DNA of 64,000 bases from Agilicoccus flavus (GTDB lineage Bacteria; Actinomycetota; Actinomycetes; Actinomycetales; Dermatophilaceae). Within the stretch, counting starts at the first letter, position 1; every line of letters begins with the position of its first letter. The notes under the pieces were generated by a model. The model ran no database searches. It was not told the origin of the DNA and saw only the letters and a list, made by a program, of their open reading frames with translations. Made by a program: the position numbers and the translations under genes. The stretch spans positions 1 through 64,000 of the forward strand of contig NZ_JACYXE010000012.1 in the NCBI RefSeq assembly GCF_014857905.1. Reading direction: 5' to 3'. Below, one piece after another: positions 1 to 64,000 of the stretch.

Positions 1-197
1 CCGGGAAGCTCAGTGTGGAAGAGACCGGTGAGAGACCGGGACACTACCTCCTGCCCGCTCATCGTGTCCGAGCTCAAATTCGAGTGAGCCCCCGGACATC
101 AAGCAGATCGGTGGATCAAGGATTAGCCTTTACGACCCGCTTGTATTCACCGCCTCCTCTTGGAGGCTACTACGTGGTCATAAGTCGGGGAGGATGG
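1..197. other. Left edge of mobile element, no gene seen
   Basis: This stretch lies downstream of the relaxase stop codon and I see no credible gene in it. A short perfect hairpin, GCCTCC (152-157), TCTT loop, GGAGGC (162-167), could be a weak terminator for the relaxase transcript. I looked here for a second copy of the tRNA-Ala 3' end, which would mark the far end of the element, and found none, so the element continues beyond the window. Confidence 0.4.
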
Positions 198-3100
198 TCA
201 CCAGCCCAGAGACGGCCCGCCATCACTGGGACCGCGGTCGGGCGTGTGGGAGGAATCGAGCTGTCGTTGCCGCTTTTTCAGGGCACGGTCGGCGGCGTCG
301 CGCTGCGCTTGCTCGGTCGCGCGGGTCTGCTCGATGCGCTCGACTGCCTCGACGGGGGTGAGCGCCTGTAGCGTGTCGATTTCGGCGCGGGCCTGCTTCG
401 CGATGCGGGCCGCGTTCTCGGCGTTGGCGTGGGGGCGGGCATCCAGGTAGGCGGCCCGGTGCTTCGCCACGGCCTCGGTGCCGAAGATGCGGGCGTAGAT
501 GCGCAGGCGCGGCCACGGGTCGGGTTCGAGCGCCTTGCGCACCGTCCTGGCTGCGGCATCGTGCTGCTCGGTCGGGTCGATCACGCGGGGATCGCCGTCG
601 ATACGAGGGCGCGTGACGCGCTCGAGCCACGCGGCCCGAGTCTCGTTCCAGCGGGGCGGCTCGCCCCACGCGCTCGTCAGCCGCTGCTCAGCGTCGCGGG
701 CGAGGGTCTGCGCGGTGTTGTGCTCGGCGGTCGCGCGACGCTTGCCGAACCTGCCGACCGTACCCAGCCGGTCGCGGGCGGTACGCAGTTCGACGTCGGC
801 GTCGCCCCACTCGGCCAGTGCCGCCGATGCGTGCTCGGTGAGCGGTGCGGCGACCTCGGCCCGCACCCGTTCGAGCTGCTGGGCTGCGGTGTCGCGGGCT
901 TGGCCTGCGTGGTCGAGGTCGTCACGTTGCTGGGCGTATAGCTCGGTGAGGGCGTCAGCGGCCTGCTGCCAGAGCGCAGCCCGCGCCTCGGCTCGCTCGG
1001 CCTTTGCGGTGAGTGCGGCTATCTCGGTGTTCACGCGCTTGGCGGGGCCGTCGTCGACCAGACCCCGCACCGCCTCTGCCGCCTGTCGGGTGGCGTCGGC
1101 CAGCCCACGGTCTGCCCGGTCACGTTCTACAGCGTAGATGAACTGCGCTCGGGCGTCGGCTGTGTTCTGGGCGATGATGTGCAACTGGTTCTGATCTTTG
1201 CCTCGGGTCATGCCGACGTAGACGGCTGCGCCGCTCATGGCGCCTGTGAGGATCGTGTCGGCTCTGGTGGCGGTAATGCCTTGCACACCGTAGGCGGTCG
1301 AGGCGTAGGCCAAGTGCGCGTACTCGGTGACGTACCCGGCGGGCAGGCGCACGGTGTGGTCGCGCTTGCGGTCGCTGTCTGCCTCAACCGCCCACACGGT
1401 GCCGTCCTCGGTGACGTGTTGCACGATCCACTGCTGACGATTCGCCACCCCCAGGGCCGCGTCGTTCTTGCGAGTCTGGATCAGATCACCCTGACCGATG
1501 GAAAGTCCGTCGCTCCCGGTCGCGGTCGTCTCGTCATCCACGGTTCCCGCTTGCACGCGCTGATCGCGGATGCGCGCGTTCATGCGTGCGGCCACGTCGT
1601 TGGTGGCGACCGTGACCGCCTCCCCGCCGCTGTGATGATTGGCGATGTGGTCGCGCAGGCTCTCGGTATCGTCGTGCAAGCGGATCAGGCCCAGAGCTGC
1701 GAGTTGGTCGAAGATCGCGCCGGGATCGTCGCGGTCGCGCAACCGCACCGACAGCTCGGCATATTCGGGATCGGCGAAGCGGTGTACCTCGGCCATATCG
1801 AACGTGCGGCCCCGAATCTGCGCAACCATGTCGAGTACTCCGCCCCGTCCGACGGCGGGGAGTTGCGCCCGGTCACCCACGAGCGCGAGCGTCGCGCCCG
1901 CTTCTGCGGCGACGGCGAGCAGGGCCAGGGCGGTGTCCTGGTCGAGCATCCCCGCCTCGTCCACCACAATCCGTTCGCCCTTGCGCAACCGCGCCTCGCT
2001 CGGCGGGCCGGTATAGGTTGCGCCGGTGATGGGGTCGGCGTCACCCACGACGAGTCGTGTCCATACGCCGTCGCGGTTCCACCGCCACCCGCGCGCGTAC
2101 ACCAGTGACGCGACCGATTCAGCGGGCACGCCGAGTTCCTGGTGCGCGATCTCGGCGGCCTTCTTCGTCGGAGCCACCACCCGCACCGCTCGCCCGTGCG
2201 CCTCACTCGCCTGGATCGCGGTGGCAAGCATGGTCGTCTTCCCGCTGCCCGCCGCGCCCTCCACGATCACCAACGGGTCGGTTGAGGCGACCGCTGCGGC
2301 GGCTTCGGTCTGGCCGGGGTCGAGGTTCTGCGCTTGCGCCAGCCGGCGCACGTCCGGGTGCTCCGGCTTCTGCTCGGGTACACGGGCGGCGATCAGGTCG
2401 CGCAGCTCTGTCTCGGCCTGTATGACGCGCACGCTCGTCCAGTGAGCGACATGCTCTGGGCGTGGTGTGTCGGGCGGGAGGATCGTGAAGCAGTCCTCCA
2501 ACGCCAGCACCGTCGCAGCCTGCACGAAGTCGCGGATCTCATCTCCGTTGGCGCGTACTCCGTACTCGGTCATGATCGTTGTGGCGTGCTCGGTCACAGT
2601 GTGTGTCGTCCATACCGACGCACCTGCGGCGCAGCGGTCGAGGGCGCGGGAGGCGACTTCCTGCACGCTGAGGTCATCGAGGCTGACCGGCACCGGGGTT
2701 GCGGGCCGTTGCAGGCTCGCGGGGTCGTATCCGGCCTCGACCAACTCCGTCAGCCACGCCTGTTCCTCACGGAGCGTGGTGGGCTTCTTCGCAGGCCGCT
2801 CGTATGCCCATGCTTTGGCGATCAGGCGAGAGGTCACGACCGACCCCATCGTCTCACCGGGATGCGTGGCCCGCCATTCGGCTTCGAGGCGGTCGAGGTT
2901 GCGGCCCACCTGCTCACCCCGCTTCGACATGACCGCGTTGTACGGCTGCAACTCCGCGACCTCGCCGGTGGCGGGGTCGAGGGTGAGGCCGTGTCGGTCG
3001 AGCACGGCAGCGAGTTCCGGGCTTGCCGCGATCACTGCGGTGCCGAGGGCACGGATCGCGCCCTGCTGCCGGAACAGAGCGGTGGTGTCCAGTCCTCGCC

Positions 3101-3656
3101 ACTTCCCCGCCGCCCACACTCTGGTGCCGATCTGCATGTGAATGTGCCGGTGCGGATCACCCGCACGAGACGTGCGGTGCGTGATCCCGACGACCTGCAA
3201 CCGCTCGATGGGAACGTGCTCCTGCGCACCGAGCGGCCCGACACGGGTCACCGAGTGCCGGGCAACCCACCGCCGAATCTCGGCCAGCGCGTCCTGCTGC
3301 GCCGCGTCCAGCGCCGCCGAGACTTCGGGGTGAAGCGCGGCGGCGATCGACAGCGACTTCGGCCCGTTGATGACCATCTCCATGAACCGCGGCGATCCCT
3401 GCCGATCCACTCCCGCCCGTCGGGGTCTGCCCATCCGCTCCCCGGTCAACGGATCAACCCAGTCCACCCACCCCGCATACCCCACAGGATCAAGGCCGAG
3501 CCTGTCGGTAACCGCGCCTGAGCTGTCGAGCGCCGCGAACTGCGCCACCGAGGTTTCCGCGCCGAGGTAGTAGTCGTCAGCACGAGCACGGTCGGCCTCG
3601 ACATAGCGCAGCGCATCGGCCCCGGTGCCCCGGAACGGAACCACGCCCCCATGCAT
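198..3656 (-). CDS. MobF-family conjugative relaxase/helicase (TrwC/TraI-like)
   Basis: This 1152-residue protein would nick DNA at an origin of transfer and unwind it during conjugation. The N-terminal TrwC-type relaxase domain has a paired Tyr at residues 29-30 and the metal-binding His triad HRHIH at 169-173. A RecD/TraI-like SF1 helicase follows, with Walker A GAAGSGKT near 467-474, Walker B DEAG near 566-569 and the GDRAQLPAVGRGG motif just after. The last 300 residues are Ala/Arg/Glu-rich and look coiled-coil. I chose the ATG at 3656 over an upstream start at 3692 because a GAGGGGG Shine-Dalgarno sits about 7 bases before it. No coupling protein or type IV secretion gene is visible, so the element is either mobilizable or continues to the left. 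The relaxase assignment is firm; the transfer role is inferred. Confidence 0.92.
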   Translation of the reverse strand: MHGGVVPFRGTGADALRYVEADRARADDYYLGAETSVAQFAALDSSGAVTDRLGLDPVGYAGWVDWVDPLTGERMGRPRRAGVDRQGSPRFMEMVINGPKSLSIAAALHPEVSAALDAAQQDALAEIRRWVARHSVTRVGPLGAQEHVPIERLQVVGITHRTSRAGDPHRHIHMQIGTRVWAAGKWRGLDTTALFRQQGAIRALGTAVIAASPELAAVLDRHGLTLDPATGEVAELQPYNAVMSKRGEQVGRNLDRLEAEWRATHPGETMGSVVTSRLIAKAWAYERPAKKPTTLREEQAWLTELVEAGYDPASLQRPATPVPVSLDDLSVQEVASRALDRCAAGASVWTTHTVTEHATTIMTEYGVRANGDEIRDFVQAATVLALEDCFTILPPDTPRPEHVAHWTSVRVIQAETELRDLIAARVPEQKPEHPDVRRLAQAQNLDPGQTEAAAAVASTDPLVIVEGAAGSGKTTMLATAIQASEAHGRAVRVVAPTKKAAEIAHQELGVPAESVASLVYARGWRWNRDGVWTRLVVGDADPITGATYTGPPSEARLRKGERIVVDEAGMLDQDTALALLAVAAEAGATLALVGDRAQLPAVGRGGVLDMVAQIRGRTFDMAEVHRFADPEYAELSVRLRDRDDPGAIFDQLAALGLIRLHDDTESLRDHIANHHSGGEAVTVATNDVAARMNARIRDQRVQAGTVDDETTATGSDGLSIGQGDLIQTRKNDAALGVANRQQWIVQHVTEDGTVWAVEADSDRKRDHTVRLPAGYVTEYAHLAYASTAYGVQGITATRADTILTGAMSGAAVYVGMTRGKDQNQLHIIAQNTADARAQFIYAVERDRADRGLADATRQAAEAVRGLVDDGPAKRVNTEIAALTAKAERAEARAALWQQAADALTELYAQQRDDLDHAGQARDTAAQQLERVRAEVAAPLTEHASAALAEWGDADVELRTARDRLGTVGRFGKRRATAEHNTAQTLARDAEQRLTSAWGEPPRWNETRAAWLERVTRPRIDGDPRVIDPTEQHDAAARTVRKALEPDPWPRLRIYARIFGTEAVAKHRAAYLDARPHANAENAARIAKQARAEIDTLQALTPVEAVERIEQTRATEQAQRDAADRALKKRQRQLDSSHTPDRGPSDGGPSLGW

Positions 3657-3678
3657 TCTGCTACCCCCTCTCGCTATC

Positions 3679-3706
3679 TGGCGTACTGGCAACTAACGCA
3701 GTTAGT
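3679..3706 (-). promoter_or_regulatory. Candidate operator upstream of relaxase gene
   Basis: Two motifs lie here. ACTAA (3692-3696) and TTAGT (3702-3706) form an inverted repeat that overlaps the proposed -10 box. TGGCGTA (3679-3685) is a heptamer that recurs twice between the divergent genes at 5011-5044. Both positions suit a repressor encoded by the element. The binding protein is not identified. Confidence 0.4.
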
Positions 3707-3734
3707 ATACGTACATTCAGGATTGAGAGGTCAA
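3704..3734 (-). promoter_or_regulatory. Relaxase promoter candidate
   Basis: Reading the minus strand, TTGACC (3734-3729) and TATACT (3709-3704) are separated by 19 bases. TATACT is one base from the TATAAT consensus. Transcription would start near 3697, about 40 bases before the chosen ATG at 3656. The long spacer lowers confidence. Confidence 0.5.
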
Positions 3735-3829
3735 GAGGACAGCGGGAGGACTCAGGATGTGCTCAGGCGGCAGGCGCGGAGGCGTACGGGCTTGGTGAGC
3801 AGGCGGCGCGGGAGGGTGGCGGTTCTGCG

Positions 3830-4267
3830 TCAGGTGAGAGAGGATGCGGCGGTGGCGATCCAGGCTCGCTGGCGGCGAGTCTCGACGGCGCGGGGGTGGT
3901 AGTTCGCTCGCACCCATTCCACGGCAGCGGCCGCCGGAACGCCGCTCAATACGGCGAGCACCGCGAGAGCGGTTCCGGTTCTGCCGACCCCGCCGCCGCA
4001 GGCAATCTCGACCCGCTCGGACACGGCCCGCGCGTGCGCTTCTCTGAGTGCGGCCACGGCGTCCTCGGTGGAGCCAGGCAGGCGGAAGTCCGGCCACCTG
4101 ACCCAGCAGTAGGGCCAGTCGGCCACGCGAGGGTCGCGGCCCAAGAGGTAGACGGCGAACTCCGGGGGCGGGGCCTGACCGCGAGGCCGACGCGCGCCCG
4201 TGCCACGGATCAGACGACCGTCTGGCAGGCGCACCACGCCCGCGTCCTCAATCGCCCAGCTCGTCAT
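3830..4267 (-). CDS. Small Cys-X5-Arg protein phosphatase (dual-specificity-like)
   Basis: This 145-residue protein carries the cysteine phosphatase P-loop, Cys90-GGGVG-Arg96 followed by Thr-Gly. A WPDF segment near residues 58-61 offers Asp60 as the general acid. The size fits the catalytic core of a dual-specificity or tyrosine phosphatase with nothing else attached. Substrates could be phosphotyrosine, phosphoserine or a phosphorylated small molecule; the sequence does not decide. The residue before the catalytic Cys is Ala rather than the usual His, which may alter activity. It starts 8 bases after the stop of the upstream gene and is presumably co-transcribed with it. It sits within the mobile element between regulator-like and relaxase genes. 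The family call is fairly secure; the role is unknown. Confidence 0.75.
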   Translation of the reverse strand: MTSWAIEDAGVVRLPDGRLIRGTGARRPRGQAPPPEFAVYLLGRDPRVADWPYCWVRWPDFRLPGSTEDAVAALREAHARAVSERVEIACGGGVGRTGTALAVLAVLSGVPAAAAVEWVRANYHPRAVETRRQRAWIATAASSLT

Positions 4268-4275
4268 GCGAACCC

Positions 4276-4974
4276 TTACCCGGCGCGGCCTCGGCGTCCG
4301 GGCGGGAGCAGTCCTTTGCGGCGGGCACGGGCAACCCAGCCCTGTGCAGTGGAGAGCGGCACGCGGCTGAGCTCGGCCATGCGCGCGGTCGGGTTCGGTT
4401 CGCCGTCGTCCACGAGGCGGGTGTGTTGCAGGGCGACGACCTCGTAGAAGTCGGGGGTGCGCTTCGGGTTGCCCAGCGGCTTCATCACGTCCGCCGAGCG
4501 GAGGGTGCGGCCAGAGGGCATCGTCATGGTGCCGCCGGTGAAGCGGCTGGCGCCGGTGACGGCGAACTGGCGGCGGTTGATCGCCGCCTCGATCCTCGAC
4601 GTGGGCAGGTTGCGCAGCATCGGACTCGCCACCGGGTCACCCGCCCACTCGGGCAGGTAGACGATCCCGGTGATTCGCACCTCGCCCTTGGGTTCCTCGC
4701 CCATGACGTACTGGCGCTGTAGGCGCAGCAGCACACGGGTGGACGACTCGACGTGCTGGATCAGGAACCAGCGCCCGGAGTCGTTGTTGTTGTGGCTGGA
4801 GTTCAGCTTCCGATCCAGCCCAGGCGCGGGATCGACCCACTGCTCGTACCTGAGCGCCGTGTCGATCTCGGCGCTGTCGTGTTCGGGGTCGATGGGGGTG
4901 GGGTCTGGCATCTGCCAGCCCGCGGGCAAGTCCGCTGCCGTCAGCAGCGGGGCGCTCTCCAAGTCCTCGACCAT
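4276..4974 (-). CDS. Uncharacterised protein with C-terminal HTH-like tail
   Basis: I do not recognise a named family with confidence for this 232-residue protein. Its last 45 residues (roughly NPTARMAELSRVPLSTAQGWVARARRKG) resemble the HTH tail seen in many actinobacterial mobile-element proteins, in which a recognition helix precedes an Arg/Lys-rich end. The first 180 residues are acidic to neutral with no membrane segment. It is divergent from the small gene at 5067 across a promoter region with a TACGCCA/TGGCGTA inverted repeat, so it could regulate the element. It is followed within 8 bases by the phosphatase gene, which suggests a two-gene operon. Confidence 0.6.
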   Translation of the reverse strand: MVEDLESAPLLTAADLPAGWQMPDPTPIDPEHDSAEIDTALRYEQWVDPAPGLDRKLNSSHNNNDSGRWFLIQHVESSTRVLLRLQRQYVMGEEPKGEVRITGIVYLPEWAGDPVASPMLRNLPTSRIEAAINRRQFAVTGASRFTGGTMTMPSGRTLRSADVMKPLGNPKRTPDFYEVVALQHTRLVDDGEPNPTARMAELSRVPLSTAQGWVARARRKGLLPPGRRGRAG

Positions 4975-5010
4975 GTTCCCAAGCCTAGCAGAATCTCATG
5001 CAATGGCCGC

Positions 5011-5044
5011 TACGCCATATCTGTAGTAACGTGGTACTGGCGTA
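5011..5044. promoter_or_regulatory. Divergent promoter region with inverted TACGCCA/TGGCGTA pair
   Basis: TACGCCA (5011-5017) and TGGCGTA (5038-5044) form an inverted pair with 20 bases between them. They lie in the 92-base gap between the divergent genes starting at 4974 and 5067. The same heptamer occurs upstream of the relaxase at 3679-3685. When the three are read in the TGGCGTA orientation, each is followed within a few bases by a GC-rich GGC or GCC. This looks like a shared operator of the mobile element; the regulator is not known. Confidence 0.45.
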
Positions 5045-5066
5045 TCTGCCACAGCGTGAGATAGAG

Positions 5067-5390
5067 ATGAGTGACCCGCCCCGACCCACCGACATTGAGC
5101 GACCGCGACGTGCGGCGCAGGGCAGGGGTGCGCTCGGGGCAGGCGCTCGGGATGATCCGGGGCGGCTACGCCTCCGGGTCACCCGGCGGGTGGAGCCGGA
5201 CATGCGGCGGCTGGTGGAGTGGGTGCTTAACATCACCCAGGCCCGCTACGACGCCCACCGCGCCGGGGAGCCCGACCCCTACGACCTCCCGCTGCCGGAC
5301 GAGCTGGCCGCCGATTTGCACGGCGGCAGCGCAGACACGCGAGACACAATGGAACCCGAGCCACTGCACCAACGAAGGAGCACAGCATGA
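5067..5390 (+). CDS. Small uncharacterised protein upstream of recombinase
   Basis: This 107-residue protein is Arg- and Pro-rich at its N-terminus, with no membrane segment and no family I recognise. I chose the ATG at 5067, which is preceded by a weak GAGATAGAG Shine-Dalgarno; an upstream in-frame ATG at 4998 would place the start inside the divergent promoter. Its stop overlaps the recombinase start as ATGA, so the two are translationally coupled. By position it could be an accessory or directionality factor for the recombinase, but nothing in the sequence proves that. Confidence 0.6.
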   Translation: MSDPPRPTDIERPRRAAQGRGALGAGARDDPGRLRLRVTRRVEPDMRRLVEWVLNITQARYDAHRAGEPDPYDLPLPDELAADLHGGSADTRDTMEPEPLHQRRSTA

Positions 5391-7435
5391 GCACGATCAC
5401 TGCTCCCACCCTCATTCCGGCAGGCGTGACCAGCGACCACGCCGAAGACATGCCCGTGCTGCTGGCCGTGTCGTATCTGCGTGTCTCGACGCGGGAGCAG
5501 GCCGAGCGCGGCGGCACCGACGAAGGATTCTCGATCCCCGCGCAGCGCGAGGCGAACCAGCGCAAGGCCGACGAACTCGGCGCGCGGATCGTGCGCGAGT
5601 TCATCGACGCCGGAGAGTCCGCACGGTCGGCCGACCGTGACGGCCTGCAAGACATGCTCGCGTTCATCGCCGCGTCGCGTGTGCAGTTCTGCATCGTGCA
5701 TAAGCTCGACCGGCTCGCCCGCAACCGCGCTGACGACGTGAAGATTCACGAAGCCCTCATCAGCGCCGGGGTCACCCTCGTCTCCGCCACCGAGTCCATC
5801 GACCAGACCCCTTCCGGGATGCTCGTCCACGGCATCATGTCGAGCATCGCGGAGTTCTACTCCCGGAACCTCGCTACTGAGGTCACCAAGGGGCTGACGC
5901 AGAAGGTCGCCCAGGGCGGCACTCCGATGCGCGCGCCCATCGGCTATCTCAACGTGCGCCGCACCGACGACGCGGGCCGCGAGACACGCACCGTCGAGGT
6001 CGATCCCGAACGCGCCCCGCTCATCACCTGGGCGTTCGAGCGGTACGCCGAAGGCGAGACCTCCGTGGCCGGGCTGCTCCGCGACCTCACCGCGCGGGGT
6101 CTTGTGACGGTGCCGACGCCGAAGCGCCCGTCCAAACCGCTGGGGAAGAACACGCTCTACAAACTGCTCACGAACCCGTACTACGCCGGGGTGATCCGCT
6201 ACAAAGGAGCCCTGTATCCCGGCGCGCACGAGCCCATCGTGGAACCGGCGTTATTCGACACGGTGCAGTCGCTGCTGCGGGCGCGGACGGCGAAGATGAC
6301 CCGGCATGTTCAGCACGCCCACCACCTCAAAGGGCTGCTGCATTGCGGCACCTGCGGGTCGAGGATGCTGCTGGACTTCGCCACCAACCCGCGCGGGGTC
6401 ACCTATGCCTACTTCGTCTGCTCCGGCCGGGCCTCCAAGAAGACCGGCTGCACCCGGCGGGCGGTGCCGGTCGCGGTCGCGGAACGGCTTGTCGCGGACT
6501 CCTACGCCTCGATCACGATCAACGACCAGACCTACCGCGACCTCGCCGCGAAGGTCGATGCGGCGTTCGACAAGCGCATGGCGGGCCGCGACCAAGAGAT
6601 AGCCGACCTCATGGCCAACCGCGCCAAGCTCGAAGCGGAGAGTGACAAGCTGCTGGCCGCGCACTTCGCCGACGCCATCGACCTCCCCACCCTGAAACGG
6701 CACCAAGACCGCATCCGGGCGGGCCTCGCGGACGTGAACCAGAAACTCGCGGAGCACGATGAGCACCACACCGGCGGGCGCGCGTTCCTGCACGACTCGC
6801 TGCGGCTGCTCACCGACGTGCACCACGCCTATGCCCGATCCGGCGATACCGACCGGCGGCTGGCGAACCAAGCCTTCTACACCCGCCTCGACATCACCGA
6901 CGACGAACAACTACGCCCGAGACTGGCCGAGCCGTTCGCCACCATCATCCGCGAAGCCCACGAACATAGCGACGACGAAAGCAAGGAGGCGGAACACAAA
7001 CGCGACGAACATACGCATGTCGCGTGTTCCCGTAAGACACTTTGGGTGGAGCCAAGGGGACTCGAACCCCTAACCCCCTGCTTGCAAAGCAGGTGCGCTA
7101 CCAATTGCGCCATGGCCCCCTGCGGGTCAGGCCCGCGCGTCGTCCGGAGAGGCGGGCGAGTCGGTGAGCTCCGCCCACAGCTCCTGCTCGGCCTGCTGCG
7201 CCTTGAGGCGGCGGCGGGCCACGAGGGCGCCAGCGGCCGCGACGGCCACGACGGCGATGCGCTTCATCCGAGCCTCCCGGTTCCGGTGTACGACGACACC
7301 CCACGATACCCGGCGACGGTCCCCGAGCCCCACAGCGCGGGGCCGACGACACGGCACGAGCCCAGCTGGGGGGCCGGGACACGACGAAGGCGGCACCCGC
7401 AGAGGGTGCCGCCTTCGTCGTACCGGTGGGCCTAA
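5387..7435 (+). CDS. Large serine recombinase (integrase) of the mobile element
   Basis: The protein integrates and excises DNA by serine recombination. The N-terminal resolvase domain has the catalytic Ser34 in SYLRVSTREQ and the VHKLDRLARNR motif near 110. A recombinase domain follows, then a zinc ribbon with CGTCG near 339 and a second Cys pair about 30 residues later, then a coiled-coil region. Recognisable recombinase ends near residue 550. The frame is then open to the TAA at 7433-7435 (682 codons), running antisense through the whole tRNA-Ala gene and into tRNA-Ile. The tail beyond about 7030 is therefore probably an artefact of integration, with the native stop codon separated from the gene. 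The start overlaps the upstream gene as ATGA. The family is certain; the true C-terminus is not. Confidence 0.88.
   Translation: MSTITAPTLIPAGVTSDHAEDMPVLLAVSYLRVSTREQAERGGTDEGFSIPAQREANQRKADELGARIVREFIDAGESARSADRDGLQDMLAFIAASRVQFCIVHKLDRLARNRADDVKIHEALISAGVTLVSATESIDQTPSGMLVHGIMSSIAEFYSRNLATEVTKGLTQKVAQGGTPMRAPIGYLNVRRTDDAGRETRTVEVDPERAPLITWAFERYAEGETSVAGLLRDLTARGLVTVPTPKRPSKPLGKNTLYKLLTNPYYAGVIRYKGALYPGAHEPIVEPALFDTVQSLLRARTAKMTRHVQHAHHLKGLLHCGTCGSRMLLDFATNPRGVTYAYFVCSGRASKKTGCTRRAVPVAVAERLVADSYASITINDQTYRDLAAKVDAAFDKRMAGRDQEIADLMANRAKLEAESDKLLAAHFADAIDLPTLKRHQDRIRAGLADVNQKLAEHDEHHTGGRAFLHDSLRLLTDVHHAYARSGDTDRRLANQAFYTRLDITDDEQLRPRLAEPFATIIREAHEHSDDESKEAEHKRDEHTHVACSRKTLWVEPRGLEPLTPCLQSRCATNCAMAPCGSGPRVVRRGGRVGELRPQLLLGLLRLEAAAGHEGASGRDGHDGDALHPSLPVPVYDDTPRYPATVPEPHSAGPTTRHEPSWGAGTRRRRHPQRVPPSSYRWA
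6991..7030. other. Imperfect inverted repeat, candidate recombinase attachment half-site
   Basis: GGAACAC (6991-6997) with GCGAC (7002-7006) pairs with GTCGC (7019-7023) and GTGTTCC (7024-7030), leaving a 4-base bulge and a central loop around 7007-7018. The span is about 40 bases and lies 17 bases from the tRNA-Ala 3' end. Sites of large serine recombinases are imperfect inverted repeats of about this length, so this is a candidate attL or attR. It could instead be a transcription terminator for the recombinase gene. The opposite junction is not in the window, so the crossover cannot be defined. Confidence 0.4.
7047..7119 (-). tRNA. tRNA-Ala (anticodon TGC)
   Basis: The complement folds as a standard 73-base tRNA. 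The acceptor stem GGGGCCA pairs with TGGCTCC and includes the G3:U70 pair that identifies alanine tRNAs. The anticodon loop TTTGCAA gives anticodon TGC, the T arm contains GTTCGAGTC, and the discriminator is A. CCA is not encoded. The 3' end faces the mobile element and the gene remains intact after integration. It follows tRNA-Ile in the arrangement usual downstream of gyrA in Actinobacteria. Confidence 0.97.
7127..7267 (-). CDS. DLW-39-like small membrane-anchored protein
   Basis: This is a 46-residue protein: an N-terminal MKRIAVVAVAAAGALVARRR hydrophobic anchor, then a QQAEQELWAELTD tail. Position (beside the tRNAs downstream of gyrA), size and architecture match the actinobacterial DLW-39 family, although the signature reads ELW here instead of DLW. 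I chose the ATG at 7267 because GGGAGG lies 6 bases upstream of it and the longer reading frame has no family features. It lies between tRNA-Ile and tRNA-Ala, 7 bases from the latter, so it may share a transcript with tRNA-Ala. Function is unknown in this family. Confidence 0.75.
   Translation of the reverse strand: MKRIAVVAVAAAGALVARRRLKAQQAEQELWAELTDSPASPDDARA
7381..7421 (-). terminator. Strong hairpin terminator after tRNA-Ile
   Basis: A perfect 18-bp inverted repeat: ACGACGAAGGCGGCACCC (7381-7398), a 5-base loop, and its complement at 7404-7421. It lies just beyond the 3' end of tRNA-Ile and upstream of the DLW-39 gene, as expected for a terminator of the gyrA/DUF3566/tRNA-Ile transcripts. 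No T-tract is obvious, which is common in G+C-rich actinobacteria. Confidence 0.8.
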
Positions 7436-7500
7436 CAGGACTTGAACCTGTGGCCTCTTCCTTATCAGGGAAGCGCTCTAACCGTCTGAGCTATAGGCCC
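7427..7500 (-). tRNA. tRNA-Ile (anticodon GAT)
   Basis: The complement gives a 74-base tRNA. The acceptor stem GGGCCTA pairs with TAGGCCC, the D arm contains AGCTCAGACGGTTAGAGC, the anticodon stem-loop around CTGATAA gives anticodon GAT, and the T arm contains GGTTCAAGTCC. The discriminator is A and CCA is not encoded. Confidence 0.97.
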
Positions 7501-7627
7501 GCTTGCCGCTCGCCAGGGGCGTCGCGACCACCAACGTTACCCCAGCCGCGCGGCGAGAACCAAAACGGTTCCGGCCCCGCCGGCGGGACCCCTCGGCCGA
7601 CCTCGCGGCCCTCGGATCGAGCCGGCT

Positions 7628-8200
7628 TCAGTCGTCGGTGAGCGTGACGTGCATGCCCCCGACCAGGGCCGAACAGATGTTGTAGATGAGCGCCGTGACG
7701 GTGGCGATCGCGGTCATGAGGATGACGTCGAGCACCCCGAGGACGACCGACAGCGACAGGACGCGACCGAACCCGAGGAACTCGATGACGCTGATGCGCT
7801 GGTCCGGCGCGCGGCCCGCCTGGAGCTCGTTCATCGAGTCGTTGATGGCCGAGAACACGCCCATGCTGCTGAGCATGAGCCACAGGGCGGCGACGACGAC
7901 GACACCCGCGACGCCGATGGCCACCGAGAGCATGAACGCGATCTTCATGACCGAGAACGGGTCCACCCGCGACACGGTGAGCTTGACCTTGCGGGGCTCG
8001 GTGTCGCCGACGGCCGCGGTCGGGCTCGTCCGGCGCGTCGGGCGGGCGGCACCGGCGGCGGCCGACCCGGCGGGCCGGGCCGCCGTGCCGGGGCGGGGAG
8101 GGTTCTGGCTCGCCGGCCGGGGCGCGGGTGCGGTCCCCGTGCGCGGGGCGCCGGAACGCCCCGACGGGGTACCGGCCGGCCTGCCACTCGTCGTGCTCAC
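7628..8200 (-). CDS. DUF3566 transmembrane protein
   Basis: A 190-residue membrane protein found next to gyrA throughout Actinobacteria. The first 80 residues are a Pro/Ala/Gly-rich disordered tail. The DUF3566 core follows, with VKLTVSRVDPFSVMKIAFMLSVAIG leading into a first membrane helix and a second helix near VLSLSVVLGVLDVILMTAIATVTAL. It lies about 75 bases downstream of gyrA on the same strand and is probably in the same operon. Biochemical function is unknown; the location suggests a link to the envelope or division machinery but the sequence gives no proof. Confidence 0.88.
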   Translation of the reverse strand: MSTTSGRPAGTPSGRSGAPRTGTAPAPRPASQNPPRPGTAARPAGSAAAGAARPTRRTSPTAAVGDTEPRKVKLTVSRVDPFSVMKIAFMLSVAIGVAGVVVVAALWLMLSSMGVFSAINDSMNELQAGRAPDQRISVIEFLGFGRVLSLSVVLGVLDVILMTAIATVTALIYNICSALVGGMHVTLTDD

Positions 8201-8276
8201 TCGAGACCTCCGAGACTCGCTGCTGCTCCGGTCACTCGCCGCCGGATGCGGATCCGCCGCAGGACCGCCCCGGACC

Positions 8277-10916
<2,640 letters not shown>

Positions 10917-10962
10917 GAAGTGATCCTCAGCTCAGGCGGGCGGGAAGGAGGTGGGGGCGCGC

Positions 10963-13990
<3,028 letters not shown>

Positions 13991-13994
<4 letters not shown>

Positions 13995-15337
13995 GGTCCG
14001 GCCTCCGGCGTCCCCACGCCGTCGGCGGGCTCGGGTGGTGACTCGGGCTCCGGCGGCGCGTCGGGCTCGGGCTCGGAGCGAGGATCACGCTGGGGCTCAT
14101 GGTCGGGTCGACGCTCCGAACCGAGGCCCGGGGCGGGTGCCTCGGCGGGCTCGACGTGCCCCTTCGCCACGGTGAACCGGGTGCCGGCGAGCTCCGCCGG
14201 CACGTCCTCCGGCACCGCCGCGGTGATGACGACCTGCTCGCAGTCGGCGATGAGGCCGGCGAGCCGGCGCCGCCGGCCGGCGTCGAGCTCGGCGAAGACG
14301 TCGTCGAGCACGAGGACCGGATCGTCGCCGAGGTCGTGCCGCAGGAGCCAGAACGCGCCGAGCCGCAGCGCGAGCGCGAACGACCACGACTCCCCGTGGG
14401 AGGCGTACCCTTTCGCCGGCAACTCCCCGAGGGTGAGCACGAGGTCGTCGCGGTGCGGACCGGCGAGCGAGACCCCCCGCTCGATCTCGGCGGCGCGCTG
14501 CTCGGCGAGGGTCGCGAGCAGCGCGTCGCGCAGCTCCTCGGCGGTGGGCACCTGACCGTCGGCGATCGCGTCGGCCACCTCCTCGTGCAGGGAGGCGCGG
14601 TACGTGGCCCGGGCGTCGGCGGAGGAGTCGCTCACGGCGTCGTAGGCGCGCGCGAGCAGGGGGCGCAGGTCCCGCAGCAGCCGCAGCCGGGCGTAGAGGA
14701 GCTGGGCGCCGGCCGCCGCGAGCTGGTCGTTCCAGACGTCGAGGGTCCGCAGGGCCGCGGCCACCTCCTCGGACTCGGGTCCCGTGGCGGGGCGGCTCGA
14801 GCGCCGCCGTCGACGGGGACCGAGCGTGGGGGCGGCCGACTTCAGCAGCGCGTTCCGCTGCCGGACGATCTTGTCGTAGTCGGATCGGACCGCCGCCCAC
14901 CGCGGCTGCCGGGCGACGAGCAGGTCGTCGAGGAACCGGCGGCGCTCGGCCGGGTCGCCCTTGACGAGCGAGAGGTCCTCCGGGGCGAACAGCACGGTGC
15001 GCAGCGTGCCGAGCACCTCGCGCGGCCGCGTGGCGGGGCTGCGGTTGAGGCGCGCCCGGTTGGCCCGACCGGGAACGATCTCGAGCTCCACGAGCGTCTC
15101 GCGGCCACCGCGATCGACGAGCCCCCGCACGATCGCCCGCTCGGCCCCGAACCGGACCAGCGGCGCGTCCTGGCTCACGCGGTGCGAGCCGAGCGTGGCC
15201 AGGTAGCCCATCGCCTCCGCGAGATTCGTCTTGCCCTCGCCGTTGCGGCCGACGAGGGTCGTCACCCCCGGCGTCAGGGCCAGCTCGGCGCGCGCGTAGC
15301 TGCGGAAGTCACCGATGCTCAGGTGTCGCAGGTACAC
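13991..15337 (-). CDS. recF: DNA replication and repair protein RecF
   Basis: An SMC-like ATPase that helps load RecA at gaps during recombinational repair. Walker A is at residues 30-37 (GRNGEGKT), a Walker B-like segment is [15 protein letters not shown] near 345, and the ABC-type signature region precedes it. At 448 residues it is longer than typical RecF (about 360-390); the excess is a low-complexity Pro/Glu tail from about residue 400. The start is GTG at 15337. Its stop overlaps the DUF721 start. Confidence 0.96.
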
Positions 15338-15372
15338 GCGTCACTCCTGGCTTCGGGGCCGAGGCCCCCCTG

Positions 15373-15450
15373 GAAGGGATAATGCCGAAGGGAATCGTCG
15401 CAGGGAGTCGCAGAAGGGAATCGCAACGGGGATCGACGAGGGGATCGAGA
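15373..15450. repeat. Degenerate GGGAATCG-type short repeats upstream of recF
   Basis: At least four near-copies of a roughly 10-base GGG(A)ATCG(C) unit follow one another between about 15388 and 15447 (for example AAGGGAATCGTCGC, AGGGAGTCGC, AAGGGAATCGC, GGGGATCGAC). They sit in the recF leader between recF and the gnd terminator. Their spacing is irregular. They could be protein-binding repeats or simply slippage products. Confidence 0.35.
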
Positions 15451-15492
15451 GGACCGTGCCCCGACCGCCGCGAGGCGCCCGGGGCACGGTCC
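15451..15492 (-). terminator. Hairpin terminator downstream of gnd
   Basis: GGACCGTGCCCCG (15451-15463) and its exact complement (15480-15492) form a 13-bp stem with a 16-base loop. It lies 48 bases past the gnd stop codon, before the recF promoter region. Confidence 0.7.
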
Positions 15493-15539
15493 GTGGTTCG
15501 TCGGCGGCCGGTCGGGCAGGAGGCCCGACCGGCCGACCG

Positions 15540-16595
15540 TCAGTGGGTGCTGCCGGAGCCCGAGGTGGGGCCGCCGCCGGCCGTGCCCGTCGAGCCCGAA
15601 CCGGAGCTCGGCCCGGCGTCGGCCGCGGACCGCTCGTGCTCGGGGGCGGCGTCCGTGTCGTGCGACGCGCCGCCCTTCGGCCTCGCGGCCGCGTTGACGT
15701 CGGCGAGGTCGTCGAGCATCTGGACGGCGTGGCCGCCGAACTGACCGCGCAGGGCCGCGACGGCCTGCATCGACGGCGAGTTCTCCTGGCGCGACGAGAA
15801 CCGGGCGAACAGCGACGCCGCGAGGACCGGCATCGGCACGGCGTTGTCGATGCCCTCCATGAGGGTCCAGCGTCCCTCGCCGGAGTCGGTCGTGAACTCG
15901 CTGATCCCCTCCAGGTGGGGGGTCTCCTCGAGCGCCTTGACCATGAGGTCGAGCAGCCAGGAGCGGACGACGGTGCCGCGCGTCCAGGCCTTGAACGAGC
16001 CGTGCACGTCGGTGATGAGGTCCTTCTTCGCCTCGAGCAGCTCCCAGCCCTCGGCGTAGGCGTGCATGAGGCCGTACTCGATGCCGTTGTGCACCATCTT
16101 CGCGTAGTGGCCGGCGCCGACCTTGCCGGAGTGGGCGAAGCCCTCGTCGCGCGGGCCCTCGGGGCGCAGCGCGTCGAAGATCGGCATGGCGCGCTCGATG
16201 TCCTCGTCCGAACCGCCGGCCATGAGCCCGTAGCCGTTCTCGCGGCCCCAGATGCCGCCGCTGACGCCGCAGTCGACGTAGTGGATGCCCTTCTCGGCCA
16301 GGGACACCGCGTTGGCCTCGTCGTCCTTGTAGTACGAATTGCCCCCGTCGATGACGAGGTCGTCCTCGGAGAGCAGGCCCTTGAGGTCCTGCACCGTCTG
16401 CCGGGTGGGCTCGCCGTGCGGGACCATGATCCACACGATGCGCGGGGCGTCGAGTCGCGCGACGAGCTCCTCGAGCGAGGCGACGTCGCTGACGTCGGGG
16501 TTGCGGTCGTACCCGACGACCTCGAGCCCGGCGTCGCGCAGGCGGTCGCGCATGTTCTTGCCCATCTTGCCGAGGCCGATGAGTCCGAGCTGCAT
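15540..16595 (-). CDS. gnd: 6-phosphogluconate dehydrogenase (decarboxylating), short form
   Basis: Oxidises 6-phosphogluconate to ribulose 5-phosphate with CO2 release in the pentose phosphate pathway. The N-terminal Rossmann motif is GLIGLGKMGKNM (residues 4-15). The substrate-binding elements DGGNSYYKDD and GHYAKMVHNGIEYGLM are present. The 351 residues place it in the shorter tetrameric class, and the last 50 residues are a low-complexity Gly/Ser/Thr tail. The gene sits between dnaN and recF as in many Actinobacteria, so it is part of the replication-gene neighbourhood although metabolic in function. Confidence 0.93.
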   Translation of the reverse strand: MQLGLIGLGKMGKNMRDRLRDAGLEVVGYDRNPDVSDVASLEELVARLDAPRIVWIMVPHGEPTRQTVQDLKGLLSEDDLVIDGGNSYYKDDEANAVSLAEKGIHYVDCGVSGGIWGRENGYGLMAGGSDEDIERAMPIFDALRPEGPRDEGFAHSGKVGAGHYAKMVHNGIEYGLMHAYAEGWELLEAKKDLITDVHGSFKAWTRGTVVRSWLLDLMVKALEETPHLEGISEFTTDSGEGRWTLMEGIDNAVPMPVLAASLFARFSSRQENSPSMQAVAALRGQFGGHAVQMLDDLADVNAAARPKGGASHDTDAAPEHERSAADAGPSSGSGSTGTAGGGPTSGSGSTH

Positions 16596-16638
16596 GGGAG
16601 TGCCTTTCCGGAGTGGGATGCGGGCCGCCGAGGGCGGT

Positions 16639-17772
16639 TCAGCCGCCGAAGCGGACGGGCATGAGGACGTAGCGGTAGGAGGAGTCGGCCTCGCTGTCCG
16701 CCTCGGCCTGGCCGCTGAGGACCGCCGGGCGGTTGCTCTGCGTGAACGACAGGCGCGAGTAGGGCGTCCCGACGGCCTGCAGGCCGTCGAGGAGGTAGTG
16801 CGGGTTGAACGCGATCTCGATGTCGGGGCCGGTGAACGTGCACTCCACGGCCTCGCTCGCCTGCGCGTCGTCGCCCGCGCCCGCGTCGATGCCGATCTGA
16901 CCGTCGGAGAGTCGCAGCCGGACCGGGTGGTGCAGCTCGGCGACGAGCGAGACGCGCTTGACGGCCTCGATGAGCGCCGCCGTCGAGAGCACCGCCTCGG
17001 AGTCGGACGAGGCCGGGAAGATCGAGGACACCTTGGGGTAGTCGCCGTCGAGCAGACGCGTCGTCGTGCGGCGCCGACCGGCCTCGATGCCGATGAGGCC
17101 GTTCCCGCCGGCGGCCGAACCGAGGCCGAGCGAGATGGGGGCCGCGGCGCCGAGGGACTTGGCCGTGTCGGAGAGCGTGCGCGCCGAGACCAGGACGACG
17201 GTGTCGACGTCGGAGCTGTGCGGGTTCCACGTGATCTCGCGGGTGGCGAGCCGATAGCGGTCGGTGGCGAGGAGGGTCATCTTGTCGCCGGACACCTCGA
17301 CGCGCACGGCCGTGAGGATCGGCAGGGTGCCGGTGCGGTCGGCGGCGACGCTCACCTGCGCGACAGCCTGGGTGAAGACGTCCCCGGCCACCGTGCCGGT
17401 CGCCTCCGGGCTCGTCGGCAGGGTCGGGTACTCGTCGGTCGGCATCTGCAGCAGCGCGAACCGGCTCGACCCGCAGGTGATGGAGACGCGGTTCCCGTCG
17501 GTGGCGAACTCGACCGGCTTGTTCGGGAGCTGACGCGAGATGTCGGCGATGAGCTTGCCGAGGACGAGGACCGTGCCGGGCTCGGCGACGTCGGCCGCGA
17601 CCTCGATGCGCGAGCTCACCTCGTAGTCGAACGCCGACAGCGTGACCGTGCCGTCCTGCGCCGCTTCGATGAGGACACCCGCGAGCACGGGGACCGGGGG
17701 GCGCGTGGGCAGACCGCGCGCGGTCCATGTGACGGCTTCCGCCAGCATGTCGCGCTCCACTCGGAACTTCAC
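16639..17772 (-). CDS. dnaN: DNA polymerase III sliding clamp (beta subunit)
   Basis: The ring clamp that tethers DNA polymerase III. The 377 residues cover three clamp domains: N-terminal VKFRVERDMLAEAVTWTARGLPTRPPVPVLAGVLIEA, central SRFALLQMPTDEYPTLP and C-terminal YRYVLMPVRFGG. I chose the GTG at 17772, which begins VKFRVERDM as family members do; the upstream open frame is not conserved-looking. A well-spaced promoter lies 117-145 bases upstream. Confidence 0.97.
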   Translation of the reverse strand: MKFRVERDMLAEAVTWTARGLPTRPPVPVLAGVLIEAAQDGTVTLSAFDYEVSSRIEVAADVAEPGTVLVLGKLIADISRQLPNKPVEFATDGNRVSITCGSSRFALLQMPTDEYPTLPTSPEATGTVAGDVFTQAVAQVSVAADRTGTLPILTAVRVEVSGDKMTLLATDRYRLATREITWNPHSSDVDTVVLVSARTLSDTAKSLGAAAPISLGLGSAAGGNGLIGIEAGRRRTTTRLLDGDYPKVSSIFPASSDSEAVLSTAALIEAVKRVSLVAELHHPVRLRLSDGQIGIDAGAGDDAQASEAVECTFTGPDIEIAFNPHYLLDGLQAVGTPYSRLSFTQSNRPAVLSGQAEADSEADSSYRYVLMPVRFGG

Positions 17773-17888
17773 GATCCACCCGCTCCTTCTCGACCGACGT
17801 CGTCGCACCCCGCGACCGGCACACGCCGGCCCACGCGCGGCGAGCGCTGTGGCGGGCGGGCGCGACCGGACGGAACGTGCAAGGCCCG

Positions 17889-17917
17889 ACTCTAGCGGGC
17901 CGGTCGGGGCGCACCAA
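17889..17917 (-). promoter_or_regulatory. dnaN promoter
   Basis: On the minus strand, TTGGTG (17917-17912), 17 bases, then TAGAGT (17894-17889). The predicted start near 17882 leaves a leader of about 110 bases before the GTG at 17772. Box quality and the exact 17-base spacing make this a good candidate. Confidence 0.65.
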
Positions 17918-18159
17918 TCGTCGCGGCTCGCCTGTGCGTGGCGCCGACGTCGGGCGGGTGTCGTGCGAGGCCCGCCGAGACGGTGTGGACGTCGGCGGCG
18001 GGGGTTCGCGGGGCGCGAGTCCCGAGGCGTTCGCGTGACGTGAGTCCTCGATGCCCTCAGGTCGGCTCGATCGCGGTCGATGAGCCTCCCGGAACAGGTC
18101 CGTCCCTCGTCCCAGTCGTACTCGGTGCGCCATGACGTGATGTGAGGTCTCGTCATGGT

Positions 18160-18610
18160 CATAGGGGGTGTGGACGGTGTGGACGAGTGCCGTCCGCGCA
18201 GGTCAGGGGATCGTCCAGGGTGTGGACGGGGTCCGGACGGCCGATGTGGACGGGCGGGGTGCCCGTGTGGACGGCCGATCGTCGCCCACACGTCCTCCCG
18301 CGTCGCCCACCGTTCGTCCCCAGGTCACCTCCCGGTCGTCCACCGGTCCTGCACCGAGTCGTCCACAGGCCCCCCCCCAACACGCGGTCGTCCACAGGGT
18401 TGTCCCCAGCTGTGGAGGGATCGCCGCACGTCAGCGGGGTGCTGTGGACAACACGCCGAGACGCTCGACCGAGTTCTCCACCGGTGTGGAGAAGAGTGTG
18501 GACAGACGTCCTGGACGAGCCCTCAAGACGCGGGCGGATCCGTTGCGACAGGCCCGGACCCGCGCCGCCGCCGCGCCGACGGGCTGTGGATGCGGGGTGT
18601 GGCGTCCCGG
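18160..18610. other. oriC: Chromosomal replication origin (oriC)
   Basis: The 1.03-kb gap between dnaN and dnaA has no gene and is crowded with DnaA-box-like sequences. A perfect TGTGGACAA is at 18443-18451. Close matches are TCGTCCACA at 18359-18367 and 18388-18396, TTGTCCCCA at 18400-18408 and TGTGGACAG at 18497-18505. Weaker TGTGGACGG-type copies start near 18169, and TGTGGATGC lies near 18585. Both orientations occur. A run of nine C (18370-18378) sits between two boxes. No clear AT-rich unwinding element is seen; the rest of the gap (17918-18159, 18611-18803) shows nothing else. Confidence 0.9.
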
Positions 18611-18803
18611 GGCGGGGTCATCGCGGGGCGTGGCGTCGCGGGTGACGGGCCGGGCGGAGGGTGGGCGACCGTCCGGACGGGACGGGACACCGGCTGGAGT
18701 GCGTGCCGCGTCGCCGGGCAGGCGGTGTTGGGCGTCAGGGACCGCGCGCGAAACCCATCGGCCGGGTGGGGAGACGACCGGCGCGGCTGCGGATCGAGCG
18801 AGC

Positions 18804-20342
18804 TCAGGCGTTCTGGTGCTGGGACCGGATGCGGGTCGTCAACTCCGTCACCTGGTTGTACACGGAACGCCGCTCGCTCATGAGGTCGCGGATCTTCCGG
18901 TTCGCGTGCATGACCGTCGTGTGGTCGCGGCCGCCGAAGTGCTGGCCGATCTTGGGCAGCGACAGGTCCGTCAGCTCCCGGCACAGGTACATCGCGATCT
19001 GGCGGGCGTTGACGAGCATCCGGGACCGGGACGAGCCGCAGAGGTCCTCGATGGTGAGGCCGAAGTAGGCGGCGGTCTGCCCCATGATCGTGGCCGCCGA
19101 GATCGCGCTCGCCTGGGTGTCGGGCATGAGGTCCTTGAGGACGATCTCGGCGAGGCCGAGGTCGACGCCCTGGCGGTTGAGGCTCGCGAACGCCGTGACC
19201 CGGATGAGAGCGCCCTCGAGCTCGCGGATGTTCGTCGAGATACGGCTCGCGATGAACTCGAGGACGTCGTCGGGGATGCTCAGGCGCTCCTGAACGGCCT
19301 TCTTGGAGAGGATCGCGATGCGCGTCTCGAGGTCGGGCGGCTGGACGTCGGTGAGAAGCCCCCACTCGAACCGGCTGCGCATGCGCTCCTCGAAGCCCGA
19401 CAGCTGCTTCGGGGGGACGTCCGAGGTGATGACGACCTGCTTGTTCGCGTTGTGCAGCGTGTTGAAGGTGTGGAAGAACTCCTCCTGCGTCTGCATCTTC
19501 CCCGACAGGAACTGGATGTCGTCGATGAGCAGGACGTCGACCTCGCGGTATCGACGCTGGAAGCCGGCCGCCTTGTCGTCGCGGATGCTGTTGATGAAGT
19601 CGTTGGTGAACTCCTCGGAGTTCACGTACTTCACGCGCACGTTGGGGTACAGGTTGCGGGCGTAGGCGCCGATGGCGTGCAGCAGGTGCGTCTTGCCGAG
19701 CCCCGACTCCCCGTAGATGAACAGGGGGTTGTACGCCTTGGCCGGCGCCTCGGCGACCGCGACGGCCGCCGCGTGGGCGAACCGGTTGCTCGCACCGATG
19801 ACGAACGTGTCGAAGGTGTACTTCGGATTGAGGTGGGCGGGCTCGCTCTCCCGGGGCGGGACCGCGTTGCGGGCCGCTCGGCGATCGCTGAACGCGAGCC
19901 CGGCGTCGGTGGGACCGTCGTCGCGCCGGGTGGGTCGCGACCGGTCGGGGTCGGCCGGCCCGGATCCGCGGGCGGACTCGGGGTCGTGGCCGGGAAGGGG
20001 CGCGGCCGGTGCTCCGAAGCCACCGCCCTCGGCGTCGGGATACCCGTCGAGTACGGGCTGCTCGGCCGCGGCCGGACGGATCGACGGGTCGACGGTCACC
20101 GCGAGCCGGACGTCGGTGCCCGCGTGCTCGGAGAGGACGTCGACGAGGGCGGACCGCACCCTGGTCTCGACGATGTCGCGCGTGAACTCGTCGGGAACGC
20201 CGATGATGGCGGTGCCCTCGTGGATCCCGATGAGTGTCGCCTGACCGACGAACGCCCGCTGCGAGGCGGTGATCCCTGCCTCGTTCAGCCGCTGGAGCGT
20301 CGTCTTCCAGATCGCGGTCAAGTCGTCCTGCACCTGCGTCAC
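18804..20342 (-). CDS. dnaA: Chromosomal replication initiator DnaA
   Basis: Binds DnaA boxes and opens oriC. The 512 residues comprise an N-terminal interaction domain ([16 protein letters not shown]), a long Pro/Arg/Asp linker (about 90-170), the AAA+ domain with Walker [16 protein letters not shown] and Walker [10 protein letters not shown], and the C-terminal domain IV with the DnaA signature [17 protein letters not shown] chose the GTG at 20342 ([12 protein letters not shown]), preceded by GGGAG. Two DnaA boxes upstream suggest autoregulation. Confidence 0.97.
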
Positions 20343-20393
20343 TGTACGCGGCTCCCGGATCGTGGTCGGGTCCGCACGACGAACCGGACGGCG

Positions 20394-20426
20394 TTTTCCA
20401 CAGGTTTGTGAACAGGATGTGGATAG
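20394..20426. promoter_or_regulatory. DnaA boxes in the dnaA leader
   Basis: TTTTCCACA (20394-20402) and TGTGGATAG (20418-20426), in opposite orientations and 15 bases apart, lie 50-85 bases upstream of the dnaA start codon. They fit autoregulation of dnaA, or a second origin cluster as in bipartite origins. Confidence 0.6.
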
Positions 20427-20588
20427 GCGAAGGGTCGGCGGGATCGGCGATCCCGGTCGCCGATCGAACCGTACGCGTCCGCGACGACCCACGACGGGTC
20501 GACCTGCGCTTCATCGGCACGTCCGACCTGGCGCCGCCGTCCCCCGACGGCCCGGATTCGTTGTCCCCCAGGGACGTTGCCTCGACGA

Positions 20589-20617
20589 ACGCTAGCAACC
20601 GAATCGCGCCTCGGCAA
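20589..20617 (-). promoter_or_regulatory. dnaA promoter candidate
   Basis: On the minus strand, TTGCCG (20617-20612), 17 bases, TAGCGT (20594-20589). Transcription from about 20582 would give a 240-base leader containing both DnaA boxes. Confidence 0.55.
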
Positions 20618-20879
20618 GAGTGCGTCGGGCCCGGTCGTTGCGACCCGCCACGGGTGCGTCCGGACGTATGTCCCAGCCCGACGGGTCCACGGGCGACGTC
20701 GCCACGGCGCCGGTCCGGGACCGCCCCACGGCCCGGGCCGGGCCACGCGTCGGGACGCGTTTCGCCGCCCGATCGAGGATCGGACCTCGCGGTCGACCCC
20801 ATCGGATACCCCCGGCGCGGGTCCCCGCCCCCGGGCCGGGGGTGTGGCAGGCTCGACGACCCGGAGGCGGTCCGAAGGT

Positions 20880-20909
20880 TTGACCCGCTCTCGCGTGCTG
20901 CCGTACCGT
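20880..20909 (+). promoter_or_regulatory. rpmH promoter candidate
   Basis: TTGACC (20880-20885), 18 bases, TACCGT (20904-20909), about 200 bases upstream of rpmH. The -35 is strong and the -10 moderate. Confidence 0.5.
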
Positions 20910-21109
20910 GAACCCTTGGCCTCTTCGACGGCCGCACTCGCCTGCCCGGAACCGGGTGGCCCAGTCGCTCGATCGTCCCGTTCGCCCGGAGTTCGTCTCC
21001 GTGCCGTCGCGGGACGCCGTTCGGACCAGGTGTCGCGGGAGCCGTCGGGCGGCGTCGTTCAGCACAAGTCTTGCGCGGGCTGGTGGTCCGTGCGGTAACG
21101 GAGTTCATC

Positions 21110-21247
21110 GTGAGCAAGCGCACCTTCCAGCCCAACAACCGTCGTCGCGCGCGCGTGCACGGCTTCCGTCTGCGGATGTCGACCCGCGCCGGCCGCGCCA
21201 TCCTCGCGGGTCGTCGCCGCAAGGGCCGCGAGAAGCTGTCGGCCTGA
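21110..21247 (+). CDS. rpmH: 50S ribosomal protein L34
   Basis: A 45-residue basic ribosomal protein, [20 protein letters not shown] followed by [25 protein letters not shown]. It starts at the GTG at 21110 with GGAG 6 bases upstream and ends at the TGA at 21245-21247. It is the usual first gene of rpmH-rnpA-yidD-yidC, divergent from dnaA. Confidence 0.97.
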
Positions 21248-21262
21248 GCCGGCATCGACGCC

Positions 21263-21637
21263 GTGCTGCCGTCGCGGCATCGTCTGCGTGAGTCGTCCGA
21301 GTTCCGGGCGGCCTCGCGCGGGCCGCGGGCGGCCGGCCGGCTCATGGTCGTGCACCTGAAGACCACCGACGCGGACCACCCGGCCCGCGTCGGTTTCGTC
21401 GTGTCCAAGGCCGTCGGCAACGCCGTCGTCCGGAACCGGACCAAGCGTCGCCTCCGCGCGCTCATGACCCGCCACGTCGACGCCGTCCCGTCGGGTGCGC
21501 TCCTCGTCGTGCGGGCCCGGCCCGCCGCGGCCCGGGCGCAGTTCGACGAGCTCGCGACCGAGGCCTCCGCGCTGCTCACGAAGGTCACGCGGCGCCGGGG
21601 CGGCGACCGCCCTCGCGCGGCCGGGGACGGACGATGA
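21263..21637 (+). CDS. rnpA: Ribonuclease P protein component
   Basis: The protein subunit of RNase P, which matures tRNA 5' ends with the M1-type RNA. The 124 residues include the RNR motif region VGNAVVRNRTKRRLRAL and the N-terminal LRESSEFR segment. The start is GTG, 15 bases after the rpmH stop. The end overlaps yidD as ATGA, so the genes are coupled. Confidence 0.95.
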   Translation: MLPSRHRLRESSEFRAASRGPRAAGRLMVVHLKTTDADHPARVGFVVSKAVGNAVVRNRTKRRLRALMTRHVDAVPSGALLVVRARPAAARAQFDELATEASALLTKVTRRRGGDRPRAAGDGR

Positions 21638-22002
21638 GCGCCGCCCCCGGGCGCCGCACCGGCGAGGACGAGCTCACCGGGCCGTGGCGCTGGGTGGCCT
21701 GGCCGCTCGAGTTCCTCGTCCGCATCTACCAGCTCTTCATCTCGCCGATCCTGCCCCCGTCGTGCCGCTTCTACCCGAGCTGTTCGGCGTACTCGCTGAC
21801 GGCGCTGCGCCGTTTCGGGCCGCTGTGGGGGACGTGGCTGACCATCGCGCGCCTCGCGCGGTGCCATCCGTGGAACCCCGGCGGGGTCGACCACGTTCCA
21901 CGCCGTGGACCGGGCGGAGCCCCGGTGCGCCATGATGATGGTGGACGATCGCCCGAGAGCGACGCGGCGCCGCGCGACGGCGCGAGTGGGACGCGGCCCT
22001 AG
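21634..22002 (+). CDS. yidD: Membrane protein insertion efficiency factor YidD
   Basis: A small membrane-associated protein thought to assist YidC. The family core is clear: LVRIYQLFISPILPPSCRFY followed by PSCSAYSLTALRRFG, including the conserved Cys pair. The 122 residues exceed the usual 70-90 because of an N-terminal extension and a charged C-terminal tail. It overlaps rnpA by 4 bases and is followed 82 bases later by yidC. Confidence 0.95.
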   Translation: MSAAPGRRTGEDELTGPWRWVAWPLEFLVRIYQLFISPILPPSCRFYPSCSAYSLTALRRFGPLWGTWLTIARLARCHPWNPGGVDHVPRRGPGGAPVRHDDGGRSPESDAAPRDGASGTRP

Positions 22003-22084
22003 GCCGCCAGTACGTATTCGACACGGGTGCCGGCGGAGCCGGGCCGACGACGGGTCACCGACCTGCACGAGATGAAGGAATCAC

Positions 22085-23140
22085 ATGGCCGAGCGGTCGT
22101 TCTGGGAACAACTCCTGTGGCCACTGGAGTGGTTCGTCGAGTGGGTCCTCGTGGCCTTCCACTCGGCGTTCGAGACGATCGGGATGTCGCCGACCTCGGG
22201 GTGGACCTGGGCGGCGTCGATCGCCGGTCTCGTCGTCGTGCTCCGGATCCTGCTCATCCCGCTCTTCGTCAAGCAGATCCAGTCGTCCCGGAGGATGCAG
22301 CTCATCCAGCCGGAGATGCAGAAGATCCAGAAGAAGTACAAGGGCAAGACCGATCCGGAGTCCCGGCAGGCGATGAGCCAGGAGACGATGGACCTGTACA
22401 AGCGGACGGGCACCAACCCGTTCAGCTCGTGCATGCCGATCCTCATCCAGTCGCCGTTCTTCTTCGCCCTCTTCTCGGTGCTCAACAACCTCGGCCGGGT
22501 GGCCAACGGGCAGCGTCCCTCCGCGGGCCCCCTCGGGCAGACCCTCGCGCAGCAGGCGGAGAGCTCGCAGCTGTTCGGCGCGACGTTGAGCTCCACGTTC
22601 CTCTACTCCGGTTCGTGGTCGGCCAAGGCCGTCACCGTGGTGCTCATCATCCTCATGTCGGCCACGACGTTCATGACCCAGCACCAGCTCATGCGGCGAA
22701 ACATGCCGGCGGCCGCCCTCGAAGGGCCCTTCGCGCAGCAGCAGAAGATCATGCTGTACCTGTTCCCGATCATCTTCGCCGTGTCCGGCGTCAACTTCCC
22801 GATCGGTGTCCTCATCTACTGGTTCATCACGAACTTGTGGTCGATGGGGCAGCAGTTCTACGTCATCCGACGGATGCCGGCCCCCGGGTCGCCCGCCGAG
22901 AAGGCCATGGAGGAGCGTCGCCGCCGCAGCGGCAAGGCGCACACGAAGTTCTCCCTGCCCGGCCTGCACTCCTCCTCGGAGGAGGAGAACACCGACACGC
23001 ACGGCAGTTCCAGCCTCGCCTCCCGTGCGGTCGAGGGCCGCGACACCGGGCGTATCCCCGACGGCCCGCCCGGGGCGGCCGACACCCGGGCGAGCGGGCA
23101 GCGGCAGCAGCCGCGCCGGGCCAAGAAACGGAAGCGGTGA
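22085..23140 (+). CDS. yidC: Membrane protein insertase YidC/Oxa1
   Basis: Inserts proteins into the cytoplasmic membrane alone or with Sec. The 351 residues contain the Gram-positive Oxa1-type core: a first helix near 40-62, then the loop RRMQLIQPEMQKIQKKYKGK, SCMPILIQSPFFFALFSVL, and C-terminal helices including KIMLYLFPIIFAVSGVNFPIG. The C-terminal 70 residues are hydrophilic and end in a basic RRAKKRKR stretch typical of ribosome contact. A GAAGGA Shine-Dalgarno lies just before the ATG. Confidence 0.96.
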   Translation: MAERSFWEQLLWPLEWFVEWVLVAFHSAFETIGMSPTSGWTWAASIAGLVVVLRILLIPLFVKQIQSSRRMQLIQPEMQKIQKKYKGKTDPESRQAMSQETMDLYKRTGTNPFSSCMPILIQSPFFFALFSVLNNLGRVANGQRPSAGPLGQTLAQQAESSQLFGATLSSTFLYSGSWSAKAVTVVLIILMSATTFMTQHQLMRRNMPAAALEGPFAQQQKIMLYLFPIIFAVSGVNFPIGVLIYWFITNLWSMGQQFYVIRRMPAPGSPAEKAMEERRRRSGKAHTKFSLPGLHSSSEEENTDTHGSSSLASRAVEGRDTGRIPDGPPGAADTRASGQRQQPRRAKKRKR

Positions 23141-23220
23141 TCCCGGGCGCTTTCGGCCCGGATCGACGTGACGACGAGCTCCCGGGAGGTGTCGGCCTCC
23201 CCCCGAACGAAGGATCGCGC

Positions 23221-23769
23221 ATGAACGACATCCACGAGTCCGCCTCGACCGTGGCCTCCGCGCCCGAGGGCGACGAGAGCGCGCCCACCCGGCGCGACCG
23301 CACCGCGCAGCTGGAGCGCGAGGGCGAGGTGGCCGCCGACTTCCTCGAGCGCCTGCTCGACATCGCGGACCTCGACGGGGACATCGACGTCGACATCGAC
23401 GGGGACCGGGCCGCCGTGGCCATCGTGGACTCCGACGAGGGCCGCGTCCCCCGTCGGCTCGTCGGGGCCGACGGCGAGGTGCTCGAGGCGCTCCAGGAAC
23501 TTACCCGGATGGCGGTCCAGGCCGACACGGGCGAGCGGAGCCGCCTCATGCTCGACGTCGCCGGTCACCGCGCCCAGCGCCGCGAGACCCTCGTCACGCA
23601 GGCCAAGGAGGCCGTCGCCACGGTGCGCGAGACGGGTGAGTCGCTGTCGCTGGAGCCGATGTCGGCGTTCGAGCGCAAGGTCGTCCACGACGAGGTCCTC
23701 GCCGCCGGACTGACGTCGGAGTCCGAGGGCGTCGAACCGCGCCGGCACGTCGTCGTCCTCCCCTCCTGA
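23221..23769 (+). CDS. jag: Jag/KhpB-type RNA-binding protein (KH + R3H)
   Basis: A 182-residue RNA-binding protein. The KH-like domain spans about residues 38-105, with an unusual acidic run DLDGDIDVDIDGD. The R3H domain (HRAQRRETLVTQAKEAVATV through FERKVVHDEV) fills the C-terminal half. Homologues (Jag, KhpB, EloR) bind RNA and affect cell elongation. I chose the ATG at 23221, preceded by GAAGGA. It lies between yidC and rsmG, as in related genomes. Confidence 0.92.
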   Translation: MNDIHESASTVASAPEGDESAPTRRDRTAQLEREGEVAADFLERLLDIADLDGDIDVDIDGDRAAVAIVDSDEGRVPRRLVGADGEVLEALQELTRMAVQADTGERSRLMLDVAGHRAQRRETLVTQAKEAVATVRETGESLSLEPMSAFERKVVHDEVLAAGLTSESEGVEPRRHVVVLPS

Positions 23770-23774
23770 CCCGG

Positions 23775-24497
23775 GTGAGCGACTCCGGATCGGCCGCCGT
23801 CCCGCCGGACCTCAGCGCCGTCATCGAACAGATGTTCGGATACGAGGGGGGGGTCGCCGAGAACTACGCCGCCATCCTCGCGTCCACCGGAGTGGATCAC
23901 GGCCTGGTCGGCCCGCGCGAGGTGCCCCGGCTCTGGGAGCGTCACCTGCTCAACTGCGCTGTCGCGGCGGAGGCCGTCCCGACCGGCGTCCGAGTGGCCG
24001 ATGTCGGTTCCGGGGCCGGCCTGCCGGGGCTCGTGTGGGCCATCGCCCGTCCCGACCTCGACATGCATCTCGTCGAGCCGCTGCTCCGGCGCACCCGGTG
24101 GCTCGAGGCGACCGTGGGTGAGCTGGGCCTGACGAACGTGACCATCCACCGCGGCAGGGCGGAGGCCTTCGCCGGCGAGCTGGAGGTCGAGGTCGTGACG
24201 GCCCGAGCGGTGGCGCGGCTCGAGGAGCTCGCGCGGTGGTGCCTCCCCCTGCTCGTGCCCGGGGGCGAACTTCTCGCTCTGAAGGGGGCGTCCGCCGCGA
24301 CGGAGCTCGACGAGGCGAGGCCGGAGTTGGAGCGCCTGGGGGCCGTCGGTGCCGAGGTCAGGGAGTACGGCGTCGGGACCCTGGACCCCCCGACGCGCGT
24401 CGTCCACGTCCGGTTGGGCCGGACTCCACCGAGCCCGCCCCGGGGCGGCTCACCGAAGCGCCGACCGCGCCGTTCGGGTCCGTCGCGGCGGCGGTGA
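23775..24497 (+). CDS. rsmG: 16S rRNA (guanine-N7) methyltransferase RsmG (GidB)
   Basis: Methylates N7 of G527 in 16S rRNA using S-adenosylmethionine. The SAM-binding motif VADVGSGAGLPGLVWAI is clear, followed by LLRRTRWLEATVGELGLTNV and the TARAVARLEELARWCLPLL segment. The 240 residues end in a basic tail. It starts at a GTG 5 bases after the jag stop. Loss of this gene gives low-level streptomycin resistance in other bacteria. Confidence 0.94.
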   Translation: MSDSGSAAVPPDLSAVIEQMFGYEGGVAENYAAILASTGVDHGLVGPREVPRLWERHLLNCAVAAEAVPTGVRVADVGSGAGLPGLVWAIARPDLDMHLVEPLLRRTRWLEATVGELGLTNVTIHRGRAEAFAGELEVEVVTARAVARLEELARWCLPLLVPGGELLALKGASAATELDEARPELERLGAVGAEVREYGVGTLDPPTRVVHVRLGRTPPSPPRGGSPKRRPRRSGPSRRR

Positions 24498-24562
24498 GGG
24501 CCGGACCCCTCGCGGCGACTACGGTGGTCCCGGAGATCGAACGACGAGGAGTCACCATCATC

Positions 24563-25822
24563 GTGAAGAACCGGACGACACCGGGATCCGCACTTGGCTG
24601 GCCGGAACCCCACCCGCCGCGGCCGGCGACGAACCGGCTCGGTTGGCCCGATGCGGAGGATGCCGGTGGGGCGCCGGCGGACGGGCGTGTTCCACGTGAA
24701 ACGGACTCACCGACGGAGGCCGTGGCGCCCACGCGTTCCGATGCCGCCGAGTCGGTCAGCGCTGAGGTCGGCGCGGCCCGCGCCGACGACACCGGGGTGC
24801 GCGAGGAGACGGAGGCCGCGGTCGCGACGCTCGCGTCGGAGACGGGTGACCGCCTCGTGACGCCGGAGCCGGCCGCACCGGAGGGCGAGCGGTCTCCTCC
24901 GCTCACCGACGAGCCGGACGCCGGCGGAGACGCCGCCACCGCGGCCGACACCGAGCCCGTCGGTTCCGCGGCGCCTTCGGCGCCGTCCTCCGTGACGCGC
25001 TTGCGACCCACGGAGACGATGGCTCGGCCGGAACGTACCCGCGTCATCACCATCGCCAACCAGAAGGGCGGCGTCGGGAAGACGACGACGGCCGTGAACC
25101 TCGCGGCCGGTCTGGCCCAGGGCGGCCTCTCAGTGCTCGTCATCGACACCGATCCGCAGGGGAACGCCAGCACCGCCCTGGGCATCGAACACCACTCCGA
25201 CGTGCCGAGCGTGTACGACGTCCTCGTGGAGGACACGCCGTTGGCCGAGGTGATCCAGGCGTGCCCCGACATCGAGGGCCTGTCGTGTGTGCCGGCGACG
25301 ATCGAGCTCGCGGGAGCAGAGATCGAGCTCGTGTCGTTTGTCGCGCGGGAGACGCGCCTGCAGCGGGCCATCCGGGCGTATCTCGACCACTGCGTCGCCA
25401 CCGGGACCGCCGCGCCCGACTACGTCCTCGTGGACTGCCCGCCGAGCCTCGGCCTGCTGACGATCAACGCGTTCGTCGCGGGCAGCGAGGTTCTCATCCC
25501 CATCCAGTGCGAGTACTACGCGCTGGAAGGGTTGTCGATGCTGCTGCGCAACATCGAGATGATCCAGCGCCACCTCAACCCGAGCCTGCACGTCTCGACG
25601 ATCCTGCTGACCATGTACGACGCCCGCACCCGCCTCTCGTCCCAGGTGGCGAGCGAGGTGCGGGAGCACTTCCCGGACCAGGTCCTCAAGGCCACGGTGC
25701 CGCGCTCGGTGCGCATCTCGGAGGCGCCGAGCCACGGCCAGACCGTGCTCACGTACGACCCGGTGAGCTCCGGGGCGTTGTCCTACCTGGACGCGGCGCG
25801 GGAGCTGGCCTCGCGCGCCTGA
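24563..25822 (+). CDS. parA: Chromosome partitioning ATPase ParA (Soj)
   Basis: A Walker-type ATPase that moves ParB-parS complexes to segregate replicated origins. The deviant Walker A is KGGVGKTT (residues 168-175), with DTDPQGNAS and [14 protein letters not shown] downstream. The core starts near residue 153 ([18 protein letters not shown]). I give the GTG at 24563 as start, producing a 152-residue Ala/Glu/Pro-rich extension that contains a parS-like site in its coding sequence. A shorter start at the ATG at 25019 (267 residues) is possible and would make that parS intergenic. ParA identity is certain; the start is not. Confidence 0.92.
24688..24703. promoter_or_regulatory. parS: parS site 1
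   Basis: TGTTCCACGTGAAACG, two mismatches from the parS consensus TGTTTCACGTGAAACA, within the N-terminal extension of parA or between rsmG and parA. It is expected to bind ParB. Confidence 0.8.
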
Positions 25823-25888
25823 CCGCTCCGACGCGAGGCGCGACCTCTCATGTCGCAGCTCCGATTCGGTGTCGTCCACCGGACGTCA

Positions 25889-25904
25889 CGTTTCACGGGA
25901 AACG
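25889..25904. promoter_or_regulatory. parS: parS-like site 2
   Basis: CGTTTCACGGGAAACG, three mismatches from consensus (the two ends and one central base), in the parA-parB gap. The position makes it a likely ParB site. Confidence 0.65.
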
Positions 25905-25957
25905 AGGCAGGGACGGTGGCCCGGGGCGTCCTGTCGGAGCGATGTCGCACCGGCGGC

Positions 25958-25963
25958 TAGGCT
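25958..25963 (+). promoter_or_regulatory. parB promoter -10 candidate
   Basis: TAGGCT, 37 bases before the parB GTG. No convincing -35 box. It implies that parB can be transcribed separately from parA. Confidence 0.4.
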
Positions 25964-26000
25964 CGACCGTCGGAACGCCTGTACGACGAGAGGACTGCAC

Positions 26001-27098
26001 GTGGCGGAGAAGCGTCGAGGGCTGGGCCGAGGGCTGGGCGCCCTCATCCCCACCGAACCCGGGCGAGCGGGCCTGACCGCCCATCCCACGGACATCTTCT
26101 TCCGGGAGCGCCCCCCGCTGGGTGGACCGGACGCCGATCGAACCGCGCCGGCGGCCCCGGTTCCGGACCTCGACGGGTCCACGTCGACGGACGACGGGTC
26201 CGTCGCGGAGCGCGTCCAGACCGGCCTGGCCGACGTCCCGGGAGCGACGTTCGCCGACCTGCCCCTCGATGCCGTCATGCCGAACGCCCGCCAACCGCGG
26301 ACCGTGTTCGACGAGGACGAACTGGCGGAACTCGTGCACAGCATCCGCGAGATCGGAGTGCTGCAGCCCATCGTCGTGCGCCCGCTCGGCGAGGACGGCG
26401 CCGGGTCCGCCGCCGGGTTGGCCGACGGCACCGAGGGTGCGCGCTACGAGATCGTCATGGGCGAGCGCCGGTGGCGCGCGTCCCGGGCCGCCGGCCAGGC
26501 GACGATCCCCGCCATCGTGCGGCGCACCGGTGACGACGACATGCTGCGCGACGCGTTGCTGGAGAATCTCCATCGCAGCCAACTCAACCCGCTCGAGGAG
26601 GCGGCCGCCTACCAGCAGCTGCTGGAGGACTTCGGGTGCACCCACGAGGAGTTGGCGAGTCGGATCGGTCGATCCCGCCCGCAGATCACGAACATCATCC
26701 GGCTGCTGCGGCTTCCACCCCTCGTCGCCCGGCGGGTGGCCGCCGGCGTGCTGTCGGCCGGGCACGCCCGTGCCCTGCTGGGCCTGCCCGACGCCGCCGC
26801 CATGGAGCGGCTCGCACAGCGGATCGTCGCCGAGGGACTCTCGGTGCGCAGCGTCGAGGAGATCGTGGCTCTCGGGGGTGACGAGTCGGCCCCGACGCGT
26901 CGGCGCCGGAGCGGACCGACGCGCGTCCCGGAACTCGACGACCTGGCGGCCCGTCTGGCCGATCGCCTCGACACCCGGGTGAGCATCGCCATGGGACGGA
27001 GCAAGGGGAAGATGACCGTCGAGTTCGCGTCCGTGGACGATCTCAACCGGATCCTCGCGACCATCGCGGACGAGGGCGCATCCTCGACCGCGAGCTGA
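26001..27098 (+). CDS. parB: Chromosome partitioning protein ParB
   Basis: A CTP-dependent DNA clamp that loads at parS and recruits condensin and ParA. The 365 residues start [17 protein letters not shown], the typical ParA-stimulating N-terminus. The ParB/Srx domain has [12 protein letters not shown] and [20 protein letters not shown]. The HTH is [19 protein letters not shown], and a C-terminal dimerisation region follows. I chose the GTG at 26001, with AGAGGA 8 bases upstream. At least three parS-like sites flank the parAB genes. Confidence 0.96.
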
Positions 27099-27141
27099 TG
27101 GCCACGGGAGGCCACACAGGTCTCGACCCCCGGTCGGCTGC

Positions 27142-27157
27142 TGTTTCACGGGAAACA
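27142..27157. promoter_or_regulatory. parS: parS site 3
   Basis: TGTTTCACGGGAAACA, one mismatch from the 16-bp consensus, 43 bases after the parB stop. This is the best parS match in the window. Confidence 0.85.
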
Positions 27158-27225
27158 CATCGCGTCCCCGGCTGCAGTCGCGAAGACCTACGACTCACGC
27201 GGCAATGGCCGAGACCGACTGCCCG

Positions 27226-27263
27226 ACGACGAAGGCCCCCGCCGTAGCGGGGGCCTTCGTCGT
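27226..27263. terminator. Bidirectional terminator between parB and trxA
   Basis: ACGACGAAGGCCCCCGC (27226-27242), a CGTA loop, and its exact complement (27247-27263) form a 17-bp stem. It lies between the convergent genes parB and trxA and can serve both. Confidence 0.85.
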
Positions 27264-27274
27264 GCGGGGTGAGA

Positions 27275-27598
27275 TCAACCGAGGAAGTCCTCGAGCTCAC
27301 GCGTGAGGCGCGGCTTGGGCTGGGCGCCCATGATCGACTTGACGACCTCGCCGCCGGAGTAGACGTTCATCGTCGGAATGCTCGTGATGCCGTACTTGGC
27401 GGCCGTCGCCGGGTTCTCGTCGATGTTGAGCTTGACGAACTTCAGGGACGTCGACGAGGCGGACAGCTCTTCGAGGATCGGGCCGACGGCCTTGCAGGGG
27501 CCGCACCAGGGGGCCCAGAAGTCGACGAGGACGGGCTGGTCGCTGGAGAGGACGTCCGCAGCGAACGTCGCGTCGGTGGTCTCGGGAAGTGATGCCAT
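27275..27598 (-). CDS. trxA: Thioredoxin
   Basis: Reduces protein disulfides and is recycled by thioredoxin reductase. The 107 residues carry the WCGPCK active site (Cys32, Cys35) and the cis-Pro region SIPTMNVY. It follows trxB by 41 bases on the same strand, forming a trxB-trxA operon. Confidence 0.96.
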   Translation of the reverse strand: MASLPETTDATFAADVLSSDQPVLVDFWAPWCGPCKAVGPILEELSASSTSLKFVKLNIDENPATAAKYGITSIPTMNVYSGGEVVKSIMGAQPKPRLTRELEDFLG

Positions 27599-27639
27599 GA
27601 GAGCGGTTCCTTTCGGTGGGAAGGTGGTTGAGGTGGGTC

Positions 27640-28620
27640 TCAGTGGACGGCGATGAGCGCCTCGGCCGGCTCCGGCTCGCCGGCCTCGTCGCGGGCGGCG
27701 AGGTAGCGCTCGGCGTCCAGCGCGGCCGCGCAGCCGGACCCCGCGGCGGTGATGGCCTGCCGGTACGTGTGGTCGACGAGGTCACCGCAGGCGAAGACGC
27801 CCGGGAGGTTGGTCCGCGTCGAGCCGTGCTGGGTGAGGACGTAACCCTCGGCGTCGAGGTCGACGACGCCTCGGACGAGCTCGTTGCGCGGGTCGTGGCC
27901 GATGGCGACGAAGACGCCGGTGACGTCGAGGGGGCGGCTCTCGCCGGTGACGGTGTCGGTGAGGGTCACCCCGGTCACCTTGCCTTCGCCGTGCACCTCG
28001 GACACCGTGCTGTTCCACGCGAAACGGATCTTGTCGTTCCCCAGGGCGCGCTCGGCCATGATCTTGCTCGCCCGGAGGGCGTCCCGGCGGTGGACGATCG
28101 TCACCGATCGCGCGAACTTGGTGAGGAAGGTCGCCTCCTCGACGGCGGAGTCACCCCCGCCGACGACGGCGATGTCCTGGCCGCGGAAGAAGAACCCGTC
28201 GCACGTGGCGCACCAGGAGACGCCGCGGCCGCTGAACTCCTTCTCGCCCGGCACGCCCAGCTCGCGGTAGGCGGAGCCCATCGCGAGCACCACGGCGTGG
28301 GCGCGATAGGTGCGTCCGGATCCGTCGACCACGGTCTTGACCGGCCCGGCGAGGTCGACCTCGGTGACGTCGTCGGCGATGAGCTCCGCGCCGAAGCGCT
28401 CCGCCTGGGCGCGCATGTTGTCCATGAGGTCGGGGCCCATGATCCCGTCGCGGAAGCCGGGGAAGTTCTCGACCTCGGTCGTGTTCATGAGCGCCCCGCC
28501 GGCCGTGACCGACCCGGTGAGAACGACCGGGGCGAGGTTGGCTCGCGCGGCGTACACGGCCGCCGTGTACCCGGCCGGACCCGATCCGATGATGATGAGC
28601 TCACGGATGTCGTCCGCCAC
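27640..28620 (-). CDS. trxB: Thioredoxin-disulfide reductase
   Basis: An FAD/NADPH enzyme that reduces thioredoxin. The 326 residues show the FAD motif [12 protein letters not shown] (residues 10-21), the redox-active CATC (Cys137, Cys140), an NADPH motif [12 protein letters not shown] and the C-terminal [23 protein letters not shown] chose the GTG at 28620 ([10 protein letters not shown]), with AAGGGA upstream; an open frame reaches 28716 but lacks family sequence. A SigR/SigH-like promoter lies about 130 bases upstream. A parS-like sequence lies within the gene at 28011-28026. Confidence 0.96.
28011..28026. promoter_or_regulatory. parS: parS-like site inside trxB
   Basis: TGTTCCACGCGAAACG, three mismatches from consensus, within trxB coding sequence. 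It could be a functional parS about 1 kb from parB, or chance in coding sequence. Confidence 0.5.
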
Positions 28621-28754
28621 GAGATGTCCCTTCGTCGAGATGCAGATGCGGCGCTGTGCCGCGTTCACCCTGCCCAACGCCTGCCGGAAGAACGTGATTC
28701 CCGCCGCGTGCTGCACGGACGTCCCCGCCGCCCCGTTATCGAACGATGCATGGT

Positions 28755-28781
28755 CAACATGCAGGCGATACGCTAAGTTTC
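28755..28781 (-). promoter_or_regulatory. trxBA promoter resembling SigR/SigH type
   Basis: On the minus strand, GAAAC (28781-28777), exactly 18 bases, then GTTG (28758-28755). The redox-stress sigma factors SigR and SigH recognise GGAAY-N18-GTT, so there is one mismatch. TrxB genes are classic members of that regulon. The predicted leader is about 130 bases. Confidence 0.55.
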
Positions 28782-28852
28782 GTACGTACGAGCGGTATCC
28801 GAGGCCGGTGTGGTCGCAGCGAGGACGGCGGCCACGGTTCCGACGGACGACC

Positions 28853-29524
28853 TCAGCGAACCTCGACGGGCCCCGCGAGGACGCGGGAGTCGCCGCCGCC
28901 GCAGGAGCGGGTGACGACGCGCGCCTGGAGGCGCTCGCCGCTGCGTGTGACGATGACCGTGGCGGGCTGCTTCTCGTACGTGGCGATGTCGATCGTCACC
29001 TCGCTCACGCGACCGAGGTCGAGGTCGGCGAGGCAGCTCGACACCCCGGCGGGGCTCGCCAGGGGGCCGATCCCGACGGCGCCGGCGGTGAGCGGTGCCG
29101 GGGCCTGGTGGGGGCGGCGGTGCAGGGCGGCCGCCTGACCGGCCAGGCCGGCGGCGGTGTACGCCGTGCCGGAGATCTCGACGGCGGGCGCCGGGGCGGA
29201 GCGGGAGACGAGTGGGCTCGTCAGGGCGGCGACGACCTCGGGAGGCCCGGCCGACTGGAGGGCGTTGACCCCGACGATGCCGGCGACGGCGGCGGCAGCC
29301 GACGCTCCGGCCAGGCCGAGCACGAAGCGGCGCGAGGGCGGGGTGCGATCGACGACCGGCAGGGCATGGACGGTGGCACCCCCGGTGGCGTGGCGCTCTT
29401 GGTCCAGCCGGGCGGCGATCCGGGCCACGAGGTCGGGCGGCATGGGCCCGGGATCCCGGAGATCGGCGAGCAGGGCGCGCACGGCGTCGTCATCGCGGTG
29501 TGGGGAATGACTCAACGGACTCAC
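28853..29524 (-). CDS. Putative membrane-anchored anti-sigma factor for SigM
   Basis: A 223-residue single-pass protein: a cytoplasmic N-terminal region (about 1-70), one membrane helix near [20 protein letters not shown], and an exported domain containing two Cys. The N-terminal region lacks a clear His-Cys zinc motif. It occupies the place of the anti-SigM gene between sigM and trxB in mycobacteria, which is the main basis for the call. It lies 204 bases after sigM on the same strand. The start (GTG at 29524) is uncertain because the Shine-Dalgarno is very close. Confidence 0.65.
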
Positions 29525-29611
29525 ACCTCTTCTGCCGGTCTCGGTCGGCCTCGGACGGTTGGGCGGCGACCGCGTGGGTCACCGGGGGTAGGACGCCCGG
29601 GGCGCGGCCCC

Positions 29612-29627
29612 GGTTCCACGTGAATCA
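29612..29627. promoter_or_regulatory. parS: Degenerate parS-like site between sigM and anti-sigma gene
   Basis: GGTTCCACGTGAATCA, three mismatches from consensus but with the central CCACGTGA intact, in the 204-base non-coding gap. No gene-expression signal is obvious around it. Confidence 0.5.
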
Positions 29628-29728
29628 TCAGGGCCCGGCGACGCCCTGACCCCTCCAGGGGCGTCTGACCAGCGCCGTCGACACCGCAGCAAAGGGCGGG
29701 TCATCGCCCGGTGGGCTCCAGGGCTCCG

Positions 29729-30286
29729 TTACGGGTCGGCGGTGCCGTGTCCCACGAGGAGCGGGGCCAGGGCGGCCCGTCCCCGGGAGCAGCGCGATTT
29801 CACCGTGCCCTCGGCGACCCCGAGGATTTGGGCCGCCTCGGCCACGGGGTACCCGTGCATGTCGACGAGGACGAGAGCGAGTCGCTGGGCCTCCGGCAGG
29901 GTCGCGAGAGCCTCCTGCACGTCGAGGCGGGCCTCCACGGACGCGGGGCGGTCGCGGGGCTCGGCGAGGACCGCGGCGTGGTCGTCGGGGAGTTCGCTCG
30001 TGGGTCGACGCCGACGGATGCGGTCGAGGCAGGCGTTGACCACAATGCGGTGGAGCCAGGTCGTCACCGCGGACCGGCCCGAGAAGGTGTGGGCGCGCCG
30101 GAACGCGGAGACGAACGCGTCCTGGACGGCGTCGGCCGCCAGCTCCGGATCCCCCGTCGTCCGCAGGGCCACGGCCCACATGCGGTCTCGGTGACGCCGG
30201 AACAGCTCACCGAACGCCTCGGGATCTCCGCCGACGTGATCGGCCAGGAGATCCTCGTCGGTGCGGCCGGCGAAGGGGTCGGGCAT
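29729..30286 (-). CDS. sigM: ECF sigma factor, SigM-like
   Basis: An extracytoplasmic-function sigma factor of 185 residues. Region 2 runs from about EAFGELFRRHRDRMWAVALRTT to TWLHRIVVNACLDRIRRRRP. Region 4 includes LATLPEAQRLALVLVDMHGY followed by PVAEAAQILGVAEGTVKSRC. I chose the ATG at 30286, which overlaps the upstream stop as TGATG, indicating coupled translation with the pseudokinase gene. Position beside murJ and trxB matches mycobacterial sigM. Confidence 0.9.
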   Translation of the reverse strand: MPDPFAGRTDEDLLADHVGGDPEAFGELFRRHRDRMWAVALRTTGDPELAADAVQDAFVSAFRRAHTFSGRSAVTTWLHRIVVNACLDRIRRRRPTSELPDDHAAVLAEPRDRPASVEARLDVQEALATLPEAQRLALVLVDMHGYPVAEAAQILGVAEGTVKSRCSRGRAALAPLLVGHGTADP

Positions 30287-31983
30287 CAGGAGACGGCGGC
30301 CTCGACGAGATTGGCGCGGTACCGGTTCTCCTGCTCCGCGGTCTTCGTCACCCAGACGATGACGTACCGGGCGCCCTGGATCGGGGCCTTCGCGGTGACG
30401 GCGACCTTGCCCGAGGCGTCGGCCGCCGTCCCGACGAGGCCGTCGGCGGTGATCCGGCGCGCGTCGCCCGCGTACACCGACACCGTCTGCTCGACGTCGC
30501 CGAGATCGAGGTCGACCTTGCGCACGGTGCTGCCGGCGGGGAGCGTCAGCAGGACGCCGATCCCCTTCTTGCCGCCGTCGCCGAAGGGCTGCTTGTAGCC
30601 CTCGGACGTCCACCTCGTGTCGGTCTTTCCGTCGATGACGCGGGCGGCCCGCCCGTTGTTCTCGGACCCGTTGCCCTCGGGGTCGAAGCCGGTCGCGGAC
30701 GCGATCTTCACCGGGGCCGCGGCCGCCCGGGCGGCGGACCGGGTCGCGCTCGACGACGGTGCGGCGGTCCGGGACCCGGGGGTCGCCGTCGGGCTCGGTG
30801 AGCCGGACCGAGCCGGAGCGGTGAACGCCCCCTTGATCGTCGGGATCGCGAACGCCATCGCGAGCACGATGATCGCGGCGACGATGGCGATGACGAGCTT
30901 GGCGTAGCGACCCTCCACGGCCGGCTCGGCCGCGATGAGCGGGGCCGGCGCCGGCAGCGGGTCGTGCCGCTGCCGCTCGAGGGCCTCGGGCAGGTTGAGG
31001 AAACCGGGGTCGTTGCGGCGCTCCTCGAGCCGCGCCCGAGTCTGCGCGGCCCGGGCGGCGCGGTGCTCCCGGTGCTTGTCGGCGACCCGGGCGAGGGGGG
31101 CGGCCGCGGCCCGCCCCGCCCCGCTCGGCGCGGCGGCGAGCTGCCGGGTGCGCTCGGTGACGACCGGCCGGTCGGTGGCCCCGGCGCGGGGTGCGACGTG
31201 GTCGACGCGGGTGGACGACCAGGGCGCGATGCGGTCGGTCAGCTCGGCGGGGGTGCGGGGTCCACCGTCGTGGTTGAGGGTGACGCGGGCGAGGGCGTCG
31301 AGGTCGGGCGGCACGTTCGTCGCGATCTCCGACGGCGCGGCGACCCCGCCGACGATGCGCGGCGCCGGCGCCACTCCCGGCACGGGCTCGCGGCCCGGCC
31401 AGCGGGTGGTCATGACGGCGTACATGAGGGCCACCGTGGCCGCCGTGTCGAGCCGGGCGGCGGTGGCCGCGTCGGGCTCAGCGCCGCCCTCGAAGGCGGC
31501 GGCCGTCGCGAGGCCGGCGATCTTGACGAGCCCGCCGTCGGTGCGCCGCACCGAGTGGGGCGTCACGTGCAGGTGGTGCAGGCCGCGCCGGGCGGCCACG
31601 TCGAGCGCTCCCGCGACCTCGCCGGCGATGCGGCGCGCCTCCTCGGCCGGCAACGGGCCCCGCGAGATGAGGTCGGCGAGGCTCGTCGACTCCGAGAGCG
31701 ACTCCTCGACGAGCCAGCTGACGTCGCCACGCGTGCCCACGTCGAGGACGCGGATGAGGCGGTGGTCGTTGATCGCCGCGCTGCGGCGGGCCGCGTCGAG
31801 CACCACCTGGGCCTGCGGGTGCGACGTCGGGAACACCGTCACCGACACCTCGCGCCCAAGCGTGTTGTCGGTGGCCCGCCAGACCTCGACGTCGCCGCGC
31901 CACGCGCGGCGTTCCGCGAGGGCATAACGGTTCGAGATCAGTCGTCCGGCCCCTACCCCTTGCACCAGAACTCCCGTCCTCAC
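30286..31983 (-). CDS. Membrane pseudokinase with discoidin-like domain (MurJ partner)
   Basis: A 565-residue protein with a kinase-like N-terminal fold (about 15-260). It lacks catalytic residues: the HRD segment reads HLHVTPHSV, the DFG segment reads IAGLAT, and no beta-3 Lys is evident, so it should not phosphorylate. A disordered stretch, one membrane helix near 370-392 (YAKLVIAIVAAIIVLAMAFAI) and an extracytoplasmic F5/8 type C-like domain (FDPEGNGSENNGRAARVIDG) follow. In mycobacteria a similar pseudokinase is fused to MurJ and recruits FhaA when phosphorylated by PknB. Here it is a separate gene 52 bases after murJ. It overlaps sigM by one base. Confidence 0.85.
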   Translation of the reverse strand: MRTGVLVQGVGAGRLISNRYALAERRAWRGDVEVWRATDNTLGREVSVTVFPTSHPQAQVVLDAARRSAAINDHRLIRVLDVGTRGDVSWLVEESLSESTSLADLISRGPLPAEEARRIAGEVAGALDVAARRGLHHLHVTPHSVRRTDGGLVKIAGLATAAAFEGGAEPDAATAARLDTAATVALMYAVMTTRWPGREPVPGVAPAPRIVGGVAAPSEIATNVPPDLDALARVTLNHDGGPRTPAELTDRIAPWSSTRVDHVAPRAGATDRPVVTERTRQLAAAPSGAGRAAAAPLARVADKHREHRAARAAQTRARLEERRNDPGFLNLPEALERQRHDPLPAPAPLIAAEPAVEGRYAKLVIAIVAAIIVLAMAFAIPTIKGAFTAPARSGSPSPTATPGSRTAAPSSSATRSAARAAAAPVKIASATGFDPEGNGSENNGRAARVIDGKTDTRWTSEGYKQPFGDGGKKGIGVLLTLPAGSTVRKVDLDLGDVEQTVSVYAGDARRITADGLVGTAADASGKVAVTAKAPIQGARYVIVWVTKTAEQENRYRANLVEAAVS

Positions 31984-32035
31984 GGCCTATCGGCGACCCC
32001 CCGGGCACGTTCCTGCACCCACGACCTCGCCCAGT

Positions 32036-33661
32036 TTATGCGGATCGCGCGCCGGAGCGGTTCGCGCCTCGCAGGCGTCGCAGGACGGGATCGAGAACCT
32101 CGTCGAGCTCCCGCACGCGCATCCGCCGTGCGACGACGATGAACAGGCCGACGAAGACGACCCCGCCGAGGACGAGCGCGACGGCCAGCGCGAGGGTGCC
32201 CGGCAGCACGAGCTGGGCTCCGACGAAGATCCCGTAGGCGAGGGCGGCGGCCGGGAGCGAGGCGAGCGTCACGCGGACGTAGGTGCGGACCGTGGTGAAC
32301 AGGCCGAGACGGCCGAGGCGCCGGCGCAGGAGGACCAGGGCGATCGCCGCCGCGACGACGTTGCTCAGGGCCTGCCCGCCGGCGACGCCCAGGGCCCGGT
32401 ACTCCGAGGGAAGGGCGAGGCTGCCGAGAGCGGCGGCGACGGCGACGCCGGTGTTGACGATCTGGAGCCAGAACGGCGTCTTCGCGTCCTCGTAGGCGAA
32501 GAACGCGCGCTGCGTGACGTAGTAGACGGCGAAGGCCGGCAGGCCGACCATCATCGCCATCGCGAGGTACCCGATGGCGTCCGTCGTCTGCCGGGTGTTG
32601 CCGAGGAAGATGACGGCCGACAGACACGTCCCGAGGACGAGGGTGCCGATGGCGATCGGGACGGTGGCGATGCCGGTGAGCGTGAGTCCCTGCCGCACGC
32701 CGCCGCGCACGGCGTCGTCGTCGCCGGCCGCGGCGGCCCGGCTCATCGAGGTGAACAGCGCCGTGACCAGGGAGACGGTGATGAGCCCGTGCGGCGTCAT
32801 GAAGAGGAGGAACGCCGAGTCGTAGGGCAGCTTGCCGGTGTCGCCCCGGACGACGGAGGTGAGCACCTTCGACTGGACGACGAGCCCGACCTGCGAGACG
32901 ACGAGCGCCGCGAAGGTCCAGCCGGCCACCCGGCTCGCGCTGGCCAGACCCACCCCGCGGAAGCCCCACCGCGGGCGATAGCGGAACCCGGATCGGTACA
33001 GCGGCACGAGCAGGACGAGGGCCTGCACGGCGACCCCGAGCGTGAGAGAGCCGGAGAGCAGCCACACCATCTGGGTCGTGTAGGCGCCCGGGTCTCCGAC
33101 GCCGGAGCCGTGTCGGGCGAGGAAGACGCCGAGGCCGACGATCCAGACGACGTTGCACAGGACCGGCGCCCACATGTACCAGCCGAACCGCTCCTGGGCG
33201 TTGAGCACCTGACCGAGGATCGTGTACAGGCCGTAGAAGAAGATCGCCGGCAGCGCGATGTACGCGAAGAGCACCGACAGGCCGAACTGGCTCGCGCCCC
33301 AGGAGTTGCTCGAGAAGAGCCGCACGAGCAGCGGGGCGGCGGGGACGCAGACGAGGGTGACGACGCCGATGCCGAGGAGCGCGAGGGTGAGCAACCGGTC
33401 GACGAACTCGCGGCCCCCGTCAGGGTCGCGGCTCGCCTTCGTGATCTGGGGAACCAGGACCGCGTTGAGGACGCCGCCCGCGAGGAGCAGGTAGATCGTG
33501 TTCGGCAGCGTGTTGGCCACGGCCCACGCGTCACCGGCGAGGGACCGGCCGAAGACCATCATGATCATCGACTGACGCACGACACCGAGGAGCCGGGAGA
33601 CGAAGCTGCCGGCGGCCATCACCGCGCCGTGTCGTGCGAGTCGTCCGGTGGTCGTGGTCAT
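32036..33661 (-). CDS. murJ: Lipid II flippase MurJ (MviN)
   Basis: Moves lipid II across the membrane for peptidoglycan synthesis. The 541 residues contain about 14 hydrophobic helices and the family N-terminus SFVSRLLGVVRQSMIMMVFG followed by NTLPNTIYLLLAGGVLNAVLVPQI. I chose the ATG at 33661, which overlaps the DUF6049 stop as ATGA. It lacks the fused pseudokinase domain seen in mycobacterial MviN; that domain is encoded by the next gene. Confidence 0.95.
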   Translation of the reverse strand: MTTTTGRLARHGAVMAAGSFVSRLLGVVRQSMIMMVFGRSLAGDAWAVANTLPNTIYLLLAGGVLNAVLVPQITKASRDPDGGREFVDRLLTLALLGIGVVTLVCVPAAPLLVRLFSSNSWGASQFGLSVLFAYIALPAIFFYGLYTILGQVLNAQERFGWYMWAPVLCNVVWIVGLGVFLARHGSGVGDPGAYTTQMVWLLSGSLTLGVAVQALVLLVPLYRSGFRYRPRWGFRGVGLASASRVAGWTFAALVVSQVGLVVQSKVLTSVVRGDTGKLPYDSAFLLFMTPHGLITVSLVTALFTSMSRAAAAGDDDAVRGGVRQGLTLTGIATVPIAIGTLVLGTCLSAVIFLGNTRQTTDAIGYLAMAMMVGLPAFAVYYVTQRAFFAYEDAKTPFWLQIVNTGVAVAAALGSLALPSEYRALGVAGGQALSNVVAAAIALVLLRRRLGRLGLFTTVRTYVRVTLASLPAAALAYGIFVGAQLVLPGTLALAVALVLGGVVFVGLFIVVARRMRVRELDEVLDPVLRRLRGANRSGARSA

Positions 33662-36069
33662 TCGAGGTCGATCTCCTTGAGGTCCTCGGACGAGACCCGG
33701 GGCGAGCCGGCCCGCAGCGCACGGTAGATCCCGGCGACGAACACGACGCCGACGAGCCCTCCGAGCGCGAGCATGAGCCACCCGTTCGTGGGCTGCACCC
33801 GCACGCGGACGGGGGCATCGGTGCCGAGCCTAGTGCCCGACGGAGTCTCGACGTGCGTCGCGATCGGGACCACCCCGGCGGCCACGGCCTCGACGCGGAG
33901 GCGGACCGTGGTGCGGCTGCGGGGGCTGATCCGCAGCGGCCCGGTGGGGGCGGTGACGCGCAGCCGCGGGGGGCGGCCCTGCGGGGCGACGACGAGGTGG
34001 ACGTCGTGGACCTCGACGTCGAGGTCGTTGACGACGGTCACCTGCAGGATCCCGCGGTCGGCGAAGAAGTTGATCGTGCTCGGCACCACGCTGACCCCGC
34101 TCGTCAGGGTGGAGAGCCGCTCGTCGACCGTGCGCTCCGCGGTCGTGAACTCGGGGCCGGCGCCGCGCCACCGGCTCGACAGGAGGCCGCGCAGCGTCGC
34201 GACGTCGGGTAGGAGCACGTCGGCCGTGGCGCCGGAGCGGCTCCCGGGCGCCGGCAGGACCTCGGCGAGGCCGGTGATCTCGCGGGCGGCCGCGGCGATG
34301 CGGGTGAGGTCGTCGGTCCCGACGGGCGACGGTCCGGGCGAGAGGGGGTCGACCGTCGCGCGGAGGTCGTTCACCTGGGGGGACGACGGTTCGCGGGCCG
34401 ACGTGACGAGCTCGGCGGTGTTGCGCACCTCGAGCCAGGGGGCGGCGGCCACGGCCGACAGGAGGGTGGGCAGCGACCCGGGGGCCGGGTCGAGGTCACG
34501 CGGACCGGCCACGAGGGCGGCGCGGCGGCGGCCCGGTGACTCGGCGAGCAGGGTGACGGTCTCGGCGAGGAAACGCTGGGCGTCCTCGCCGGCCGTCGGG
34601 GCACCGTCGCCGTCGTCGCCACCGGCGGCGGCGGCGAGGGCGCTCGGGGAGCCGCCGACGCGAGCGAGGATCCGGCTGAGGGCATCGTCGTAGGCGAGCA
34701 GCGCGTGGCCCTGCGCCGTGTGCCGGGTGGCGGTGCCGGTGACGGCCGGATCGCCGTCGACCCCGCTCGACGGGGACAGGACGGCGGCCGGCCCGCTCGT
34801 CCCGAACGCCCTGCTCACCGGCCCGAGGTCGTCGCCGTCGAGGGGCCCGCCGACGGGCCAGGCGATCCGGGGCACCCCGAGGAGCCCGAGGGTCTGCGAC
34901 AGGTCCGTCGAGCCGGACGCCCAGCGCGTGAGGATGTCGAGCCCCGTCGAGGACTGGGCGAGGGCGACGAGGTCGGGGTCACCGGGGGGCAGGGCCCACA
35001 CGTCGCGGCCGCCGGCGAGTGCTCGCAGCCGGGCCGCGTACCGCGCCTGGGCGGCCGAGACGGGCTCGTCGGCGGCCGCCGCCTCCTGCGCCGCCGCGCC
35101 CGTGGGTGCAGCGGCCGGCTCGGAGGGGGAGGTCGACGGGGTGGGCGCCGCTGCGGTCGGGTTCGCTGCGGTCGGGTCGCCGCCCGCCTCGCTGCCGGCG
35201 GAAGCGGGGGCGGCCGGGTCGGCGGGCGCCTCGGCGGCGCCGACGACGCTCGGGTCGACGGCCCAGGCGATGGGCAGACCGGCGGTGGCGGCGGCGAGTC
35301 GGTCGAGGCGGGAAGCGGGACCGACGGCCCGCGTCCACGCCTGCGTGCGGTCGTCCCCGGTGGCGACGACGAGCTGCGGGTCGGGGTCGAGGGTCAGCGG
35401 GACCGCGAACGCGATCGAGAGCGGCTGGTACTCCTTGCGCACCTGGTACGGCAGGAAGGTCGCCTCGCGCATCGTGTCGGCCGCCCGGACGCCGGGCACC
35501 TCGACGGTCACGGGCAGGACGCCGAAGGCACGGTTCGTGCGCACGAGCCCGGCGGGGAGCGTGACGACGACGGGCGTGCGCGAGCCCGGGGCCAGGGTGC
35601 CGCGCAGCGGGACGGTCGCCGCGACGGGGTCGCCCGGCCGACCCGAGCCGGCCGCGAACTCGCGCACCTGGGTGCGCGAGCGCAGGGCGCCGGGCGAGCC
35701 GACGCGGACGGTGACCCGCCGGGGGGTGAGCGCCCTGGTCGTGGGGTTGACGACCTCGACGGTGACGCGCACGGGCGTGGTGGGCGTCGCGACGGCGGGG
35801 CTCACGGACGTCACCTGCACGTCGGGCCGGGTCTGCGCCGCCGCCGCTGCCCCCGCCGGCGCCGAGGAGGCCCGGTCGCTCGGGAGTCCGCCGGCCCCGC
35901 CGGCCGCCACGACCGGCGACCCGGGCGCGCGCGCGACCACGTCGCCGGACGTCGCCGGTCCGGTCGCCGCGGCCGCGTCCGGTGCGGGGACGGTGGGCAG
36001 CAGCGCGAGCCCGGCGACGGCGGCCGCGGCGGCGCCCCGGCGGGCGGCCCACCGGCCTCGCGAGATCAT
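33658..36069 (-). CDS. DUF6049 family membrane-anchored exported protein
   Basis: An 803-residue protein with an N-terminal signal or anchor (ARRGAAAAAVAGLALLPTVP), a long extracytoplasmic region with beta-sandwich-like stretches near both ends (DVQVTSVSPAVATPTTPVRV; GILQVTVVNDLDVEVHDVHLVV), and a C-terminal membrane helix (LMLALGGLVGVVFVAGIYRAL). This is the conserved neighbour upstream of murJ in Actinobacteria. A low-complexity Ala/Pro insert lies near residues 280-345. Function is unknown; context suggests cell-wall synthesis. The ATG at 36069 overlaps the upstream NUDIX stop by 4 bases. Confidence 0.85.
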   Translation of the reverse strand: MISRGRWAARRGAAAAAVAGLALLPTVPAPDAAAATGPATSGDVVARAPGSPVVAAGGAGGLPSDRASSAPAGAAAAAQTRPDVQVTSVSPAVATPTTPVRVTVEVVNPTTRALTPRRVTVRVGSPGALRSRTQVREFAAGSGRPGDPVAATVPLRGTLAPGSRTPVVVTLPAGLVRTNRAFGVLPVTVEVPGVRAADTMREATFLPYQVRKEYQPLSIAFAVPLTLDPDPQLVVATGDDRTQAWTRAVGPASRLDRLAAATAGLPIAWAVDPSVVGAAEAPADPAAPASAGSEAGGDPTAANPTAAAPTPSTSPSEPAAAPTGAAAQEAAAADEPVSAAQARYAARLRALAGGRDVWALPPGDPDLVALAQSSTGLDILTRWASGSTDLSQTLGLLGVPRIAWPVGGPLDGDDLGPVSRAFGTSGPAAVLSPSSGVDGDPAVTGTATRHTAQGHALLAYDDALSRILARVGGSPSALAAAAGGDDGDGAPTAGEDAQRFLAETVTLLAESPGRRRAALVAGPRDLDPAPGSLPTLLSAVAAAPWLEVRNTAELVTSAREPSSPQVNDLRATVDPLSPGPSPVGTDDLTRIAAAAREITGLAEVLPAPGSRSGATADVLLPDVATLRGLLSSRWRGAGPEFTTAERTVDERLSTLTSGVSVVPSTINFFADRGILQVTVVNDLDVEVHDVHLVVAPQGRPPRLRVTAPTGPLRISPRSRTTVRLRVEAVAAGVVPIATHVETPSGTRLGTDAPVRVRVQPTNGWLMLALGGLVGVVFVAGIYRALRAGSPRVSSEDLKEIDLE

Positions 36070-36548
36070 GCGTCGCCGGCGAGCCGGTCCCACGCCATCT
36101 GGGCGATGCGCCGCTCGTTGGGGAAGGTGAGCCGCTCGTGGACCCGGTCGAGGGCGAACCACGCGACGTCGATGGCCTCGTGGTCGGGGTCCTTCTCGAT
36201 CGTCAGGTAGCCGCCCGTGGCCTCGAGGAGGTAGTGGTGGACGATCTTGTGGATGCGCCGGTCGTGCGTCGAGAACCAGTAGTCGATGGTCCCGAGCGGG
36301 GTGAGGACGCGTCCCTGGATGCCCGTCTCTTCCTCGACCTCGCGCTCCGCGGTCTCGACGAGCGTCTCGTCGTTCTCCTGATGCCCCTTCGGCAGGCACC
36401 ACTCGACCCGGCCGGCCCGGTTGCGACGGGCGATGACGGCGATGTGCGCGGCCCCCGCCTGGACGTCGACGACGATCCCCCCGGCCGACCTCTCGAGGAC
36501 CGACGGCAGGCGCCGGAGGGGCCGGCCGCGCGGAGTCGTCGAGGTCAT
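36066..36548 (-). CDS. NUDIX hydrolase
   Basis: A 160-residue pyrophosphohydrolase. The complete Nudix box reads GHQENDETLVETAEREVEEE followed by TGI. The N-terminus MTSTTPRGRPLRRLPSVLER precedes AGGIVVDV. The substrate is not evident; the syntenic mycobacterial gene is annotated mutT4. The ATG at 36548 lies only 6 bases after a TACAGT -10 box, so the mRNA is probably leaderless. It heads the operon through DUF6049, murJ, the pseudokinase and sigM. Confidence 0.9.
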   Translation of the reverse strand: MTSTTPRGRPLRRLPSVLERSAGGIVVDVQAGAAHIAVIARRNRAGRVEWCLPKGHQENDETLVETAEREVEEETGIQGRVLTPLGTIDYWFSTHDRRIHKIVHHYLLEATGGYLTIEKDPDHEAIDVAWFALDRVHERLTFPNERRIAQMAWDRLAGDA

Positions 36549-36554
36549 CCGGCC

Positions 36555-36560
36555 ACTGTA
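36555..36560 (-). promoter_or_regulatory. Promoter -10 for leaderless NUDIX operon
   Basis: TACAGT on the minus strand ending 6 bases before the NUDIX ATG, the spacing expected when transcription starts at the start codon. It drives the NUDIX-murJ-sigM operon. Confidence 0.55.
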
Positions 36561-36635
36561 ACGAGGGCCGCCGGGACCGGGCCGGAGGCCGCGCGAGCCT
36601 CACCGTCCCCGGCGGCGGGTGCGGGAGTGCCCCAG

Positions 36636-36641
36636 TAGGCT
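36636..36641 (+). promoter_or_regulatory. Promoter -10 for pcnA (leaderless type)
   Basis: TAGGCT ends 8 bases before the pcnA GTG at 36650. It is the counterpart of the divergent NUDIX promoter. Confidence 0.5.
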
Positions 36642-36649
36642 TGAACACC

Positions 36650-38131
36650 GTGTCCGCCCCCCGTCGTCCGTCTCCGCCCGTGCTCGACGACCGCCCGCAG
36701 GCGGCCGTCGATCGGCTCGCCCCGGTGCTGCCCGTGCTCACCGAGCTGGGGTCGCGGTTCGCGGCCGCCGGGCACGAGCTCGCCCTCGTCGGCGGCCCCG
36801 TCCGGGACGCGTTCCTGGGCCGCGTCAGCGAGGACCTCGACCTGACGACGTCGGCCCGCCCGGAGGAGACCGAGCGGATCGTCGCCGGCTGGGCCGACGC
36901 GCACTGGGACATGGGCCGCGAGTTCGGCACGATCGGGATGCGCCGCGGGCCGACCGTCGTCGAGATCACGACCTACCGGGCCGACGCCTACGACGGCCGC
37001 ACCCGCAAGCCCGTCGTCGCGTTCGGCGACGACCTGGTCGAGGACCTGCGGCGCCGCGACTTCACGGTCAACGCCATGGCGATGCGCCTGCCCGACCTCG
37101 AGCTCGTCGACCCCTACGGCGGCCTGGCCGACCTGCGCGAGCGGATGCTCCGCACCCCCGGTCCCGCCGCCGTGTCGTTCGCCGACGACCCCCTGCGGAT
37201 GATGCGGGCGGCGCGGTTCGTCGCCCAGCTCGGGCTCACCCTCCACCCCGACGTCGACGTCGCCCTGCGCGCGGCGGCCCCGACCCTCGAGATCGTCTCG
37301 GCCGAGCGCATCCGCGTCGAGCTGTGCAAGCTGCTCCTCGCCCCGGACCCGCGCGACGGCCTCGGCGTGCTCGTCGACGCCGGCCTCGCCGACCTCATGC
37401 TCCCCGAGCTGCCCGGCATGAAGCTCGCCATCGACGAGCACCATCGCCACAAGGACGTCTACGAGCACTCGCTCACCGTCCTCGACCAGGCCATCGACCT
37501 CGAGGGACCGCCCGACGGGCCGCCCGAGTCGGTGCCCGGGCCCGACCTCGTCCTGCGGCTCGCGGCCCTGCTGCACGACATCGGCAAGCCGGCGACGCGG
37601 CGCTTCGAGCCCGGCGGGGGCGTGAGCTTCCACCACCACGAGGTGGTCGGCGCGAAGCTGACCCGCGCCCGGCTGCGGGCCCTGCGCTTCGACAAGGACA
37701 CGATCAAGGCCGTCACGCGGCTCGTCGAGCTGCACCTGCGCTTCCACGGCTACGGCGACGGCGAGTGGACCGACTCGGCCGTGCGCCGGTACGTCACCGA
37801 CGCCGGCGACCTGCTGCCGCGCCTGCACCGGCTCACCCGGGCCGACTGCACGACGCGCAACGTCCGCAAGGCGCAGCGCCTCTCCCGCGCCTACGACTCG
37901 CTCGAGGAGCGCATCGAGCGCCTCGCCGAGGCCGAGGAGCTCCAGGCGGTCCGCCCCGAGCTCGACGGGAATCGGATCGGCGAGGTGCTGGGCATCCCGC
38001 CCGGCCCGGTGCTCGGGCGCGCGTACAAGCATCTCCTCGCGGTGCGCCTGGACCGCGGACCGATCGGGCCGGACGCCGCGCGTGAGGAACTGCTCGCGTG
38101 GTGGGCGCAGCAGCCGGAGGCGCAGGCCTGA
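36650..38131 (+). CDS. pcnA: CCA tRNA nucleotidyltransferase
   Basis: Adds or repairs the CCA end of tRNAs; necessary here, since both tRNA genes in this window lack encoded CCA. The 493 residues hold the class II nucleotidyltransferase head (LVGGPVRDAFLG, then EDLDLTTSA with the DxD metal site), the RRDFTVNAMA motif, and an HD domain (AALLHDIGKP). I chose the GTG at 36650 (VSAPRRPSPPV), which would be the first codon of a leaderless mRNA; a TTG at 36641 is the alternative. It is divergent from the NUDIX gene, as in mycobacteria. Confidence 0.93.
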   Translation: MSAPRRPSPPVLDDRPQAAVDRLAPVLPVLTELGSRFAAAGHELALVGGPVRDAFLGRVSEDLDLTTSARPEETERIVAGWADAHWDMGREFGTIGMRRGPTVVEITTYRADAYDGRTRKPVVAFGDDLVEDLRRRDFTVNAMAMRLPDLELVDPYGGLADLRERMLRTPGPAAVSFADDPLRMMRAARFVAQLGLTLHPDVDVALRAAAPTLEIVSAERIRVELCKLLLAPDPRDGLGVLVDAGLADLMLPELPGMKLAIDEHHRHKDVYEHSLTVLDQAIDLEGPPDGPPESVPGPDLVLRLAALLHDIGKPATRRFEPGGGVSFHHHEVVGAKLTRARLRALRFDKDTIKAVTRLVELHLRFHGYGDGEWTDSAVRRYVTDAGDLLPRLHRLTRADCTTRNVRKAQRLSRAYDSLEERIERLAEAEELQAVRPELDGNRIGEVLGIPPGPVLGRAYKHLLAVRLDRGPIGPDAAREELLAWWAQQPEAQA

Positions 38132-38238
38132 CTCCGAGGCCAGGCGGGTCGCGCCGGGGGCGGGTCCGCCTTTCGTCGCCTGCGACGCTCGACCGAGGGC
38201 GGTTGTCTCGCCGGGCGTCGGGCGCCCAGGCTGGGCGG

Positions 38239-39123
38239 GTGCCCACCGCATCGCGCCCCTGGACCGTCCACCTGCTCGGCCACGACTACGAGCTCGAGGT
38301 CGACCCCTCGGCCCTCTCGGGTCACCGGGTTCGCCTGCGCTGCGACGGCGAGCCGGTGCACGACAAGAAGGAGTCGTCCGATCGGGTGACGGTCGCACTC
38401 GACGACGACCGGACGGTGAGCGTGCGGCTCACCTCGCTCGGGGCGGTGCGTCGGGCGACGGTGCGCGACGGCGACGTCGACCTCGACTTCGAGGCCCCGC
38501 CGGGAACGACGGCCGCCCGCCGGCAGGACTGGGGCCGCCGACATCCCGTCCTGTACGCCGTGCGGCACGTCGCCGGCAGCGGACTGGCGCTCGTCGCCGC
38601 CCTCGTCGGCATCGGCTGGCTGACGCGGCCGATCAAGGCCTGGCTCGAGCCCCGCGTCCCCGACGTCGACCTGCCCTCGATCGACCTACCCGACATCCCG
38701 TGGTCGCACGTCGACATCCGCCTGCCGCAGGTCGCGGCCCCCGACTGGGTTCTCGCGCTCGTCGACTCGGGCAAGATCTGGTTCCCGTTGCTCGTCGCCG
38801 TGCTCATCGGGATCCGGGAGGTGCGCCGCCAGCGCCGCCAGCGCGACCTGCGCGCGCGCCTCGAGGCGGGGGCGGCGGTCGGCCACTCAGCCGATGTCGC
38901 GACGCCGGAACCCGGCGAGGCCGGCGCCGAGGAGGAGGGCGGCGAGCGCGGTGAGCAGGAGAACGGGACCCCACGCGAAGGCCTCGGCCGGGACGTGCGG
39001 CAGCTGGGCGAAGGGGGTCGCCTTCATGAGCGCGTCGGGGAGCCGGAGGAGGCCGCCGACCCACGCCACGAACAGCGTCCAGGCGACGAGCGCCCACGGC
39101 AGCCAGAGCAGGCGCGGTCGTAG
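38239..39123 (+). CDS. Uncharacterised two-helix membrane protein
   Basis: I do not recognise this family. From the GTG at 38239 the protein begins VPTASRPWTVHLLGHDYELEVDP, a beta-rich cytoplasmic domain of about 100 residues. A membrane helix near HVAGSGLALVAALVGIGWL, a PDVDLPSIDLPDIP-rich loop, a second helix near IWFPLLVAVLIGI and a basic tail follow. A CAGGCT box ends 6 bases before this GTG, supporting a leaderless start. After about residue 215 the frame runs 237 bases antisense into the ABC permease gene; this Glu/Gly/Arg-rich tail may not be physiological. The N-terminal part is credible coding sequence; the C-terminus is doubtful. Confidence 0.6.
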   Translation: MPTASRPWTVHLLGHDYELEVDPSALSGHRVRLRCDGEPVHDKKESSDRVTVALDDDRTVSVRLTSLGAVRRATVRDGDVDLDFEAPPGTTAARRQDWGRRHPVLYAVRHVAGSGLALVAALVGIGWLTRPIKAWLEPRVPDVDLPSIDLPDIPWSHVDIRLPQVAAPDWVLALVDSGKIWFPLLVAVLIGIREVRRQRRQRDLRARLEAGAAVGHSADVATPEPGEAGAEEEGGERGEQENGTPREGLGRDVRQLGEGGRLHERVGEPEEAADPRHEQRPGDERPRQPEQARS

Positions 39124-40632
39124 ACCGAGGACGAGCATCGCGAACCCGACGACGACCCATACCCCTGGGGACAGCACGAGGGCCGATCCGGCGCAGGTCG
39201 CGATCGTGCCGGCGTCGCCGCCGGCGAGCACCGAGGGCAGGCTGACGAGCGCGCCGCAGGCGAGCAGCAGCACCGTGGGCAGCATGAGGGCCGGCACGAG
39301 GTGCGCGAGCGCGTACCGGGTGCGGGAGGTCGCGGTCGAGAGCATGAGCTCGGTGCGGCCGGCCTCCTCCTCGCCGCGCAGGCGGAGCAGGAGCGAGAGC
39401 GCGAAGATCGCGGCGAGGACCGCGACGATCTCGAGCATCGCGACGACGAAGGCCTCCTCGAGCTCCGGCGCCCCCGACCCCATGCGGCGGAACATCGCCG
39501 ACAGCTGCGGATTGTCGCCGAGCATGGTGTCGATCGTGCCGGCGAGCGACCCGATGACGACGGAGAACGTCACCAGTCCGACGCTCCAGGCGATGACGCT
39601 GCCGCGGGTGAGCCGGGCGACGAGCCCGCCCGCCGACGCGAGCCGGGCGGAGCCGTGGGCGGGTCCGGGGCGGGCGGCGCGCAGGCCGGAGCCGTGGTCG
39701 CGCACGCTCTCGAGCCTGAACGCGAGGGCGACGAGTGCGGCGGTGAGCAGCGCGGGGAGGGCGAGGACCCACCAGCGTTCGTCGGCGTAGGGGCGCGCCA
39801 GGGCGGCCCACTCGACCGGCGAGACCCACTGCAGGGCGCTCAGCGCCGAGGAGTCCGGGACGCCGTCGGCGAGCGCGCGCAGCAGGTAGGCCGCCGCGAG
39901 GCTGCCGAGGGCGACGCCCCGGCACGTGCGGGTCGACTCCGAGAGCTGCGCCGCGACCGCGCCGACCGCGGCCCAGACCGCGCCGGTCAGCGCGATGCCG
40001 AGCCCGGCGGCCAGGGCGCTGCCCACGGGTGGGGCCAGTGCCGCGAGCGAGACCGCGATGATCGCGCCGAGCAGGGCGCAGGCCCCGAACGCGACGAGCA
40101 GGGCCCCGGCGAGGGGCGCGTGCCGCCCGATCGGGCCGGCCCGCAGCAGCTCGGTGCGGCCGACCTCCTCGTCGGCGCGGGTGGCGCGCAGCACGCCGAG
40201 GGCGGCCATCATCGCGGCGGCGGCGGCGACGAAGGTGCCGACCCGCCACATGGCGAACCCGCCCGGGTCGAGCAGGTCGTAGGGCGGGCCGAGCATGGCC
40301 CGCATCGTCGTGTTGACGCCGAGGGCCGCGGCCATGGCCTCGCCCTGAGGCCCCTCGGGGACGGTGGTGCGGTAGGCCGACAGCGTCGCCGGCATGAGCG
40401 AGGCGAGTGCGAGGATCCAGACGAGCCAGAACCACCGGCTCGTCCGCGCGGCGAGCCGGGCGTGTTGCGTCGCCCCCGTGGTCGTCGACGCCGCGCGCGG
40501 CGCTCGGTGGGTGTGGTGGGTGCCGTCGGCGGAGCGGATGCCCGGGCCGGTGCGCAGGCTCCGGGGCGTCCGGGGGCCGCGCGCCTCGTGGGCGCCGCCG
40601 CCGTCGTGGCCCTCGCGGGCCGTCGTCGTCAT
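38887..40632 (-). CDS. ABC transporter permease (multidrug-type exporter)
   Basis: A 581-residue integral membrane protein with roughly 12 hydrophobic helices in two similar halves. Each half has a conserved [18 protein letters not shown] or [18 protein letters not shown] loop, seen in actinobacterial tetronasin-type ABC permeases. An N-terminal His/Arg/Thr-rich stretch of about 55 residues precedes the first helix. The ATG at 40632 overlaps the ATPase stop by 4 bases. With the ATPase and TetR genes it forms a self-contained efflux operon; the exported compound is unknown. Confidence 0.85.
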
Positions 40633-41582
40633 GACGCCGCCTCTTCCGGCTCGTAGTGGCGCAGGAAGAGCTCCTCGAGCGTCGGCGGGGTGCTGACCAG
40701 CGAGCGGATCCCGATCTCGGCGAACCGGGCGAGGACCGCGCTGAGCGCCGTGTCGTCGACCTGGCAGGTGAGCCGGTGGCCCTCGACCTGCGCGTCGTGC
40801 ACGCCGGGCAGCGTCGTGAGCTGCGCGGGCACGGGGACGGCGAGGTCGACGGTGACCTGGGTGCGGGTGAGGTGCCGCAGTTGGGTCAGGGTGCCGGACT
40901 CGACGACCCGGCCGGCCCGGATGATGCTCACGTGGTCGCACAGCGTCTCGACCTCCGAGAGGATGTGGCTGCTGAGCAGCACGGTCCGGCCCGAGGTGCG
41001 TTCGGCGCGGATGTAGTCGGTGAAGACGCGCTCCATGAGCGGGTCGAGCCCGCTCGTCGGTTCGTCGAGCACGAGCAGCTCGACGTCCGAGGCCAGCGCC
41101 GCGACGAGCGCGACCTTCTGCCGGTTGCCCTTGGAGTACGAGCGGCCCTTCTTGCGCGGGTCGAGCTCGAACCGGTCGAGGAGCTCGTCGCGGCGGGCGC
41201 GGTCGAGGCCGCCGCGGGCCCGGCCGAGGAGGTCGATCGCCTCCCCGCCGGTGAGGTTGGGCCACAGGCTCACGTCGCCGGGCACGTAGGCGAGCCGGCG
41301 GTGCAGCTCCGGCGCCTGGGCCCACGGGTCGCCGCCGAGCAGGCGGATGCGCCCGGAGTCGGCCTTGAGCAGCCCGAGCAGCACCCGGATGGTCGTGGAC
41401 TTGCCGGCGCCGTTGGGCCCGAGCAGCCCGTGCACCTGGCCGGTGGGGACGGCCAGGGTGAGGCCGTCGAGGGCCCGGGTGGCCCCGAACCGCTTGTGCA
41501 GATCCTGGATGTCGATCGCGAGATCGGTGCTCGTCGCCGCGTCGGCCGGGTGGCCGGGGCGCGGGCTCGTCATGGTGCTCAC
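40629..41582 (-). CDS. ABC transporter ATP-binding protein
   Basis: A 317-residue ATPase with Walker [11 protein letters not shown], the signature [15 protein letters not shown], Walker [14 protein letters not shown] and the H-loop region [17 protein letters not shown]. The C-terminal 90 residues form the accessory domain common to drug-export ATPases. The GTG start overlaps the TetR stop (GTGA), and the end overlaps the permease start. Confidence 0.93.
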
Positions 41583-42238
41583 TGCTCCCCCTTCGAAGGG
41601 GTGGACGTGCCGGGGTGACGGGAGACGTGCTGGCGGTCGGCCTCGTCGGCGAGGGGGCCGGTGATGAGGCCGTGCGTGTAGAGCTGGAGCATGTGGTCGG
41701 CGTATCGGTCGGCCGGGCCCTGCTCGAAGAGGGACGTGCCGCCGAGGTGACGGGCGACGTGGCGGTCGAGCAGCAGGAGACCGAGGCCGATGCCGGCCTG
41801 CAGCGCGGCCCGGGCCCGGGGGTCGTCGGTCGGCCGGATCGTGCCGGCCGCCTCACCGACGGCGAGCAGGCCCTCCACGTCGTCGACCATCCGGTCGAAC
41901 ATCTCGGCCGCCCGCGGGCCGCCCTCGGTGACGACGAGCAGGAGGTAGGCGTAGAGCGGCCGCGCCTGGGGGTGTGCCTCGAGGTAGGCCGAGAGCTGGG
42001 GCAGCGACCCGGTCGTGAACACCTGCGACTTCTCGGTGCGGATGAACGTCATGAGGTGGTCGTCGCAGGCCGCCCGCAGCCCGTCCTTGCTCCCGAAGTG
42101 GTGGACGACGAGGGCGGGCGAGACCCCGGCGCGATCGGCGATGACGCGCATCGTCGCCCTGGCGAAGCCCAGCTCGGCGAACGCGGCGAGGGCGGCATCG
42201 CGGATGCGCGCCCGGGCGGTGAGGTCTACTGAACTCAT
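41579..42238 (-). CDS. TetR family transcriptional regulator
   Basis: A 219-residue repressor. The N-terminal HTH is clear: [20 protein letters not shown] followed by [24 protein letters not shown]. The remainder is the ligand-binding helical domain. It is the first gene of the TetR-ATPase-permease operon and presumably represses it, inactivated by the exported compound. I chose the ATG at 42238. The upstream sequence contains CTAAACGCGTGTTCAG, an imperfect palindrome suited to a TetR dimer. Confidence 0.9.
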
Positions 42239-42248
42239 GTTCAATATG

Positions 42249-42264
42249 CTAAACGCGTGTTCAG
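42249..42264. promoter_or_regulatory. Putative TetR operator
   Basis: CTAAACGCGTGTTCAG is an imperfect 16-bp palindrome (6 of 8 positions pair) 10 bases upstream of the tetR start. TGTTCA also occurs twice, at 42239-42244 and 42258-42263. The local AT-rich sequence would provide the tetR -10 region. Confidence 0.45.
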
Positions 42265-42484
42265 TTCCTGTCCATGGTCGGACCGGATCCGCGGGCGATT
42301 CGTGCCCCACGCGCGCCCCGCTCGCACGCGGCGCACACGTGATCCCCGGCTCCCTCCCAGGTCGCGGGGCATACTGGACCTTCGCCTGCCCCGTTGTCGA
42401 CGGGGCGACCACCCGGGCCCCACCGCCGGGACACAGCCGCGGCCGACGCGCGACCCGCGCCGGCCTACGACGGAAGAAGTGTGT

Positions 42485-44797
42485 GTGAGTCAGAGCGTCG
42501 TCACCGCCCCGCCGCGTCGCCGTCGGCCCCGTCGGGCCCTGCGCATCGTCCTGGTCACGATGCTCGTCCTCGCCGTCATCGGCATCGGCGGGTTCCTCAC
42601 GGCGTACGCGCTCATCTCCGTGCCGAAGCCGAACGAGCTGGCCCAGTCGCAGACGTCGATCGTCTACTACGCCGACGGCAAGAACGAGATCGGGCGGTTC
42701 AGCACGGTCAACCGCGAGTCGGTGACGCTGCGCAGCATCCCCAAGGACGCCCAGCACGCGATGCTCGCGGCGGAGGACCGTGACTTCTACGACAACCCGG
42801 GCTTCTCGCCGACCGGCATCGCCCGGGCCGTGTGGTCCGCGGTGAGCGGCGGTTCGCGTCAGGGCGGGTCGACGATCACCCAGCAGTACGTGAAGAACTA
42901 CTTCCTCTCGCAGGACCAGACGCTCGGCCGCAAGGCCCGCGAGCTCGTCATCTCGATCAAGATCGAGCAGGAGCAGTCCAAGGACGAGATCCTCGAGAAC
43001 TACTTCAACACCATCTACTACGGCCGCGGCGCCTACGGCATCCAGGCCGCCTCCCGCGCGTACTTCGGCAAGGAGGTCGGCAAGCTCACGGTGGGCGAGG
43101 GCGCCCTCCTCGCGAGCGTCATCCGCGCGCCCTCCCTCTACGACCCGTCGCTCGGCGCCAGCCAGAAGAAGAACGCGCAGGACCGCGTCGACTACGTGCT
43201 CGACGGCATGGTCTCCCAGGGCTGGCTCTCCGCCGCCGAGCGCAAGGGGATCACCTTCCCGACGGTCGTCGAACCCAAGCAGCGCCAGACGGCGTCGGGT
43301 CCGAACGGCTACCTCATGGCCTACGTGAAGTCGGAGCTCACCTCTCGCCTCGGGCTCTCGGAGGAGGACCTCGACCGCGGTGGGCTGCGCGTGACGACGA
43401 CGATCTCGAGGGCGGCGCAGCAGGCGGCGATCAACGCCGTCGAGAAGGAGCGCCCCACGGGTGGGAAGGCCGACGGCATCCGGGTGGGCCTCGCCTCGAT
43501 CGTCCCGGGCGACGGCGCGATCCGCGCCCTCTACGGCGGGGCGAACTACGCGAAGCAGCCGTACAGCTCGGCCACCCAGGCCCAGCTCCAGGGCGGGTCG
43601 ACCTTCAAGGTCTTCACGACGGTCGCGGCCCTCCAGAAGAACGTGTCGCTGCGCACCCGCCTCGACGGCTCGAGCCCGCGGTACTTCGACGAGTTCAAGG
43701 GCGGCGGCAACGCCGACGGCAAGGTGTCGAACTTCGGCAACCACGACTACGGCAACCTCGACGTGGCCACGGCGCTCGCCAAGTCGTCGAACACGGCGTT
43801 CGCGCAGCTCAACATCGATGTCGGCCCGGCCGCCACCCGCGACGCGGCGATCGCGCTCGGGGTCCCGTCGACGACGCCCGGCCTGTCCGACAACCCGGCC
43901 AACGTCTTCGGCACGGCCTCGCCGCGCGTCATCGACATGGCCAACGCGTACGCGACGCTGGCCGCGAAGGGGAAGCGGGCCGAGCCGTACCTCATCTCCA
44001 AGGTGACCGCCGTGGGCGGCTGGCTCGAGCCGTACGCGCAGCAGCCGGTCCTCGCCGACGCCGTGAGCCCGGAGGTCGCGGCCGACACCCTCGTCGCGAT
44101 GGAGGACGTGGTCCAGGAGGGCACCGCGACCGCGGCCCGGGCCGTGGGCCGGCCCGCGGCCGGCAAGACGGGCACCACCGACGAGAACCGCGCCGTGTGG
44201 TTCGACGGTGTGACCCCGCAGCTCGCGACCGCGGTGGGGATGTACCTGCCGACGTCGGACGGCGGATCGGAGCCGATGCGCGGCATCGCCGGCCTCAGCG
44301 AGGTGACCGGTGGCTCCTACCCCGTGGCGATCTGGACGAGCTTCATGCGGGCCGCCCTCGACGGCGTGCCGGAGGAGGACTTCCCGGAGCGGGCGGGCAT
44401 CGGCGACGGCGACGTGCAGGACTGGGCGCCCGAACCGACGCAGGAGCCGGAGCCGTCGCGGACCGAGGAGTCCTCGCAGACCCCGAGCGAGGAGCCGACG
44501 CCGACGACGTCGGGGCCGACATGGTCGCCCACCGACAGGGTCGAGCCGGCGCCGAGCGAGTCCGACACCGGGGGCGAGCAGGATGCCACCCCGTCGCAGA
44601 CGAACGGCCGGGCGAGGGCCGGTGAGTCGGGCCGGTCCCGCGACTCCGGCGATTCGGGCGACGCGAACAGTGATGCGAACGGGGGCGCCGAGCAGGGCGC
44701 CGAGCAGAACGAAGGGGGCGCCCAGGGGGCCGCACCCGACCGCCCCGCGGCCCAGGCGCCGGAGCGGCGGGTCGGGGTGCCGACGCCCTCGCCGTAA
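42485..44797 (+). CDS. ponA: Class A penicillin-binding protein (glycosyltransferase + transpeptidase)
   Basis: Polymerises and cross-links peptidoglycan outside the membrane. From the GTG at 42485 the 770 residues include an Arg-rich cytoplasmic start, a membrane helix (RIVLVTMLVLAVIGIGGFLTAYAL), the GT51 domain (AEDRDFYDNPG with Glu97; QGGSTITQQYVKNYFLS), and the transpeptidase domain with S372-T-F-K, SSN and KTGTTDENR (Lys561). The last 140 residues are Glu/Ser/Pro/Thr-rich and disordered. GTG codons at 42479 and 42485 are both possible starts. The gene is syntenic with mycobacterial ponA1 upstream of rpsF. Confidence 0.94.
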   Translation: MSQSVVTAPPRRRRPRRALRIVLVTMLVLAVIGIGGFLTAYALISVPKPNELAQSQTSIVYYADGKNEIGRFSTVNRESVTLRSIPKDAQHAMLAAEDRDFYDNPGFSPTGIARAVWSAVSGGSRQGGSTITQQYVKNYFLSQDQTLGRKARELVISIKIEQEQSKDEILENYFNTIYYGRGAYGIQAASRAYFGKEVGKLTVGEGALLASVIRAPSLYDPSLGASQKKNAQDRVDYVLDGMVSQGWLSAAERKGITFPTVVEPKQRQTASGPNGYLMAYVKSELTSRLGLSEEDLDRGGLRVTTTISRAAQQAAINAVEKERPTGGKADGIRVGLASIVPGDGAIRALYGGANYAKQPYSSATQAQLQGGSTFKVFTTVAALQKNVSLRTRLDGSSPRYFDEFKGGGNADGKVSNFGNHDYGNLDVATALAKSSNTAFAQLNIDVGPAATRDAAIALGVPSTTPGLSDNPANVFGTASPRVIDMANAYATLAAKGKRAEPYLISKVTAVGGWLEPYAQQPVLADAVSPEVAADTLVAMEDVVQEGTATAARAVGRPAAGKTGTTDENRAVWFDGVTPQLATAVGMYLPTSDGGSEPMRGIAGLSEVTGGSYPVAIWTSFMRAALDGVPEEDFPERAGIGDGDVQDWAPEPTQEPEPSRTEESSQTPSEEPTPTTSGPTWSPTDRVEPAPSESDTGGEQDATPSQTNGRARAGESGRSRDSGDSGDANSDANGGAEQGAEQNEGGAQGAAPDRPAAQAPERRVGVPTPSP

Positions 44798-44800
44798 CCT
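44795..44800 (+). promoter_or_regulatory. Leaderless-type promoter -10 overlapping ponA stop
   Basis: TAACCT includes the ponA stop codon and ends 6 bases before the ATG of the glycosyltransferase gene. The same geometry occurs at the NUDIX gene and at 38239. Confidence 0.45.
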
Positions 44801-44806
44801 GGGCGC

Positions 44807-46216
44807 ATGGGTGGGCAGCGGCGGGCACACGGGGTCGAGACGCTCGTGACCGGCCGACCCGCCGGCCGCTACGCGCACGACGGCCGGGTGGGTTGGCACG
44901 TGCCCCGGCGGGGCGCGTTCCTCGTCCCGCCGTGGCGGGGGGTCACGGCTCTCGCCGCCCTCCTCGCGGCCGGCCTCGTGGCGGCCGGCCTGCTCCAGAA
45001 GCGCTACTGCTTCGAGCACGGCTGGGGCGGGTCCGACGTCTTCTGGCACGCCTGTTTCTCCGATCTGCCTCGGCTCTGGGCGGGCACCCCGCTCGCCTCC
45101 CACGCGCTGCCGTACGCCGCCGGCGGCGGGGGCATCGACCAACCGGTCGGCACCGGCCTCATGCTCTGGGTCCTCGCGTGGTTCGTGCCCCGCACCCCGA
45201 CGTCGCAACAGGCCTTCACGGCGGCCTGGGCGGTCGCGGCGGCCGCCTGCGCGATCGGGATCGTCGTGTGCACCGCGACGACCACCCGGCGGCACCCGCA
45301 GCGGGCCCTCTACGTGGGGGCCTGCCCGCTGCTGGTCACCGTGGCCCTCGTGTCGCCCGAGCTGTTCGCCGTCCTGCTCGTGTCGGCCGGGCTGTGGGCG
45401 TGGTCGGCCGAACGGCCCGGCCTCGCCGGCGTCCTGCTCGGCCTCGCCGCCGTCTCGCGCGGCTACGCCGTGCTCGTGCTGCTCGCGGTCGGACTCGTCG
45501 CCCTGCGGGCAGGGGTGCTGCGGGCGTGGTGCCGCACGGCCGGGGCCGCCCTCGTCGTCGCGGCCGGCCTCCTGCTGTCCGTGCAGCTGAGCGCGGGTGG
45601 GGCCGTCGCGCCCTACCTGGCGTGGCTCGGGCGCGGGATCGACTACGGGTCGATCTGGTACCTCGCCACCCTCGCGGGCCGGCCCGTTCCGCCGGCGACC
45701 GCGACCGTCCTCGCGGTCGCGGGGTGGGTGCTCGCCCTGGCCGCGGGGACCATGTTCACCCTGCTGCCGCGGCGTCGCCCCGCGATCGCCGAGGTCGCCG
45801 TCGTCGTCCTCGCCGTCCTGTTCCTCACCGCGAAGTCGGTCCCGGTGCAGGCCTCGATGTGGCTGGTGCCGCTCGTGGCGCTCGCGGGGGTGCGCCTGCG
45901 GCCCTATCTGATCTGGGTGTCGGCCGAGGTGGCCTACTTCGTCGCCGTCTGGCTCTACATCGCGGGCGGCTCCGAGCCGAACCGCGCGCTGCCCGCCGCG
46001 TGGTACGCCGCCTTCCTCCTCATCCGTCTGGCCGCGATCGCCTGGGTGGCGCTCGACGTCGTCGGGCGGGCCCGGCGTCGCCCCGCGCCCACGGTCACGG
46101 CCGACCCGGCCGACCCGGCCCCACAGCAGAGCGTCGCCATCGCCGAGGACCCCGACGACGGCGCGGGGGTGGCGGGCGGCCGCCGCGACGACCTCGTGCT
46201 CGTCGCCGGGCGCTGA
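44807..46216 (+). CDS. GT87/DUF2029-like membrane glycosyltransferase
   Basis: A 469-residue polytopic protein with about ten hydrophobic helices and an N-terminal YCFEHGWGGSDVFWHACFSD loop followed by LPRLW. This resembles the polyprenyl-phosphate-dependent mannosyltransferases annotated as GT87 or DUF2029, which build envelope glycans. The GSDVF acidic loop after the first helix would hold the catalytic Asp. It follows ponA by 9 bases and precedes rpsF, matching the order ponA1-Rv0051-type protein-rpsF in mycobacteria. Donor and acceptor are inferred only from the family. Confidence 0.75.
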   Translation: MGGQRRAHGVETLVTGRPAGRYAHDGRVGWHVPRRGAFLVPPWRGVTALAALLAAGLVAAGLLQKRYCFEHGWGGSDVFWHACFSDLPRLWAGTPLASHALPYAAGGGGIDQPVGTGLMLWVLAWFVPRTPTSQQAFTAAWAVAAAACAIGIVVCTATTTRRHPQRALYVGACPLLVTVALVSPELFAVLLVSAGLWAWSAERPGLAGVLLGLAAVSRGYAVLVLLAVGLVALRAGVLRAWCRTAGAALVVAAGLLLSVQLSAGGAVAPYLAWLGRGIDYGSIWYLATLAGRPVPPATATVLAVAGWVLALAAGTMFTLLPRRRPAIAEVAVVVLAVLFLTAKSVPVQASMWLVPLVALAGVRLRPYLIWVSAEVAYFVAVWLYIAGGSEPNRALPAAWYAAFLLIRLAAIAWVALDVVGRARRRPAPTVTADPADPAPQQSVAIAEDPDDGAGVAGGRRDDLVLVAGR

Positions 46217-46325
46217 GGGCCGCTCGGGCCGCCGTCGGTCCACAGCCGGTCGCGCGCGCTCCCCGGCGGCGCCGAGGCCCGCCGCGGTTGGGGACGACGA
46301 TTCGGAATCACCCGTGGGCGGCCGG

Positions 46326-46478
46326 TACTCTGGGTGACGTTCCCCCACGCGTCGACGGTCGATCTCGAGCGCTTTCCGCGCCCGGACTCACCGCGGCACG
46401 CCTTCGATGGGCGCGCCGACCGTCCCGGTGCGCGCGTGGGAGACGCAGCAGACCCTCCTGTCACGGAGAGACCGTGAC
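46326..46478 (+). promoter_or_regulatory. rpsF leader with promoter and hairpin
   Basis: TACTCT at 46326-46331 is a candidate -10 box. Downstream, GTCACGG (46460-46466), an AGAGA loop and CCGTGAC (46472-46478) form a perfect 7-bp hairpin 30 bases before rpsF. Leaders of rpsF-rpsR operons often bind the S6:S18 complex; whether this hairpin does is not shown by sequence alone. Confidence 0.4.
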
Positions 46479-46508
46479 CGCACAGACCAGAGGAGGTGGG
46501 TTCTCAGC

Positions 46509-46799
46509 ATGCGTCAGTACGAAATCATGATCATCGTCGACCCCGAGGTCGACGACCGTCAGGTCGCCTCGTCGCTCGAGAGGTTCCTGTCCGTCATCAC
46601 GAAGGACAGCGGCACCGTCGACAACGTGGACGTCTGGGGCCGTCGGCGCCTGGCCTACGAGATCAAGAAGCGTTCCGAGGGCGTCTACGTCGTCGTCAGC
46701 TTCACCGCGGAGTCCGCCACGGCGAAGGAGCTGGACCGTCAGCTCGGGCTGTCGGAGCAGATCCTGCGGACCAAGCTGCTCCGCCCCGACGCCGCCTGA
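46509..46799 (+). CDS. rpsF: 30S ribosomal protein S6
   Basis: A 96-residue ribosomal protein that pairs with S18. The family pattern [39 protein letters not shown] and [12 protein letters not shown] is complete. AGAGGAGGTGG about 9 bases before the ATG is a strong Shine-Dalgarno. It starts the rpsF-ssb-rpsR-rplI operon. Confidence 0.98.
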
Positions 46800-46876
46800 T
46801 CACATCGGATCAGCACTCCTGATCACTAGAGTCCGGTTCGTCCGGACCCGAGCCACCCAGACAGAGAGGTCCCCTC

Positions 46877-47470
46877 ATGGCCGGCGAAACCCCCATCACC
46901 GTCATCGGCAACCTGACGGCCGACCCGGAGCTGCGCTTCACCCCCTCGGGTGCGGCGGTCGCCAGCTTCACGGTCGCGTCGACGCCCCGCACGTTCGACC
47001 GCCAGTCGAACGAGTGGAAGGACGCCGAGACGCTGTTCATGCGGTGCTCGGTGTGGCGTGAGGCGGCCGAGAACGTCGCCGAGTCGCTGACCAAGGGGTC
47101 CCGGGTCATCGTCACCGGCCGCCTCGTCTCCCGTTCGTGGGACGACAAGGAGTCCGGTCAGAAGCGCACCGTCATGGAGATGCAGGTCGACGAGGTCGGC
47201 CCCTCGATGCGGTACGCGACGGCCAAGGTCACCAAGACCCAGCGCGGCGGGGGCGGCGGCTTCTCCGGCGGGGGCGGCGGCGGGTTCTCCGGCGGCGGCC
47301 AGCAGGGCGGCGGATACGGCGGCGGCCAGCAGCAGGGCGGCGGACAGCAGTCCGACCCCTGGGCCACCGGCCCGTCCTCCGGCGGTGCGGCCGCCGGGGG
47401 CAACTCGGGTGGCAACTCGGGTGGCGGCGGATGGGGCAACGCCCCGTCCTACGACGAGCCCCCGTTCTGA
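46877..47470 (+). CDS. ssb: Single-stranded DNA-binding protein
   Basis: Coats single-stranded DNA in replication and repair. The 197 residues contain an OB fold (about 1-115; [37 protein letters not shown]), a Gly/Gln-rich linker and the acidic tip YDEPPF, a variant of the DDDIPF-type tail that recruits partner proteins. It lies in the rpsF operon as usual. Confidence 0.97.
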
Positions 47471-47619
47471 TCGGCTCGGATCGGTAGCGATCCACGTGAT
47501 CATCCGGGCGACCGGTCCCCGCGACCGGCCGACCCATCCCGGGGCTCAGCGCCCCGTTCCAGCACCACCCATCCCGGAGCCGGAACTCCGGGCTCTCACC
47601 AGGAAGGGAGAGCACCACG

Positions 47620-47856
47620 ATGGCCAAGCCCGTAGTGCGTAAGCCCAAGAAGAAGGCCAACCCGCTCAAGGCCGCGAAGATCGACAAGATCGACTACAAG
47701 GACACCGCCCTGCTGCGGAAGTTCATCTCCGACCGCGGGAAGATCCGCGCGCGTCGTGTCACCGGCGTGAGCGTGCAGGAGCAGCGACTCATCGCGAAGG
47801 CCGTGAAGAACGCCCGCGAGATGGCGCTCCTGCCCTACTCGAGCTCGGCTCGCTGA
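47620..47856 (+). CDS. rpsR: 30S ribosomal protein S18
   Basis: A 78-residue ribosomal protein with the core [20 protein letters not shown] and [20 protein letters not shown]. No CxxC zinc motif is present, so it is a zinc-independent form. AGGAAGGGAG precedes the ATG. Confidence 0.97.
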
Positions 47857-47876
47857 GCTCGGATCGGAGGAACGGA

Positions 47877-48320
47877 ATGAAGCTCATCCTCACGCACGAG
47901 GTGTCCGGTCTCGGTTCGGCCGGTGACATCGTCGAGGTCAAGGACGGCTACGGCCGCAACTTCCTGCTCCCGCGTGGTCTCGCGACCCCGTGGACCAAGG
48001 GCGGGCAGAAGCAGGTCGAGGCGATGCAGAAGGGTCGCGAGACCCGCGCCGTCAAGTCGCTCGAAGAGGCCAAGGGTCTCAAGGGCCAGCTCGAGGCCCG
48101 CACCCTGCGCATCCCGGCGCACGCCGGTGCGAACGGCCGCCTCTTCGGCGCCGTCACCCAGGCCGACGTCGCCGCCGCCGCGGCCGGCGAGGGCCTGACG
48201 ATCGACAAGCGTCGCATCGAGTTCCCGTCGCCGGTCAAGGCGACCGGGGGCCACGAGGCGACCGTCGCCCTCCACCCGGAGGTCAAGGCGACGATCAAGC
48301 TGGACGTCGTCGCCGACTGA
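47877..48320 (+). CDS. rplI: 50S ribosomal protein L9
   Basis: A 147-residue protein with the conserved N-terminal motif [20 protein letters not shown] followed by PRGLA, a central helix and the C-terminal domain [16 protein letters not shown]. It starts 20 bases after rpsR. A hairpin terminator follows. Confidence 0.97.
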
Positions 48321-48336
48321 CGACCCGCAGGACCGT

Positions 48337-48368
48337 CGAGGCCCGTCCCCTACGGGGGGTGGGCCTCG
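48337..48368 (+). terminator. Terminator after rplI
   Basis: CGAGGCCC (48337-48344) pairs with GGGCCTCG (48361-48368), and an inner CCCC/GGGG pairing around TAC extends the stem. It ends the ribosomal operon before the inositol genes. Confidence 0.7.
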
Positions 48369-48400
48369 CGTCGCGTCCGGGGTCGGGCCCGAGGCCGAGG

Positions 48401-48425
48401 CATTTGTAAGGACAAATGATTGACA
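48401..48425 (+). promoter_or_regulatory. IolR-type operator and -35 box for the iolD operon
   Basis: CATTTGT (48401-48407), AAGG, ACAAATG (48412-48418) is a perfect 7-bp inverted repeat that contains TGTAAGGACA (48405-48414), the complement of TGTCCTTACA. A TTGACA -35 box (48420-48425) follows immediately. The geometry fits a repressor that blocks RNA polymerase at the transaldolase-iolD operon. Related motifs precede the three other inositol units. Confidence 0.65.
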
Positions 48426-48522
48426 GCATGATCCGGTGGGTGCTGAGATGGGTCCGGCCGACCTCTCGTCGGCTCACCCCTCGCCGTGGCCGCCCGGCCT
48501 CACCCCATCCGCGGAGGAATCC

Positions 48523-49608
48523 ATGACCGCCACCGTCACCACCAGCCCGCTGCGCACGATGACCGAGACGACGCCGACCGTGCTGTGGAACGACTCGGCC
48601 GACCCGAAGGAGCTCGAGACGTCCATCGGGTTCGGGGCCGTCGGGGCGACGTGCAACCCGGTCATCGCGCTGGCCTGCATCAAGGCCGACCTCCCGCGCT
48701 GGACGGCGCGCATCCGCGAGATCGCCGCCGAGAACCCCCGCGCCGGGGAGTCCGAGATCGGCTGGCAGGTCGTCGAGGAGGTCTCCGTCGACGCGGCCCG
48801 CCTCCTCACCCCCGCCTTCGAGACCTACGCCGGGGTCAACGGCCGCCTGTCGATGCAGACCGACCCGCGGCTGCACCGGGACGCCGACGCCCTCGTCGCC
48901 CAGGCGGAGCGCTTCGCGGCCCTCGCCGACAACATCATCGTCAAGATCCCCGCCACGTCGGTCGGGCTCGTCGCGATCGAGGAGGCCACCTACCGGGGTG
49001 TCTCGATCAACGTCACGGTCTCCTTCACCGTGGCCCAGGCGGTCGCCGCCGGCGAGGCCATCGAACGGGGCCTGCGCCGCCGCGAGGCCGACGGCAAGGC
49101 CGACGACGTGGCCCGGATGGGTCCGGTCGTCACCCTCATGTGCGGGCGGCTCGACGACTGGATGAAGGACAACTACGCCAAGGACAAGCTCTGCTTCGAC
49201 CCCGGCTACCTCGAGTGGGCCGGCGTCGCCGCGTTCAAGAAGGCCTACGCCGAGTTTCGGGCGCGCGGCCTGCGGGCGCGGATGCTGTCGGCCGCCTACC
49301 GCAACGCGCTGCAGTGGACGGAGTTCGTGGGCGGCGACGTCGTGCTCTCCCCGCCGTTCGCCTGGCAGCAGCGGTTCGAGAACAGCGGCATCGTCCCGGA
49401 GCCACGCATGGACATCCCCGTCGACCCGACGATGATCGAGGTCATGTACGAGCAGATGCCGGAGTTCCGCAAGGCCTACGACGTCGACGGCATGACCCCG
49501 GAGGAGTTCGACGACTTCGGCGCGACGCGCAAGACGCTGCGCCAGTTCCTCGAGGCCGACGCCCAGCTCGACGCCCTCGTGCGCGACGTCCTCGTCCCGG
49601 CCCCCTGA
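48523..49608 (+). CDS. Transaldolase family protein of the inositol operon
   Basis: A 361-residue (beta/alpha)8 aldolase-like enzyme. The VLWNDSADPKELETSIGFGA segment and NIIVKIPATSVGLVAIEEAT (with the Schiff-base Lys) identify the transaldolase family. It is the first gene of the iolD operon under an IolR-type operator, so its substrate is probably a cyclitol-derived sugar or its phosphate rather than sedoheptulose 7-phosphate. I chose the ATG at 48523, with GGAGG upstream. The exact reaction is not known from sequence. Confidence 0.8.
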   Translation: MTATVTTSPLRTMTETTPTVLWNDSADPKELETSIGFGAVGATCNPVIALACIKADLPRWTARIREIAAENPRAGESEIGWQVVEEVSVDAARLLTPAFETYAGVNGRLSMQTDPRLHRDADALVAQAERFAALADNIIVKIPATSVGLVAIEEATYRGVSINVTVSFTVAQAVAAGEAIERGLRRREADGKADDVARMGPVVTLMCGRLDDWMKDNYAKDKLCFDPGYLEWAGVAAFKKAYAEFRARGLRARMLSAAYRNALQWTEFVGGDVVLSPPFAWQQRFENSGIVPEPRMDIPVDPTMIEVMYEQMPEFRKAYDVDGMTPEEFDDFGATRKTLRQFLEADAQLDALVRDVLVPAP

Positions 49609-49681
49609 CCGGCGCACCGGTCCGACGACCCAGACCACCCCGACCACTCCGATCGCGGATCCCCTCGCGGAAGGATCGACG

Positions 49682-51631
49682 ATGACGTCGCAGCAGTCCT
49701 CCACCGTCCGACTCACCGTGGCCCAGGCGCTCGTGCGCTTCCTCGCCGCCCAGTACTCCGAGCGGGACGGGCGTGAACAACGCCTGATCCCGGGGATGTT
49801 CGGCATCTTCGGCCACGGCAACGTCGCCGGGGTGGGGCAGGCCCTCCTCCAGGCGCAGGTCCAGGCGGAGGAGGCCGGCGGCGGTCACAGCGTGACGCAG
49901 CGCCCGGTCACCGACCCCGCCGACGGCGAGCTGCCGTACTACATGGCGCGCAACGAGCAGGGCGCGGTCAACGCGGCGGCGGCGTTCGCGAAGACGACGA
50001 ACCGGCTGCAGGCCCTCGCCGTCACCGCGTCGATCGGCCCGGGGTCGACGAACATGATCACGGGCGCGGCGCTCGCGACGACGAACCGGCTTCCGGTGCT
50101 CGTGCTCCCGAGCGACATCTTCGCGACGCGCCACCCCGACCCCGTGCTCCAGCAGCTCGAGGACCCCCGCTGCCTCGACATCTCCGTCAACGACGCCTTC
50201 AAGCCGGTGTCGCGGTTCTGGGACCGGATCAACCGGCCCGAGCAGCTGATCCCCAGCGCGCTCGCGGCGATGCGGGTGCTCGCCGACCCGGCCGAGACCG
50301 GCGCGGTGACGATCTGCCTGCCGCAGGACGTGCAGGCGGAGGCCTACGACTGGCCGGTCGAGTTCTTCCGCAAGCGGGTCTGGCACGTGGCCCGGCCGGT
50401 GCCCGAGCCGGCCGCGTTGCAGCGCGCCGTCGAGGCGATCCGCTCGGCGAAGCGCCCGCTGCTCGTCGCCGGCGGCGGCGTGATCTACTCCGAGGCCTCG
50501 GAGGCGCTGCGGGCCTTCGCCTCGGCGACGGGGATCCCCGTCGCCGACACCCAGGCCGGCAAGGGGGCGATCAACTGGGACCACGAGTGCGCCGTCGGCG
50601 GCGTCGGTTCCACGGGAAACACCGCCGCGAACACCCTGGCCCGGGAGGCCGACCTCGTCATCGGTGTCGGCACGCGGTACAGCGACTTCACGACGGCGAG
50701 CCACACGATCTTCGCGAACCCCGACGTGCGGTTCGTCAACGTCAACGTGCTCGCCTTCGACGCCGCCAAGCACGCGGCGACCATGGTCGTCGCCGACGCC
50801 CGCGAGGGCCTCGAGGCGCTCGGCGCCGCGCTCGGCGGGTACGAGGTCGAGGCGGGCTACACCGAGCGGGCCCAGGAGCTCGACGCCGAGTGGCAGCGGG
50901 TCGTCGACGAGTGCTACGGCCGCGACCACACCCCCCTGCCGGCCCAGACGGAGGTGTTCGGCGCCCTCAACGAGCTCATGGGCGAGCGGGACGTCGTCAT
51001 CAACGCGGCCGGCTCCATGCCCGGCGACCTGCAGTGCCTGTGGCGGGCGCGCACCCCCGAGCAGTACCACCTCGAGTACGCCTTCTCGTGCATGGGTTAC
51101 GAGATCCCGGCCGCGATGGGTGTGCGCATGGCCAAGGGCGAGGAGGGGCAGGTCGTCGCGATCGTCGGCGACGGCACCTACCAGATGCTGCCGATGGAGC
51201 TCGCGACGATCGTCGCGGAGAACCTCAAGGTCATCGTCGTGCTCCTGCAGAACCACGGGTACGCCTCGATCGGCGCGCTGAGCGAGTCCCGCGGCAGTCA
51301 GCGCTTCGGCACCCGGTACCGGATGCGCAACGCGGCGACGGGTCGCCTCGACGGCGAGGAGGTGCCCTTCGACCTCGCCGCGAACGCCGCGAGCTGGGGG
51401 GCCGACGTGCTCCGCTGCGACGGCATCGCGGCGTTCCGCGAGAACTACGCGGTGGCCGCCGCGAGCGACCGCCCGACCGTGCTCTACATCGAGACCGACC
51501 TCTACGGGCCGAACCCGCCCGGCTCGGCCTGGTGGGACGTCCCGGTCTCGGCCGTCAGCGACCTCGACAGCACGCGGCAGGCGAGCAAGGAGTACGAGGA
51601 GGAGAAGGCGGCCCAGCGCCCCTACCTGTGA
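49682..51631 (+). CDS. iolD: 3D-(3,5/4)-trihydroxycyclohexane-1,2-dione hydrolase (IolD)
   Basis: A thiamine-diphosphate enzyme that opens the cyclitol ring of the dione to 5-deoxy-D-glucuronate. The 649 residues have the acetolactate-synthase-like layout: N-terminal pyrimidine domain with RNEQGAVNAAAAFAKTTNRL, central domain, and C-terminal domain with the ThDP motif GDGTYQMLPMELATIVAENL leading to LLQNHGYASIGALSESRG. It lies 73 bases after the transaldolase gene. A parS-like sequence lies in its coding region at 50606-50621. Confidence 0.93.
   Translation: MTSQQSSTVRLTVAQALVRFLAAQYSERDGREQRLIPGMFGIFGHGNVAGVGQALLQAQVQAEEAGGGHSVTQRPVTDPADGELPYYMARNEQGAVNAAAAFAKTTNRLQALAVTASIGPGSTNMITGAALATTNRLPVLVLPSDIFATRHPDPVLQQLEDPRCLDISVNDAFKPVSRFWDRINRPEQLIPSALAAMRVLADPAETGAVTICLPQDVQAEAYDWPVEFFRKRVWHVARPVPEPAALQRAVEAIRSAKRPLLVAGGGVIYSEASEALRAFASATGIPVADTQAGKGAINWDHECAVGGVGSTGNTAANTLAREADLVIGVGTRYSDFTTASHTIFANPDVRFVNVNVLAFDAAKHAATMVVADAREGLEALGAALGGYEVEAGYTERAQELDAEWQRVVDECYGRDHTPLPAQTEVFGALNELMGERDVVINAAGSMPGDLQCLWRARTPEQYHLEYAFSCMGYEIPAAMGVRMAKGEEGQVVAIVGDGTYQMLPMELATIVAENLKVIVVLLQNHGYASIGALSESRGSQRFGTRYRMRNAATGRLDGEEVPFDLAANAASWGADVLRCDGIAAFRENYAVAAASDRPTVLYIETDLYGPNPPGSAWWDVPVSAVSDLDSTRQASKEYEEEKAAQRPYL
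50606..50621. promoter_or_regulatory. parS: parS-like site inside iolD
   Basis: GGTTCCACGGGAAACA, three mismatches from consensus, about 24 kb from parB. Actinobacteria often carry extra parS sites spread around the origin, some within genes. Confidence 0.5.
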
Positions 51632-51730
51632 GCGCGCCTCGGGGTGGGGGGCCCTCGCAGAGTCTCCCGGCCCGGGGTACCCGTCGGTAGCGTCGCCGTG
51701 TTCGTCCGTCTCCGAGGGAAGAGTGCAGCC

Positions 51731-52606
51731 ATGAGTGCCACCAAGGTCGTCGTCGTCACCGGGGCCGGGTCGATGGGCGTGATGATCGCCCGCCGGGTCG
51801 GGCAGGGACGCACCCTGCTGTTCGCGGACATCGACCCGGACACCCTCGCCGCGGTGCAGGGTCGGCTGAGCGACGAGGGCTACGACGTCGCGACGCGCGT
51901 CGTCGACACCTCGGACCACGACTCGGTGCGCGATCTCGCCCGGGCCGCCGCCGAGCTCGGCGACGTCGAGGTCGTCGTCCACACCGCGGGGGTCTCGCCG
52001 AACATGGCCGACCCGGCGACGATCGCCGCCGTCGACCTCGCGGGCACCGCCTTCGTGCTCGAGGAGTTCGGCGCGATCATCGCCGACGGTGGCGCCGGCC
52101 TCGTCATCTCCAGCCAGGCGGCCCACATGAGCGGGCCGCTGCCCGACGACGTGGCCCGGTCCCTGGCCCACGACCCCAGCGACGCGCTCGTCGACCTGCC
52201 GGTCGTCGCGGCGCTGGAGGACTCCGGCGCCGCCTACGTCCTCGCCAAGCTCGGCAACAACCTCCGGGTCCAGGCCCAGTCCGTGCTCTGGGGCGATCGC
52301 GGGGCCCGGCTGAACTCCCTCAGCCCCGGCATCATCAGCACGCCGCTCGCGCAGCACGAGCTGAGCAGCCCCGACGCCGCCGGCGACCGGGACATGCTCG
52401 AGAACTGCGCGGCCGGGCGGATGGGCACCCCGACCGAGGTCGCGGAGATCGCGGCCCTCCTGCTCGGCCCGAACGGCCGCTACTTCAGCGGCTCCGACCT
52501 GCTCATCGACGGCGGCGTCATCGCCGGGATGCGGGCCGGGCGGATCGGCGCCTACCGATCCGACGACGAGGCGGACGCCGCCGGCGCGACGGGGGAGGAC
52601 GCATGA
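51731..52606 (+). CDS. SDR-family oxidoreductase in the iolD operon
   Basis: A 291-residue NAD(P)-dependent short-chain dehydrogenase. The nucleotide motif is atypical, VTGAGSMGVMIARRVG, and the catalytic pattern is ISSQAAH with YVLAK. A roughly 35-residue insert (about PLPDDVARSLAHDPSDALVD) precedes the Tyr. The substrate is not evident; a cyclitol or keto-sugar is suggested by the operon. I chose the ATG at 51731. The end overlaps the next gene as ATGA. A TAGCGT box at 51688-51693 could be an internal promoter. Confidence 0.82.
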   Translation: MSATKVVVVTGAGSMGVMIARRVGQGRTLLFADIDPDTLAAVQGRLSDEGYDVATRVVDTSDHDSVRDLARAAAELGDVEVVVHTAGVSPNMADPATIAAVDLAGTAFVLEEFGAIIADGGAGLVISSQAAHMSGPLPDDVARSLAHDPSDALVDLPVVAALEDSGAAYVLAKLGNNLRVQAQSVLWGDRGARLNSLSPGIISTPLAQHELSSPDAAGDRDMLENCAAGRMGTPTEVAEIAALLLGPNGRYFSGSDLLIDGGVIAGMRAGRIGAYRSDDEADAAGATGEDA

Positions 52607-52980
52607 CGGATCGCGGGGCGGGCGAGGCCGGCGTGCTCGCGAACTGGGCGGATCAGTTGCGCGCGATGGACGCCGCCGACACCGAGGCGCTGGCGGCCCT
52701 GTTCACCCCCGACGCGACCCTCGTGCACATGACCGGCCACGTGCAGCCGCTCGAGGCGTGGACGGCGGGCATCCGGGCGCGCGAGTTCGTCTACCACCGT
52801 GTCGTCGAACACGGGGTGGACGTCGAGGTCGAGGGCGACACGGCGCGGCTCGTCGGCCGCATCGTCACCGGGGTCACCGACGACGGCAGCGGGCAGGCCT
52901 GGCCGCTGCGCGTCGAGCAGGACCTCGTCCGGTCGGGATCGGCCTGGCTGTGCCGGCAGTCACGCGTCACCCTCGCGTGA
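52603..52980 (+). CDS. NTF2/SnoaL-like small protein
   Basis: A 125-residue protein of the cone-shaped NTF2-like fold: WADQLRAMDAADTEALAALF followed by TPDATLVHMTGHVQPL, ending RVEQDLVRSGSAWLCRQSRV. Members include isomerases, dehydratases and non-catalytic binding proteins. It overlaps the SDR gene by 4 bases, so the two are translationally coupled and probably act on the same compound. No substrate can be deduced. Confidence 0.75.
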   Translation: MTDRGAGEAGVLANWADQLRAMDAADTEALAALFTPDATLVHMTGHVQPLEAWTAGIRAREFVYHRVVEHGVDVEVEGDTARLVGRIVTGVTDDGSGQAWPLRVEQDLVRSGSAWLCRQSRVTLA

Positions 52981-53002
52981 GGCCGTCGCGCGAGGCGGGG
53001 TC

Positions 53003-53827
53003 GTGGCGGTGAGCCTCGACCTCGGGGTGGGGCCGACCGACTGGCTCGTCCTCGCGCTCGGCGCGGCGATCGCCGGGTTCAGCAAGACGGCGATCGGCGG
53101 CGCCGCGACCGTCGCGGTGGCCCTCTTCGCCCTGCTGCTGCCGACCCGCGAGTCGACGGGCGTGCTTCTCGTGCTCCTCATGGTCGGCGACCTCATCGCC
53201 GTGTGGACGTACCGCCGGGAGGCGAACTGGGCCCTGCTCGGTCGGCTCGTCGTGCCCGTGATCGTGGGCATCGCCTCCGGGGGCGTCTTCCTCGCCCGGG
53301 TGCCGGCGGACCGGATGGGCCCGGTCATCGGGTCCATCGTCGTCGCGATGTGCGTCATCGAGATCGTCCGGCGCGCCCGCGACGGGCTGCGGGCGCGCCG
53401 GTCGGATCACGGGGCCGGCGCCGCGGCCGAGCCGTCCGGCGCGGCGAGCCCGCCCGCCCCCGCGCCGGCCCGGGCCCGGGCCGGCGGCGCGTTCTTCGGC
53501 TCCCTCGCGGGATTCACGACGATGGTGGCCAACGCCGGCGGCCCCGTCATGTCGCTGTACCTGTTGCGGTCGCGCCTGCCGGTGACGCGGTTCGTCGGGA
53601 CGTTCGCCTGGTTCTTCTTCTCCGTCAACCTCATGAAACTGCCCGTGAGCGTCGGACTCGGGCTGGTCCGGCCGACGCGGTTCGGGCTCATCCTGTCCCT
53701 CGTCCCGGCCGTGGTGGCGGGGGCCTGGTTCGGTCGGCTCCTCATCGGCCGCATCCCCCGGGTCGCGTTCGAGTGGACGATCCTGCTCGTCGCGCTCGCG
53801 TCGGGGCTCTACCTGGCGCTGGGGTGA
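53003..53827 (+). CDS. TauE/SafE family membrane transporter
   Basis: A 274-residue membrane protein with about eight helices and the family pattern LGAAIAGFSKTAIGGAATVA near the start and GFTTMVANAGGPVMSLYLL in the middle. TauE/SafE proteins are thought to export sulfite, sulfoacetate or other small organic anions. Starts at the GTGs at 53003 and 53009 are both possible. It lies 22 bases after the NTF2-like gene, in the same operon, and may export an acidic by-product of this pathway; that is inference. Confidence 0.82.
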   Translation: MAVSLDLGVGPTDWLVLALGAAIAGFSKTAIGGAATVAVALFALLLPTRESTGVLLVLLMVGDLIAVWTYRREANWALLGRLVVPVIVGIASGGVFLARVPADRMGPVIGSIVVAMCVIEIVRRARDGLRARRSDHGAGAAAEPSGAASPPAPAPARARAGGAFFGSLAGFTTMVANAGGPVMSLYLLRSRLPVTRFVGTFAWFFFSVNLMKLPVSVGLGLVRPTRFGLILSLVPAVVAGAWFGRLLIGRIPRVAFEWTILLVALASGLYLALG

Positions 53828-53933
53828 CCCACGCGCGCACCGGCGCGGCCTCATGCTGGTCCGGGACGCCGCGCGCGTCCGCCGCCCGAACCGGACCGGC
53901 TCGGGCCGCCCGTCGACCGACCAGGGAGCCCCG

Positions 53934-54941
53934 ATGACCGACGCGACCCCCCTCACCGCCCAACAGTCCATCTCCACGTGGCTGGCCCACCCCGCGGGGG
54001 GCCCGGCCCTGCGCGAGTTCCTCGCGGGCTCGGGCACCAACGAGAGCGCGCTCGGCCCGGCCCTGTCGATGCCGTTGCAGCAGCTCGTCGAGCTCAGCGG
54101 GGGCGCCCTGCCGCAGAGCGTCGTCGACGACATGGTGCGAGCCGTCAACAGCGGGATCATCCCCGAGCCCGACGAGGCGACGTGGCGGGAGCGGATCACT
54201 CCGGGCCGGTTCGACGGGCGCACGATCGTCGTCACGGGCGCCGCGTCGGGGATCGGCCGCGCGGTGGCGCGCCGGGTGGCCGCCGAGGGTGGCCGCGTCG
54301 TCGCCGTCGACATCTCGGCCGAGAAGCTCGCCGCCCTGTCCGAGGACCTCGGCAATCGGGTCGTCACCGTCGCCGCCGACCTCACGCGGGCGGAGGCCGT
54401 ACAGAACGTGCTCGCCGCGGCGGGCGAACGCGTCGACGGCCTCGCGAACGTCGCCGGCATCAACGACGACTTCAGCCCGCTGCACGAGGTGAGCGACGAG
54501 ATGTGGGCGCGCGTCTTCGCGGTCAACGTGGACGCGCTCGTCCGGTTGTCCCGGGGCGTGCTCGGTCTGATGCTGCCCGCGGGGCGGGGCTCGATCGTCA
54601 ACGTCACCTCCGAGGCCGGCCTGCGCGGATCGGCGTCGGGAGTGGCCTACACGGCCTCCAAGCACGCGGTCATCGGAATCACCCGCAGCGCGGCGTTCAT
54701 GTACGCGCGGGAGGGGATCCGCGTCAACGCGGTCGCGCCGGGCGGGGTCGCGACCGGGATCCCGATGCAGGGCACGACGTCCGCCTACGGCGAGGAGCGC
54801 CTCCGGCCGGCCCGCGCGATCATGCCGAGCATCGCCGACTCCGCGCACCTGGCCGCGTCGATCACGTTCCTGCTCAGCGACGACGGGATCAACGTCAACG
54901 GCGCGATCCTGCCCTCCGACGGCGGGTGGTCGGCGGCCTGA
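53934..54941 (+). CDS. SDR oxidoreductase with extra N-terminal domain
   Basis: A 335-residue protein. Residues from about 96 are a classical short-chain dehydrogenase: IVVTGAASGIGRAVARRVAA (TGxxxGIG), a NVAGIN segment, NVTSEAG and YTASK catalytic residues, with the end GINVNGAILPSDGGWSAA. The first 95 residues (QQSISTWLAHPAGGPALREF through VVDDMVRAVNSG) form an extra domain that resembles, from memory, the C-terminal segment of some actinobacterial GH3 beta-glucosidases. I chose the ATG at 53934. It lies 106 bases after the TauE gene and ends the operon. The substrate is unknown. Confidence 0.82.
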   Translation: MTDATPLTAQQSISTWLAHPAGGPALREFLAGSGTNESALGPALSMPLQQLVELSGGALPQSVVDDMVRAVNSGIIPEPDEATWRERITPGRFDGRTIVVTGAASGIGRAVARRVAAEGGRVVAVDISAEKLAALSEDLGNRVVTVAADLTRAEAVQNVLAAAGERVDGLANVAGINDDFSPLHEVSDEMWARVFAVNVDALVRLSRGVLGLMLPAGRGSIVNVTSEAGLRGSASGVAYTASKHAVIGITRSAAFMYAREGIRVNAVAPGGVATGIPMQGTTSAYGEERLRPARAIMPSIADSAHLAASITFLLSDDGINVNGAILPSDGGWSAA

Positions 54942-55100
54942 CCCCGGCGCGTCGGCCGGGCCCGACCGCAGGGCCGGGGCAGGCGCCCCGAGCGTGTTCG
55001 AACCTCGTCGGCGTCACCGAGCCGCCGTCGGAGCCGTTGCCGGAGCCGCCGCCCGAGCCCGCGGCCTGAGGGTCCCGGCCGGCCTGGAGGGTGGGCGCGG

Positions 55101-55871
55101 TCAGCGCGGGTTGTGGTCGGGGCCGTCCGCGGGAGTGTCGGGCCCCTGGCCCTCGCGGCGGGCCCGGCGTGCCTCGCGGCGGCGCCGGCGCAGGGTGGCC
55201 CGGCGCAGCCGCCGGACCTGCTCGGCGTGCCGCGCCCGGACCCGGCGCAGCCGCGCCCAATCCGTCCCGGGCGGCAGGACCCACCCGCGCCACCGGGCGA
55301 GCAGGCACAGGCCGGCCCCCACGAACAGCGCCGCGACGAGACCGGCGTTCGGGTAGCCGACCGTGTACCCGACGACCGTGACCCCGCTGGCGGCGAGCGC
55401 GCACGTCGCGAACAGGGTGTTCCCGCCGAGCACCGCGGGGACCCGCAGCAGGATCATGTCGCGCACGAAGCCCCCACCGACCGCCGTGATGGTGCCGAGG
55501 AGCACGGCCGGCAGCGGACCGAGGCCCACCCCGAGCGTCTTCTGCGCGCCCGCCGCCGCCCAGCAGCCGAGGGCGAACGCGTCGACGAAAGGGAAGACGG
55601 CGTCCCAGGCCCGGCCCTTGACGTCGATGACGTACGCGACAGCGGCCCCGACGAGGGCCGTCGTCACGTACGCCGAGTCGGTGAGGGCCACCGGGGTCCC
55701 GTGCTGCAGCAGGGTGTCGCGGATCATGCCCCCGCCGAGTCCGGAGAGGATGGCGAGCGTCGCGAAGCCGACGGCGTCGAGCCGGGCCGCCCGCGCCTCG
55801 ACCCCGCCGAGGACGGCGTTCGCGAAGACGCCCACGAGGTCCACGACGCGCATGAGGTCGGCGACGTCCAT
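55101..55871 (-). CDS. TRIC-family cation channel (UPF0126)
   Basis: A 256-residue membrane protein with the duplicated TRIC fold: GGVEARAARLDAVGFATLAI leading to LSGLGGGMIRDTLL, and LLGTITAVGGGFVRDMILLR in the second half. About seven helices precede an Arg-rich cytoplasmic tail. TRIC channels conduct monovalent cations as trimers. It is transcribed away from the sugar isomerase genes, and an IolR-type operator lies about 20 bases upstream of its ATG, so inositol could affect its expression. AAGGAGG precedes the start. Confidence 0.87.
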   Translation of the reverse strand: MDVADLMRVVDLVGVFANAVLGGVEARAARLDAVGFATLAILSGLGGGMIRDTLLQHGTPVALTDSAYVTTALVGAAVAYVIDVKGRAWDAVFPFVDAFALGCWAAAGAQKTLGVGLGPLPAVLLGTITAVGGGFVRDMILLRVPAVLGGNTLFATCALAASGVTVVGYTVGYPNAGLVAALFVGAGLCLLARWRGWVLPPGTDWARLRRVRARHAEQVRRLRRATLRRRRREARRARREGQGPDTPADGPDHNPR

Positions 55872-55891
55872 CCCACCCCTCCTTGTGCTTA

Positions 55892-55912
55892 TGTCCTATC
55901 AAACTCTTGACG
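55892..55912. promoter_or_regulatory. IolR-type operator and -35 for the isomerase operon
   Basis: TGTCCTATCA (55892-55901) is followed by TTGACG (55907-55912), a candidate -35 box for the plus-strand isomerase genes. The motif also lies 21-30 bases upstream of the TRIC start codon on the other strand. Confidence 0.55.
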
Positions 55913-56032
55913 GGTGGGGTGCGCTCCGAGAGACTGTCGACGGCGCCGACCCGCAGGGAGATCCGCGGGAGATCCGCGGCGCCCCACGGCCTCGCGACGA
56001 GGCGTACCCCCACCGCGAAGGGTGACACAGCG

Positions 56033-57025
56033 ATGAAGCTCGGTGCGTACACGGCCTGCCTGCACGACCTGCCGCTCGGGGAGGCCCTCGACGTCCTCGC
56101 GGGCCTGGGGCTCACCTCGGTGGAGGTCAATTCGGGCGGCTTCATCCCGGCGCCGCACTGCCCGGTCGACGCGCTGCTCGCGTCCCAGGCCGCCCGGGAC
56201 GCCTACCTCGCCGAGTTCTCCTCGCGCGGCCTCGAGCTCACCGGACTCAACTGCAACGGCAACCCGCTGTCGCCGCGCCCCGGCACCGGACCCAAGCACG
56301 CCGACGACCTGCGGCGCACGATCCGGCTCGCGGGCCTGCTCGGCATCGACCGGGTCGTGACGATGTCGGGCTGCCCCGGCTCCGACCCCGGCGCGGCCTA
56401 CCCCAGCTGGGTCGTCAACTGCTGGGACAACACGTACATGGACGTCCTCGACTACCAGTGGTCGGTCGCCGTCCCCTTCTGGCGCGAGATCGACGCCCTC
56501 GCGCGCGAGAACGGCGTCAAGGTCGCCATCGAACTGCACCCCCAGAACCTCGTCTTCAACGTGCCGACCATCCGCCGGCTCGTCGAGGCGACCGGCGCCA
56601 CGAACGTCGGCGTCGAGATGGACACCTCCCACCTCATGTGGCAGCAGATGGACGTCGTCGCGTGCATCGAGGCCCTCGGCCCGCTCGTGTTCTTCGCCGC
56701 CGCCAAGGACGTCGAGCTGTTCGACGGCGTCAAGACCAAGGGCGTCCTCGACAACGAGTTCACCCGCGTGCCCGCCGACGACCCGAACCGCGTGCCCACC
56801 GGCTACGACTCCTGGTGCAACGCGTGGCCGCAGGACCCCGCGTGGCGGTTCGTCGCCGTCGGCGTCGGCCACGACGAGGACTACTGGGTCGACGTGCTCC
56901 GCGCCCTGCGCGACGTCGACCCCGACATGGTCGTCAACATCGAGCACGAGGACGCCGAGTTCTCCCAGATCGACGGACTCACCCGCGCCGCCCGGACCCT
57001 GCAGGCCGCGGCCGGTCGACTCTGA
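56033..57025 (+). CDS. Sugar phosphate isomerase/epimerase of the inositol regulon
   Basis: A 330-residue TIM-barrel protein of the AP-endonuclease-2/xylose-isomerase-like superfamily. Metal-binding residues are suggested by VAIELHPQNLVFNV, GVEMDTSHLMWQQMD and the C-terminal VVNIEHEDAEF. Such proteins occur in actinobacterial inositol clusters and may interconvert inosose or keto-sugar isomers. I chose the ATG at 56033. It is the first gene of a two-gene operon with the IolH-like gene. Confidence 0.82.
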   Translation: MKLGAYTACLHDLPLGEALDVLAGLGLTSVEVNSGGFIPAPHCPVDALLASQAARDAYLAEFSSRGLELTGLNCNGNPLSPRPGTGPKHADDLRRTIRLAGLLGIDRVVTMSGCPGSDPGAAYPSWVVNCWDNTYMDVLDYQWSVAVPFWREIDALARENGVKVAIELHPQNLVFNVPTIRRLVEATGATNVGVEMDTSHLMWQQMDVVACIEALGPLVFFAAAKDVELFDGVKTKGVLDNEFTRVPADDPNRVPTGYDSWCNAWPQDPAWRFVAVGVGHDEDYWVDVLRALRDVDPDMVVNIEHEDAEFSQIDGLTRAARTLQAAAGRL

Positions 57026-57069
57026 CCCGCCTCCCCGTTTCCGACCCCCTCACCGCCAGGAGCGCCGGT

Positions 57070-57945
57070 ATGAAGATCGCCCTCGACCCGACCCCCTTCC
57101 ACCACGACGCCGGGCTGCTCGAGTTCCCGCGCATCGTCGCCGACGCCGGTTACGAATGGATCCAGCTCACCCCGCACCGGGACCTCATCCCGTTCTTCCG
57201 GCACCCCCGCGCCGACGCCGCCCTGATCCGCGACCTGCGCAAGGCCTGCGACGACGCCGGCGTCGGCATCGCCTCCGTGCTGCCCGTCCAGCGGTGGAGC
57301 TGGCCCGACGAGCCCCAGCGCGAGGCCGCCGTCCGCAACTGGAAGCGGATCATCCAGATCACCGTCGACCTCGGCTGCCAGGTCATCAACACCGAGTTCT
57401 CCGGCCGCCCCGAGCGCGCCGAGGACAGCGAGGCCGCCTTCTACCGGTCGATGGAGGAGCTGCTGCCGATCATCGAACGCGAAGGCCTCGACGTCCGCAT
57501 CGACCCCCACCCCGACGACTTCGTCGAGGACGGCCTCGAGGCCCTGCGCGTCATCCGCGGCCTCGACTCCGACCACGTCGGGATGGTCTACGTCGCCTGC
57601 CACACCTTCCACATGGGCGGCAACATGCGCGAGATCATGCGCGCCGCCGGCGACAAGCTCCGCCTCGTGCACGTCGCCGACACGATGGACCACCACCGCA
57701 GCCACGGCCTGCGCTACATCGCCAACCCGCCCACCACCACCGCCCGCGTCCACCAGCACCTCAAGATCGGGGACGGCGACGTCGACTGGGACGACTTCTT
57801 CGGCGGTCTCGCCGAGATCGGCTTCTACGACCGCCCCGACACCGTCATGGTGAGCAGCGTCTTCGCCGAGGACGAGAACGCCCCGCAGGTCAGCCGCTAC
57901 CAGCTCGAGGAGATGACCCGCCGCGTCGCCGCCGCCCGGGGCTGA
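57070..57945 (+). CDS. iolH: IolH-like sugar phosphate isomerase/epimerase
   Basis: A 291-residue TIM-barrel protein. The pattern MKIALDPTPFHHDAGLLEFP, then IIQITVDLGCQVINTEFSGR, DPHPDDFVEDG and RVHQHLKIGDGDVDWDDFFG, matches what I recall of actinobacterial IolH. Its reaction in inositol catabolism is not firmly established. The gene begins 44 bases after the preceding isomerase gene. Downstream lies a tandem repeat region before the convergent GntR gene. Confidence 0.75.
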   Translation: MKIALDPTPFHHDAGLLEFPRIVADAGYEWIQLTPHRDLIPFFRHPRADAALIRDLRKACDDAGVGIASVLPVQRWSWPDEPQREAAVRNWKRIIQITVDLGCQVINTEFSGRPERAEDSEAAFYRSMEELLPIIEREGLDVRIDPHPDDFVEDGLEALRVIRGLDSDHVGMVYVACHTFHMGGNMREIMRAAGDKLRLVHVADTMDHHRSHGLRYIANPPTTTARVHQHLKIGDGDVDWDDFFGGLAEIGFYDRPDTVMVSSVFAEDENAPQVSRYQLEEMTRRVAAARG

Positions 57946-57966
57946 CGCGCGTCCGAACTCACGGAT

Positions 57967-58084
57967 TCACCGCTCGGTTCTCTTTGTCGCGTTCGGCGGT
58001 GCTCGCAAGCTCGCCCCACCTCACCGCTCGGTTCTTTCTGTCGCGTTCGGCGGTGCTCGCAAGCTCGCCCCACCTCACCGCTCG
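57967..58084. repeat. 54-bp tandem repeat between convergent genes
   Basis: Two consecutive 54-base units (57967-58020 and 58021-58074) differ at only two positions, and a third partial copy (58075-58084) overlaps the GntR stop codon. Each unit contains an imperfect hairpin, GGCGGTGCT, CGCA, AGCTCGCC. The repeat may act as a double terminator for the convergent iolH and gntR transcripts; it appears to have arisen by duplication of the gntR 3' end. Confidence 0.85.
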
Positions 58085-58815
58085 TGCACGGTGATGTCGA
58101 AGGCGTACAGGTCCGCCCGGTAGCAGTGGTCCCCGAACTCGACGGGCCGGCCGTCGGCGTCGTAGGCGTGGCGGGACATCGTCAGCAGCGGCTGGGACGT
58201 GCCCATCCCGAGAAGGCGGCGCTCGCGGCCGGTGGCGCTGCGGGCGCCGATGGTCTGGTGCGCGACGACCGGGCGCACGCTGCGCTGGTGGAGCAGGTTG
58301 TAGAGGCCGTCGGACTCGAGGTCGGCCCGGGTGAGGTCGGCGAACTGCGGCGGCAGCCAGTTGGCGAGGATCGCCAGCGGCTCGTCGCCGGCGAAGCGCA
58401 GCCGCTCCACGAACACGAGCGGCGTCTCGGGCGGCACCTGCAGGGCGCCGGCGGCCGGCTCGTCCACGCAGTTCGCATCGAGGGTGAGCACCTCGGTCCG
58501 GGGCGAGCGCCCCGCCCGCGCGAGATCGTCGTGGAGGCTCGTCAGCTCGTCGCGGCGGTGCACCACGCTGTTCGCCACCGTCGTGCCGATGCCGCGGCGG
58601 CGCACGAGCAGACCCTGGACGACGAGCTCGGAGATCGCGCGCCGGACCGTGGGCCGCGACAGCCCGAGACGCTCCGCGAGCGACAGCTCGTTCTCGAACG
58701 GGTCACCCGGGCGCAGCCGGCCGTCGGAGATCGCGGCCGTCATCTGCTCCGAGAGCTGGTGATAGAGCGGCACCGGGCTGTTGCGGTCGATCGTCACCTC
58801 GAGTTGCGCCACCAT
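58075..58815 (-). CDS. iolR: GntR/HutC-family repressor, IolR candidate
   Basis: A 246-residue regulator. The winged HTH (PLYHQLSEQMTAAISDGRLR, LAERLGLSRPTVRRAISELV) is followed by a UTRA ligand domain (TPLVFVERLRFAGDEPLAIL, ending VEFGDHCYRADLYAFDITVH). It is divergent from iolC, and a TGTCCTAACA operator lies 47 bases upstream of its start, overlapping its probable -35. The same motif, in variants, precedes all inositol units, so this is the likely regulon repressor with autoregulation. C. glutamicum IolR is also a GntR protein with a similar site. I chose the ATG at 58815 with TGAGGTG before it. Confidence 0.85.
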   Translation of the reverse strand: MVAQLEVTIDRNSPVPLYHQLSEQMTAAISDGRLRPGDPFENELSLAERLGLSRPTVRRAISELVVQGLLVRRRGIGTTVANSVVHRRDELTSLHDDLARAGRSPRTEVLTLDANCVDEPAAGALQVPPETPLVFVERLRFAGDEPLAILANWLPPQFADLTRADLESDGLYNLLHQRSVRPVVAHQTIGARSATGRERRLLGMGTSQPLLTMSRHAYDADGRPVEFGDHCYRADLYAFDITVHER

Positions 58816-58837
58816 CACCTCAGGGTAGACGCCCGAC

Positions 58838-58905
58838 CGTATACACGTCGTGACGTCCGAATGTCCTAACAAAGTGTGGACAGCGCGGTGGGATCGGGCC
58901 AGGGT
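58838..58905. promoter_or_regulatory. Divergent iolR/iolC promoter region with operator
   Basis: TGTCCTAACA (58862-58871) is the best copy of the inositol operator. On the minus strand a TATACG -10 (58843-58838) for gntR puts the operator over its -35. On the plus strand TGGACA (58877-58882), 17 bases, CAGGGT (58900-58905) can serve iolC, with the operator just upstream. One bound repressor could control both directions. Confidence 0.6.
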
Positions 58906-59028
58906 TGAGGTGCCGCTCCCGGCCCGCCGGCGGCCGAGATGCGACACGATCGGACCTCGGCGCGAGCGACCGAACTCCGGCGTCGCGAGCGACGCCCCGT
59001 CCCCGTCCACGACGAGAAGGACCCCCTC

Positions 59029-59997
59029 ATGTCCGTCCCGACCGCCCACGACCTCATCACCATCGGTCGCATCGGAGTCGACGTCTACCCCCACCAGATC
59101 GGGGTGGGGCTCGAGGACGTCGAGACGTTCGGCAAGTTCCTCGGGGGCAGCGCGACCAACGTCGCCGTGGCCGCGGCCCGGCTGGGGCGGCGAACCGCGG
59201 TGATCTCCCGCACCGGCGACGACCCGTTCGGCCGGTTCATCCACGCGAGCCTGCGCGGGTTCGGCGTGGACGACACCTGGGTCACCCCCGTCGCCGACCT
59301 GCCGACCCCCGTCACCTTCTGCGAGATCTTCCCGCCCGACGACTTCCCCCTGTACTTCTACCGGAACCCGAAGGCCCCCGACCTGTGCATCGAGGCCGAC
59401 GAGATCCCCGTCGAGGCCGTGCGGGACGCGGGGATCTTCTGGGCAACCCTCACCGGCATGTCGGACCAGCCGAGCCGGGACGCCCACGTGCGGGCCTGGG
59501 AGGTCCGGGGTCGCCGGGAGCACACCATCATCGACCTCGACTACCGCCCGATGTTCTGGCCGTCGGCGCAGGAGGCCCGCGCGGCCGCCGAGATCGCCCT
59601 CGACCACGCGACCGTCGCCATCGGCAACAAGGAGGAGTGCGAGGTCGCCGTCGGCGAGACCGAGCCCGCCCGCGCCGCCGCGGCCCTCCTCGACCGCGGC
59701 GTGGAGATCGCCATCGTCAAGCAGGGACCGAAGGGCGTCCTCGCGGCGACGCGCGAAGGGTCGCACACGATCCCGCCGATCCTCGTCGACGTCGTCAACG
59801 GCCTCGGCGCCGGCGACGCCTTCGGCGGGGCGTTCTGCCACGGCCTCCTCGCCGGCCTGTCCCTGGAGGAGACGGTCACCCTCGCGAACGCGGCCGGGGC
59901 CATCGTCGCGTCCCGCCTCGAGTGCAGCTCGGCCATGCCCACGCGCGACGAGCTCGACGCCAAGGTGGCCGCCGCCGGTCAGGAGACGAACGCATGA
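59029..59997 (+). CDS. iolC: 5-dehydro-2-deoxygluconokinase (IolC)
   Basis: A PfkB-family kinase that phosphorylates 2-deoxy-5-keto-D-gluconate. The 322 residues have the N-terminal GRIGVDVYPHQIGVGLEDVE followed by TFGKFLGGSATNVAVAAARL and the C-terminal NGLGAGDAFGGAF motif with the catalytic Asp. I chose the ATG at 59029, with AGAAGGA upstream. Its stop overlaps the next start as ATGA, making an iolC-aldolase-iolB operon. Confidence 0.92.
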   Translation: MSVPTAHDLITIGRIGVDVYPHQIGVGLEDVETFGKFLGGSATNVAVAAARLGRRTAVISRTGDDPFGRFIHASLRGFGVDDTWVTPVADLPTPVTFCEIFPPDDFPLYFYRNPKAPDLCIEADEIPVEAVRDAGIFWATLTGMSDQPSRDAHVRAWEVRGRREHTIIDLDYRPMFWPSAQEARAAAEIALDHATVAIGNKEECEVAVGETEPARAAAALLDRGVEIAIVKQGPKGVLAATREGSHTIPPILVDVVNGLGAGDAFGGAFCHGLLAGLSLEETVTLANAAGAIVASRLECSSAMPTRDELDAKVAAAGQETNA

Positions 59998-60917
59998 GCA
60001 CCCCCCTCGTGGAACCCCCCGGCCGCGACGTCCTCGACCTCGAGCGCGTCACGCACCTGCGCCGCACCGACCCGGAGGCGGTCGCGCGGGCGTGGGCGGC
60101 GCGCCGGCGCCGCCCACTGCTCGCCGACGACGGGCGGATGCTCGTCGTCGCCGCCGACCACATGGCACGCGGCGCGCTCGGCGTCCGCGGCGACGCGCGC
60201 GCGATGGCGTCCCGCCCGGACGTGCTCGCGCGCCTCGCGAGCGCCCTGTCCCGGCCGGGCGTCGACGGCGTGCTCGGCACCCCGGACATCCTCGAGGACC
60301 TGCTCCTCGCGGGGCTGCTCGACGACAAGGTCGTCATCGGCTCCATGAACCGCGGCGGGCTGCAGGGCGCGAGCTTCGAGCTCGACGACCGGTTCACCGC
60401 CTACCGGGCCCGCGACATCGCGACGCACGGCCTCGACGGCGGGAAGATGCTCACGCGGATCTGCCTGGACGACGACGGCACGGCCGCGACCCTGCAGGCG
60501 AGCGCGGAGGCGGTCACCGAGCTCGCCGAGGCCAAGGTCATGGCCATGGTGGAGCCGTTCTGGTCGGTGCGAGAGAGCGGGCGCGTCTGCAACCTCCTCG
60601 ACCCCGACTCGGTCATCGCCTCGATGCACGTCGCCGCCGGGCTCGGCGCGACGAGCGCCTACACGTGGCTCAAGCTGCCGGTCGTCGCCGACATGGAGCG
60701 GGTGCTCGCGGCGACGACGATGCCCGTGCTCATGCTCGGCGGTGACCCGACCGGTGACCCCGAGGAGACGTACGCGACCTGGGGGCACGCGCTCGCGTGC
60801 CCGAGCGCCGTCGGCCTCGTCGTCGGCCGCGCCCTGCTCTACCCGCCCGACGGGGACGTCGCCGCCGCCGTCGACGTCGCGGCGGGGCTCGTCCACGGCC
60901 GCCCCTCCGACGACTGA
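59994..60917 (+). CDS. Cgl0159-type (beta/alpha)8 aldolase-like protein
   Basis: A 307-residue barrel protein of the DhnA/LacD/class I aldolase group that appears in corynebacterial inositol clusters. Features include MLVVAADHMARGALGVRGDA, DDKVVIGSMNRGGLQGASFE, MVEPFW and TSAYTWLKLPVVADMERVLA, the last two plausibly carrying the acid and Schiff-base Lys. No separate IolJ aldolase is visible, and the gene is translationally coupled to iolC, so it is a good candidate for cleaving 2-deoxy-5-keto-gluconate 6-phosphate to DHAP and malonate semialdehyde. This activity is inferred from context. Confidence 0.8.
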   Translation: MSTPLVEPPGRDVLDLERVTHLRRTDPEAVARAWAARRRRPLLADDGRMLVVAADHMARGALGVRGDARAMASRPDVLARLASALSRPGVDGVLGTPDILEDLLLAGLLDDKVVIGSMNRGGLQGASFELDDRFTAYRARDIATHGLDGGKMLTRICLDDDGTAATLQASAEAVTELAEAKVMAMVEPFWSVRESGRVCNLLDPDSVIASMHVAAGLGATSAYTWLKLPVVADMERVLAATTMPVLMLGGDPTGDPEETYATWGHALACPSAVGLVVGRALLYPPDGDVAAAVDVAAGLVHGRPSDD

Positions 60918-60986
60918 GGCGACGACCGCGCCGGGTGACCCCGGCCCCGGCCCACCACGACCCCCGATCCCGACGAAAGGTCGACG

Positions 60987-61874
60987 ATGAGCGACACCTG
61001 GTTCCTGCCCCTCGGCGAGGCCCGCGAGGCCGACTACGACGTGGCGATCCGCCCGGGCCGGGAGGGCTGGGCGCACACCGGCCTGCTCGTCGTAGAGCTC
61101 GCCGCCGGCGACGAGCGGACGATCGACACCGGGGACTGCGAGTACGTCGTCCTGCCCCTGTCGGGCGGGTCGTTCCGCGTGGCCTGCGGGGAGCGGGAGG
61201 AGATCCTGGCCGGCCGCGAGAGCGTGTTCGCCGGGCCCGCCGACTGCGCGTACGTGCCTCGTCGCTCGACGCTGACCGTGAGCGCGGCCGGCGACGGCAA
61301 GGTCGCCTTGTGCTTCGCGACCGCGAAGGCCGACGTCCCGTTCTCGGTCGTTCGCGCCGCCGACGTCCCGACGGAGCTGCGCGGGGCCGGGCAGTGCTCG
61401 CGGCAGGTGCAGAACTTCGGCACCCCCGGGACGATGGACGCGAGCTCGATCATCGCCTGCGAGGTCATCACGCCCGCCGGGAACTGGAGCTCCTACCCGC
61501 CGCACAAGCACGACGAGCAGCGCGACGGCGTCGAGTCCGAGCTCGAGGAGATCTACTACTTCGAGATGCGCACCGTCGCCGGGGCCCCGGAGGAGGCCGA
61601 CGCCATGGGCTACCAGTGCGTCTACGGCACCGACGAGCGCCCCATCGACGTCAAGGCGCAGGTGCGCACCGGCGACGTCGTGCTCGTGCCGCACGGCTGG
61701 CACGGCCCGGCGATGGCGCCGCCCGGCTACGACATGTACTACCTCAACGTCATGGCGGGCCCCGGGCAGGAGCGCGTGTGGCTCATCTGCGACGACCCCG
61801 CCCACGGCTGGGTCCGGCAGACCTGGGAGCACGAGCAGGTCGACCCCCGCCTCCCGCTGCACGCGCGCGCTTGA
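60987..61874 (+). CDS. iolB: 5-deoxy-glucuronate isomerase (IolB)
   Basis: Converts 5-deoxy-D-glucuronate to 2-deoxy-5-keto-D-gluconate. The 295 residues form a bicupin: EYVVLPLSGGSFRVACGERE in the first half and NWSSYPPHKHDEQ, EIYYFEMRTV, GDVVLVPHGWHGPAMAPPGY in the second, with metal-binding His residues. It is the third gene of the iolC operon, 69 bases after the aldolase-like gene. Confidence 0.93.
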   Translation: MSDTWFLPLGEAREADYDVAIRPGREGWAHTGLLVVELAAGDERTIDTGDCEYVVLPLSGGSFRVACGEREEILAGRESVFAGPADCAYVPRRSTLTVSAAGDGKVALCFATAKADVPFSVVRAADVPTELRGAGQCSRQVQNFGTPGTMDASSIIACEVITPAGNWSSYPPHKHDEQRDGVESELEEIYYFEMRTVAGAPEEADAMGYQCVYGTDERPIDVKAQVRTGDVVLVPHGWHGPAMAPPGYDMYYLNVMAGPGQERVWLICDDPAHGWVRQTWEHEQVDPRLPLHARA

Positions 61875-61897
61875 TCGGGCCGCACCCCGAAGACCTA

Positions 61898-61925
61898 TTG
61901 ACAGGACATTAGGACAAGATAGCCT
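61898..61925 (+). promoter_or_regulatory. iolE promoter with embedded operator
   Basis: TTGACA (61898-61903), 16 bases, TAGCCT (61920-61925). Between and overlapping them is AGGACATTAGGACA (61903-61916), a direct repeat of AGGACA whose complement contains TGTCCTAATG. A repressor here would occlude the promoter. Transcription would start near 61932, 58 bases before the ATG. Confidence 0.65.
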
Positions 61926-61989
61926 GGGCTCGCGCTCGCCCGACACGGTCGCGAACCGGGCCGACGACGACGTCACGAAGGGACCGACG

Positions 61990-62922
61990 ATGGCGCAGGA
62001 CAAATCCGTCAACCCCGACCCGCGGTACAGCAAGCTGACCGTCGGGGTCTGCCCCGACCAGTGGGGCGTGTGGTTCCCGCAGGACCCGAAGCAGATCCCG
62101 TGGGAGACAGCGCTGGACGAGATGGCGGAGGCCGGCTTCTCCGTCATGGAGACCGGCCCGTTCGGCTACTTCCCGACCGACCCCGCGCGCCTGAAGGCCG
62201 AGATGGACGCCCGTGGGTTCCGCGTCGTCGCCGGCACCGGCTGGGGGATCCTGCACAAGGCGGAGGCCTGGGCCGACACCGAGAGGACGTTCCGCGCCAT
62301 CGGTGAGACGCACGCCGCCGTGGGCGCCGAGTACGTCGTCCACCTCCCGCCCATGTACCGCGACGAGCACTCGGGCGACTTCACCGACGACCGCGTCCTC
62401 TCGCCGGAGGCGTGGAAGCTCTACGTCGAGAACGCGACCCGGCTGGGCCGGATGATGAGGGAGGACTACGGCCTGAAGATGGTCCTGCACCCCCACGGCG
62501 ACTCCCACATCGAGACGCCCGAGGAGATCGACCGCATCTTCGAGGCCACCGACCCCGAGTACGTCGGGTTCTGCCTCGACACAGGGCACATCGTCTACGG
62601 CCAGGGCGATCCCATCGACATGATCCGCCGCTACCCCGAGCGCATCGACTACGTGCACATCAAGGCCATGGACGCCGACCTCGTCCGCCAGGCGCACGAC
62701 GACGACTGGGCCTTCGCCTGGGCCGTCGCCAAGGGCTGTTCGGTCGCCCCGCCCGAGGGTGAGCCGAAGATGCCGGGGCTCATCGAGGCGCTCGCCGACC
62801 TCGACAAGGAGCTGTACGTGGTCATGGAGCAGGACATGTACCCCTGCGACCCCGGCGCCCCCCTGCCCATCGCCAAGGCCACGCGCGAGTACCTCGCGAG
62901 CCTCGGCCTCGGGCTGGCGTGA
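61990..62922 (+). CDS. iolE: Inosose dehydratase-like protein (IolE)
   Basis: A 310-residue TIM-barrel protein of the sugar isomerase/epimerase superfamily. TVGVCPDQWGVWFPQDPKQI resembles the IolE N-terminus, and LKMVLHPHGDSHIETPEEID, GFCLDTGHIVYGQGDPIDMI and RIDYVHIKAMD supply metal-binding Glu, Asp and His positions. IolE dehydrates 2-keto-myo-inositol to the cyclohexanedione used by IolD, and no better IolE candidate is in the window. It is the first gene of a unit with iolG. Confidence 0.78.
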   Translation: MAQDKSVNPDPRYSKLTVGVCPDQWGVWFPQDPKQIPWETALDEMAEAGFSVMETGPFGYFPTDPARLKAEMDARGFRVVAGTGWGILHKAEAWADTERTFRAIGETHAAVGAEYVVHLPPMYRDEHSGDFTDDRVLSPEAWKLYVENATRLGRMMREDYGLKMVLHPHGDSHIETPEEIDRIFEATDPEYVGFCLDTGHIVYGQGDPIDMIRRYPERIDYVHIKAMDADLVRQAHDDDWAFAWAVAKGCSVAPPEGEPKMPGLIEALADLDKELYVVMEQDMYPCDPGAPLPIAKATREYLASLGLGLA

Positions 62923-62992
62923 CCTCGCGTCGAGCACACACGACGACCAGCGCGACGACACCCTCTGATCGCATCCACGTGAGGACAGACAC

Positions 62993-63997
62993 ATGACCGT
63001 GCGCATCGGCATGATCGGCCCCGGCGGCATGGGCCGGGCCCACATCGAACGCATCCACACCGTCATCGCGGGCGGCCGGGTCGTCGGCGTCAGCGACGTC
63101 GACGCCGACAACGCCGCGCGGGTCGCGGAGGCGATCGGCGGGCGGGCGTTCGCGAGCTCGGCCGAGCTCATCGCCTCCGACGACGTCGACGCCGTGATGA
63201 TCTGCAGCTACGGGCCGGTGCACGAGCCCGACGTCGTGGCCGCGATCGAGGCCGGCAAGCCCGTGTTCTGCGAGAAGCCGCTCGCGCCCACGTCCGCCGA
63301 GTGCCTGCGGATCATGGCGGCCGAGGAGAAGGCGGGGCGCCGCCTCGTCACCGTCGGCTTCATGCGACGCTTCGACGCCTCCTACCGCCAGATGAAGGCG
63401 ATGCTCGACTCCGGCGAGGTCGGCGAGACGCTCATCGTGCACAACCGGCACCGGAACCCCACCGTGCCCGCGCACTACACGTGGGACATGGCGATCAACG
63501 ACACGGCCATCCACGAGATCGACACGATGCGGTGGCTGCTCGGCGAGGAGATCGTCTCGGCGCGCGTCGACAAGCCGAAGAAGACGACCAAGCGGTTCGA
63601 GCACCTGCAGGACCCGCTCATCCTCGTCATGACCACCGAGTCCGGGGTCTGGATCGACGACGAGATCTTCGTCAACAACCAGCACAGCTACGACATCCAG
63701 TGCGAGGCCGTCGCCGAGACCGGCACGATCCGCCTCGGGGATCAGCACCTCGTCGAGCGCACCGGCACGATCGGGCGCCACCACGTGCTGACGATGGACC
63801 ACAACGAGCGCTTCGGCGCCGCCTTCGTCACCGAGGTGCAGGAGTGGATCACGGCGGTCGCGCAGGGCCGCCACACCGGCTCGACGAGCTGGGACGGCTA
63901 CGCCGCCGCCTGCGTGTGCGATGCCGGCGTGAAGGCGCTCACCGACGACGGCGTCGTGCCCGTGGAGATGATCGCCAAGCCCGCGTCGTACGCCTGA
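62993..63997 (+). CDS. iolG: Inositol 2-dehydrogenase (Gfo/Idh/MocA family)
   Basis: Oxidises myo-inositol to 2-keto-myo-inositol with NAD+, the first step of the pathway. The 334 residues show the Rossmann motif [18 protein letters not shown], the [10 protein letters not shown] motif with the catalytic-site Lys, and the [20 protein letters not shown] segment whose Asp and His are the usual catalytic pair. It starts 70 bases after iolE with GAGGA upstream and ends 3 bases before the window edge. Other cyclitols are possible substrates. Confidence 0.88.
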
Positions 63998-64000
63998 GCC

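Follow-up and report, generated by a model that had tools for sequence, protein, structure and literature searches.

A conserved TAL-iolD-TauE block in the myo-inositol locus of Agilicoccus flavus, most likely joined by broad alcohol/ketone oxidoreductase genes

Introduction

The closest described counterpart of the inositol locus of Agilicoccus flavus is the iol1 cluster of Corynebacterium glutamicum (PMC9603128), with which it shares iolD, iolC, iolB, iolE, several genes for Gfo/Idh dehydrogenases, an iolT-type transporter and a Cgl0159-type protein (PF22649). In C. glutamicum, inositol stereoisomers are used via several paralogous inositol dehydrogenases (PMC9603128). The A. flavus locus differs from iol1 by a transaldolase-family gene (TAL) and a gene for a TauE/SafE-family protein (TauE) beside iolD, and by two genes for short-chain dehydrogenases, one paired with a gene for an NTF2-like protein (SDR1-NTF2) and one alone (SDR2). 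The C. glutamicum iol cluster is not known to contain TAL or TauE. The original prediction had treated the SDR, NTF2 and TauE genes as one module and as a candidate new pathway. Here we compare each gene with its relatives across the family and the order.

Results

The six genes form a compact run in a myo-inositol locus

We analysed a window of 64,000 nucleotides, which is part of contig C3 of the 4.23-Mb genome. A myo-inositol catabolic locus is defined as at least three of iolB, iolC, iolD and iolE in one cluster (PMC9430895), and such a cluster is found here. iolD was called with TIGR04377 and iolB as a member of the KduI/IolB family, while iolC (PfkB-type) and iolE (AP_endonuc_2) were called from sequence together with position. 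The cluster also holds four Gfo/Idh-type dehydrogenase genes and TIM-barrel genes, and the locus does not end with the window: up to about 75 kb it includes more Gfo/Idh genes, genes for an iolT-type MFS transporter and those of a sugar ABC transporter.

As originally predicted, TAL, iolD, SDR1, NTF2, TauE and SDR2 lie side by side on one strand, in this order and all intact, with successive intergenic distances of 73, 99, -4, 22 and 106 nt (Table 1). The two SDRs are indeed dissimilar (24% identity), NTF2 begins over the stop codon of SDR1 in a 4-nt overlap (ATGA), and none of the accompanying genes belongs to the textbook iolABCDEGJ pathway.

Table 1. Coordinates of the genes and putative control sites, numbered from the first nucleotide of the window.
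Feature	Position	Strand	Evidence or remark
Operator-like perfect inverted repeat CATTTGT-N4-ACAAATG	48401..48418	.	just 5' of TTGACA
TAL, transaldolase-family protein	48523..49608	+	PF00923; alignment with solved transaldolases covers the IVKIPAT lysine and TCNP motif
iolD, trihydroxycyclohexane-1,2-dione acylhydrolase	49682..51631	+	TIGR04377, 880 bits vs cut-off 715
TACC-CGTC-GGTA palindrome upstream of SDR1	51678..51689	.	putative independent regulatory site
SDR1, PRK06940-type short-chain dehydrogenase	51731..52606	+	NF005395/PRK06940, 338.7 bits vs cut-off 280
NTF2/SnoaL-like protein	52603..52980	+	PF14534 DUF4440, PF13577 SnoaL_4
TauE/SafE-family permease, GTG start	53003..53827	+	PF01925, 105.6 bits vs gathering cut-off 32.6
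SDR2, classical SDR with N-terminal extension	53934..54941	+	PF00106/PF13561
GntR/UTRA regulator (IolR-like)	58075..58812	-	

TAL and TauE are long-standing neighbours of iolD

We searched 100 family genomes for homologues of these genes and then compared gene coordinates. TAL homologues scoring above 400 bits were found in 23 other genomes of this set; wherever iolD was on the same contig, TAL lay within 11 kb of it (22 of 22 cases), and in 18 of the 23 genomes it directly preceded iolD on the same strand. For TauE the comparison took in homologues from 44 other genomes, 31 of which have iolD on the same contig; 29 of these 31 place the two genes within 50 kb of each other, and TauE directly follows iolD on the same strand in nine genomes. 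Direct reading of eight iolD neighbourhoods from relatives revealed TAL adjacent to iolD in all eight and TauE directly after it in seven (for one of the genomes, G055, by coordinates). Both linkages are seen on megabase contigs and short ones alike. From these comparisons, TAL and TauE are long-standing, conserved members of the family's inositol locus.

TAL passes the gathering cut-off of the TAL_FSA superfamily and matches PF00923 with 123.9 bits. It aligns with solved transaldolases (3r5e and others) over the catalytic barrel region, keeping both the Schiff-base lysine motif and the TCNP motif, and is thus probably a class I (Schiff-base) aldolase or transaldolase. Unlike true transaldolases (EC 2.2.1.2), it falls far below the equivalog cut-offs (best 106 vs 367 bits), and a separate paralogue is encoded elsewhere in the genome, on contig C33. 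We also considered TAL as a stand-in for the Cgl0159-type protein, which is unlikely because both co-occur in loci L059, L060, L064 and L066. TauE is putatively a permease, by family only. A literature search for iolD together with TauE, a transaldolase or an SDR returned nothing relevant.

TauE-family proteins export sulfite or organosulfonates. This general property, together with the presence of a BmSF-TAL entry (8bc3) among the remoter solved structures related to TAL, would suit a sulfo-sugar route within the inositol locus in which a sulfo-transaldolase-like TAL acts and TauE exports a sulfonate. TAL is nearer, however, to an ordinary actinobacterial transaldolase (76.6 bits for 3r5e vs about 35 for 8bc3), it is tied to iolD, and the neighbourhoods that were read contain no recognisable sulfo-sugar gene, so that we regard such a route as very improbable. 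A different proposal is that TAL, iolD and TauE make up a conserved branch of inositol catabolism in actinobacteria that has gone unrecognised. There TAL, as a transaldolase-type aldolase, would use a keto acid or sugar phosphate derived from inositol, TauE would release acidic overflow, and SDR1-NTF2 would be a lineage-specific extension; we put this forward tentatively, as a possibility with the greater chance against it.

SDR1-NTF2 sits between iolD and TauE in this window only

SDR1 has intact glycine-rich, S and YxxxK motifs and, by score and catalytic motif, is a member of NF005395/PRK06940, a family without assigned function. Members of this family usually adjoin neither iolD nor an NTF2 protein, unlike SDR1 here. 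The arrangement iolD-SDR1-NTF2-TauE was found in this window only, and neither SDR1 nor NTF2 stands beside iolD or TauE in any of the eight neighbourhoods of relatives. Because TauE follows iolD in seven of these eight, the pair looks inserted between the two genes. Across 188 genomes of the family the NTF2-SDR1 pair occurs in two, namely the A. flavus genome and G006. In the latter the pair is carried by a 13.9-kb contig, separately from iolD, and a gene sharing 81% identity with the A. flavus iolT lies about 4 kb away; this gives a hint, from a single genome, of a link to inositol.

Across the order, 21 of 396 genomes carry SDR1, counting that of A. flavus. The neighbourhoods of SDR1 elsewhere show either a lone gene or a P450-ferredoxin(-reductase)-SDR1 cluster, and no iol genes were seen around it in the neighbourhoods read (3 of 20 were unresolved by the gene caller). 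Plasmid-borne relatives, with about 39-52% identity, are accompanied by aldo/keto reductases, NAD(P)H-binding proteins and LysR/TetR regulators. The clusters with P450 and ferredoxin are those of L125, L126 and L127, and in two of them SDR1 and the ferredoxin reductase overlap by 4 nt. On contig C13 (L078, 2900-3738), the A. flavus genome has another gene resembling SDR1, with about 52% identity; it is split over two frames, by a frameshift or a sequencing error, and lies near a transposase fragment.

NTF2 has no clear relative among solved structures, and its single-sequence structural model is poor (pLDDT 46). Its relatives elsewhere adjoin SDR or aldo/keto reductase genes (L181 6924-8083, L182 6808-8333 and L180 7339-7737), with the same 4-nt overlap in L181. 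This pattern of neighbours fits a role for NTF2 as a general redox helper.

Full-length SDR2 orthologues lie in other families of the order

SDR2 keeps the SDR catalytic motifs, and its core matches solved structures along the entire SDR domain; cyclohexanol dehydrogenase and levodione reductase (4ure, 1iy8) are among the nearest of them. Unlike these enzymes, it bears an extra N-terminus of about 90 amino acids, with a domain of about 80 residues (window 53934-54200) that lies outside any Pfam model. The same domain also occurs at the C-termini of GH3 beta-glucosidases, after an Fn3-like domain (L183, L184, L185, L186, L187), and a search with it gave matches in 98 of the 396 genomes of the order.

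The best of these matches were full-length SDR2 orthologues (51-72% identity), found in seven other families of the order; among 100 genomes of its own family no full-length match was found besides SDR2 itself. Orthologues often adjoin TetR genes, and the neighbourhoods read contained no clear relatives of iolB, iolD or iolE. One orthologue (G181, L165) belongs to a sugar-type cluster with Gfo/Idh, kinase, TIM-barrel and ABC permease genes. In the eight neighbourhoods of relatives, neither iolD nor TauE has an orthologue of SDR2 next to it; L062 has a generic SDR, 29% like SDR2, about 1.2 kb past TauE.

The two SDR types do meet in one other genome. In G448 (L117, 8158-13934), SDR1 and an SDR2-type gene are separated by about 60-120 nt, depending on an uncertain start codon, and past a TetR gene that comes next to this pair lie genes for a PtlE-type Baeyer-Villiger monooxygenase (741 bits) and a beta-propeller protein. 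The proximity of SDR1 and the SDR2-type gene to a Baeyer-Villiger monooxygenase suggests oxidation of cyclic alcohols, and the cluster could possibly serve the degradation of alicyclic alcohols. Overall, the contexts of SDR1 and SDR2 in other genomes point to general redox chemistry of cyclic or secondary alcohols or of xenobiotics.

The operator and the question of a second promoter

The operator that had been predicted near 48405 is a perfect palindrome at 48401-48418, CATTTGTAAGGACAAATG, with a perfect 7-bp inverted repeat, and within 83 kb no second TTGT-N4-ACAA site occurs. Three relatives carry a similar site with 2-3 mismatches: one between iolR and iolC (L064 11875), one beside iolR (L059 16933) and one upstream of iolC (L066 7447). 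The A. flavus genome has another such site at 73043, upstream of the gene at 73245 and the iolT genes. The TAL-iolD-TauE block is probably controlled from this putative IolR-type operator.

Promoter and terminator prediction over the six genes revealed no clear division of the run and no outstanding terminator. One alternative reading is that SDR1, NTF2 and SDR2, possibly with TauE, have no role in inositol use and are transcribed under another regulator, from a promoter of their own around 51680; it appears distinctly unlikely to us. Such a promoter would fit the 99-nt gap after iolD, where the TACC-N4-GGTA palindrome might be a separate control site, the strong hairpins between iolD and TauE in all four relatives folded (z -1.8 to -4.7), and the frequent TetR neighbours of SDR2 orthologues. 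Against it, no sigma-70-type promoter was called near 51678-51689, no regulator gene adjoins the inserted SDR1-NTF2 or SDR2, and the palindrome is not rarer than chance, for which we estimate, from base composition, about 0.5 occurrences in 83 kb. In A. flavus, the 99-nt stretch behind iolD folds into a hairpin no better than shuffled sequence (z -0.37). In G055, the gap between iolD and TauE (L059 7899-8040) holds a hairpin of over 20 bp that is nearly perfect and rich in A+T, unusual for the GC content.

GC and GC3 of all six genes are normal and host-like, and no foreign codon usage or GC was found in the added genes. Given the common direction, the short gaps and the host-like GC and GC3, the six genes could form one adapted operon.

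The run is probably an assembly rather than one module

Of the module originally predicted, the association of TAL and TauE with the iol genes stands, while SDR1-NTF2 and SDR2 are separate, lineage-specific additions. The same five-gene set was found in no other genome (188 genomes of the family searched for NTF2, 396 of the order for SDR1 and NTF2). Since neither SDR1-NTF2 nor SDR2 was seen beside iolD in the neighbourhoods of relatives that were read, the five-gene set is not a conserved pathway. SDR1-NTF2 and SDR2 were probably added recently by horizontal acquisition, a case we draw from their distribution only.

These results bear on the reading first proposed. There, the substrates of the SDRs would be other inositol stereoisomers or O-methyl inositols, the oxidised product would be isomerised by NTF2, and an acidic by-product would leave the cell through TauE. 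The co-orientation of the genes, the SDR1/NTF2 overlap and the upstream IolR-type operator agree with it, as do the second NTF2-SDR1 pair near an iolT orthologue in G006 and the fact that cyclitols are cyclic secondary alcohols, on which, or on cyclic ketones, some of the nearest solved SDR2 relatives act. It has to contend, however, with a gene set seen in no other genome searched, with TAL and TauE being linked to iol genes where the SDRs are missing, and with the example of C. glutamicum, whose inositol dehydrogenases form a paralogue set of their own (PMC9603128), four Gfo/Idh-type genes being already present in the A. flavus cluster. A cyclitol role for the SDRs is possible but unsupported, and we consider this extension as a whole to be unlikely.

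Discussion

The explanation we favour, and hold to be reasonably probable, is that unrelated oxidoreductase genes have entered an actinobacterial myo-inositol locus at its TAL-iolD-TauE block, SDR1-NTF2 between iolD and TauE and SDR2 after TauE. Under this explanation TAL would be a lysine-dependent aldolase or transaldolase acting on a product of the inositol pathway, and TauE would export an anion that this pathway generates. Both SDRs would convert secondary alcohols into ketones and back, chiefly those of alicyclic or terpenoid type, and SDR1 would do so with NTF2 as its partner or isomerase-like helper. Induction of the SDRs by inositol would then be incidental, or would slightly widen the range of substrates. 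Most likely, an inositol operon captured broad alcohol/ketone oxidoreductases. Three observations weigh against this explanation: the common direction, short gaps and host-like GC and GC3 of the six genes, the iolT-like gene near the pair in G006, and the SDR2 orthologue among sugar-type genes in G181.

The tempting new pathway of SDR, NTF2, TauE and SDR is unsupported as a unit, and the better question is the role of TAL and TauE, for which we found no description in the literature searched and which are tied to iolD in many genomes of the family. These conserved genes merit attention above the SDRs: if their function is found, it would add an extra step to the inositol pathway of these actinobacteria.
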